Source of the DNA: Blastocatellia bacterium
Lineage (GTDB): Bacteria; Acidobacteriota; Blastocatellia; HR10; J050
Direction of reading: 5' to 3'
NCBI GenBank assembly: GCA_025054955.1
Contig: JANWZE010000061.1
Span: 1-38,911, forward strand
Length of the DNA stretch: 38,911 nucleotides
Shown here: positions 1 through 38,911 of the stretch, one piece after another
Layout of the letters: each line of letters begins with the position of its first letter
Numbering within the stretch: the stretch's first letter is position 1
The notes under the pieces: model-generated
What the model was told of the DNA's origin: nothing
Database searches by the model: none
Seen by the model: only the letters and a program-made list of their open reading frames with translations
Position numbers and translations under genes: made by a program

Positions 1-73
1 GCGCGCTTGCAGCCTGCATCAGCCCGCAACAAGATGCAGGGCAACCAGGCTAAATGCAATTGAAAATCGCTCG
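1..73 (-). repeat. Truncated copy of the MITE-like repeat (copy M0)
   Basis: This segment matches the inner and right part of the element at 187-289. It ends with the same terminal sequence AAATCGCTC (64-72). A stem CTGCATC/GATGCAG lies around 14-38. The left end of the element is cut by the window border, so its true length is unknown. It is separated from copy M1 by the quasi-palindrome at 81-189. Confidence 0.6.
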
Positions 74-80
74 AAGTGAA

Positions 81-189
81 CAAGCTCATGGAACGCGGAT
101 GACGCGGATTTGGCCGATCAACGCGGATCAATCCGTGAAAATCCGCCGCATCCGCTTCATCCGCGTTCTATCCAAACTCCACGAGCTTG
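81..189. repeat. Quasi-palindromic repeat of 9-bp words (ATCCGC family)
   Basis: The outer arms CAAGCTCATGG (81-91) and CCACGAGCTTG (179-189) are inverted copies with one mismatch. The inner left arm carries ACGCGGATG-ACGCGGATT, and the inner right arm (about 141-168) carries ATCCGCCGC-ATCCGCTTC-ATCCGCGTT, three words with a 9-bp period. The whole unit can fold into a long imperfect hairpin. It lies between two MITE-like copies in non-coding DNA downstream of the gene ending at 330. Confidence 0.6.
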
Positions 190-289
190 GAGCGATTTGT
201 GAATGAGTTTACCCTAGGGCGCGCTCGCAGCGTGCATCAGCCCACAAGGATGCGGGGCCTTCAGGCTAAAGGCAATTAAAATCGCTCTA
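187..289 (-). repeat. MITE-like repeat, complete copy M1
   Basis: About 100 bp bounded by terminal inverted repeats: TTGGAGCGATTT at 187-198 and its inverse AAATCGCTCTAA at 278-289, with one mismatch. Inside is an imperfect stem GCATC/GATGC. The reverse complement aligns over its full length with 8538-8641, with scattered substitutions and small indels. No coding capacity is seen. It sits just 3' of the gene that ends at 330, so it may also shape that transcript's end; this is inference. Confidence 0.6.
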
Positions 290-329
290 AACAACTCAAT
301 CGCCAGTCAATCCACGCATCGAATTGTCG

Positions 330-3300
330 CTACGGCCCAACCACGGTGACACCAAGTGGCGTGCGACCCACATTGGTTGTGCGTATCACCTGATTGTTGA
401 TCAGGTCCAAGATCGTCACCGTCCCGTCGTCGGCGTTCGCCACAACGCCATATCGTCCATCGTCCGAGACAGCCACGCGATTCGGACCCGGGCGCATCGT
501 GGCAGCGGAGCGTCCGATGGGAATGTTGGTGATCAGAGCCCCTATGGTGGGCACAATCACCGACAGCGTATTAGCGCGGAGGTTGACCACATAGAGCCGC
601 GTGCCATCACGCGAGATCGTCAGACTCTCAGCGCCCTCGCCGGCCATAATGACCCGCACAACCACATTGAGGAACGTGCTAATGACGCGAATCATGTTCT
701 CGTTGGTATCAGAAGCGTAGACCGAGCTGCCATCGGGTGAGATCGCAACGCACGTCGTATTGGGACCAACGGGAACTTGGGTCACCAGGGGAATTGTCGG
801 AAGAGTGGGATTGACGACCGTCACGGTTCGATCTCCGGGCGTGGCCACATACAATCGGTCCCCTTCCGGCGTGACCACCATGCCAACCGGATTGCTCAGA
901 ATGTTGCGCGTCGTGGAGATCAGTTGATTGGTGGCAGTATCAATGATGGCCAGACCGTTAACGTTGAATAATCCCACATAGAGCCGATCGCCGCTCGGGC
1001 TCATTGCCAATCCTAATGGGCCGCCACCCGTGAAGATTGTCTGAACCGTCTCATAGGAAAATGCGTCAACCACCGAGACCGTGCCACTGCCGAAATTGGA
1101 GACGTACACAAATCGTCCGCCTGGTTGTTTCACAATCCCGATGGGACCTACTTGCACCGGTATGGGCGGTGGATCACTGCCGATTGTTTCCACATTGACC
1201 ACCGAGAGCGACGCTGAACCATTGTTGGTGACAAACGCCTCGATGGGTGGCACAATGCCGTTGCCTATCAACCGGGATGTACAAGTCGAGTTGATCGGAT
1301 CGTTCGTCTGCAGCACCAATGTGGCCGTTTGCACGCCAAGCGAAACAGGCGTGAATCGAACCAACACGCCGCGATCCGTGCCCGGGGCAATCGAAATGGG
1401 GAACGAGACGTTCTCCAGCCGGTAGGCTGTCGAGCCGGTGATGAAGGCGTTGAAGATGAATAAGGTCTCATTACCTGCGTTGGTGATGCGCACGGTTTGC
1501 AGCCGCGATCGTTGCAAGGCCACATTGCCGAAATTGGTTTCTGCTGGCGCTTGGCACACGGCGCCTCTACCCGTTCCTCGTAGACGAACGGCACACCGTG
1601 TGGGACCCGGATCACTACTCAAGATTCTCATCAACGCCGTGGCTTCGCCCACTCTGACGGGAGAAAACGCAACGAAGAACGGAAGACTCGCGCCCGGAGC
1701 CAGCACAACCGGCAGGCTCGTCGGTTGCAATCGGAACGCCGGGTTATCAATAGAAATGCTGGTAATCAGCAACGATTCATCGCCGGCATTCGAGACCGTG
1801 ACAACTCCGATGCCCGTCTGCAACAGCGGCACATCACCGATATTGACTTCGCCCGGCGCTTGACATACTGGCCCTTGGCCAATGCCTTGCGCTATGAGCA
1901 CACACCGAGATGAATCGGGATCATTGCCGATGAGTCGCAACGTGGCCGTCTGGAGCCTGATCGCCGCAGGCGTGAAGCCGACCAGCAGTGTTTGAACGGC
2001 GCCCGGCTCAACCGACAGCGGCAATGCACTGACTACACCAAATTGCGGATCGGTTGAATCAACCCGTGTGATGACAAGTGGCTCATTGCCCAGATTCCCG
2101 ATGACGACCGGTAAATCGGCGCGCTGCCCGATGCGCACCACGCCAAAGCTGAGCGACGTGGGTGTGACGGTGCAAATCGGCGAGCGGCCAACCCCTCGCA
2201 GGCGAATGATGTTGCGGTCTGGATCAGGATCGTTCGTGTCAAGCCTCAGCGTCGCCGTTTGCTCACCCAGCGCCGTCGGCGTAAAGCGAATGTTGAGCCG
2301 TCGGCTCTCACGCGGTCGTAGGCTCAGCGGCACGCCGCTCACAGCAAACGTTGGATTGTCAATCGTGGCGTTGGTGATTTGGAGCGTGTCAGTGCCCCGG
2401 TTGGTAATAACCAGCTCTTGTTGCGCGCCGCCGCTGCCTAAACGCACGTCGCCAAAATCAACCATTGAGCGAGCGGGATCACACACGGCGACACGACCAA
2501 CGACGACAACACCTGTCGGTTGGTCGCCCTGCGTCGGGAAGACTTGCACATTGTTTGTTTTCAGATCAAGGAGCGAAATCGTATCATCGTCTTCATTGGC
2601 CACGACCGCCTTCAACCCATCGGGCGAAACTGCCAAGCGATTGATGCTCGCTCGGGCGGTGCTGGCAGAAGACCCGGTCGGCAACACCGCCATGACTGCT
2701 CCGTCCGATGGGTTGAGCACGGTCGCTTGCGGCGTGGCGAGACTGGCTACCACCAATCGTCGGCGATCCGCCGTCAGCGCCACACTGTCGGGACGATTGC
2801 CGCTAGCAAACGAACGAATCACACGATTCTCTCGGGTTGAAATCACAGTGATGGTGGACTGGCCGAGGTCGGTCACATAGACCGTGTCGCCTTCAGGAGC
2901 CAACGCAATGCCGGCTGGGCTTGGCCCCGTCTCAATCAGCCGGCGCGTAATGACGACGCCCAAATTGACCAACGTGACTCCAGTCGCCCCCGGCGTGACA
3001 ACGTACAGCCGATTATCCGGCACGTCAGTCCACACCAAGCCGGCCGGTTGCCCCGGCACGCTGATGGGAAGGCCTTGTTGACTATTGGTGTCAGTATTGA
3101 CCACAAAGATGGAGTCGCCGGCCGGACTGCTGATGTAGAGCCGGCTGCCATCAGCCGTCAGCGCCAATCCCGTTGGCCGAGCCGTGCGACGCAGTTGAAT
3201 GGTATCAATGACTGCATGACTTTCCGTATCAATGACCGAAACCGTGTTGGTTTGTGAATTGGCCACGTAGACGCGCCGCTGATCAGGACTGACAACCAAC

Positions 3301-3551
3301 GCCGACGGGCCATCGCCCACGCGAATCGGCGGTGCCACGGACGCGCCGCTGCCCAGATCAATCACGCTGACCGTGTTAGAGGCTGTATTGGCCACATAGG
3401 CGCGTTGTATAGGATTTTGCTGCGCCTGTGAAGCCATCCAATCGCCTTGCCAACCGAGCATCAACACTAAACCAATAGCTGCTATGGCGATGAATACGTC
3501 GCACGCTCTCAGCAAACGAGCGACAGAGGCAGAAAATTGAGTAAAGCTCAT
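330..3551 (-). CDS. Secreted YVTN beta-propeller / ASH-repeat protein
   Basis: A 1073-residue exported protein of unknown specific role, probably a surface or periplasmic scaffold. A hydrophobic signal or anchor segment lies at about residues 20-43. Residues about 50-350 are YVTN propeller repeats with recurring AYVAN, VSVID and NRLYV motifs. Four ASH-like (choice-of-anchor D) Ig-type domains follow, starting near residues 355, 459, 562 and 665, each opening with a Cys and containing the IxFTP and TATL signatures. A second YVTN propeller fills about 767-1073. ASH domains 2-4 have a second Cys near their end and ASH1 does not, which suggests intradomain disulfides. The start at 3551 follows a good GGAGG site. 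It is transcribed divergently from the gene at 3762. Family assignment is firm; function is unknown. Confidence 0.85.
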   Translation of the reverse strand: MSFTQFSASVARLLRACDVFIAIAAIGLVLMLGWQGDWMASQAQQNPIQRAYVANTASNTVSVIDLGSGASVAPPIRVGDGPSALVVSPDQRRVYVANSQTNTVSVIDTESHAVIDTIQLRRTARPTGLALTADGSRLYISSPAGDSIFVVNTDTNSQQGLPISVPGQPAGLVWTDVPDNRLYVVTPGATGVTLVNLGVVITRRLIETGPSPAGIALAPEGDTVYVTDLGQSTITVISTRENRVIRSFASGNRPDSVALTADRRRLVVASLATPQATVLNPSDGAVMAVLPTGSSASTARASINRLAVSPDGLKAVVANEDDDTISLLDLKTNNVQVFPTQGDQPTGVVVVGRVAVCDPARSMVDFGDVRLGSGGAQQELVITNRGTDTLQITNATIDNPTFAVSGVPLSLRPRESRRLNIRFTPTALGEQTATLRLDTNDPDPDRNIIRLRGVGRSPICTVTPTSLSFGVVRIGQRADLPVVIGNLGNEPLVITRVDSTDPQFGVVSALPLSVEPGAVQTLLVGFTPAAIRLQTATLRLIGNDPDSSRCVLIAQGIGQGPVCQAPGEVNIGDVPLLQTGIGVVTVSNAGDESLLITSISIDNPAFRLQPTSLPVVLAPGASLPFFVAFSPVRVGEATALMRILSSDPGPTRCAVRLRGTGRGAVCQAPAETNFGNVALQRSRLQTVRITNAGNETLFIFNAFITGSTAYRLENVSFPISIAPGTDRGVLVRFTPVSLGVQTATLVLQTNDPINSTCTSRLIGNGIVPPIEAFVTNNGSASLSVVNVETIGSDPPPIPVQVGPIGIVKQPGGRFVYVSNFGSGTVSVVDAFSYETVQTIFTGGGPLGLAMSPSGDRLYVGLFNVNGLAIIDTATNQLISTTRNILSNPVGMVVTPEGDRLYVATPGDRTVTVVNPTLPTIPLVTQVPVGPNTTCVAISPDGSSVYASDTNENMIRVISTFLNVVVRVIMAGEGAESLTISRDGTRLYVVNLRANTLSVIVPTIGALITNIPIGRSAATMRPGPNRVAVSDDGRYGVVANADDGTVTILDLINNQVIRTTNVGRTPLGVTVVGP

Positions 3552-3721
3552 GCGATTCCTCCAGTCCTTTGGAATAGCGGCTCCGGGCTAGCCGGCATTA
3601 TAGTGGCAGTGCAACATCCTGTGCAACCTGCGCGCACGGTGATTTCATCCACATCATCCGTATTCATATCATCTGTCTGAAGGTGAATGACGACACTCGC
3701 ATGATGGATATGACAACACCT

Positions 3722-3749
3722 TTGATCCTTGGCCCTGAGCCGGTATAAT
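3722..3749 (+). promoter_or_regulatory. Candidate sigma-70-type promoter, nearly leaderless
   Basis: A perfect -10 box TATAAT (3744-3749) lies 16 bp downstream of a -35-like TTGATC (3722-3727, four of six consensus bases). Initiation about 7 nt past the -10 box would fall at about 3756, only a few bases before the ATG codons at 3759 and 3762. Either the mRNA is almost leaderless or the TATAAT is coincidental. Confidence 0.4.
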
Positions 3750-3761
3750 GGAGAGGCTATG

Positions 3762-4610
3762 ATGAACCGATCCTTCTGCAAAGCAACGATTCACTTCTTC
3801 CCCACGCTGATATTAGGTTGCCTGCTGCTGACACACGGGCTGGTCGGCTGGTCGGCTCAAGGCGGTCTGGATAAACGGCCACCTGAGCTGCCGGTAGACC
3901 AACTCATTCAGAAGGTAGCCGCGAACGAAAGCCGCCTGCGTGAAGAATTCAAACAATACGCCTTCCGCCAGGAGTTCGTCTTTCAGACCATTGTCGGCCG
4001 CGATACGGTGACCGGTGAACTTCGCCGCATCTCGGAAATTGTGTTGGACAAAAAAGGACAACGCATCGAAAAAATCACCTACTTCCCACCTTCACCATTG
4101 ATCCACATGTTGACGCCGGCTGATTATCACGACCTAGCCGGTGTGCAACCATTCGCTCTGTCGCTCGAAGAACTTCCCAAGTACAAAGTCTCCTATGTGG
4201 GTCGTGAACGCGTTGATGAGCTGGACACCTATGTTTTCGATGTCACGCCGGCCGTGCGATTCGACCCAAAGAAGATCAACATCAACGAGCGTTACTTTCA
4301 AGGCCGCATCTGGGTTGACACGGAAGAGCTGGTCATCGTCAAGATCGCCGGACAGGGCGTGCCAGAAGACGGCAAGAATCAGTTTCCCAAGTTTGAGACC
4401 TGGCGCGAGAATATCAGTAAAGGCATTTGGCTGCCGACCTACACCTACGCTGATGATGTTCTGGAATTCGACACGGAAAATGTGCGTATCCGCATGGTGG
4501 TCAAGCTGACCGACTATCGTCGCTTCACCGCCACCCTTGAAGTCTCAGATGAAGAACCCTTACCCCCAGAAAAACCGGCAGCCTCACCTGGGACCAAGCC
4601 GAAGCCATGA
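3762..4610 (+). CDS. LolA/RseB-like periplasmic protein
   Basis: About 282 residues. An N-terminal signal peptide (hydrophobic run FPTLILGCLLLTHGLVG) precedes a mature region resembling the outer-membrane lipoprotein-sorting fold (LolA, LolB, MucB/RseB). Typical features are the FRQEFVFQT strand, GELRRISEIVLDKKG, RIWVDTEELVIVKI and a late KGIWLPTYTYADD segment. The C-terminus is a short Pro/Lys-rich tail. Proteins of this fold bind lipid or lipoprotein acyl chains; the actual ligand here is unknown. Two ATGs (3759 and 3762) follow GGAGAGG; the second has better spacing. The gene ends 12 bp before selB, so the two are probably co-transcribed, although no functional link is evident. Confidence 0.65.
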   Translation: MNRSFCKATIHFFPTLILGCLLLTHGLVGWSAQGGLDKRPPELPVDQLIQKVAANESRLREEFKQYAFRQEFVFQTIVGRDTVTGELRRISEIVLDKKGQRIEKITYFPPSPLIHMLTPADYHDLAGVQPFALSLEELPKYKVSYVGRERVDELDTYVFDVTPAVRFDPKKININERYFQGRIWVDTEELVIVKIAGQGVPEDGKNQFPKFETWRENISKGIWLPTYTYADDVLEFDTENVRIRMVVKLTDYRRFTATLEVSDEEPLPPEKPAASPGTKPKP

Positions 4611-4622
4611 AGGCGCCTGAGC

Positions 4623-6548
4623 ATGAATGAGCGAAAACGAGTCATCATCGGGACGGCTGGCCACATTGATCACGGGAAAACCATGCTCGTCAAGGCGCTG
4701 ACGGGCATTGACACGGACCGCCTCAAGGAAGAGAAAGAACGCGGCATCACCATTGACATTGGATTCGCCGACTTGATGGTGGATCACATGCAATTGGCCT
4801 TCATTGACGTCCCGGGACACGAACGATTCGTCAAAAATATGCTGGCCGGCGTCCACGGGGTTGACCTCGTCATGCTGGTTGTAGCCGCCGATGAATCCAT
4901 CATGCCGCAAACACGCGAACACTTCGACATCTGTCGGCTGCTCGAGGTTCAACGCGGCCTGGTGGCCATCACCAAAATTGATCTGGTCGAAGATGAACTG
5001 GTTGACCTCGTTGAAGAAGAAGTGCGCGAATATGTTCGCGGCTCATTTCTGGAGGGCGCGCCAATTGTTCGCGTCAGCTCGCGCACTGGCGCTGGATTGG
5101 ATCAATTGAAGGCCGCGCTCGTTCAACAAGCTGATCTCATTCACACCAAAAAAACAGACGCGCTGCCCCGCTTGCCTGTGGATCGCGTGTTTTCGATCAA
5201 AGGCTTTGGCACGATCATTACAGGCACATTGACCTCAGGGATTCTCCGCGAAGGGCAGACGGTTGACATCCTTCCCAGCAGGCGCCGCGCCACGATTCGT
5301 GGTCTACAAGTACACAGAGGGTCTGTTCAAACGGCGCAAGCCGGCGAGCGCGTTGCCGCTAATCTGTCGGCCGTGAGCGTAGATCAAGTGACACGCGGCG
5401 ATGTGATTGTGCCCGCCGGGCGATTCGAACCGACGTCGTTGATTGATGCCCGACTAGACCTGCTGCCGACCGCGCCTCGACCGCTGCGCACGCGCACGCG
5501 CGTCCGTCTTCATCTGGGGACGGCGGAAATTCTCGCGCGAGTCGTTCTGCTGGATGCCCACGTGCTGATGCCGGGACAAACCGGCTTTGTCCAATTTCGA
5601 CTGGAAAGCCCCACATTTGCTGTACCGGACGATCGGTTCATCATTCGTCAGTATTCACCTTGCTTGACCATCGGCGGCGGCTGCGTCGTAGACGGATTAG
5701 CGACCAAGCACCCGCCGTTCCATCCCGAACATGCGCGTAGCCAGGCGCTGATTCAGTCGCTGCGCCGGCTCACGTCGGGGTGTCAAATGGAACGGATTCA
5801 GGTGTGGGTCGAGTCAGCCGGACGGCGCGGCATCAGCTATGAATCGCTCGCCGCTCGATCAGGACTCACTGATGCGCTCCTGACCGAGGCATTGTCTTCA
5901 TTGGTCCAGGCTCAACACTTGATCGAAGTCGTCGGCCAAACCCGCTATTACATTGCCACGGCCGTTTACGATCAACTCCGCTCAGCCCTGCAACAAATGC
6001 TGGCCGAGTATCATCAAGCTCATCCGCTATCCGAAGGAATGCCGCGTGAAGAAGTGCGAAGCCGATTGATCAGCGGCCAGCGAGATGAATTTTCTGTGGC
6101 TCTCTTCGGACGATTGCTTCAAGAACCAGTCTTCGATGCAGAACGAGATGTCGTCCGACTCCGAACGCACCAGGTGAGTCTCTCGCCGCAGGAAGCGCAA
6201 CAGCGTGAGCAATTGCTCACGGCGATTCAGCAGGCCGGCTATCAAGCTCTGACGCTGGACGAAGTCGCCCAACGAACCGGCGTCAATCCAACCGTTGCGC
6301 GTCAATTACTACAGCCAGCGCTGAATCAAGGCCGACTCATTCGTCTGGGCGATTTGCTGTTTGACGCTGATGTGATCAATCACTTGAAAGCCACCATTCG
6401 CGCGCATAAAGCGATCAGCAACAAACTCGACGTAGCCGCATTCAAGCAGATCACTGGCGTCAGCAGGAAGTATGCGATTCCTCTGTTGGAATACTTAGAC
6501 CGCCAAGGCGTAACTCGTCGGATCGGCCAAGAGCGGGTGATCTTGTAA
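4623..6548 (+). CDS. selB: Selenocysteine-specific elongation factor SelB
   Basis: A 641-residue GTPase that delivers selenocysteyl-tRNA to UGA codons followed by a SECIS hairpin. Residues 10-20 form the P-loop [11 protein letters not shown], followed by the switch region [17 protein letters not shown] (G3) and TKID (G4). Two beta-barrel EF-Tu-like domains follow to about residue 370. The remaining C-terminal part reads as the helical winged-helix repeats typical of SelB, which bind the SECIS RNA, including [33 protein letters not shown], a classical SelB ending. Length is close to that of E. coli SelB. No selA, selD, tRNA-Sec gene or obvious selenoprotein is seen in the window, so the partners must lie elsewhere. 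An AAGG-type site precedes the ATG. Confidence 0.95.
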
Positions 6549-6628
6549 TTTGATTGCCTGTCGGGAACAAACTAGCTACAATGGCGTGTCAACCGGTGAG
6601 GTCAAATATAAAAACGAGACAATAACCA

Positions 6629-8479
6629 ATGAAATGGGCGTCGGCACATGGTCGGTGGTTGATTTGCGTATTCATTCTTCTCATGTGGTGGCTCATTCAG
6701 ATGCCATCGGTCGCGCGGGCTGCTCAATCCGAGAGTCCTCAAACGGCTGTTGAACAAGCGCCGAGCCGCGCTGCCCAGACACCGCACCATCAACCGGCAG
6801 TCTCTGACCCAGCCGAACCTGCCACGAACGAGGTTCAACGCCGCGCCATAGAAACGCTCCAGTTCCTGAATTCACTGGTTGCCACGCTGGCCACACCTGA
6901 ACAACAGATCATTGGCTATGCCGTCATCGGCCAGGCGCTGGCAGCGGCTGATCAGGAAGCAGCGCGTCACTGTTTCCGTCAGGCCTTCGCCCTGTTGCAA
7001 AAGCGAGCACAGGCAAAAGACCAGCAGGTATCCGAATCGTCCACGTCATCATGGCGCGACCTGCGCAATGAATTGCTCAGTCGTGTTCAACAAGTGGACC
7101 CAGCGTTGGCCCGCGAATTGGCTCGCATTGAACAACAACCCGCCCAGTCTTCATCTGAACTCTCCTCGCCCCGACAACGACGACGCGACATGAGACGAGA
7201 AGCCGGGCGGCTGCTGTGGGAAGCCTCTCAAAAATTGCCAGACGACCCTATCGTTGCGGCGATGCTGGCTGAACAAAGCTTGTCGTTGGCGGTGACGCCC
7301 GGTCTAGGCCATTTCCTTTTGCAATTGCGTCCACATGACGCGCGACGCGCCGATCAACTCTATGACATGGCGTTTGCCGCTGCCATGCGCGCTGTTCCAC
7401 CATCGCCTGACGATTTGTTGGAATTGGCTGCCTATGTGTTCCCTGCCAGCTTCGCTGGTCGGCGCTCGCACCCGATTGATGCAAGCCGCGCTCGAACGCT
7501 TCTTGAGTCACTGACGACGGCGCTGTTGTCAGCAGCGTGGATAGACCAGAGCGACGTTGACGAGCGAGTCTATCATCACGTCTCACGGCAGTTGATCGTG
7601 TTTCAACGGCTGATCCCGCTCTATCAACTCTACGCGCCACACTTGATGAACGACGTTGAGCGCATCGTGCAGCAGTTTTTGACGCACGCGCCCAGCCGAT
7701 TCCAGAGCAAATGGCGTGCGGCAAACGCTCAGGACGACCCGGTCGAGACCACGTTGCGCCAAGCTGAAGCTGAAGCCGATCCGCAATTCAAAGACGAGCT
7801 ACTAGCGCAGGTGGCCATTACAGCAGCGCGTCGCGGCCAGATGGACCGTGCCGAGCAGATCACCTTTCGCATTCAAAGCCCCTCGCTGCGCCACGAGACG
7901 CACCAACATGTCATAGCAGCCGCGATTGAATATGCTATCTCACAACAACAATGGACTGTGGTCCGACACTTGAGCCAACGGCTCGAAGATCGAATGTTAC
8001 GCGCCGAGTTATTGACGCGGGCCGCCGATCAATCAGCCGAGCGCCAACAATCAAGCACCTCGCTGGAACTTCTGCTGGAGGCACACCAGCTCATTACGCC
8101 GGTTGAGCCGTCACCGCGTCAAGCTGAACTCTTTTTCGACATCGCCACCGCCATGCTTAAAACTGAACCGTCCCGAACCTTTGAACCCGCCCTGGCGGGT
8201 ATACAAGTCCTGAACAAACTAGAAGCAGCCAGAAAAGAAGCACAAAAAGCGCTAGTAAAGGTCGGCACATTCCTATCTGACCGGCTGGCTCGCCAACAAT
8301 TGGAAGAGGTGTTCGGACGACTGGGACGCGCCGATTTTGATCGAGCGATCCAAATTGCTACGCAATTACAAAATGTGCACCAGCGAATTATCGCTCAAGC
8401 GGCAAGCTGCCGAGAGGCGTTGTTACGATTGACCAAATCAAAGAAATCAAAATCAACCGCTCGAACCGATCAACAATAA
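6629..8479 (+). CDS. Secreted all-helical protein of unknown function
   Basis: A 616-residue protein that I do not recognise. It begins with a signal peptide (hydrophobic core about residues 10-27, likely cleavage after ARA at about residue 31). A Gln/Ser/Ala/Pro-rich linker follows. The rest is predicted by eye to be alpha-helical, with amphipathic pairs resembling TPR or HEAT-type repeats, for example AVIGQALAAADQEAARHCF and AITAARRGQMDRAEQITF. No catalytic motif was found. It ends with a Lys/Ser-rich tail. No strong ribosome-binding site precedes the ATG. It lies 80 bp after selB on the same strand, and a MITE-like repeat follows its stop. A helical scaffold or lipid-interacting role is only a guess. 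Confidence 0.7.
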   Translation: MKWASAHGRWLICVFILLMWWLIQMPSVARAAQSESPQTAVEQAPSRAAQTPHHQPAVSDPAEPATNEVQRRAIETLQFLNSLVATLATPEQQIIGYAVIGQALAAADQEAARHCFRQAFALLQKRAQAKDQQVSESSTSSWRDLRNELLSRVQQVDPALARELARIEQQPAQSSSELSSPRQRRRDMRREAGRLLWEASQKLPDDPIVAAMLAEQSLSLAVTPGLGHFLLQLRPHDARRADQLYDMAFAAAMRAVPPSPDDLLELAAYVFPASFAGRRSHPIDASRARTLLESLTTALLSAAWIDQSDVDERVYHHVSRQLIVFQRLIPLYQLYAPHLMNDVERIVQQFLTHAPSRFQSKWRAANAQDDPVETTLRQAEAEADPQFKDELLAQVAITAARRGQMDRAEQITFRIQSPSLRHETHQHVIAAAIEYAISQQQWTVVRHLSQRLEDRMLRAELLTRAADQSAERQQSSTSLELLLEAHQLITPVEPSPRQAELFFDIATAMLKTEPSRTFEPALAGIQVLNKLEAARKEAQKALVKVGTFLSDRLARQQLEEVFGRLGRADFDRAIQIATQLQNVHQRIIAQAASCREALLRLTKSKKSKSTARTDQQ

Positions 8480-8537
8480 TGCAATGCTGCTGGCCGGGCG
8501 CGCGTCTTATTCTCACGTCGGATCGAGCGTGGGCTAC

Positions 8538-8641
8538 TATAGCGATTTTCAATTGCCTTTACTTGGGGAGCGCCCGCCTTGCGGGCTCATGCGCGCCGCA
8601 AGTGTGCGCCCCAGGGTAGATTGATTCGCAAACCGCTCTAA
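8538..8641 (+). repeat. MITE-like repeat, complete copy M2
   Basis: Inverted-orientation copy of 187-289. It starts ATAGCGATTTTC and ends AAACCGCTCTAA, degenerate terminal inverted repeats. The interior aligns with M1, including the AATTGCCTTTA block, the GCGGGCT/ATGC block, GCCCCAGGGTA and ATTCGCAAA. It fills most of the gap between the convergent genes ending at 8479 and 8704, a position where it could act as a shared transcription end. Confidence 0.6.
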
Positions 8642-8703
8642 GTCCGTGTTGAGTCATCGGCAACGACCTGCTCACAGCCGCGCCGATGGCATGTCCTGGC
8701 CTC

Positions 8704-9297
8704 TCACGCCGACAGCATCTGTAAAAACAGTTGGTGCACTCGACGATCCTCGGTCAATTCGGGATGAAAGGTTGCCACCAAGCATCGCCCTTGGCGAACC
8801 AACACCGGATGTCCTTGATGCTCCGCAAGGACCTCCACACCGGCGCCAACATGCCTGATGATCGGCGCGCGGATGAACACAAGCTCCAACGGCGGCGGGC
8901 CGAGCGCCGAACTCATCGTCCAATCAATGAAGCTGTTCACTTGTCGGCCATAGGCATTGCGCTCGACCACAATATCAACGAAACCAAGCGACGGTTGCGC
9001 AGGATGCTCTACCTGTTTGGCCAGCAAGATCGCGCCAGCGCACGTGCCGAAAAAAGCGCCGCCACGCTCCAGCAACATGTGCAGTGGTTCGATGAAGCCT
9101 TCTTCCGTGAGTAGCTTCAACATGGTCGTGCTTTCGCCGCCGGGTAGAATCAGCCCGCAGACATGCGCCAAGCCATCAGGCGTGCGTACTTCGCGCCACC
9201 GCACGCCCATCGCATCCAACACCTTGGCATGCGCAGCAAAATCGCCCTGCAGGGCCAACACGCCCACGCTCAGAGCATCAACGTCTGGTTGTGACAT
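8704..9297 (-). CDS. pdxT: Pyridoxal 5'-phosphate synthase glutaminase subunit PdxT
   Basis: Class I glutamine amidotransferase that hydrolyses glutamine and channels ammonia to PdxS in the DXP-independent vitamin B6 pathway. With the start at 9297 it is 197 residues, normal for the family. The N-terminal VGVLALQGDF and GLILPGGEST motifs are canonical. The nucleophile is Cys86 in FGTCAGAI, and His178 with Glu180 in ATFHPELTED complete the triad. The reading frame is open upstream to 9363, but those 22 residues have no family counterpart, and the ATG at 9297 has a GGA site about 6-8 nt upstream, so 9297 is preferred. It lies about 110 bp downstream of pdxS on the same strand. Confidence 0.95.
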   Translation of the reverse strand: MSQPDVDALSVGVLALQGDFAAHAKVLDAMGVRWREVRTPDGLAHVCGLILPGGESTTMLKLLTEEGFIEPLHMLLERGGAFFGTCAGAILLAKQVEHPAQPSLGFVDIVVERNAYGRQVNSFIDWTMSSALGPPPLELVFIRAPIIRHVGAGVEVLAEHQGHPVLVRQGRCLVATFHPELTEDRRVHQLFLQMLSA

Positions 9298-9408
9298 GTG
9301 CAATTCCAATCGGGACTGCAGTAGAGAGCGTGATTCACTATTCGCGCGTTTGCAACCGTTCATCCATGGTGCTGAACGATCGCAGATAGCTTTTTCGGGC
9401 AGCGCGAC

Positions 9409-10290
9409 TCACCAGCCGCGCGTTTGCAATCGTTCCTCTTGAGCGAGTTTGGCAATATCCAACCCGCGCATGGCTTCACCCAGCTCTTCACTGGCTTCTA
9501 AGACAGCCTGTGGATCACGATAATGAGCAGTGGCCTTGACAATGGCGCGGGCACGCGCAGCCGGGTCCGCTGACTTGAAAATCCCTGAACCAACAAACAC
9601 GGACTCGGCGCCCAGTTGCATGCACAATGCAGCGTCAGCGGGCGTGGCAATGCCGCCGGCAGCAAAATTGGGAACGGGCAATCGCCCATGTTCGGCCACC
9701 CAGCGAACCAGCTCGTAGGGCGCGCCGAGACGTTTACTCTCAGCCATCAACTCCTCCGGCGGCAGCACAGTCAACTGACGAATCGCTCCGCACACCGCCC
9801 GCAGATGCCGCACGGCCTCAACGATATTGCCCGATCCGGCCTCACCCTTGGTGCGGATCATCGCCGCCCCTTCACCGATTCGTCGCAACGCCTCGCCCAA
9901 ATCACGCGCTCCACAAACGAACGGAACCTTGAACTGATGTTTGTCTATGTGATGTTCTTCATCAGCCGGCGTGAGAACTTCGCTCTCATCAATAAAGTCA
10001 ACACCGAGCGCTTCCAACACTTGGGCTTCAGCGAAATGCCCGATCCGCACTTTGGCCATCACCGGGATGGACACGGCGCTCATGATCTCGCGAATCTTCT
10101 TGGGCGAAGCCATGCGAGCAACGCCGCCTTCAGCGCGAATATCAGCCGGAACACGTTCCAGCGCCATCACAGCGACGGCGCCCGCTTCCTCGGCAATTAC
10201 CGCCTGCTCGGCACTGGTCACATCCATGATGACGCCGCCTTTGAGCATCTCGGCAAGACCCACTTTGACGCGGAACGAATCTTGATTCAT
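9409..10290 (-). CDS. pdxS: Pyridoxal 5'-phosphate synthase synthase subunit PdxS
   Basis: Condenses ribose 5-phosphate, glyceraldehyde 3-phosphate and PdxT-derived ammonia to PLP, within a 12-mer core that PdxT decorates. It has 293 residues and is highly conserved. Catalytic residues are in place: Asp23 in [11 protein letters not shown], Lys80 in MAKVRIGHF and Lys148 in [10 protein letters not shown]. The AAGGAGG site lies about 12 nt before the ATG at 10290, slightly far but strong. It precedes pdxT in the order expected for a pdxST operon. No PLP-linked regulator of the PdxR type is seen nearby. Confidence 0.97.
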
Positions 10291-10520
10291 GATGGATTGT
10301 TTCCTCCTTGAGTCAGTGAAGTTCTATATTGATACAAATCTCCCTGTTTGGCAATATCTGTATGCTGGATCGCCGTGCGCAATCTGATTGGTTCGATTTT
10401 GGCACAATCGCTTCAGCGGCCTTGGCCGTCAACCGGCCATCGGTCTTGACAAAGACCCATCCAATGAAGTTCACTACCTGCGAGGCCAATTGTGAAACAG
10501 TGCCGGACATACTCATCGTG
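10291..10520. other. Intergenic region between pdxS and the boxC-side repeat
   Basis: The gap between the pdxS start and the repeat at 10521 holds no gene I recognise. A 67-residue minus-strand open frame (10313-10516) has a moderately protein-like stretch (VVNFIGWVFVKTDGRLTAK) but no convincing start signal. It should be treated as unproven. The promoters of pdxS (minus) and probably boxC (plus) must lie here, but no clear -35/-10 pair stood out. Confidence 0.35.
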
Positions 10521-10602
10521 TGAGGAGTTGTTCATGTCGTTCGGGACGACGCGGGAGAAACATCGAGAATGGATCACAGGCGGGAACGCCTGTGACACAC
10601 AG
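10521..10602 (+). repeat. Two-hairpin dispersed repeat, copy A
   Basis: Begins GAGGAGTTGTTCATGTCG. It then has hairpin 1 (GTCGTT-CGG-GACGAC) and, after a spacer with GAGAATGG, hairpin 2 at 10575-10594 (8-bp stem CACAGGCG/CGCCTGTG with loop GGAA). The same arrangement recurs at 18871-18957 and 22791-22873. It occupies the DNA just upstream of the boxC start, and the boxC ribosome-binding site lies immediately after it. Confidence 0.65.
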
Positions 10603-10615
10603 AGGCAAACAAATC

Positions 10616-12277
10616 ATGCCCGACCACGCATGCGATATGATGACCGATGAGATGAAGCAAGAGCCGATCTGTTTTCAGACTGAGCCCAGTCAGTACCGGC
10701 ATATCCGGCTCGAAGTCGAAGGAGCTGTGGCACGCATCCTACTGAACGTGCAAGAGGACGGCGGCCTGCGCCCCGGCTACAAGCTGAAACTCAACTCGTA
10801 CGATTTGGGCGTGGACATCGAATTGGCTGACGCAGTGAATCGCTTGCGGTTTGAGCACCCAGAGGTAGCCGCCGTCATCATCACCAGTGGCAAGGACGGT
10901 GTGTTTTCAGCCGGCGCCAATATCTTCATGCTCGGCCAAGCCAGTCATGCGTTCAAAGTCAATTTCTGCAAGTACACCAACGAAACACGACTGGCTATCG
11001 AAGAAGCAACCGACGAGAGCGGGCAGGTTTATCTGGCGGCTCTTAACGGTGTGGCCAGTGGCGGCGGCTATGAGCTGGCGTTAGCGTGTCGGGAAATCAT
11101 GCTGGTGGATGACCGGCGCTCGGCTGTGGCGCTGCCGGAAACGCCGCTGCTTGGCGTGTTGCCGGGCACTGGCGGCTTGACGCGACTGGTTGATAAGCGG
11201 CGCGTGCGGCGTGATCGAGCTGATCTGTTTTCTACTCTGGCGGAAGGCATCAAGGGCCAGCAGGCCGTGGAGTGGGGACTCGTTGATGCCGTCTACCCAC
11301 CGTCGCAGTTTGCCGATGCCGTCATGCAGCGAGCCAAACAACTGGCTGACACGCCACGGCCCCGTCAAGGTATTCGCCTTGAGCCGCTGACGCCGCAGAT
11401 AAACCCGGATGAGATTTGCTATCGCCACATTCGCCTACGGTTGAACACGAGCTCGCGCGTCGCCGAATTGTGGATCGAAGGTCCACCAGAGCTGCCGGCC
11501 ATACCGCCAGAGCCGAGTCAGCTTGGCTCCGAGTGGTATCCGCTCCGATTGTTCCGTGAGCTTGACGATGCGCTGTTGCAGCTCCGGTTCAATTACCCGG
11601 AGATCAATCTTGTTTTGATCTTCACTCGCGGCGAACTCAACCGCATGATTGCGCTGGATGAACAACTCTCAGCCCATCGAGATGACTGGTTCGTCCGAGA
11701 AGTGTTACTGTTGATGCGACGCACGCTGAAACGATTGGACATGACAGCTAAGAGCTTCTTTGCGCTGATTGATGAAGGGTCATGTTTTGCCGGGAGCTTG
11801 CTGGAATTGGCATTGGCGGCTGATCGCGTCTACATGCTCGACAGCCCGTCGGTCCAGGTGGCGCTGACCGGGCTGAACGACGGCTTGCTGCCGATGGGCA
11901 ACGGCCTGAGCCGGCTTGCCACGCGGCTGCTCGGTGAGCCGGAACGGGCGGCGCAGGTGGCGCGCCGGCGCGGCCTGATGGATGCTCAAACGGCCGAGGA
12001 GAATGGGATTGCGACTGTCGCGCTCGACGAATTGGATTGGGACGACACGGTGCGGGTCGCCATCGAGGAGCGAGCCAGCCTCTCGCCAGACGCGCTGACC
12101 GGCATGGAAGCCAATCTGCGCTTTGCCGGGCCAGAAACACTGGAGACCAAAATCTTCGGGCGACTCTCAGCGTGGCAAAACTGGATCTTTCAACGACCGA
12201 ATGCGGTCGGGCCGCGCGGCGCGCTGGTCATGTACGGTCAGCCGGGTCGGGCAGAATTCCAATGGGAACGCACCTGA
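10616..12277 (+). CDS. boxC: 2,3-epoxybenzoyl-CoA dihydrolase BoxC
   Basis: Opens the ring of 2,3-epoxybenzoyl-CoA to 3,4-dehydroadipyl-CoA semialdehyde and formate in the aerobic box pathway of benzoate degradation. It has 553 residues from the ATG at 10616, matching the family length. Two crotonase-like modules are visible: the first with VIITSGKDGVFSAGANIFML and the AALNGVASGGGYELALACRE oxyanion-hole region, the second with FALIDEGSCFAGSLLELALAADR. The open frame extends upstream to a GTG at 10520, but that part is the dispersed repeat, so ATG 10616 (AGAGG about 10 nt upstream) is preferred. boxB follows after 66 bp. No boxA or benzoate-CoA ligase is present in the window. Confidence 0.93.
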   Translation: MPDHACDMMTDEMKQEPICFQTEPSQYRHIRLEVEGAVARILLNVQEDGGLRPGYKLKLNSYDLGVDIELADAVNRLRFEHPEVAAVIITSGKDGVFSAGANIFMLGQASHAFKVNFCKYTNETRLAIEEATDESGQVYLAALNGVASGGGYELALACREIMLVDDRRSAVALPETPLLGVLPGTGGLTRLVDKRRVRRDRADLFSTLAEGIKGQQAVEWGLVDAVYPPSQFADAVMQRAKQLADTPRPRQGIRLEPLTPQINPDEICYRHIRLRLNTSSRVAELWIEGPPELPAIPPEPSQLGSEWYPLRLFRELDDALLQLRFNYPEINLVLIFTRGELNRMIALDEQLSAHRDDWFVREVLLLMRRTLKRLDMTAKSFFALIDEGSCFAGSLLELALAADRVYMLDSPSVQVALTGLNDGLLPMGNGLSRLATRLLGEPERAAQVARRRGLMDAQTAEENGIATVALDELDWDDTVRVAIEERASLSPDALTGMEANLRFAGPETLETKIFGRLSAWQNWIFQRPNAVGPRGALVMYGQPGRAEFQWERT

Positions 12278-12343
12278 ATCATCCGCGAGGCAACCGATGG
12301 AAGCGATCCGCAAGCGAAATCCTATAAGCCCAGGGAGAACACG

Positions 12344-13771
12344 ATGACTGTTGCTTATGAAAAAATTCCCAACAATGTGAACCTGGCTGAAAATCGCCGT
12401 CTGCAACGGGCACTCGAACAGTGGCAGCCTAACTTCCTTCAATGGTGGCATGAAGTTGGACCCGCCGGCTTCCAACAGGACGAGATCTATCTGCGCACGG
12501 CCATCAGCGTGAGCCCCGATGGGTGGGCGCATTTTGATTATGTCAAAATGCCTGAATACCGTTGGGGTATCTTTGTGATTCCACCAACGCCTGATCGCCG
12601 TATCGGATTTGGCGACAACCTGGGTCAGCCTGTCTGGCATGAAGTGCCGGGCGAGTTCCGCAAAGAGCTGCGACGCATCATTGTGACACAAGGCGACACC
12701 GAGCCAGCCTCCGTTGAACAACAACGATTGCTCGGTCATACGGCGCCGAGCCTCTACGATCTGAGAAATTTGCTACAGGTGAACGTGGAAGAAGGTCGTC
12801 ATCTCTGGGCGATGGTCTATCTGTTGCATCAATACTTTGGTCGTGATGGACGTGATGAAGCGGAAGACATGCTGGTGCGTCGGGCAGGTCATGCTGACAA
12901 TCCTCGCATTCTCAGCGCCTTCAACAAGCCGGTCAAAGACTGGCTGGCGTTTTTCTGTTTTGCCATGTTCACCGATCGAGACGGTAAGTACCAACTGGCG
13001 GCGCTGGCCGAAAGCGCCTTCGATCCACTAGCCCGCAGCACGCGGTTCATGCTAACTGAGGAAGCGCATCACCTGTTTGTCGGTGAAACTGGCATCGAGC
13101 GGGTCGTGCGACGCACTGCCGAACTGATGCAGCAAGACCCGAACCAAGATGCGCGCGCGCAAGGAGCCATTCCGCTGGACATCATTCAGAAGTACATCAA
13201 CGAGTGGTACTCAGCCTCGCTCGATCTGTTCGGAGGCGAGGATTCCTCCAATGCGGCGACCTACTTTGCCGCCGGATTGAAAGGTCGGTTCCGCGAAAGC
13301 GCGCCAGGACTTTACAACGACCACATCGCTCTTGAAGGCGCGTACAGAATTGACGTGCCTGACGAAGCGGGACACATTCGAACCGTTGACATTCCGCTGC
13401 GCCGAGCGATGAATCAGATACTGCGCGACGCCTATGTCGCCGATTGTCAACGAGCGATGGATCGGTGGAATCGGATACTTGAAAAGAACAACATTGAAGC
13501 TCGACTCTCGCTTCCCTCGCAACGCTTCAACCGGCAGGTCGGCATCTTTGCCGGAGCGCGTTTCTCGCCAACGGGTGAGCGATTGAGCGAGCAACAGTGG
13601 CAGGCGCGTTGCTCAGAATGGCTGCCGACCGAAGCTGATTATGCTTATGTGCAATCGCTGATGAAACCGGTCTATGAACGCGGCCAGTTCGCCCATTGGA
13701 TCGCGCCGCCGGCGCGTGGCATCAACGGGCAGCCGCTTGATTTCGAGTATGTGCGGTTTCACCGAGGATGA
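12344..13771 (+). CDS. boxB: Benzoyl-CoA 2,3-epoxidase, oxygenase subunit BoxB
   Basis: Di-iron oxygenase that converts benzoyl-CoA to 2,3-epoxybenzoyl-CoA, using electrons from the reductase BoxA. It has 475 residues, standard for BoxB. Carboxylate/His motifs of the di-iron site are visible: EEGRHLWAMVYLLHQ and LTEEAHHLFVGETG. Family-typical ends are NVNLAENRRLQRALEQW and EYVRFHRG. A GGGAG site precedes the ATG. It is co-oriented with boxC and ends in a locally duplicated sequence (13756-13863). The reductase BoxA must be supplied from elsewhere in the genome. Confidence 0.95.
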   Translation: MTVAYEKIPNNVNLAENRRLQRALEQWQPNFLQWWHEVGPAGFQQDEIYLRTAISVSPDGWAHFDYVKMPEYRWGIFVIPPTPDRRIGFGDNLGQPVWHEVPGEFRKELRRIIVTQGDTEPASVEQQRLLGHTAPSLYDLRNLLQVNVEEGRHLWAMVYLLHQYFGRDGRDEAEDMLVRRAGHADNPRILSAFNKPVKDWLAFFCFAMFTDRDGKYQLAALAESAFDPLARSTRFMLTEEAHHLFVGETGIERVVRRTAELMQQDPNQDARAQGAIPLDIIQKYINEWYSASLDLFGGEDSSNAATYFAAGLKGRFRESAPGLYNDHIALEGAYRIDVPDEAGHIRTVDIPLRRAMNQILRDAYVADCQRAMDRWNRILEKNNIEARLSLPSQRFNRQVGIFAGARFSPTGERLSEQQWQARCSEWLPTEADYAYVQSLMKPVYERGQFAHWIAPPARGINGQPLDFEYVRFHRG

Positions 13772-13863
13772 ACGTCAATCGAACGCTGTGACGGTTGAGC
13801 GCCGCCTCCGCTGGCTGTTGGGCAGAGTTTCACCGAGGAGGAATATCAATCGAACACCGTGAC
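13756..13863 (+). repeat. Local tandem duplication of the boxB 3' end
   Basis: A block of about 36 bp covering the last boxB codons and stop (13756-13792, GTTTCACCGAGGATGA...) recurs diverged at 13827-13863 (GTTTCACCGAGGAGGA...), a period of 71 bp. The second copy is non-coding. The divergence suggests an old duplication. Confidence 0.6.
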
Positions 13864-14126
13864 CACTGTATAACGGGGGGAATCGCTCGTGAGCGTTGTC
13901 ACGTTACGACAGGCGAAAATGCCTTCTTGGGTCGTTTGCGTGTTTCGTGGTTGGACTGATCCAGGCCTGCTGATTACCGCGCTTGGTGAAAATGCCTTTT
14001 CGGGTCGTTTGTGTATTTCGTGGGCTATTTCCTGAGGATCGTGGATTGAAAGCTAAAAAGTTCAACATTGAGCAGCTCGCCTGCCGGTAAACTCTCGTCT
14101 GCTTGAGTACGCATGCGCCAACCTGA
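13864..14126 (+). repeat. Intergenic region with a 73-bp-period direct repeat
   Basis: GAAAATGCCTTCTTGGGTCG at 13915 recurs as GAAAATGCCTTTTCGGGTCG at 13988. In each copy it is followed by GTTTGYGTRTTTCGTGG, giving 36 bp at a 73-bp period. The second copy runs into GGGCTATTTCC, matching the TTCGTG-word repeat near 22490. No gene is seen between boxB and the start region at 14280. Confidence 0.5.
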
Positions 14127-14287
14127 ACGGTGAACCATGAAACAGAAGCAAAGTTGAATCGAGTGTCTTTTCATGTAAGCAAGGAGGTTGATCAATGTTG
14201 CACCGCTTTGTACGGTGAACCATGAAACAGAAGCAAAGTTGAATCGAGTGTCTTTTCATGTAAGTAAGGAGGTTGATCAATGTTGCA
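14127..14287 (+). repeat. Tandem duplication of a translation-initiation region
   Basis: A 76-bp unit (14127-14202) recurs at 14212-14287 with a single difference (C at 14180, T at 14265), a period of 85 bp. Each unit contains CATGAAA/TTTCATG inverted arms about 30 nt apart, then AAGGAGG, a 7-nt spacer and ATGTTGCA. The second copy supplies the start of the gene at 14280. The first supplies an equally good ribosome-binding site and ATG at 14195. Confidence 0.85.
14195..14218 (+). CDS. Seven-codon upstream ORF created by the duplication
   Basis: The upstream copy of the initiation region opens with ATG at 14195 and reads MLHRFVR before TGA at 14216-14218. It has the same AAGGAGG site and spacing as the downstream gene, so ribosomes should load here too if transcription starts upstream. 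It ends 61 nt before the start at 14280. It is probably a by-product of the duplication; a regulatory role is possible but unproven. Confidence 0.35.
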   Translation: MLHRFVR

Positions 14288-15221
14288 TTGTTGTTCTCAA
14301 TCTATCATTCGGCTTGGTATCGCGCTTGGTGTGGTCGGTGTTCTGTTTTTTGTATCTGCGATGACGGCTGTGTCAGGTGGTCGTTATCAAGGTGAGCGGC
14401 GGGCTGAAGTTCAGGGTTTTTCAACGCCAGAGAGTGTCTCGGTTGGTCCGGATGGTCTTTATTATGTCTCCAACATCGGACGAACGAACCGCGATGGCGA
14501 TGGCAGTGTAAGTGTGATCGTCGGCGATCCATTTGCTGGGACGGCGACGGTCAGCGAGTTAGCAACGGGTCTGGATAATCCGACGGGAACGGCATTCGTG
14601 GGAACCGAGCTATTTGTCGCTGATGGCGCGCGTGTATGGAAGATCGAAACAGCCCAGCCAAGACGCGGTCAAAAAAGCGTCTTTCTAGCCCCTGAGGCAT
14701 TTCCGCGCCGACCGGCTATGCTCAATGACATCGCTGTTGACGCTGCTGGTCATTTGTACATTTCTGACACGGACCTCGGTGTGATTTTCAAAGCGAGCTT
14801 GATGGGGCAAGTTTCGCTGTTTCTGGACACCGGTCCGATGAATCCGCTTCGCATGCCCAACGGGGTCATCGTGGACAGTGAAGGCCTGATCAGCGGCGTC
14901 GCTGGCAGCCTGCTGGCCGTTGGCATTACGGGTGGCAATCTGGTAGCGATTGCGCCGGAGGGCGGTTCGGGGCGAGTCATTGCCAGCCGTTTTGGACTGA
15001 CGATTGGCGATGGATTGGCGTTTGACCGCCGTGGACGACTGTATATTGGCGACTTCATCGGACGAGTCTACCGTATGAGGACTGATCGTAGTATCGAGCG
15101 AATTCTGACCGGTTTGACAACACCGGCTGACCTGACGGTTGATCAACGGAGAAACTGGCTGGTGATTCCCAGTTTCACTGGCGATAGGGTTTTGTTTATC
15201 GAATTACAAGACCCCATGTAG
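14280..15221 (+). CDS. Secreted SMP-30/ScyD-like beta-propeller protein
   Basis: A 313-residue exported protein. The signal peptide core LGIALGVVGVLFFVSAMTAV lies at about residues 12-31. The mature part reads as a six-bladed propeller of the ScyD/ScyE or SMP-30/gluconolactonase type: GFSTPESVSVGPDGLYYVSN, GLDNPTGTAFVGTELFVAD, MLNDIAVDAAGHLYISD, RMPNGVIVDSEGLI, IGDGLAFDRRGRLYIGD and LTTPADLTVDQRRNWLVIPS. Such proteins may be lactonases or simple binding propellers, and no substrate can be assigned. The start at 14280 is fixed by the AAGGAGG site of the downstream duplicate. An IS4-type transposase remnant lies 3' on the opposite strand. Confidence 0.75.
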   Translation: MLHCCSQSIIRLGIALGVVGVLFFVSAMTAVSGGRYQGERRAEVQGFSTPESVSVGPDGLYYVSNIGRTNRDGDGSVSVIVGDPFAGTATVSELATGLDNPTGTAFVGTELFVADGARVWKIETAQPRRGQKSVFLAPEAFPRRPAMLNDIAVDAAGHLYISDTDLGVIFKASLMGQVSLFLDTGPMNPLRMPNGVIVDSEGLISGVAGSLLAVGITGGNLVAIAPEGGSGRVIASRFGLTIGDGLAFDRRGRLYIGDFIGRVYRMRTDRSIERILTGLTTPADLTVDQRRNWLVIPSFTGDRVLFIELQDPM

Positions 15222-15554
15222 GCAGGGGGAGTAGAAGTCATTATCTAACTGGCAGGAACGCTCTTCAGAGCGCGATAGATCAGGCCCTGGAGGGATTCTT
15301 GGTTTTGCAGGGCGTAGGCGAAGATTACCTGTGACAAGATTTACGACGGCATTCTGCAAGATGTGAGCAGGTGGAAAGACAGGGCGATTCCTGACTTTAT
15401 CTTGGAGTGCGCCGGCAGAGCCAAGCGGCGACGGCGCTCCTCTGAAAATGGCTCACGAAACACACGAAGCTCACGAAAGAATTGTCTTTTCATCCTTCGT
15501 GCCCTGCGCGGAGCCCCTGGGCGGTTCCTGCGGAATCCCATTCCATGATCACAC
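15222..15554. other. Gene-poor stretch with repeat and coding fragments
   Basis: On the minus strand about 15248-15325 reads as a short peptide tail (IFAYALQNQESLQGLIYRAL..., ending in a stop at about 15248). It looks like the 3' end of a lost gene I cannot name. The repeat at 15385-15520 occupies most of the rest. No intact gene is seen. Confidence 0.4.
15385..15520 (-). repeat. Composite dispersed repeat (GC-hairpin block plus TTCGTG words)
   Basis: This is the reverse-orientation copy of the unit near 22440-22565. It contains CGATTCCTGAC, then GGAGTGCGCCGGCAGAGC, GCGGCGACGGCGCT, and CTCACGAAACACACGAAGC, in the same order once inverted. The TTCGTG words again follow a 9-bp period. It overlaps no recognisable gene and abuts the transposase remnant. 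Confidence 0.6.
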
Positions 15555-16405
15555 GTCGGGCTCAGGTCGTCAGGCGGGATGGTGTTCAAGACCAACACCC
15601 ACAAAAAGAGCCTCACCTGGCTCGGCGTGCGATCATGGCGCGCAGCCTTTTGATGGACGCGACGGCGCGCACGATTGAGCTGGGGTTCACCGAGATGGTG
15701 CGCCTCAGTCCAGACCGGGATCGTCGCCCCAGTGAAACGATCACACCTGCACGGCGAACGTGAGACGTTGCTGCTGGACGAGCCGCCTGCAAGGCCGCGA
15801 GGAGATCAAATGGCTCTCCCGTTTTGGTCCGCAGTTTCAGATAATGAGCGATGATGCGCAGCACCAGATGGGCGCCGCGCTGACACGTGGCGACCAGTGC
15901 CGCCGCTTTGGCATCGTGATGATCAGCCACATCAGATCACCCGCTCCCCACTCAAACACCCTCAGACTCTCACCAGTGTGTACGTCGCTGAGCGCGAGTT
16001 GCCAGAGCTGTCGAGCCATGGAATCAGAGGCCAGATGCCGGCGATAATCGGTCGTGTGTCGCACCTGGTCCACTGATGGCCGAGCCATCGAAGATGAGCA
16101 GCCGCCAGCCCTGGGCCGAGGCCAACCCTGAGCCTGTCGGCAGCATTCGGCCACGATCGCTGCCGGCCACGCTGGGCACGCGCCAAGCGTTGTCGCACCG
16201 CTTCATCGCTGAAGCGGTCTGCCGCTGTCGGCGCAGATGGCAGCCATCTCCGGCACCAACAAGTCGGCCGTTCTATAGAGCAACACCAGTTACAACATTC
16301 ATCGGCCGCGCGAACCTGTCGGGCGCGGCTGAAAGCTCCATGCGTGCGTGCCAGTTGTTCGGTCTCCAGCGCCAACTCTTGCTTCAATTGCATGAGCGTG
16401 CTACT
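15555..16405 (-). pseudogene. IS4-type transposase remnant, multiply frameshifted
   Basis: Fragments in all three minus-strand frames line up in family order. First comes an N-terminal helical region (LMQLKQELALETEQLARTHGAF, near 16400). Next is RLLIFDGSAISGPGATH around the first catalytic Asp (about 16080). Then comes ALSDVHTGESLRVFEWGAGD (about 15990). After that is DAKAAALVATCQRGAHLVLRI with PFDLLAALQAA (about 15790-15920). Finally there is LFLWVLVLNTIPPDDLSPT (about 15560-15610). The part after this, carrying the catalytic Glu, is missing. At least three frame changes and a C-terminal truncation make it non-functional. No terminal inverted repeats were identified. The IS4 family is my reading from the motif order. 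Confidence 0.65.
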
Positions 16406-16514
16406 GATTTCTCTCTGTGGCCTCAGTCTTCCCTGCTTTTTGGAATCTAGTAAAAGACTGCATGCCACATTTTTCAATCTGGACCCTTATCTTGGCGCAT
16501 ACGGGAGGAAACCC

Positions 16515-18050
16515 ATGAGGGCGCAACCACTCACACGTCGCACACTGTTAGGCAGAGTCTTGATCCTTCTTATTGCATTTGCCGTGGTCGGAGGCCCAGC
16601 TCCACCGGGAGTTTTCCCGCGAACGCCGGAGCGAGCCTCGTCTCTTGTCATCATCAACGGAGCAATCATTGCAGGAGATGGTCGTCCCGCTTTTCGTGCG
16701 AATCTGCGCATCGAAGGGGATCGCATTGCGCGCATCGGACGATTCGAGCCAAAACCGGACGAGGATATTCTCGACGCCAGGGGTTTAATCGTCGCGCCGG
16801 GATTCATTGATCTGCATAACCATTCGGATCGAGGGCTGGAGAGCGAGCCGACGGCCATCAGTCAGATCTCCCAGGGAATCACCACGATCGTCGTGGGACA
16901 GGATGGTAGCTCGGCATGGCCCGTTGGCGAGTTTCTCGCCGAGCGGGAGAAGCGTCCCTCAGCCGTCAATCTGATCACGCTCGTCGGTCATGCAACGGTG
17001 CGACAGCAGGTGATGGGCCAAGACACTGGGCGTCCGGCTACCGATGCGGAAATTGCCGCCATGGCCGATCTCGTCGAACAAGCGATGCGCGAGGGCGCGT
17101 TTGGCCTCTCCACCGGATTGGAGTACGACATCGGCCATCCCAGCACGACCGAGGAAGTGATCGCGCTCGCTCGACGAGCTGCTCGTCAGGGCGGCATCTA
17201 CGTGAGCCACATCCGCGATGAAGGCGACAGAGTGTTCGAGGCGCTCGATGAAGCCCTTCGCATCGGGCGCGAGGCCAAGATTCCCGTTCACATCTCCCAC
17301 ATCAAGCTGGGGACGGTGAGCGTTTGGGGCAAAGCTCAGAAGGCCGTCGCCCTCATCGTGCGCGCCCGCCATCAGGGACAGGATGTGACCGCCGACTGCT
17401 ATCCCTATGACGCTTGGTCTTCGACCATCACCGTGCTCGTCCCCAGTCGCCGTCATACAGATCGTGCTGCTGTGGCCAAAGGCATCGCCGACGTCGGCGG
17501 AGCGGCGAACGTACTGGTGACCAACTGCCACGCTCATCCCAATTACGAAGGGAAAACGCTCCTGGAGATCGCCCGCGAACATAATACAACGCCGGTTGAC
17601 ATCTATATGGAGATCGTCCGGGACGGCGGAGCGAGCGTCGTGTGTCGCTCGATGAAGGAATCTGACATTCGCGTCTTCTATCGTCAGCCCTGGGTGATGG
17701 TGGCCAGTGACGGAGGGATCGGGATGCGCCATCCGCGAGCTGCGGGCGCGTTCCCGCGCGTGCTGGGCGAGTACGTGCGCACGCGTCGTTGGCTCCGACT
17801 CGAAGAAGCGATCCGCAAGATGACGTCAGCTCCGGCAGCTCGATTGGGACTGAAGGATCGCGGCCTTCTGGCCGAAGGCATGAAGGCGGATTTCGTCATC
17901 TTCGATCCACAACGGGTGAGCGATCGCTCAACGTTTCGCGAGCCGCATCTGCTCTCAGTCGGCATCGAGTACGTGTTCGTCAACGGCGTGCGCGTCTGGG
18001 AGAAGGGTCGCGCAACCGGTCATCTCCCCGGCGTCGTGATCCGAAAATAG
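16515..18050 (+). CDS. Tat-exported D-aminoacylase / N-acyl-D-amino-acid deacylase
   Basis: Amidohydrolase-superfamily enzyme of 511 residues, likely releasing D-amino acids from N-acyl or peptide substrates. The Tat signal TRRTLLG with a hydrophobic stretch (about residues 8-25) indicates folded export. Metal-site motifs follow: GFIDLHNHSD (HxH), HISHIKLGTV, ADCYPYDAWSS and MVASDGGIGMRHPRAAGAFP. The C-terminus has EAIRKMTSAPAARLGL and GMKADFVIFDP. At the position where classical D-aminoacylases carry a zinc-ligand Cys after GITTVVxG, this protein reads GQDGSS, so it belongs to a Cys-less subgroup. The ATG at 16515 follows GGGAGGAAACCC; the longer upstream frame overlaps transposase debris. 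It is flanked on both sides by decayed genes, consistent with an acquired locus. Confidence 0.85.
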   Translation: MRAQPLTRRTLLGRVLILLIAFAVVGGPAPPGVFPRTPERASSLVIINGAIIAGDGRPAFRANLRIEGDRIARIGRFEPKPDEDILDARGLIVAPGFIDLHNHSDRGLESEPTAISQISQGITTIVVGQDGSSAWPVGEFLAEREKRPSAVNLITLVGHATVRQQVMGQDTGRPATDAEIAAMADLVEQAMREGAFGLSTGLEYDIGHPSTTEEVIALARRAARQGGIYVSHIRDEGDRVFEALDEALRIGREAKIPVHISHIKLGTVSVWGKAQKAVALIVRARHQGQDVTADCYPYDAWSSTITVLVPSRRHTDRAAVAKGIADVGGAANVLVTNCHAHPNYEGKTLLEIAREHNTTPVDIYMEIVRDGGASVVCRSMKESDIRVFYRQPWVMVASDGGIGMRHPRAAGAFPRVLGEYVRTRRWLRLEEAIRKMTSAPAARLGLKDRGLLAEGMKADFVIFDPQRVSDRSTFREPHLLSVGIEYVFVNGVRVWEKGRATGHLPGVVIRK

Positions 18051-18133
18051 CCTGCTCAACGACGTGAAACAACGCCCCATTGTCACCGTTTCTCAAATGG
18101 CCAGGGGAGTTATATGCTCACTGAAGAGGTGAC

Positions 18134-18384
18134 ATGAGCATGGAGATGCGCCATTACAAATTTGATCGGATCACTTTCGATCCAGAAAATGTTTCGGAAA
18201 GCCTTGCATCCGTGGGCTGAGGAGGCCGGTCGCTTCAATTGTCAGCTACTTGAGTTCGGGAATGACTGTGGACGAGATGCCGAGAGTCGCCTGAGTTAGA
18301 GCGAGAAGACATCTACCAGGCGTTAGACTATACCGTATGGGTAAAGAGCAGGTAGTGCCCTTGGAAGAGACGGCAGCCAAGTGA
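18134..18384 (+). pseudogene. Decayed DUF433 antitoxin-like gene
   Basis: The start [18 protein letters not shown] (AGAGG upstream) is typical of DUF433 proteins. The expected continuation appears only after frame changes: [19 protein letters not shown] with SSGMTVDEM, then [20 protein letters not shown] in another frame, then EQVVPLEETAAK in a third, ending at a TGA (18382-18384). At least three single-base indels within about 230 bp argue for decay rather than one sequencing error. DUF433 proteins are usually antitoxins paired with DUF5615 PIN-like toxins, and the neighbour at 18381 fits that. Confidence 0.7.
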
Positions 18385-18535
18385 AATTTTTGTTGAATAT
18401 GAATGTGCCGCGGCAGTTGTGGTCGGCGGTTGATAGCTGAAGGCTATGAGTGTCGGCACGTGGCCGATACGGGAATGGCTCAAGCAAGTGATGTCGTAAT
18501 GTACAAGAGGCCAGAACAAATAAGGAAATCATCGT
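18381..18535 (+). pseudogene. Decayed DUF5615 PIN-like toxin fragment
   Basis: The GTG at 18381 overlaps the stop of the DUF433 remnant by 4 nt (GTGA), the usual layout of this toxin-antitoxin pair. The frame reads KFLLNMNVPRQLW. After a 1-nt shift it reads RLIAEGYECRHVADTGMAQASDVV, and after another shift EARTNKEIIVGHS ending in a stop. The expected later THDLD motif and C-terminal half are absent. The family match rests on motif order. No active toxin can be made from this copy. Confidence 0.65.
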
Positions 18536-18870
18536 GGGACATTCTTGAAGCCGGCAAAAGACACGCTATCGGCCGAAAAAGCGTTTACAGACTGAATGAA
18601 CACTCAGCATTGCCAAATGGTGATGCATGGGTGAGAAAAGCGTTACTAAATGAGGTGTTAATGATGTCCCTGCTGACATCCCCATCACTAACTCGATATT
18701 TGAGGAGCTGAGTCGCTACCGGGACTATGAAGAAGGATACCCGATGGTGGCCGAGGGTTAGTCTATGCCAACTCTTCAATCATCATCAGTCTGCCGGTCA
18801 GCGCAAAAATAGATTGTGGTTCTCAAGCGTTTTGTATTATGATGAGGCCGCCTCGGCCCGATATGATACG
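18536..18870. other. Gene-poor stretch with an unidentified coding scrap
   Basis: About 18657-18761 reads in one plus frame as VNDVPADIPITNSIFEELSR then YRDYEEGYPMVAEG and a stop. It looks like the tail of a small protein without a matching start; I do not recognise the family. The rest of the stretch shows no gene, RNA or strong hairpin. Confidence 0.35.
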
Positions 18871-18957
18871 GAGGAGTTACTGATGTCGCCCATGACGATG
18901 TGCAGAAACGATGAAGATGGCTCACAGGCGGGAACGCCTGTGCCACATTCTCACAGG
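18871..18957 (+). repeat. Two-hairpin dispersed repeat, copy B
   Basis: Same order as copy A: GAGGAGTT, ATGTCG, AGAAACGATGA, then the perfect hairpin CACAGGCG-GGAA-CGCCTGTG at 18923-18942, followed by CCACATTCTC, which partly pairs back to the flank. Hairpin 1 is degenerate in this copy. It lies in the decayed zone upstream of the gene at 19081. Confidence 0.65.
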
Positions 18958-18997
18958 AGTTGGCATGTTGCAGCAACGCTCAAAAACGATGAGAAAT

Positions 18998-19060
18998 AAA
19001 CCACCGATAACACCGATTCTTGCAGACAAAAACATCGTGGCAATCTGTGAAATCTGCGGC
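18998..19060. repeat. 9-bp-period word repeats (ATCGGTG and ATCTGYG families)
   Basis: ACCACCGAT-AACACCGAT (19000-19017) and AATCTGTGA-AATCTGCGG (19042-19059) are each pairs of words at a 9-bp period. They resemble the ATCCGC-word repeat at 81-189 (compare ATCCGTGAAAATCCGC there). They lie directly upstream of the gene at 19081. Confidence 0.45.
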
Positions 19061-19080
19061 TCTTCTTGGAGAAAGAGATA

Positions 19081-20037
19081 GTGGCACGATTCTGCCGAAA
19101 ATGTGGAGCAGCCCTCATCGAAGGAGCCCGCTTTTGCCGACAATGCGGAGCTCCGACCGGTTCGTTCAGTGCGACTCCGCCAGAGCCTTCCCCAACTGCA
19201 CCAGCCTCAGTGGACCGGACAGAACCGATGACTAACCTCCTCTCCCCCACCGGCGACGTACCTTCGGCACAGTCCCAAGCACCGACGATCAGGACTGGCG
19301 ACGTACCTTCGGCACAGTCCCAAGCACCAACAATCAGGACCGGCGACATACCTTCGGCACAGTCCCAAGCAGCGACCCTCAAGCTCGAACTTCCCAAGAA
19401 AAGATCATTCATCAAGCTGATCAGCGGCGCAATACTGCTAGTGATTGTTGGCGTCGGCGCGTTCTATCTCGGCTCACAATGGAACAAGCCGCCGCGTGAA
19501 AACCAAGGCTCCATCACGACGCCTGTCAGCTCTGACGCCGCAGAGCCAACAACGTCAGGTCAAGCTCGAACAGGCACGCCTGACACAACCGCTACAACCC
19601 AACCAGCCGCTTCTCAACCGACGACACCTACTCATCCCAACGCGCCGCCTACGACATTGCGCGAACAACCAACAGCTTCATCACAACCTGCTCACCCACC
19701 TGAGAAAAGAAGAACAACCGATGCCCCGCCGACTGCAACAGAATCGCCAGTTAAGGCAAAAACAAAATCAACCACGTCGGCCAAGGAATACTATGATCAG
19801 GGGATTGAAGACCTGAATGCCGGTCGCTACGACGCCGCATTAGAAAAGTTTGAACAGGTCAAACGCTTGAGCCCCGATAACAAGGATGTCTACTACCTGA
19901 TTGGCCAGGCGTATCATAAATCAAAACGACTGGCTGAAGCGTTGCGCGCTTATGAACAGTGTACGTCCGGTCCCTATGCCAGCCTCGCCGCGCAGCATGT
20001 CAAGGCGCTGAGCAAGCAGCTTAAAAAGTCCAATTGA
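19081..20037 (+). CDS. Zinc-ribbon, single-TM, TPR protein
   Basis: About 318 residues of unknown function. An N-terminal double-CxxC zinc ribbon (FCRKCGAALIEGARFCRQCG) is followed by a linker holding three 15-residue repeats, TGDVPSAQSQAPTIR twice and TGDIPSAQSQAATLK. A membrane span follows (LISGAILLVIVGVGAFYLG), then a long Pro/Thr/Gln-rich low-complexity linker. C-terminal TPR-like helices are AKEYYDQGIEDLNAGRYDAA, DNKDVYYLIGQAYHKSKR and LAEALRAYEQC. The topology suggests the ribbon in the cytoplasm and the TPRs outside. I prefer the GTG at 19081, nine bases after GGAG; a TTG at 19066 is possible. It converges on the VWA gene. Confidence 0.7.
   Translation: MARFCRKCGAALIEGARFCRQCGAPTGSFSATPPEPSPTAPASVDRTEPMTNLLSPTGDVPSAQSQAPTIRTGDVPSAQSQAPTIRTGDIPSAQSQAATLKLELPKKRSFIKLISGAILLVIVGVGAFYLGSQWNKPPRENQGSITTPVSSDAAEPTTSGQARTGTPDTTATTQPAASQPTTPTHPNAPPTTLREQPTASSQPAHPPEKRRTTDAPPTATESPVKAKTKSTTSAKEYYDQGIEDLNAGRYDAALEKFEQVKRLSPDNKDVYYLIGQAYHKSKRLAEALRAYEQCTSGPYASLAAQHVKALSKQLKKSN
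19249..19383 (+). repeat. Three in-frame 45-bp tandem repeats
   Basis: Units start at 19249, 19294 and 19339 with ACYGGCGACRTACCTTCGGC. The first two are nearly identical at the DNA level, with mainly silent or single changes, and the third has diverged at its end. They encode a 15-residue repeat in the cytoplasmic linker of the zinc-ribbon/TPR protein. The near-identity of the units points to recent expansion. Confidence 0.85.
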
Positions 20038-20310
20038 AGCCGGCGCTCAACAAGCCATGGAATTTGTGGCTCTCGATTTTTTGCCGCACTTGAGACTTGC
20101 CGCACGAATTGATCGCAGCAGTGCTCAGGGCGAATCCTGTTATCGGCCCAGAACTCCTTCGAGGCTGCTTGCTGCACCAATTGATCGGCGCAGCCCCCAA
20201 GCAAGACGATCCTACCAATTGCGTGTGGAAAAATCCTTGTTCATTGCAGAGCGGCTGCGGAGCCCACCTGTAAATCCACGATCCGCGTTCGGCCATTGGT
20301 ATCACATCGG

Positions 20311-22140
20311 TCACCTGGCGTAGTAGCCAGCGCGTGTCCGCACCGATAGGTTTTTGTCTTTGGTTTTCACTTTGATCCGTCGCCAACTTCCGTCACGACG
20401 GGTGTTGCTCGGATAGTAGCCGAGCGTGTAAATGGCCCGCAATTCGGATGCGACCTGCTGATACGTTTGATCCAAGTCCTCCAATCGCGCGGCATAAAAC
20501 ATCATGCCACCGGTGATCTCGGCCATCATTCGCAATCGCTCGCGAGCGATGCGGTAGGCTTCAGGCGATTCATTGAGGTACTTGTAAACGACCTCTTGCT
20601 CCGTGTCCAAATAGATGGGAAAGGTGGTAATGTCAGATTCCTCCAGGCGGGTTAACAACTCTTCAAAGCTCACAACGGTGGGAACGAGATTGAATTCACT
20701 GATCGAATTATCCACGCCATCAGATAACACCACCATTGCATTGCGCTGGCCCTCAGTTCCTTGGAACACCTCGTTAATGACCTGATAGACAGCTTCGTAC
20801 AAGGCCGTCCGTCCTCTATCTATGCTCATTTGCTGAATGCGTTCTCGGAGCATCGCGCGGTCGTGAGTCAGCGGCGAGATCAATTTCGCCTGATGTGTGA
20901 AGGCCACAACGGCAACGCGATCCTGAGGACTCAGGATGTCAATGAAGCGAATGGCCGCTGCTTTGAGCACCTCCGCTTTTTCACGCATGCTGCCGCTCAG
21001 GTCGAGCACCAACGCTAAGTTAATCGGGGCTGAGTGAGGCGAAAAAAAAGCGATCTGCTGAAGCACATCATCCTCGAAGACCTGAAAGCTGGACTGGGTT
21101 AATCCAGCGACAGGTTTACCTGAGCGATCACGAACGATGAGATTCAAATTCACCAGCTCGCTATCCAGCACGAGCACATCTTCATCGGCTGAGATAGCCG
21201 ATGTTCCTGATTGAGTGCCAGCACGTGTCGCGCCGCGCGACATATCTTGAGCCTCAGCTTGACTGGCTTCGTTTCGCGAGCGGAGCACCGGCTCAGAACG
21301 ACGGTTGGTAGAGGATTGCCGTCCGGGCAGCCCTGCATCCGGGCGTGTACGCGATGATTGCTTCTTTGGCTCGTCAAAGACATCATCCTCATCGCGGCGT
21401 GGCTTCTGCCTTGTTTCACGATCGGGGTTGAAGAAGGGGTCCTCATCGAAGATAGCAAACGGGTCACGGTCTGATGAGCGAGGTCGTCCTGGCGAGGAGC
21501 GTCCCGCCTCCGCGCCCAACGGCGGGATGACGCGCACTCCGACGCCCATTGAACCTTCCGACATAGTTTTTGTATCGCCGTCAACTTTGATCGGGCCAAC
21601 GCCTGAACGAGCGTCATCAGCGCCACGCTCTCGACTTCCGACAATCCGGCTGGACGTGCCCGCGCCCGACGTGGGCGTTGCATGAGGCCGGTTTGCCTGA
21701 GTTGCATCCCGGTGGTCAGTGTCGCGCCAGGCTCCATCCGATGAGGCCGCTGGAGCCGATCGCGCTTCTTGCACATGGCTCTTGCCAATCCGCACGTTGC
21801 AATTGCGCGGCGCATAAACCGTCAGATCAATTCTGACGTCAGCGCTCGACGGACGGCACCCTACGACAATCGTTGATTCACTGGCTGCGATGCTCAGCTC
21901 TGAAAAGAAAACAGGTTGTCCAGCCGGGCTGATCTTTTCCGCTTTGACGTGAACGTAATGCTCATTCCACGTTTCTACCTGAACGCGGCCCGACGGATTA
22001 TCAATTTCAACTGTGCCTCCCGGCAGAATCTGAAAACTCTGCTCGAATGCAGGTGGCTTCTGCGAACTGGCCCAAGCGACTCCCCCCACCATAGACACGA
22101 GGACCATAGACAAACAGCGCCATAAAAATCTTCGCTTCAT
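20311..22140 (-). CDS. Exported VWA-domain protein (acidobacterial type)
   Basis: About 609 residues from the ATG at 22140, which follows GGAGGAGAGAAC. A signal peptide (LWRCLSMVLVSMVGGVAWA) leads into a beta-rich domain of the DUF4097 kind (QILPGGTVEIDNPSGRVQVE). A long Arg/Asp/Ser-rich, probably disordered linker covers about residues 130-320. The C-terminal half starts with LNLIVRDRSGKPVAGLTQSSF and contains a VWA domain with an intact MIDAS: DLSGSM, a Thr in RGRTALYEAV and LSDGVD. It ends RRIKVKTKDKNLSVRTRAGYYAR, the ending typical of the VWFA-related family abundant in Acidobacteria. Binding partner unknown. The gene at 19081 converges on it with 273 bp between stops. Confidence 0.85.
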   Translation of the reverse strand: MKRRFLWRCLSMVLVSMVGGVAWASSQKPPAFEQSFQILPGGTVEIDNPSGRVQVETWNEHYVHVKAEKISPAGQPVFFSELSIAASESTIVVGCRPSSADVRIDLTVYAPRNCNVRIGKSHVQEARSAPAASSDGAWRDTDHRDATQANRPHATPTSGAGTSSRIVGSRERGADDARSGVGPIKVDGDTKTMSEGSMGVGVRVIPPLGAEAGRSSPGRPRSSDRDPFAIFDEDPFFNPDRETRQKPRRDEDDVFDEPKKQSSRTRPDAGLPGRQSSTNRRSEPVLRSRNEASQAEAQDMSRGATRAGTQSGTSAISADEDVLVLDSELVNLNLIVRDRSGKPVAGLTQSSFQVFEDDVLQQIAFFSPHSAPINLALVLDLSGSMREKAEVLKAAAIRFIDILSPQDRVAVVAFTHQAKLISPLTHDRAMLRERIQQMSIDRGRTALYEAVYQVINEVFQGTEGQRNAMVVLSDGVDNSISEFNLVPTVVSFEELLTRLEESDITTFPIYLDTEQEVVYKYLNESPEAYRIARERLRMMAEITGGMMFYAARLEDLDQTYQQVASELRAIYTLGYYPSNTRRDGSWRRIKVKTKDKNLSVRTRAGYYAR

Positions 22141-22343
22141 GTTCTCTCCTCCTCCTTTTCCAAATAGTACCAAGACCGGTACTCGCAGTATCTTGAGAGG
22201 TTCGGCTGGATTTTACGGATATGTGCGCCGACTGTCAAGAAAAACGCTGAAGAACGAGCACACATCAGATGCCATCAGGTCGGGGATTTGCAAGTCAGCA
22301 GAGTTTCCCCGATGAGCCGAGGCTCGCCACGAATCATGCGAAG

Positions 22344-22412
22344 GACTCACGACGGAGACACGGAGAGGCTCAGTTGGCCCGCCTCTGTGTTCTTAGTGTC
22401 TCTGTGAGGAAA
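22344..22412. repeat. Quasi-palindromic repeat of CTCTGTG words
   Basis: Left arm ACGGAGACACGGAGAGG; right arm CCTCTGTGTT-CTTAGTGTC-TCTGTGAGG. The words repeat every 8-9 bp and the two arms are approximate inverses. The architecture equals that of 81-189 with a different word. Confidence 0.5.
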
Positions 22413-22439
22413 TAGTTTTCCCAAGAGTCGCCCATGTGC

Positions 22440-22565
22440 TCCGCGCTCGCCACGAACGATGAAAATCAATTCTTTCGTGAGCTTCGTGTGTTTCGTGGGC
22501 GATTTCCAGGAGAAAGCGCCGTCGCCGCTTCGCTCTGCCGGCGCACTCCAAAGAGTCAGGAATCG
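22440..22565 (+). repeat. Composite dispersed repeat (TTCGTG words plus GC-hairpin block)
   Basis: CGCCACGAA at the left and TTTCGTGGGCG at the right form inverted arms around TTCGTGAGC-TTCGTGTGT-TTCGTGGGC, a 9-bp period. The GC-rich 53-bp block at 22513-22565 follows (GCGCCGTCGCC...GGCGCACTCC). The same composite occurs inverted at 15385-15520. Confidence 0.6.
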
Positions 22566-22689
22566 TCCATGTGCTCCGCGCTCGCCACGAACCATGAAAA
22601 AGGTTATTTGCAGAGCATGCGTTTTGGAGTGCGGCGGCAAGCCCGCAGGGCGCGACGCCGCTTTGGCCCGGTGCGCAGTGTCAGGACAG

Positions 22690-22742
22690 AAAGCGCCGTC
22701 GCCGCTTCGCTCTGCCGGCGCACTCCAAAAAGTCAGGAATCG
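22690..22742 (+). repeat. Second copy of the 53-bp GC-rich block
   Basis: Matches 22513-22565 with one substitution, at a distance of 177 bp. It includes GCGCCGTCGCC and GGCGCACTCC, which form partly complementary arms. It ends GTCAGGAATCG and runs into CTCTAA, resembling the terminus of the MITE-like family. Confidence 0.65.
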
Positions 22743-22790
22743 CTCTAATGCAACAGCACGCCACGAAGAATGAAAATGGTTATTTTTAGA

Positions 22791-22873
22791 GGAGTTGTTT
22801 ATGTCGTCCGGGACGACGCCCAGAAACGATGAAATACACCACAGGCAGGAATGCCTGTGCCACTTTTTGTGAG
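22791..22873 (+). repeat. Two-hairpin dispersed repeat, copy C
   Basis: GAGGAGTTGTTTATGTCG is followed by hairpin 1 (GTCGTC-CGG-GACGAC) and hairpin 2 at 22840-22859 (CACAGGCA-GGAA-TGCCTGTG). Compared with copies A and B the loop-closing pair is A:T instead of G:C, a compensatory double change. Hairpin 1 has C:G where copy A has a T.G wobble. Confidence 0.7.
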
Positions 22874-22926
22874 GAGTGACTGCCTGGGTTACGAGGGGCT
22901 GGCAGCGATGGCGCGAAGGCTGCATG

Positions 22927-23574
22927 CTAAGAGCTGAGGCCGTCTAAGAGCTGATCGTTTTGCGATGAGATAATGAAGAGCAAACATCCATTGGTCGTCC
23001 ACACTTCTTCATCTATGCTATCGGGCATATTGTGGATGTAGTCGCCTGCTTGATATGCTCGTTCCCCGAAATGAACATCGCCCTGAATCACATAGCAAAT
23101 CTCTGTGTCATCATGCCGGTGAGCCGGGTAACGAGCGCCGGGAGCCATTTGGATGAGCATGGTCACTGCCTGTCTCTTTTCGTCCACGAATAAGTTTTTG
23201 GCAAAGACGCCGGGATAGCCGGTCTCCAGCCACCGGCCTTCGTTGGCCCGAACTTCCCACCGGCCGGTCGGCGTCGGAGGGGAAGCTTTCCATTCCTTCC
23301 AAATTTGCCGCCCGCTCGATCTCCAACTTTTTGTCTGACGCTGCTCAATCCGTTGCATGAGACGATCTCGCAGATGGGCCGGTGGTTGCACCGGCGGAGC
23401 GGCCAGTCCAAGCTCACCGACCAACTGGTTCAATCGTTCAAGCTCCGACTGGCATTGGCCACATCCGGCCTCCAGATGGGTTTCAAACGCGCGACGTTCG
23501 GCTTCATTGAGAGCACCCAAGGCGTAAGCCGCCGCGAGCTGATGAATCTCATGTTGTGCACGATCACCGTTCAT
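22927..23574 (-). CDS. ChrR-like anti-sigma factor with cupin domain
   Basis: A 215-residue partner of the sigma factor encoded just upstream. The N-terminal anti-sigma domain has a zinc motif with His8/His11, His33, Cys38 and Cys41 (HLEAGCGQC), giving H-x4-C-x2-C where classical zinc anti-sigma domains have H-x3-C-x2-C. The C-terminal domain (about 110-215) is a cupin with metal motif PAHRHDDTE plus the later GDYIHNMP, as in ChrR proteins that sense singlet oxygen or organic peroxides. The ATG at 23574 overlaps the sigma-factor stop by 4 nt (ATGA), so translation is coupled. The upstream in-frame start at 23607 lies inside the sigma gene and is less likely. The signal sensed is unknown. Confidence 0.88.
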   Translation of the reverse strand: MNGDRAQHEIHQLAAAYALGALNEAERRAFETHLEAGCGQCQSELERLNQLVGELGLAAPPVQPPAHLRDRLMQRIEQRQTKSWRSSGRQIWKEWKASPPTPTGRWEVRANEGRWLETGYPGVFAKNLFVDEKRQAVTMLIQMAPGARYPAHRHDDTEICYVIQGDVHFGERAYQAGDYIHNMPDSIDEEVWTTNGCLLFIISSQNDQLLDGLSS

Positions 23575-24257
23575 GCCTGAAGTCCTTCTTGTAATGGAAG
23601 AAGCCATTCCCGCAGCTTCATCATGCCCGACCGGATGCGCGTCTTCACAGTTCCCAGTGGCTCTCCCAGATACTGGGCAATCTCCGCGTGCGACATGCCA
23701 TGAAAATAGGCCAGCTCAACCGCCTGGCGCTGATCAGGATTCAAGCTGCGCAAGGCTTCTTGCACAAGCTGGCGTCGCTCTACGGTCAGAGCATCCTCTT
23801 CAGGGCTGGCCAACGTGGAGGTGAAATAATGCGCCTCGTCTAAGGATTCTTCACGATGGCGTTGGCGTTTGGCCACACGAAGACGATCAATCGCGCGGCT
23901 ACGAGTCAACATGGTCAACCAGACCAAAGGGGTTCCCCGTTGAAGGCTATAATCACCGGCTTGCCGCCAGACTTGTTCGTAGACATCCAAGGTCACTTCT
24001 TCTGCTTCTCCTGGATCACCCAAAATTCGTAAGGCCAAACCATACACGAAGCGGCTCGTTCCATCATAGAGTTGACCGAGCGCCACCTGATCCCCTGCTG
24101 CGATCTGGCGAATCTGTAACGTCCATAGCTGCTCCTGAACGCCACGCTCAACCACTTGTCCCACAGCCTCCATTATCCATCGCTCCAACCCCAGCAAAAT
24201 ACGTCGCAACTTGGCCAATTGGATTTCTTCAGGAATCAAAGAGACAAAAACGCTCAC
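23571..24257 (-). CDS. ECF-family RNA polymerase sigma factor
   Basis: Up to 228 residues. Region 2 is visible in ALGQLYDGTSRFVYGLALRI and EVTLDVYEQVWRQAGDY, with WLTMLTRSRAIDRLR, and region 4 in LNPDQRQAVELAYFHGMSHA followed by LGEPLGTVKTRIRSGMMKLR. It probably directs transcription of its own cluster under control of the cupin anti-sigma factor. The GTG at 24257 overlaps the stop of the upstream NHL gene (GTGA). An internal ATG at 24173 behind GGAG would give about 200 residues, closer to usual ECF length, so the true start is open. Its TGA overlaps the anti-sigma ATG by 4 nt. Confidence 0.92.
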   Translation of the reverse strand: MSVFVSLIPEEIQLAKLRRILLGLERWIMEAVGQVVERGVQEQLWTLQIRQIAAGDQVALGQLYDGTSRFVYGLALRILGDPGEAEEVTLDVYEQVWRQAGDYSLQRGTPLVWLTMLTRSRAIDRLRVAKRQRHREESLDEAHYFTSTLASPEEDALTVERRQLVQEALRSLNPDQRQAVELAYFHGMSHAEIAQYLGEPLGTVKTRIRSGMMKLREWLLPLQEGLQA

Positions 24258-25438
24258 CGCGCCATACGAATCCGATGATTGTCCAAGTCGGCAATCAGCA
24301 GGAGTCCGCCGCGGCCAGCAGCGACATCGCGTGGTCCTCTGATACTCGCCTCAGTGGCCGGACCGCCATCGCCGCTAAAACCATCTTGCCCATTTCCAAC
24401 GACTGTCTGGATGCGCCCGTCCAACTCAACCCGCCTGATGCGATGGTTGCCTAGGTCAGCGATGAGAATGCGGCCCACTTGATCAACATCCACGGCGCGT
24501 GGGAATCGGAGCTTCGCTTCGACTGCTAAAAGTCCATCGCCGTTATACCCTTCCTCGCCATCTCCGGCGACGGTTACGATCACGCCATCAGGGCCGACCC
24601 GTCTGATGCGATGGTTATCCATGTCGGCAATATAGAGGTTGCCGTGTTTATCAAGAGCGACGTCGCGAGGCCGATTCAATTGTGCCATGACGGCTGGACC
24701 GCCATCGCCGCTGTAGCCGCCGATTCCATCACCGGCCACGGTTGATATTTTTCCTCCGACGGTAAACTTACGGATTCGATTGTTGAACACATCGGCCACA
24801 TAAACATGACCCCTGGTATCAACGGCTAGACCAACCGGGCGCGCGAACATGGCTTCTGTTGCTGGACCATTATCTCCGCCAAATTCTTCGCTGCCATTTC
24901 CAGCAACCGTTGTGACAATGCCGGCTGCATCAACCATGCGGATGCGGCCATTGAGCGTATCGGCGATAAACAGGTTGCCCTTCGAGTCTAGTGCTATACC
25001 AAGCGGCTGATTCAACTGGGCATTGGTTGCCAAGCCACCATCACCGCTATAGCCCGGCCGACCTGTTCCAGCCACCGTTGTGATGATGCCGTTGGTATCA
25101 ACGCGACGAATGCGATGGTTGCGCACATCGGCGATATAGATATTCCCCTGCGCATCAATAGCCACGGCGGCGGGAGCATTTAAGTGCGCCTGCACGGCTG
25201 GCTGACCATCGCCATTAAATCCGGGGATACCGGTTCCGGCCACAGTCTGAATGATCAATTCCTGCGCCGACCATGCCGACACACCCGCGCCCACGCAGCA
25301 CATCATCGCCGTTAATCGCCACATCCACCAATTCACTGCACGCATGAGCCATTTCATAAGCCACATTGTCATATAACACTGTCTTGAAGCATGGCAGGTG
25401 GACAAAAACTGCATCCACCTGTCATGAGCTATGTGCAC
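24254..25438 (-). CDS. Secreted NHL-repeat beta-propeller protein
   Basis: Up to 394 residues. After a Met-rich N-terminus comes a hydrophobic signal region (about residues 37-58). Six NHL blades follow, each with TVAGTGxxGxxGDG, an Ala-rich loop, LNxPxxVAxDxxGNxYIAD and NHRIRRV. The blades are close to identical in motif, and the last ends at the stop. No catalytic residues are evident; ligand or partner binding is the likely role. Several in-frame ATGs exist (25438, 25372, 25366), none with a clear ribosome-binding site, so the start is uncertain. Its stop overlaps the sigma-factor start by 4 nt, an unusual coupling of a secreted propeller to a sigma factor. Confidence 0.85.
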   Translation of the reverse strand: MHIAHDRWMQFLSTCHASRQCYMTMWLMKWLMRAVNWWMWRLTAMMCCVGAGVSAWSAQELIIQTVAGTGIPGFNGDGQPAVQAHLNAPAAVAIDAQGNIYIADVRNHRIRRVDTNGIITTVAGTGRPGYSGDGGLATNAQLNQPLGIALDSKGNLFIADTLNGRIRMVDAAGIVTTVAGNGSEEFGGDNGPATEAMFARPVGLAVDTRGHVYVADVFNNRIRKFTVGGKISTVAGDGIGGYSGDGGPAVMAQLNRPRDVALDKHGNLYIADMDNHRIRRVGPDGVIVTVAGDGEEGYNGDGLLAVEAKLRFPRAVDVDQVGRILIADLGNHRIRRVELDGRIQTVVGNGQDGFSGDGGPATEASIRGPRDVAAGRGGLLLIADLDNHRIRMAR

Positions 25439-25466
25439 GACTCCATAAGAAGAGGGAGGCCGATTG

Positions 25467-26312
25467 TTATTCAGGAACCACCTGACCGCGAATTTCGCCC
25501 GGCGGATTCAGCGCTGTATGGATATTCAAATAGAGCTCGCCGGCCAATAGAGCCTTCAGCAGTGTTGGCGTTAACGGCTGAGTTTGAACCGTACTGCGCC
25601 AGACACCGGAAGCCGTTCCGCCAACGAATTCGGAGCCAATATCTCTCACCACTGGACCTGTAGCACCAACGGCTCCGCGATGGAAATGGGCAGCCGCAAT
25701 CGGACCACTCAGTCCATCAACAGTGATCTCGAACAAGAGTTCAACGCCGCCATTGGCCGCCGTCCGCAGCGTCATGGCTGCGGTGCCGCTTGGTGTTCCC
25801 GTGACGGTCGGCGGTGGCACTTCCTGAGCCACATTCAGCTCAGCCTTGAAGCTCCGAGTCGGGTAGACTTGACCGCGAATTTCGCCTGGCGGATTCAACG
25901 CTGTGTGAATGTTAATGTACAAGTCTCCTGCCTTGAGTGCTGCCAGCAGCGCCGGCGTCAATGGTTGTGTCGTGTCTGAACTGCTCCACGTGCCAATCGC
26001 CGTGCCTCCGGTGAAATTGAGGTCCTTAACAACTGGCCCTGTCCGACCCGCTTCTGCTTGGTGAAAATGGGCGGCACGTATCGGTCCACTCAATCCGGTC
26101 ACCGTGATACTGTAGGCCAGTAGAGCGCTGCCATCAGGGTTCTCCGTGAGCTTCATCGTGGCCGTGCCTGTGGCTACGTTGTCACCCGTCGGAGCGGGAA
26201 TTTCTTGGGCTTTGTTCAAACGGGCAGTAAACACCGTTTGAGCATCAGCAGTGGAATGAAATGCGAAAAACGAAACGACGCCTGCCACCAAAACAGCAAG
26301 CTTCATCCTCAT
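25467..26312 (-). CDS. Secreted protein with two CHRD domains
   Basis: A 281-residue protein with signal peptide MKLAVLVAGVVSFFAFHSTADA. Two CHRD domains follow: about residues 25-150 (TARLNKAQEIPAPTGDNVAT through INIHTALNPPGEIRGQVYP) and about 152-281 (AELNVAQEVPPPTVTGTPSG through LNIHTALNPPGEIRGQVVP). Each has the AAHFH motif. CHRD domains occur in chordin and in bacterial surface proteins; their bacterial function is not settled. AAGGAGG lies 9-12 nt before the ATG at 26312. It ends 28 bp before the longest NHL frame and is probably the first gene of the sigma/anti-sigma cluster. Confidence 0.9.
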   Translation of the reverse strand: MRMKLAVLVAGVVSFFAFHSTADAQTVFTARLNKAQEIPAPTGDNVATGTATMKLTENPDGSALLAYSITVTGLSGPIRAAHFHQAEAGRTGPVVKDLNFTGGTAIGTWSSSDTTQPLTPALLAALKAGDLYINIHTALNPPGEIRGQVYPTRSFKAELNVAQEVPPPTVTGTPSGTAAMTLRTAANGGVELLFEITVDGLSGPIAAAHFHRGAVGATGPVVRDIGSEFVGGTASGVWRSTVQTQPLTPTLLKALLAGELYLNIHTALNPPGEIRGQVVPE

Positions 26313-26423
26313 AGTTCGACTCCTCCTTACAAAGTATTAGCGTTGATCGCTGGCGGCTATTATTCACATGCGTGGTTGAACCGTCAACCAATGAGACGAT
26401 TTCCTACAATTTTTACAAGCAAC

Positions 26424-27614
26424 TCATCGGCGTTCCAGTAAGGCGACCAATTCCAGATGCGGCGTGTGAGGAAACAAATCAATCGGGGTGATCTGCAAAA
26501 CGTCATACCGCAATTGTAATGTTTGCATATCGTCGCGAAAGCTCGCCGGATTACAAGAAATGTAAATGACCCGCTGCGGGGCAAGCTGATTGATCTGTCG
26601 CGCCACTTTGGGCGAAAGCCCGGCTCGCGGTGGGTCCACCACAAGCGCATCAACGGATTCCCCGACCCACTCGCGCAATTGTTTGGCTTTGGCGCATCGG
26701 AAGACGGCATTCCGGATATGATTGGCCGCGGCATTCTCGCCGGCCATACGGATTGACTCCGCGTCGAAGTCCACACCCACGACGCTGGAAAACAGGTGGC
26801 TCAGCGCCAATCCAATCCCGCCACTGCCACAAAACAAATCAATCAACACTCGGCGGTGAGCGAAGCTCGCAGCCAGCTCGCGGACGCACTGGTAGAGCCG
26901 CTCAGCGCCAAACGTGTTCACTTGCAGAAACGATGTGGGTGATACATGAAAGAAGAGTTCGAGAATTTGTTCACGGATGGTAGGGCGTCCTCGCAATAAT
27001 TCATACTGTTCACCTAGCGCGGCGTCGCCAACCGATTGCCGCGAAGCAAGCCAGAGCGACGTGACAGCCGGTTCCGATTCGGTCATGGCGATGAGCTCTG
27101 CCCTGACGCGGGCCAATGCCTCTTGAAACCCGATCGGGTTCACAACCAGACAGACAAGAATCTCACCGGTGCGCTTCCCTTCCCGGAGCACCAGATGACG
27201 AAAGAAGCCCTGATGATTGCGCTGGCGGTAACAGGGTAACTTGGTCGCAAATGCCCATTGTTTGATCATCGTATAAACGTGATTGGCTGTCTCAGAAAGA
27301 AACGCGCTGCGGTTCAGATCAGCCACCTGCCAGAATTTCCCCCGCCGATGGAAACCAAGCGCCGGACGATCCTGGGCGTCGTACCCGAAGGAGAATTCCA
27401 TTTTGTTTCGATGGCCGACGATACGCGGACTCGGCACAATCGCCCGGATGAGCGGTCCATAAGCCTGGCCTAGCGTCTGCCGCGCCATCTGGCTCTTTCG
27501 TAGCAATTGCTCGTCATAAGGGAGAGCATGCCACGGCGCGACGGCCTGTTCTGCTTCTTCAATTATCAATGGACTGTCCTGTTGACCAGCCAATGACATG
27601 GTTTTGCTCCGCAT
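26424..27614 (-). CDS. TrmA/RlmD-family RNA (uracil-5-)-methyltransferase
   Basis: A 396-residue SAM-dependent enzyme that methylates a uridine in rRNA or tRNA. Motifs are GHRNKMEFSFG, the SAM-binding DLFCGSGGIGLALS, VVDPPRAGLSP, the nucleophilic Cys in YISCNPASFRDD and the terminal HTPHLELVALLER with the general-base Glu. The N-terminal TRAM domain and the four-Cys iron-sulfur motif of RlmD are absent: the usual CGGCxxQHLxYxxQL region reads APWHALPYDEQL. The exact target (U1939, U747 or U54) therefore cannot be assigned. It is divergent from nth. Confidence 0.85.
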   Translation of the reverse strand: MRSKTMSLAGQQDSPLIIEEAEQAVAPWHALPYDEQLLRKSQMARQTLGQAYGPLIRAIVPSPRIVGHRNKMEFSFGYDAQDRPALGFHRRGKFWQVADLNRSAFLSETANHVYTMIKQWAFATKLPCYRQRNHQGFFRHLVLREGKRTGEILVCLVVNPIGFQEALARVRAELIAMTESEPAVTSLWLASRQSVGDAALGEQYELLRGRPTIREQILELFFHVSPTSFLQVNTFGAERLYQCVRELAASFAHRRVLIDLFCGSGGIGLALSHLFSSVVGVDFDAESIRMAGENAAANHIRNAVFRCAKAKQLREWVGESVDALVVDPPRAGLSPKVARQINQLAPQRVIYISCNPASFRDDMQTLQLRYDVLQITPIDLFPHTPHLELVALLERR

Positions 27615-27722
27615 TGAAAGCCGGAAAGTCTAGCATGAAAACAAATGCTTGTCCGTCGGTGGACGTCGTTGCCAAACAACCGAGTTCGTTGTAAAACCTG
27701 AAGCTTTGTAAGGAGAGGAACG

Positions 27723-28376
27723 ATGACTGAAAAGAAACAAACGGATCGCCGGATTCGCACGCTGCTCACGCGATTGCAGAAGGCTTACCCGGATGCGCGA
27801 TGCGCATTGAATTTTTCCAATCCGCTTGAACTGCTGATTGCGACTATCTTGTCGGCACAATGCACGGACGAGCGCGTCAATCAGGTCACAGCGACGCTGT
27901 TCAAGAAATATCGAACAGCCGCAGACTATGCCAATGCGCCGCTCACGGAGCTTGAGCGTGACATCCATTCGACGGGCTTCTATCGCAACAAAGCGAAAAG
28001 CATCAAAGCGGCGACGCAACGCATTGTGGAGGAATTCGGCGGCCAAGTGCCGCGCACGATGGACGAGCTGCTGACGCTCCCAGGCGTCGCGCGGAAGACA
28101 GCCAATGTCGTCTTGGGCACCGCCTTTGGCATTCCAACGGGCGTCGTGGTGGATACGCATGTGGCGCGGCTGGCGCAACGGCTTGGGCTGACGCGACAGA
28201 ACGACCGGGATAAGATTGAACAAGACCTGATGCAGATTCTGCCCCAGGACGAATGGATTGATTTTGCGCATCGCTTAATCGAGCACGGTCGGCGAGTCTG
28301 CAAAGCCCGCAAGCCGCTTTGCGCAGAATGCGTCCTGGCCGATATTTGCCCATCACGAGAACAGTTTCTTGGGTGA
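27723..28376 (+). CDS. nth: Endonuclease III (DNA glycosylase/AP lyase)
   Basis: A 217-residue base-excision-repair enzyme that removes oxidised pyrimidines and cleaves at abasic sites. The helix-hairpin-helix LPGVARKTANVVLG contains the catalytic Lys, and VVVDTHVARLAQRLG the catalytic Asp. The C-terminal 4Fe-4S cluster motif is intact, with spacing C-x6-C-x2-C-x5-C. AGGAGAGG precedes the ATG by a few bases. It appears monocistronic, convergent with the minus-strand gene ending at 28470. Confidence 0.97.
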   Translation: MTEKKQTDRRIRTLLTRLQKAYPDARCALNFSNPLELLIATILSAQCTDERVNQVTATLFKKYRTAADYANAPLTELERDIHSTGFYRNKAKSIKAATQRIVEEFGGQVPRTMDELLTLPGVARKTANVVLGTAFGIPTGVVVDTHVARLAQRLGLTRQNDRDKIEQDLMQILPQDEWIDFAHRLIEHGRRVCKARKPLCAECVLADICPSREQFLG

Positions 28377-28469
28377 GAAGACGAGTGCTTCGTCAACAGC
28401 TCTTGACTCATGCTTGCGCGTGTTGATTCAACCTAACTGCACGCATGATGGATGGCGATGACTGCATTG

Positions 28470-29549
28470 CTAACGTGCCTTCGCAGTATATTCTTTGAAG
28501 CCGTTTCCACTGAACGACATCAACGGCTGCCACTGACCGGACGCATTCTTCTGCCAGAGCTGACCTGTGTATTGAGCTGTCTGCTCGTAGATGATCGGCT
28601 CAGGCAGCGGGAACGGCAGTCGCCCTCGAAGCGGATGAGTGTTGATCGCCCGTATCGTCAGCGCCACACGGATGGCCTCATTTTCTGCTCGAAATGTCGT
28701 CTCGATAGGATATTGCTTGCGATTGATCGCATCATACGCCCAACGAGTGTGAGTCAGTTCATACTCCTTTTTTGTGAAGATGTTCCTCTGGCCTTGCACG
28801 TCAACGCTGGCAACGCCAACCGGCTGGCCGATGAAATCGCCAATCTCAAGCGCCAACCCCGGCTCAGAATATTGTGCCCAGTTCCACAAAGCATTGGTGA
28901 AGTTCCACTCTCCCCAATTATGGTCGTGGTAGCCAGGAGCGCGAATTTGATACACCTGACCATCCAGTTCAATCTGACCGGTGACGTCGGCCCGAGGCAT
29001 GTAAATAAGCCAGCTCATCTGTTCCCACGGAAACCGCCCAACGTTCATTCGATTGGCTGCATACCAGGGGGCACTCTGCGAGATGTAAAGCAGGTCCCAT
29101 TTGAGCCGAGCGTCGCGGCTGGCCCCAACGATGCGATATGAACCGCCATCAATCACGCGAATCGTGTTCGCCTCGATTTGCACATCGGCCTTCTCATACG
29201 ACGCCGTAAACTGCTCAGGCCGATATATGTCAACTTTGCTGACAACCCCTTGTGATGTATAGACCACGCCAACAACCTGCACGAGGCTCGGCCCCGGCCG
29301 CTTTTCCGGATTCGCGACGAAATAGGCGAAGATGCCTTGCAGGTCTTGTATCGTGTCGTAGAAGTTAAAATACCACCACTCGATATAACGATTGTCGTGT
29401 TTCCCATCAGCGAATTCTCGGTAATGGTAAGCGTCATCAGCGAGCGATACATCCTGGGCCGGCGCGAAGAATGCAGGTTCTACGGCACGGCCAAATGATA
29501 AAACCATCAGGACCGATAGTAGCAGGAGCTTCATTCCGATTTTGTGCAT
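28470..29549 (-). CDS. Secreted CrtC/AttH-like (lipocalin-like) protein
   Basis: A 359-residue protein with an N-terminal signal peptide (MKLLLLSVLMVLSFGRA). The hallmark EWWYFNFYD at about residue 57 and GYHDHNWGEWN near the middle, plus WNWAQYSEPGLALEIGDFIG, match the hydroxyneurosporene-synthase-like/AttH family, which has two lipocalin-like barrels. Family members hydrate or otherwise modify terpenoid or fatty substrates, but many are uncharacterised, so no reaction is assigned. The GAGGGAAC site before ATG 29549 and the first codons are duplicated 70 bp upstream. It is the last gene on the minus strand after the tRNA-His. Confidence 0.75.
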   Translation of the reverse strand: MHKIGMKLLLLSVLMVLSFGRAVEPAFFAPAQDVSLADDAYHYREFADGKHDNRYIEWWYFNFYDTIQDLQGIFAYFVANPEKRPGPSLVQVVGVVYTSQGVVSKVDIYRPEQFTASYEKADVQIEANTIRVIDGGSYRIVGASRDARLKWDLLYISQSAPWYAANRMNVGRFPWEQMSWLIYMPRADVTGQIELDGQVYQIRAPGYHDHNWGEWNFTNALWNWAQYSEPGLALEIGDFIGQPVGVASVDVQGQRNIFTKKEYELTHTRWAYDAINRKQYPIETTFRAENEAIRVALTIRAINTHPLRGRLPFPLPEPIIYEQTAQYTGQLWQKNASGQWQPLMSFSGNGFKEYTAKAR

Positions 29550-29627
29550 GTTCCCTCTTGCCTCACTACGAAAGACCGGACGGAAGCCGTAGCAGGAGCT
29601 TCATTCCGATTTTGTGCATGTTCCCTC
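29519..29627 (-). repeat. Tandem duplication of a ribosome-binding-site/start region
   Basis: A 39-bp block (29519-29557) recurs exactly at 29589-29627, a period of 70 bp. In the sense orientation of the gene it contains GAGGGAAC, ATG and about nine codons (MHKIGMKLLL). It is the second case in this window of a duplicated initiation region; compare 14127-14287. Confidence 0.85.
29566..29619 (-). CDS. Upstream ORF of 17 codons made by the duplication
   Basis: The upstream copy of the start region reads MHKIGMKLLLRLPSGLS and then a TAG at 29566-29568, leaving 16 nt before the real ATG at 29549. It has an even better site (GGAGGGAAC) than the true gene. Ribosomes finishing here could reinitiate at the gene. 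It has no likely function as a protein. Confidence 0.35.
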   Translation of the reverse strand: MHKIGMKLLLRLPSGLS

Positions 29628-29840
29628 CAGTCCCCTCTCCGTGGAGTGGGACGCTTTGATTCAGAACGCGATTTCTCATGATTCGATCAATCAACACCAG
29701 GGCTGCCATGCGAGCAGTTTTATGGTTGTGGTAGATTGCAGCGCGTCGGCCCACGTGCAATCTTGAGGGACGAACAGCCCTGCCTAAAACGGACTGGAAA
29801 GCCAGCATGATGGCAGTTCGACGTGGTTGTTCGACCATGC
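29628..29840. other. Spacer between tRNA-His and the CrtC/AttH-like gene
   Basis: A 213-bp stretch without a recognisable gene. One minus-strand frame is open but lacks a start or family motif. No clear terminator hairpin was seen after the tRNA, so read-through into the gene starting at 29549 is possible. Confidence 0.4.
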
Positions 29841-29917
29841 TGGTACTGGCTCCCGGACTTGAACCGGGGACCTCCTGATCCACAGTCAGGCGCTCTGACC
29901 AACTGAGCTAAGCCAGC
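29841..29917 (-). tRNA. tRNA-His (GUG), non-canonical acceptor end
   Basis: A complete 77-nt cloverleaf including encoded CCA (29843-29841). Stems are acceptor 29917-29911 with 29851-29845, anticodon CCTGA/TCAGG and T-stem CCCGG/CCGGG. The anticodon loop CTGTGGA has GTG at 29883-29881, which is His. T8, A14, GG in the D-loop and TTCAAGT in the T-loop are standard. Bacterial tRNA-His normally carries a templated G-1 opposite C73. Here position -1 is T, the first pair is G1.U72 and the discriminator is A73. Bases -3 to -1 (GGT) can pair with 73-75 (ACC), extending the precursor stem. Similar A73 tRNA-His without G-1 is known from a clade of Alphaproteobacteria. A promoter lies just upstream. 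Confidence 0.93.
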
Positions 29918-29932
29918 ACCGAATCGCCGCAT

Positions 29933-29961
29933 ATTGTAACGAGGCAGGTTCGCTTCCACAA
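29933..29961 (-). promoter_or_regulatory. Candidate promoter of tRNA-His
   Basis: On the minus strand a -10 box TACAAT (29938-29933) lies 17 bp after a -35-like TTGTGG (29961-29956). Initiation about 7 nt downstream would give a 5' leader of roughly 8 nt before G1. Only three bases of the -35 match consensus, but spacing and position fit. Confidence 0.5.
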
Positions 29962-29997
29962 GAGAACCGACGAGACTGTCAGCAAACCAGCGAGCGA

Positions 29998-31413
29998 TCA
30001 AATCCCCGTCGGTCGGCGCCGATGCCAATCTGTCTGAGCCTGATATGCATTGGCGATTTGTAGCAATTTCCTTTCGGTGAACGCCGCGCTCATGAATTGA
30101 ATTGCTGTCGGTAATCCGGCCTGACCGAAACCGTTGGGAACAGTCAGGGCTGGCACGCCGGCCGCATTGCCGGCTGGAATCACGGCTGGACCGCCGCCGA
30201 CGCCGGGATACGCTTTGTCAAAATCAACACCGATGGGATAGGCCACGGTGGACCGCGTGGGCGCAACGAGCGCGTCGAATTGACTGAGCCGCTCATGCAA
30301 CGCGCGTCGCAATGGCCCGCGCAACCGCATCGCTTGTAGATAGTCTACGGCTAACACCATCATCCCAGCATATCCGCCAATGCGATCTCGCTTACATTGG
30401 AGTTGTTGGAGTCCGCCACTCTCAATCAGGTCGAGAAAGGCGCTGCTGCCTTCGGCATCCACGATGGTGCTGACAATCGGGCCATAGGGGAAATCCGGCA
30501 GCTCAACGTCGCGCTCTATGATAGAAAATTGCTCGAGAACCCGAAGAGCTTCTTCAAAATTTTTGGCGACTTCGGGCTGAACTCTGTCAGTCACGCCTTT
30601 GATGACGCCCAGTTTGAAAGGCTTGGCAGACGGGCGCGGCGCCGCATTGACCGAGTAATGAAACTGGCGTTTGACTGACGATGGATCGCGAGGATCATAG
30701 CCGGCGATGGCGGCCAGCACCAGGCCGCAGTCATCGGCGGTGCGGCACATCGGGCCGAGCTTATCCAGCGTCCATGCTAACGCCATCGCGCCATGTCGGC
30801 TGACCAAGCCATACGTGGGCCGCAAGCCGCTGATGCCACAAAAGGCCGCGGGCGTCAGGATCGAACCAGATGTTTCCGACCCGATGGCAAACGCGACCAA
30901 ACCAGCCGCCACGGCTGCGCCCGATCCACTCGATGAGCCGCCACTCCAGTAGTCTAGATTCCACGGCGTGCGCCCCGGTCCGGTGAATGACGCATCGGCG
31001 TTGTTGTACCCCATGCCGCCGGCTAATTCAACCATCGCGAGCTTGGCAACCAACACAGCGCCGGCTTCTCGCAAGCGCGTGATCACCGTCGCATCGTAAT
31101 CAAACACCTGCTGGCGGAACGGCGCAGCGCCCCAGGTCGTCGGGATGCCTCTGGTGGCCAGCAAATCTTTTGCGCCATACGGAATGCCGTGAAGGGGACC
31201 GCGATAGCGACCACGCACGATTTCGCGCTCGGCAGCGCGCGCCTGTTGCATGGCCAACTCTTCGGTGATCGTCACGACAGCCCCCAGTTTGGGGCCAAGC
31301 TGCTCAAGCCGACCCAGGTAGGATTTTGCTAGCTCAACCGGAGAAATCTGGCGCCGACGTAGCAATTGCCCTAACTCACGAACGGATAAAAAAAGAACAT
31401 CCTCTGAGAGCAT
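29998..31413 (-). CDS. Amidase-signature family hydrolase
   Basis: A 471-residue amidase-signature enzyme related to GatA. The Ser-cisSer-Lys triad is visible: Lys82 in GIPYGAKDLL, cis-Ser about 160-161 in WSGGSSSGSGAAVAAGL and nucleophile Ser184 in GSETSGSILTPAAFCG. It hydrolyses an amide, but the substrate cannot be read from sequence. There is no gatB or gatC neighbour, so it is probably not the tRNA amidotransferase subunit. The GAGGGAATAC site precedes ATG 31413. A small Tat-signal protein gene ends 23 bp upstream and is probably co-transcribed. Confidence 0.88.
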   Translation of the reverse strand: MLSEDVLFLSVRELGQLLRRRQISPVELAKSYLGRLEQLGPKLGAVVTITEELAMQQARAAEREIVRGRYRGPLHGIPYGAKDLLATRGIPTTWGAAPFRQQVFDYDATVITRLREAGAVLVAKLAMVELAGGMGYNNADASFTGPGRTPWNLDYWSGGSSSGSGAAVAAGLVAFAIGSETSGSILTPAAFCGISGLRPTYGLVSRHGAMALAWTLDKLGPMCRTADDCGLVLAAIAGYDPRDPSSVKRQFHYSVNAAPRPSAKPFKLGVIKGVTDRVQPEVAKNFEEALRVLEQFSIIERDVELPDFPYGPIVSTIVDAEGSSAFLDLIESGGLQQLQCKRDRIGGYAGMMVLAVDYLQAMRLRGPLRRALHERLSQFDALVAPTRSTVAYPIGVDFDKAYPGVGGGPAVIPAGNAAGVPALTVPNGFGQAGLPTAIQFMSAAFTERKLLQIANAYQAQTDWHRRRPTGI

Positions 31414-31436
31414 GTATTCCCTCTGCCAATCCGTGA

Positions 31437-31748
31437 TCAGAGAGCGCGAAAGATAAAATCAGGCTCATCGCTATTATTCAACTTGCGTGCGCGCACTCGT
31501 TCGCCCGTGTTGACCACGTTTTCTAAATCCTTGCGAACTTCGTCCAGTTGATCGGACGTGAGGTATTTTCCATACCGCTCCCGAACGATGTCCAGCAGAG
31601 CGCGCACCACTGGCGCTGGCTCAGATGAGGAGGGCTGTTGTTGCGCCGCCTCAATCGAAACAGCGGGCATCAATGGAACGGCGATCAAACTCTTGACAAG
31701 CGCTCGTCGGGATGGCCTTGGCGCGTTGGAGTTTTTCGATCTCTTCAT
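31437..31748 (-). CDS. Small Tat-signal protein of unknown function
   Basis: A 103-residue protein. A twin-arginine-type signal (PSRRALVKSLIAVPLMPAVS) covers about residues 12-31. The mature part is a short helical domain (VVRALLDIVRERYGKYLTSD then QLDEVRKDLENVVNTGERVR) ending NNSDEPDFIFRAL. No family is recognised. It sits 6 bp after the thioredoxin-like gene and 23 bp before the amidase, which itself lacks a signal peptide. A chaperone or hitchhiker role for export of the amidase is a hypothesis from this context only. Confidence 0.7.
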   Translation of the reverse strand: MKRSKNSNAPRPSRRALVKSLIAVPLMPAVSIEAAQQQPSSSEPAPVVRALLDIVRERYGKYLTSDQLDEVRKDLENVVNTGERVRARKLNNSDEPDFIFRAL

Positions 31749-31754
31749 GATGCT

Positions 31755-32285
31755 TCACAACACTGAATCTATCAGAGCTGATATGTTCTCCAAGTAGGTC
31801 GCTTTATCAGAGAATCCCAGATGGGGTTTGCCCACCACGTTGCCTTGTCTGTCGAGCACGACCAACATCGGAATCGAAGACTGAGCAAATTGACTGAACA
31901 CATCCTGATTCACATCGCGCAGGATGGGAACCTTCAAGCCGAGCTTCTGGGCAAAGTCGGCCAGTTGCTGATCCGAGACTTTTCGATCATCAATGCTCAC
32001 CCAGAAGACTTTGACATTTTTGCCTTGATATTTGTCAGCCAGCGCCTGCAAAGCAGGCAATTCCATGCGGCATGGAGGACACCAGGTCGCGCCGAATGAA
32101 AGAGCCACAACCGAGCCGCGCAACTCGGCAAGCGACGTCTGTCCGCCGCCGAGCATCGGTAGCTTCCACGAAGCTGATGAGGTTTGCGCGACGGCGCTCA
32201 TGCTCGCCATTGAAACGATGGGCCACAAGCCGAGCGCCACACCGCCAATCCACAAGCAGATGATTCGGCACACGAACTTATTCAT
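31755..32285 (-). CDS. TlpA-like periplasmic thioredoxin-fold protein
   Basis: A 176-residue exported thiol-disulfide oxidoreductase. The N-terminal signal spans about residues 1-34 (IICLWIGGVALGLWPIVSM). The active site is FGATWCPPCRMELPAL, followed by VKVFWVSIDD, the cis-Pro region SSIPMLVVLDRQGNVV and a C-terminal helix. This matches AhpC-TSA/TlpA-type proteins that reduce substrates such as apocytochromes. The longer frame to 32399 overlaps clpX without a signal-like start, so the ATG at 32285 (AAGG about 9 nt upstream) is preferred. It lies 73 bp after clpX and 6 bp before the small Tat gene. Confidence 0.9.
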   Translation of the reverse strand: MNKFVCRIICLWIGGVALGLWPIVSMASMSAVAQTSSASWKLPMLGGGQTSLAELRGSVVALSFGATWCPPCRMELPALQALADKYQGKNVKVFWVSIDDRKVSDQQLADFAQKLGLKVPILRDVNQDVFSQFAQSSIPMLVVLDRQGNVVGKPHLGFSDKATYLENISALIDSVL

Positions 32286-32358
32286 CGTTGAATACCTTTT
32301 TGTCACACGAATCAGATGTGCGTTCTGCTCAACCGGCTGCCTCTCATCATCACCAAGT

Positions 32359-33558
32359 TCATGCCGCGCGCTCGATGGGTTTGAGATTGAGGTTTCCATC
32401 CAGATGATATTTCATGCCTCTGCCTCGCGCCGGCAGATCAAAGAGCACCGGCTCAAAGATGCCCTCCAGGATAGCCCGCAAACCGCGCGCGCCGATGTTT
32501 TTCTTGATGGCCTCGCGGGCCACGTGCTGTAAGGCTTCGTCCGAGACCGTCAGTTCTGCGCCTTCCAATTCAAAATACCGACGAAACTGCTTGATGAGTG
32601 AATTGCGTGGTTTGACCAGAATGTCCACCAAGGCCTGCTCATCCAATGGGTCGAGGTTGACGATGATCGGCAACCGCCCAATCAGTTCGGGGATCAAGCC
32701 GTAGCGCAGCAGGTCTTCTGTCAGTACCTGTGGCTGACGATCCTTCGTCGGCGGCTTGGAAGTGAACCCGACAGCGCCGCGCTTGGTGACGCGGTCGCGA
32801 ATGATGCGATCCAATCCGTCAAACGCGCCGCCGCAGATGAACAGGATATGGGTTGTGTCAATCTGTTCCTGATTGGCCTGCGGATGCTTCCGGCCGCCAA
32901 GCGGCGGCAGCGTGGCCAGTGTGCCTTCAATGATCTTCAGCAGCGCCTGCTGAACACCTTCGCCGGAGACATCGCGGGTGATCGAAGGACTCTCGCTACG
33001 ACGGGCGATTTTGTCAATTTCGTCAATGTAGATGATGCCACGTTCGGCTGCTTGAATATCACCATCGGCGGCGACAACGAGCCGTGCCAAGACGTTCTCC
33101 ACATCCTCGCCAACATAGCCGGCTTCGGTCAATGTCGTAGCATCGGCGATAGCAAACGGCACACGCAAGAATCGAGCCAGCGTGCGCGCAATGAGCGTCT
33201 TGCCTGTGCCGGTCGGGCCGATCATTAAGATATTGGCTTTTTCCAACTCCACATCGGCCAACCCACGATCCAGTTGTTCTAATCGGCGATAATGTTGATA
33301 GACCGACAACGACACGCGGCGTTTGGCATGTTCCTGACCGATGACATATTGATCAAGAAATGCTTTTATCTCGGCGGGCTTGGGCAACGGCAACGATTCA
33401 AATTGAACACGGGTCCGCTCTTTGGACACCACGTTATCGGCCATCGTGTTGAGCGCCCGAATGCAGTGCAGACAAACGGCTGCGTCAGGGCCGATGCTCA
33501 CATACGCGCTGCCGTCCACTCGACCGCACAAGAAGCAATACTGTTTTCGTCTCGCCAT
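32359..33558 (-). CDS. clpX: ClpX-type AAA+ unfoldase
   Basis: A 399-residue ATPase subunit that unfolds substrates for ClpP. The N-terminal zinc domain has Cys8, Cys11, Cys29 and Cys32. Walker A GPTGTGKT, the pore loop GYVGEDVEN, Walker B IIYIDEIDKIA, the RKH loop GGRKHPQAN and the sensor-2-region KNIGARGLRAILE are present. The ClpP-docking loop reads AVGF in place of the usual IGF, a conservative change. The usual GLIPEFIGRLP reads GLIPELIGRLP. clpP and tig, its common neighbours, are absent here, so this may be a second ClpX paralog. It is the first gene of the minus-strand run down to the amidase. Confidence 0.92.
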   Translation of the reverse strand: MARRKQYCFLCGRVDGSAYVSIGPDAAVCLHCIRALNTMADNVVSKERTRVQFESLPLPKPAEIKAFLDQYVIGQEHAKRRVSLSVYQHYRRLEQLDRGLADVELEKANILMIGPTGTGKTLIARTLARFLRVPFAIADATTLTEAGYVGEDVENVLARLVVAADGDIQAAERGIIYIDEIDKIARRSESPSITRDVSGEGVQQALLKIIEGTLATLPPLGGRKHPQANQEQIDTTHILFICGGAFDGLDRIIRDRVTKRGAVGFTSKPPTKDRQPQVLTEDLLRYGLIPELIGRLPIIVNLDPLDEQALVDILVKPRNSLIKQFRRYFELEGAELTVSDEALQHVAREAIKKNIGARGLRAILEGIFEPVLFDLPARGRGMKYHLDGNLNLKPIERAA

Positions 33559-33674
33559 ACTCTAATCCGCGTCAATATCTAACCAAAGAATGGGCTGATG
33601 GTCAAGGATTCTGCGAGAAACAGAACCTTCGTCGTTACGGGTGAGTCGCGTGCGAGAACGCGCGTCCAGCCGTA

Positions 33675-35009
33675 TTAGGTCGCTCTGATCGTCTCCAGTC
33701 CATGCGCCTGCGGGCCTGTCTCGTGACGGCGGAGCAAATACGAGAACAAAACTCCCATCACGCCAAGACACGATAATATCCACATGCCGGTGGCATAACC
33801 GCCTGGATTGGTGGCGCTGGCGCCCGACAGATCGTTGGCCTTGCCAAGCAGCAAATTGAGCGCAAAGAAACCGATCTGCTGAATCAATGTCATCAACGCA
33901 TAACCCGTGCCCAGTCGGCTCTCATCAACAATATAGGCCACCGACGGCCACAGCACCGCCGGGATCAGTGAAAAGGCAATGCCCAACATCGCAATCGGCA
34001 CCCACAAGGTGAGAGTGGTCTGCATCATCAACCAAAAAACCGGCATCAGCAATAATGAACCCACCAACATGAACAAGGCCCGCTTGCCCACTTTGTCAAC
34101 TAACAGGCCGAACAACGGCGTGGCCACCATGGCCGACAGCGGGATCAGACTGTTAAAGAATCCGGCGGCTTGCCGCGCTTGATCTTCGGCTAACTCGCCA
34201 AAGTGTGTATGCATGAAAAATTTGACAGCGAATGTGCGGAACGGGAAGATGGCTGAGTAGAACGTGAAGCAAAGTCCTACGATCAACCAGTATGACGTGT
34301 TGAATCGGAATATCTGCCGAACATCCAGCCGATCCACTTCGCCAGCCTTGCCCAGCGTGTACCGTCGTTGTGCGCTGGCTTCCAGGACCCAATAGCCGAT
34401 GGCCGCCAGCACACAGATCACCCCAAAGCCAACCGCCAGCATCAGCGGTCCCTGCCAGCTTGCCTCAGCCTCTGTGCCATGCGGATAAAAAACGGAGCGT
34501 GCCCAGTTGGGTGAATTATCCGCCGCGACTGAGCCTAACCGAGCGATCGTCAGATTCACACCAAATGCGAAGCTGAGTTCCTTCCCCTTGAACCATTTGG
34601 CCAACGCCGTGGTGACGGCCACGATCAACGATTCGGCGCCCAGACCCAACACAGTGCGTCCAGCCACCATCATGGGGAAACTACCCTGCGCCGCCGTGAG
34701 CAGCGCGCCAAGCAAACAAATCACAGCAAACAAGGCGATGGATTTCCTGGTGCCGATGCGATCAATGATGATCCCGCCAATGAGCAATGTCAGCACAGCC
34801 GCGACGCTATAACTGGAATTGAGCCAACCGATGTCGGAATCGCTAAAGCCAAGTTGCTTGATGAAAATGTCAGCCAGTGGGTTGATGGCGTCGTAGATGT
34901 AGTAATTCCCAAACATCGTCAGGCTGACTACGATCAGCGCAATCCAACGCAGCAGCGGCTGCGGCGACGCATGCTCTGACGGGAGGGTGTGAGCAGTGTG
35001 ATCTGACAT
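33675..35009 (-). CDS. Major facilitator superfamily transporter
   Basis: About 444 residues with twelve predicted membrane spans in two halves. The first span is LLRWIALIVVSLTMFGNYYI. The loop 2-3 motif is GGIIIDRIGTRKS and its second-half counterpart is FGLLVDKVGKRA. The central loop between spans 6 and 7 is short. It resembles MFSD1-like or sugar/anion-type MFS members; the substrate is unknown. The ATG at 35009 (GGAACACGACT upstream) is preferred over a longer frame to 35093 that adds a non-hydrophobic, unlikely extension. It is divergent from the OPT transporter with a 270-bp gap. Confidence 0.88.
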   Translation of the reverse strand: MSDHTAHTLPSEHASPQPLLRWIALIVVSLTMFGNYYIYDAINPLADIFIKQLGFSDSDIGWLNSSYSVAAVLTLLIGGIIIDRIGTRKSIALFAVICLLGALLTAAQGSFPMMVAGRTVLGLGAESLIVAVTTALAKWFKGKELSFAFGVNLTIARLGSVAADNSPNWARSVFYPHGTEAEASWQGPLMLAVGFGVICVLAAIGYWVLEASAQRRYTLGKAGEVDRLDVRQIFRFNTSYWLIVGLCFTFYSAIFPFRTFAVKFFMHTHFGELAEDQARQAAGFFNSLIPLSAMVATPLFGLLVDKVGKRALFMLVGSLLLMPVFWLMMQTTLTLWVPIAMLGIAFSLIPAVLWPSVAYIVDESRLGTGYALMTLIQQIGFFALNLLLGKANDLSGASATNPGGYATGMWILSCLGVMGVLFSYLLRRHETGPQAHGLETIRAT

Positions 35010-35279
35010 AGTCGTGTTCCTGTCTTTGCAAGGATGTTGCCAGCGTCGTGCGACGAGAGCCTCATTTCTAGCTGGAATACAGAGCGCGGTCAAGCCAGAA
35101 GCGAAGATTTGTGCTCGCCAAAGGAAAAAACCGAAGAGCGTTTTAGGACTTTACAAACGCCGGTGGGTTTGAGAACAATGGAGCCTTCCCAGTAGTACCA
35201 GATCATTGAGATAAGGTGGGCGGGTCTCTCGCTGAAGCGGTCGAGTGGCCGCAGCGCCTGCGTCACGAAGGAGAAGAGC
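35010..35279. promoter_or_regulatory. Divergent promoter region, MFS and OPT genes
   Basis: The 270 bp between two divergent transporter starts must hold both promoters. I found no confident -35/-10 pair or operator palindrome. The OPT ribosome-binding site GAAGGAGAAGAGC sits at its right end. Confidence 0.35.
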
Positions 35280-37484
35280 ATGAGCGAGAAACAATTCAAG
35301 CCGTACATTCCGGCGGAACAAAGCGTCGCCGAATTCAGCATACGCGCTATCATTCTGGGCGCGCTGTTCGGCATCTTGTTTGGAGCTGTCACCGTTTACG
35401 TTGGACTGCGCGCTGGCTTAACGGTCTCTGCGTCCATTCCCATCGCCGTGTTATCCATCAGCATCCTGCGCGCGCTGGGCAAGAGTACGATTTTGGAAAA
35501 CAACATTGTGCAAACAACAGGCTCAGCAGGCGAATCGGTCGCTGCCGGTGTGATCTTCACGCTGCCGGCTTTGATCTTCCTGGGTTTTCCTTTGGAATAC
35601 TCGCGTATTTTCCTGCTGGCATTGATTGGCGGATGGCTTGGTGTGTTCTTCATGATTCCGCTGCGGCGGCAATTGATCGTCAAGGAGCATGGCAATTTGC
35701 GCTATCCTGAAGGAACGGCCTGCGCTGATGTGCTGATCGCCGGCGACCGCGGCGGCTCGTTTGCCAGCCGCGTGTTCTGGGGATTGGGGCTGGGCGGCGT
35801 GTACACTCTGTTCCAAAACGAGAATATGTTTTCGGCGTGGCCAGGCCGACCGACCTGGAATCCGGAAAAGTATCCGGGTTCATCCGTTCGCGCTGATGCC
35901 ACGTCTGAGTATCTGGGTGTGGGTTACATCATCGGTCCGAAAATTGCCGGCATCATCTTTGCTGGCGGCGTATTCTCCTGGCTGGTGCTGATGCCGGCGA
36001 TCAAATTCTTTGGTTCAGCACTGACGACCCCGCTCTATCCGGGCACGATCCCGATCAAGGATATGACGCCTGACGATCTTTGGCGCGCCTACATTCGGCC
36101 GATGGGCGCCGGCGCAGTGGCCGCCGCAGGACTGATTACGCTGATCAGAACGATTCCCACGATTGTGGCGGCGCTGCGCGCTGGCGCCAAAGACATTGGG
36201 CGAGGCGGCCCGGCTGGCTCACAACGAACCGATCAGGACTTGCCGCTAACGGTGGCGCTGGGCGGCGCAGGCCTCTTGCTAGTGCTGATGTGGGCGATGC
36301 TCACATTCAAACCGGTGCCCGGCGCGCAGACGGGCGTGTTCGCGAATTTGGTGGCAGCTATTTTCGTCGTCGTGTTCGGCTTCCTCTTTGTGACGGTCTC
36401 GTCGCGCATCGTTGGGATTATCGGCAGCTCGGCCAACCCAATCTCAGGGATGACCATTGCCACACTGATGGCTACGTCAGCAATGTTCTTAGCGATGGGT
36501 TGGACGGCCGGCGCGTATGGCGCGCTGGCGATCACCATTGGCGGCGTGGTATGCATCGCAGCAGCGAACGCTGGCAACACGTCGCAAGATTTGAAGACCG
36601 GCTTTCTTGTGGGGGCGACGCCGCGCGCTCAGCAGTATTCGTTGATGATCGGCGTGGCGGCTTCGGTGTTTGTCATCGGGCTGACGCTCATCGGCATGAA
36701 CAAAGGTCTGGAGGAATTCCGCGCCGTTTCCCTGCCGGCCATTGACATCAACAATCTTCCGGCCGGTGTCACGATCCAAAAAACCAATTTCAACGATGAA
36801 GGAGACCGCCCGCAGATCACCGTCAAAACGGCCACCGGCGAGGAAACGCGGCAGGGAGCCGATTATATGCTGCTGAACGCTGTCGGATCGGCCGTCATCG
36901 GCGATGGCAAATACCTATACAACAAACAGACGAATCAAATCGAGGTGCAGTGGATTCAAGGCATCGGCAGCGAGCGAGCGGCCGCCCCGCAGGCTCGATT
37001 GATGGCCACCGTGATCAATGGCATTCTGACGCGCAAATTGCCCTGGGGCTTGGTCCTGTTCGGCGTCTTCCTGGTGATTGTTGTCGAGCTGCTGGGCATT
37101 CGATCGCTCTCGTTCGCCGTCGGCGCGTATCTCTCTATCGGAACGACGTTGGCCATTTTCTGTGGCGGCGTAGTGCGTTGGTTGGTCGAGCGAGCGGCCG
37201 GCAAAGCGGCTGCCGAGCATGAGAGCGAAGTCAGTCCCGGCTCACTCTATGCCAGCGGCTTGATCGCAGCCGGTGGCATCGTCGGTCTGTTGGGCATTGC
37301 TGTGAAATTGCTGGAGAGTCAAGGCTACGTCGGCAAGGATTTCCTCAAATTCGATCCGAGCGGTCCGTTGGGATTTTTGCACCATTCATGGATCGCCGTG
37401 GTGATGTTTGCGCTACTGGCTGGATCGCTCTATCACTTTGCTCGCAAACCGTTGGACAATACGCTGCCTCACCAGCAGCAATAA
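35280..37484 (+). CDS. OPT-family oligopeptide transporter
   Basis: A 734-residue inner-membrane transporter with about 14-16 spans. The N-terminus EQSVAEFSIRAIILGALFG and the QTTGSAGESVAAGVIFTLPA motif are characteristic of prokaryotic OPT proteins, as are GNTSQDLKTGFLVGATPRAQ and the late LSFAVGAYLSIGTTLAIF. A hydrophilic insertion (about residues 485-550) lies between spans. Substrates in the family are small peptides or metal chelates; the one here is unknown. GAAGGAG precedes the ATG. A palindromic repeat hairpin follows 15 bp after the stop. Confidence 0.94.
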   Translation: MSEKQFKPYIPAEQSVAEFSIRAIILGALFGILFGAVTVYVGLRAGLTVSASIPIAVLSISILRALGKSTILENNIVQTTGSAGESVAAGVIFTLPALIFLGFPLEYSRIFLLALIGGWLGVFFMIPLRRQLIVKEHGNLRYPEGTACADVLIAGDRGGSFASRVFWGLGLGGVYTLFQNENMFSAWPGRPTWNPEKYPGSSVRADATSEYLGVGYIIGPKIAGIIFAGGVFSWLVLMPAIKFFGSALTTPLYPGTIPIKDMTPDDLWRAYIRPMGAGAVAAAGLITLIRTIPTIVAALRAGAKDIGRGGPAGSQRTDQDLPLTVALGGAGLLLVLMWAMLTFKPVPGAQTGVFANLVAAIFVVVFGFLFVTVSSRIVGIIGSSANPISGMTIATLMATSAMFLAMGWTAGAYGALAITIGGVVCIAAANAGNTSQDLKTGFLVGATPRAQQYSLMIGVAASVFVIGLTLIGMNKGLEEFRAVSLPAIDINNLPAGVTIQKTNFNDEGDRPQITVKTATGEETRQGADYMLLNAVGSAVIGDGKYLYNKQTNQIEVQWIQGIGSERAAAPQARLMATVINGILTRKLPWGLVLFGVFLVIVVELLGIRSLSFAVGAYLSIGTTLAIFCGGVVRWLVERAAGKAAAEHESEVSPGSLYASGLIAAGGIVGLLGIAVKLLESQGYVGKDFLKFDPSGPLGFLHHSWIAVVMFALLAGSLYHFARKPLDNTLPHQQQ

Positions 37485-37499
37485 CGAGGTGCATCCCTT

Positions 37500-37539
37500 G
37501 AGAATGGGGGCACAGGCGTTCCGTCTGTGCTCCATTCTC
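37500..37539. repeat. Long hairpin repeat after the OPT gene (copy D of hairpin 2)
   Basis: Outer arms GAGAATGG (37500-37507) and CCATTCTC (37532-37539) enclose GCACAGGCG-TTC-CGTCTGTGC, an almost perfect stem with one G.T pair and a small internal bulge. Read on the minus strand it matches the GAGAATGG...CACAG...CGCCTGTG core of the two-hairpin repeats. It may serve as the 3' boundary of the OPT transcript; no T-tract follows. Confidence 0.65.
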
Positions 37540-37576
37540 CGTCTTCGCGGCGTGCAATACCATAGAGGCGATTCCC

Positions 37577-37605
37577 TTGAAAACAGGTGGTGCATGTGCT
37601 AGTGT
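37577..37605 (+). promoter_or_regulatory. Weak candidate promoter for the STAS gene
   Basis: TTGAAA (37577-37582) and TAGTGT (37600-37605) are separated by 17 bp. The -35 matches five of six consensus bases and the -10 three of six. It lies about 40 bp upstream of the STAS start codon. Confidence 0.3.
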
Positions 37606-37644
37606 CCCTGTCTCTGTTTATCACTACGGGAGGATCAAAGCTCA

Positions 37645-37989
37645 ATGGAAATCAAACAACGCATGGTTGATGACGTTGTCATCCTGGATATTGATGGAAA
37701 AATCCTATTGGGTGAGGGCGATGTGCAATTGCGCGAAACGATTCAGCAGCTCACGCAAGCAGGTCATAAAAAGCTGCTCTTGAACCTCGCCAATGTGCCC
37801 TACGTGGATAGCGCCGGGCTTGGCGAGATGGTGCGCTCCTACACTACAGTGGCCCGAGACGGTGGCAAATTGAAATTGCTCAACCCAACGAAACGGCTTC
37901 AGGACCTGCTCACGATTACCAAGCTCATCACCGTCTTCGACCACTACGACTCGGAAGAGGAGGCGATTCAGAGTTTCCAGTCGGCTTGA
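37645..37989 (+). CDS. STAS-domain anti-sigma factor antagonist
   Basis: A 114-residue single STAS domain of the SpoIIAA type. The phosphoacceptor motif VDSAGLGEMV places the Ser at residue 56, preceded by the strand KKLLLNLANVPY. Family members bind and are phosphorylated by a HATPase (SpoIIAB/RsbW-type) kinase in partner-switching control of sigma factors or other outputs. No such kinase or PP2C phosphatase is in the window. A GGGAGG site lies about 11 nt before the ATG. It is convergent with the yjbQ-family gene, 16 bp between stops. Confidence 0.92.
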   Translation: MEIKQRMVDDVVILDIDGKILLGEGDVQLRETIQQLTQAGHKKLLLNLANVPYVDSAGLGEMVRSYTTVARDGGKLKLLNPTKRLQDLLTITKLITVFDHYDSEEEAIQSFQSA

Positions 37990-38005
37990 GCGGGCGCTGC
38001 GGCGC

Positions 38006-38419
38006 TCATTCGCCGATGATCTGACAGATGACCCGGCGCCGGCGCGCGCTGGTGTCAAAGTCACACAACACAATCTGTTGCCATGTTCCCAGGAGCAACT
38101 TTTTGTTGACAAATGGGACGGACAACGAGGGGCCGATCAATGCAGCACGCAAATGGCTGTGCGCATTATCATCAATTCGATTATGGGCATAAGCAGGGTC
38201 CTCGGGTATGAGCCGCCGAAGCGTTTGCTTGAAGTCTGAGATAGCTCCCGACTCATACTCAATCGTGGTCAGGCCGGCTGTGGCGTGAGCCACAAAAATT
38301 GTTACCACTCCTGATGTAATGCGACTTGATTGAAGGATGCGTGCTACCTCGTCCGTGATGTCGCGAATATCATCGCGCCCGTTTGTGTTGAGTGAGAATT
38401 CTTTTGTTTCAACGACCAT
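38006..38419 (-). CDS. YjbQ/UPF0047-family protein
   Basis: A 137-residue protein of the YjbQ family, for which a secondary thiamine-phosphate synthase activity has been reported in E. coli; the physiological role is unclear. Motifs are the start VVETKEFSLNT, FVAHATAGLTTIEYESGA, IDDNAHSHLRAALIGPSLSV, LLLGTWQQIVLCDFD and the ending RRRVICQIIGE. The in-frame ATG at 38419 matches the family length. Upstream ATGs at 38428 and 38461 extend it without a ribosome-binding site. Confidence 0.93.
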   Translation of the reverse strand: MVVETKEFSLNTNGRDDIRDITDEVARILQSSRITSGVVTIFVAHATAGLTTIEYESGAISDFKQTLRRLIPEDPAYAHNRIDDNAHSHLRAALIGPSLSVPFVNKKLLLGTWQQIVLCDFDTSARRRRVICQIIGE

Positions 38420-38481
38420 GAGCAGCATGCTAGCCAAGCTGATCAGAGATTGCAAGTGCATGATTTGGTGAACTCGCGCCC

Positions 38482-38844
38482 ATGAATCGTTCAGTCCTGG
38501 TAGCTGTCAATGACCTCTTTTTTGTTGGTAAAATCCGCAGCGTCGCCGAGCAGCTTGGTATCCGGCTGACGATTGTCAAACAACCGGATGAGGTTCTCGC
38601 CCACGTTCGAGAAGCAATTCCGGCATTGATGATCCTGGACCTCAGCGACGCGCGATTGCAGCCGCTTGACCTCATTGGCCAGATTAAGAGCGACGCTCAC
38701 CTGGCCGGCATCAAGATCATCGGTTTCTATTCACACGTCCAGGTTGATCTGTACAAACAGGCCACAGACGCCGGCTGTGATCAGGTATTGGCCAAGTCAG
38801 CATTCTCACAGATGCTTCCGGCTTTGCTCTCACAGCTCGCCTGA
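38482..38844 (+). CDS. CheY-like receiver-type protein, partly degenerate
   Basis: A 120-residue stand-alone domain with the alternating strand/helix pattern of response-regulator receivers. Asp53 in LMILDLSD sits at the phosphoacceptor position and the Lys in VLAKSAF at the conserved Lys position. The N-terminal acidic pair reads Asn10-Asp11 instead of two acidic residues. The usual Thr/Ser at the end of strand 4 may be Ser84 in IGFYSH. Phosphorylation is therefore uncertain. No histidine kinase is adjacent. It is divergent from the YjbQ-family gene; no clear ribosome-binding site was seen. Confidence 0.7.
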   Translation: MNRSVLVAVNDLFFVGKIRSVAEQLGIRLTIVKQPDEVLAHVREAIPALMILDLSDARLQPLDLIGQIKSDAHLAGIKIIGFYSHVQVDLYKQATDAGCDQVLAKSAFSQMLPALLSQLA

Positions 38845-38911
38845 GCTCAACCTTACGCCAAATTAAAGACCACGCCCCTTGTAGGGGGTATCGTTGTTGG
38901 CGTCCGCTGAC

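Follow-up and report, generated by a model that had tools for sequence, protein, structure and literature searches.

Templated G-1 opposite C73 is regarded as a near-universal feature of tRNA-His (PMC9976931). The window, by which we mean the whole stretch of 38,911 nucleotides of Blastocatellia DNA analysed here, contains a tRNA-His gene with U-1 and A73 instead. This raises the question of how such a tRNA is recognised by its HisRS, and of how the system came to be in an acidobacterium. As judged from sequence comparison, it is highly probable (about 0.88) that the ancestor of the window's family exchanged its own histidylation system for a Caulobacter-type pair acquired by horizontal transfer, and that the tRNA-His follows Caulobacter-type rules.

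The tRNA-His gene and its 5' end

The features of the locus on which the argument rests are the following.

29841..29917, minus strand: tRNA-His, anticodon GUG (29883-29881), encoded CCA (ARAGORN; RF00005, 72.3 bits; tRNA census)
29917, minus strand: G1, acceptor base 1, forming a G1.U72 pair, without templated G-1 (sequence)
29844..29845, minus strand: U72 (29845) and A73 (29844), histidine identity elements in Caulobacter crescentus according to PMC9976931 and PMC7590224 (sequence)
29918..29920, minus strand: leader GGU, positions -3 to -1, able to pair with A73-C75; a leader type common among the tRNAs of the genome
27723..28376, plus strand: nth (endonuclease III), which also adjoins the A73 tRNA-His in both family mates

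ARAGORN, run over the whole window, detected no other tRNA gene. Read with its leader, the tRNA-His is ggu-GCUGGCUUAGCUCAGUUGGUCAGAGCGCCUGACUGUGGAUCAGGAGGUCCCCGGUUCAAGUCCGGGAGCCAGU-A-CCA, with U at position -1 (29918), CCA at 29843-29841 and all 7 pairs of the acceptor stem formed. ARAGORN and direct reading of the sequence agreed exactly with the preliminary description of this DNA, which had claimed T at -1, a G1.U72 pair, A73 and a GUG anticodon. The acceptor end was identical in the other two genomes of the family (G119 and G120), and this conservation, together with the score of 72 bits against Rfam RF00005, ruled out a chance match or a pseudogene. A consensus scan found no sigma-70-like promoter just upstream of the gene, which says little in Acidobacteriota. 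At minimum free energy the precursor did not fold into a cloverleaf; such outcomes are common for unmodified tRNA sequences. A stretch of about 38 bases, tagcaggagcttcattccgattttgtgcatgttccctc, is present twice between 29500 and 29630 (at about 29520 and about 29590), around the start of a minus-strand open reading frame at 28470-29549.

It had been suggested that the leader pairs with A73-C75, giving a stem that RNase P must resolve. The pairing is possible on paper, but the notion of a special problem for RNase P was rejected: positions -2 and -1 are GU in 18 of the 44 other tRNA genes of the genome, 3 of which have GGU, and because so many of its tRNAs carry the same leader, unusual handling by RNase P is not expected. 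RNase P would make an ordinary 5' end at G1, with no G-1 present or added. Alternatively, the mature tRNA could retain an extra 5' nucleotide, so that U-1 paired with A73 replaces G-1:C73. U occupies -1 in 41 of 47 unique A73 tRNA-His genes, with G in a few, and is enriched relative to the other tRNAs of the same loci (89/180; Fisher p 2e-6, kinship ignored). However, U is already the commonest base at -1 among the tRNAs of the genome (24/44), several A73 tRNA-His genes have A, C or G at this position, and Wang et al., in 2007, reportedly saw no additional nucleotide in either Sinorhizobium or Caulobacter. We consider retention of U-1 very improbable, and continue with an ordinary 5' end at G1 as the predicted form.

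One tRNA-His and one HisRS in the genome

The genome (G000; 4.69 Mb in 152 contigs, reported as 99.5% complete with 0.31% contamination) gave 45 tRNA-like matches, which upon typing of the matches and their neighbours with ARAGORN resolved into one tRNA-His and 44 other tRNA genes. One match is a gene truncated at a contig end, by appearance a tRNA-Lys. We found no second CAY-reading tRNA among the typed genes, and neither the tRNA census nor a C73 pattern search of this draft assembly revealed a C73 tRNA-His. Since the gene in the window is the sole CAY reader found, it must be expressed; the preliminary description had allowed that it might not be transcribed. tRNA-Trp, tRNA-Ile and tRNA-Ala(UGC) were not recognised in the assembly, which therefore has gaps. 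A second tRNA-His within a gap is conceivable, though the family mates show none by pattern.

The genome codes for a single full-length HisRS (L031:1384-2814, minus strand, contig C30; 389 bits against TIGR00442, cut-off 287), on a contig of 123 kb; the tRNA-His contig is 39 kb long. The motif-2 loop of this enzyme is KPDPGR, in place of the RPQKGR seen in the order's canonical enzymes. The motif-2 Gln is said to contact G-1:C73 and is Gly in the alphaproteobacterial clade (PMC3937112); it is Asp in the enzyme of the window genome, and Gly, Ala or Asp across the clade of enzymes found with A73 tRNAs (the A73 clade), in which motif 2 is K-P-[D/G/A] as against mostly R-P-[Q/A] in C73 enzymes. 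Thg1 (PF04446) was detected neither in this genome nor in 19 of 20 other A73 genomes; in the control for this search 1 of 14 control genomes, that of the archaeon Methanosarcina, was positive. A canonical G-1/C73 tRNA-His, ordinary C73-reading residues in motif 2 and a Thg1-like protein had been named beforehand as the things to look for, and the genome was found to have none of the three. The only Thg1-family gene among 21 A73-system genomes (L324; G167:C318:1161-1493) is in the Planctomycetota genome of L136, the tRNA-His of which has A-1 and A73.

The identity elements reported for Caulobacter are A73, U72 and the anticodon (review PMC9976931), and those reported for Consotaella HisRS are G1:U72 with A73 rather than GUG (PMC7590224). 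The tRNA-His of the window has all of them, and we propose that a HisRS with an altered motif-2 loop would recognise G1.U72, A73 and the GUG anticodon. The first two are not sufficient as a histidine identity signal: both tRNA-Glu(CUC) genes of the genome (G000:C84; L012:1501-1577 and L013:1501-1577) carry G1.U72 and A73, as do the matching tRNA-Glu ends of several class mates with canonical tRNA-His. Because of these tRNA-Glu(CUC) genes, HisRS must exclude tRNA-Glu by the anticodon or by other features.

The closest known counterpart is the system of the Alphaproteobacteria (Rhizobiales, Rhodobacterales and Caulobacterales, for example Caulobacter crescentus), which shares G1.U72, A73, the lack of a templated G-1, the HisRS clade and the replacement of the motif-2 Gln (KPGPGR in the alphaproteobacterial enzymes). 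In contrast, the host belongs to a different phylum, and its HisRS is 42-46% identical to the alphaproteobacterial enzymes. Eukaryotic cytosolic tRNA-His has A73 as well, but eukaryotes add G-1 with Thg1 (PMC9976931), for which the window genome has no detected gene. The canonical tRNA-His and HisRS of sister families in the same order have the same anticodon, task and single copy, but differ in G-1, G1:C72, C73 and the RPQKGR loop. Thus, the preliminary suggestion of a further lineage with changed histidylation rules, should the host not be an alphaproteobacterium, is supported at the level of sequence for an acidobacterium. It had been framed as a choice between a further lineage and an overlooked case; a further lineage is what we find, but not an isolated one, as it appears to be one branch of a HisRS/tRNA-His pair present in several phyla.

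Distribution in Acidobacteriota and origin of the pair

In a sample of 119 Acidobacteriota genomes, tRNA-His genes ending in UACCA were found in five (G000, G065, G068, G028 and G040), and the same five are those with a full-length HisRS 51-100% identical to that of the window genome. The next best full-length matches in this sample are about 38-45% identical, and nearly all of the other genomes have a C73 tRNA-His match. All three genomes of the window's family have the A73 tRNA-His, and the A73-type HisRSs of the two family mates are 81% identical to that of the window genome; the sister families f58 and f59 of the same order have C73 tRNA-His and, in the genomes checked, a HisRS about 30% identical. 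Over 396 Acidobacteriota genomes the distribution is patchy, with U72/A73 tRNA-His in 16 genomes of 8 families. Pattern matches with a 14-base gap, mostly tRNA-Leu(GAG) arms, were discarded, and an A73 match in G016 was rejected as not being a full tRNA. Two loci (L073 in G105 and L118 in G024) are phage-like arrays in which 11-12 tRNA genes of mixed type include an unusual tRNA-His (G-1 with A73 in L073).

Contamination or mis-binning could in principle have placed a tRNA-His or HisRS contig from another organism in a draft genome of 152 contigs. A likely instance is seen in the same class: in G134, a 3.6-kb, probably foreign contig carries an A73 tRNA-His while a canonical HisRS is encoded elsewhere, and this tRNA-His was set aside for this reason. 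The contigs considered here, however, are long, and the reported contamination is low. Moreover, both family mates have the same tRNA-His by nth together with the closely similar HisRS, and none of the three genomes yielded a canonical pair. That the nth neighbour is common to the family mates argues against contamination, which we regard as scarcely credible.

We then compared 69 HisRSs in a tree (IQ-TREE, LG+C20+F+G4) rooted on the canonical enzymes; it includes no eukaryotic HisRS and is silent on the proposed eukaryotic origin. The A73 HisRSs form one clade (support 99/98) within a broader group, the rest of which goes with C73 tRNAs. The clade has 46 rows, 45 labelled A73 and one with a C1:G72/A73 variant; L134 was labelled A73 although no tRNA-His was found in its own genome. 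Acidobacteriota, Zixibacteria, Planctomycetota, Hydrogenedentota, Neomarinimicrobiota and Coatesbacteria are all represented, and the Alphaproteobacteria, with UACCA in 9 of 9 genomes checked, are one nested twig. The HisRS of the window genome joins its own family (100/99); G068 comes next (99/93), followed by a MAG titled Bacteroidetes (95/93). The A73 HisRSs of Acidobacteriota are in three places, and a single clade of them was rejected (p-AU 0.00014), as was a clade of all non-alphaproteobacterial A73 HisRSs excluding the Alphaproteobacteria (p-AU 5e-7); both groupings were picked after the tree had been seen, which somewhat weakens the tests. The group nearest the A73 clade (for example other Acidobacteriota; PDB 6nhi and 3net) belongs to the same broad subfamily, with about 38-45% identity in Acidobacteriota, but its acidobacterial members differ in having mostly RP[Q/A][K/R]GR in motif 2 and C73 tRNA-His.

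These results bear on vertical inheritance, in which the native tRNA-His would have lost G-1/C73 and its own HisRS would have adapted in place, convergently with the Alphaproteobacteria. Some C73 tRNA-His genes from the same class, that of G128 for example, share the anticodon arm and variable loop of the tRNA (CCTGACTGTGGATCAGGAGGTC), and therefore the tRNA body alone cannot separate a native from a foreign gene. The HisRS, in contrast, nests inside the A73 clade, and is 51-66% identical to the A73-type enzymes of other acidobacterial lineages as against about 30% to those of its own order. The genomic context is also different: the A73 gene adjoins nth, but in sister family f59 the neighbour of the canonical gene is one for an MBL-fold protein and, in G122, also a purH-like gene. 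Vertical inheritance appears very unlikely.

Under the preferred reading of horizontal transfer, the tree suggests that the canonical system was replaced at the base of the window's family. The source would be the HisRS clade spread over several phyla, members of which often have tRNA-His and hisS side by side and of which the Alphaproteobacteria are one derived branch. An incoming pair would avoid a stage with a tRNA charged by neither enzyme. We infer joint transfer of tRNA-His and hisS from the relatives, the two genes being non-adjacent, on different contigs, in the window's family. One other A73 genome, G028, carries a 3'-half fossil of a C73 tRNA-His (L278; G028:C19:11628-11668), not called as a gene by ARAGORN; it could be a decayed native gene or the remnant of an integration site.

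Tandem tRNA-His/hisS pairs in other phyla

A scan of GTDB genomes with an alignment of five HisRSs, in which phylum labels are the depositors' record titles, found loci besides those of Alphaproteobacteria in Bacteroidetes, Zixibacteria, Acidobacteria, Planctomycetota, Hydrogenedentota, Neomarinimicrobiota, Coatesbacteria, Nitrospiraceae and Patescibacteria. The HisRS titled Nitrospiraceae branches among Hydrogenedentota, and the Nitrospiraceae and Bacteroidetes titles may be wrong. In about 17 non-alphaproteobacterial genomes, tRNA-His precedes hisS on the same strand by 9-287 nt (G068, G065, G028, G040/L132, L126, L127, L128, L129, L133, L136, L139, L144, L146 and L150, with three or four further Acidobacteriota loci, one of which is probably the L128 genome again). 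The phyla with this arrangement include Acidobacteriota, Zixibacteria, Planctomycetota, Neomarinimicrobiota, Coatesbacteria and others. In G068, which has the nearest acidobacterial HisRS beyond the family itself, the two genes are 144 nt apart. The tandem order is thus found in many non-alphaproteobacterial relatives, whereas the genes are apart in most Alphaproteobacteria seen, L173 being tandem; in L125 they are adjacent but divergent. The tandem is a predicted ready-made orthogonal pair.

Altered histidylation chemistry is already known; what is new, on this evidence, is its predicted occurrence in the phylum Acidobacteriota and several others. A literature search returned no report of the A73 system in Acidobacteria or Planctomycetes, nor of its spread and tandem order; the primary alphaproteobacterial papers were outside the search, and priority is uncertain. 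It is likely, if less firmly so than transfer into the window's family, that the A73 system is not an alphaproteobacterial invention but an old, horizontally spreading pair, often in tandem, which took the place of the canonical system on several occasions, in six or more phyla other than Proteobacteria; the Alphaproteobacteria would be one derived recipient. The origin of the alphaproteobacterial system would then become a question again. Should the scattered pair prove to charge as predicted, it would show a route by which an identity rule is altered with no lethal stage on the way: an orthogonal tRNA would arrive along with its synthetase, and loss of the previous pair would follow, as the C73 fossil of G028 suggests. 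Dozens of diverse natural HisRS/tRNA-His pairs would also be at hand; they may be orthogonal to the E. coli pair and of use in genetic code engineering.

Apart from L134, the non-alphaproteobacterial genomes looked up all had U72 and A73 in tRNA-His with the exception of four loci. In the patescibacterial L180, the best tRNA-His candidate is a G-1/C73 gene. Two loci of Candidatus Buchananbacteria (L165:5419-5495 and L171:5399-5475) have a tRNA-His with C-1 and C73, lacking a templated G-1. The gene lies immediately downstream of hisS, whose product has RPQAGR and is placed beside the A73 clade, outside it. Finally, in L164 (3197-3271), from a Planctomycetaceae MAG, a tRNA-His with C1:G72 and A73 is found in tandem, upstream of the gene for an A73-clade HisRS whose motif 2 has one additional residue (REKKPGPGR), and is a putative further variant of the histidylation rules.
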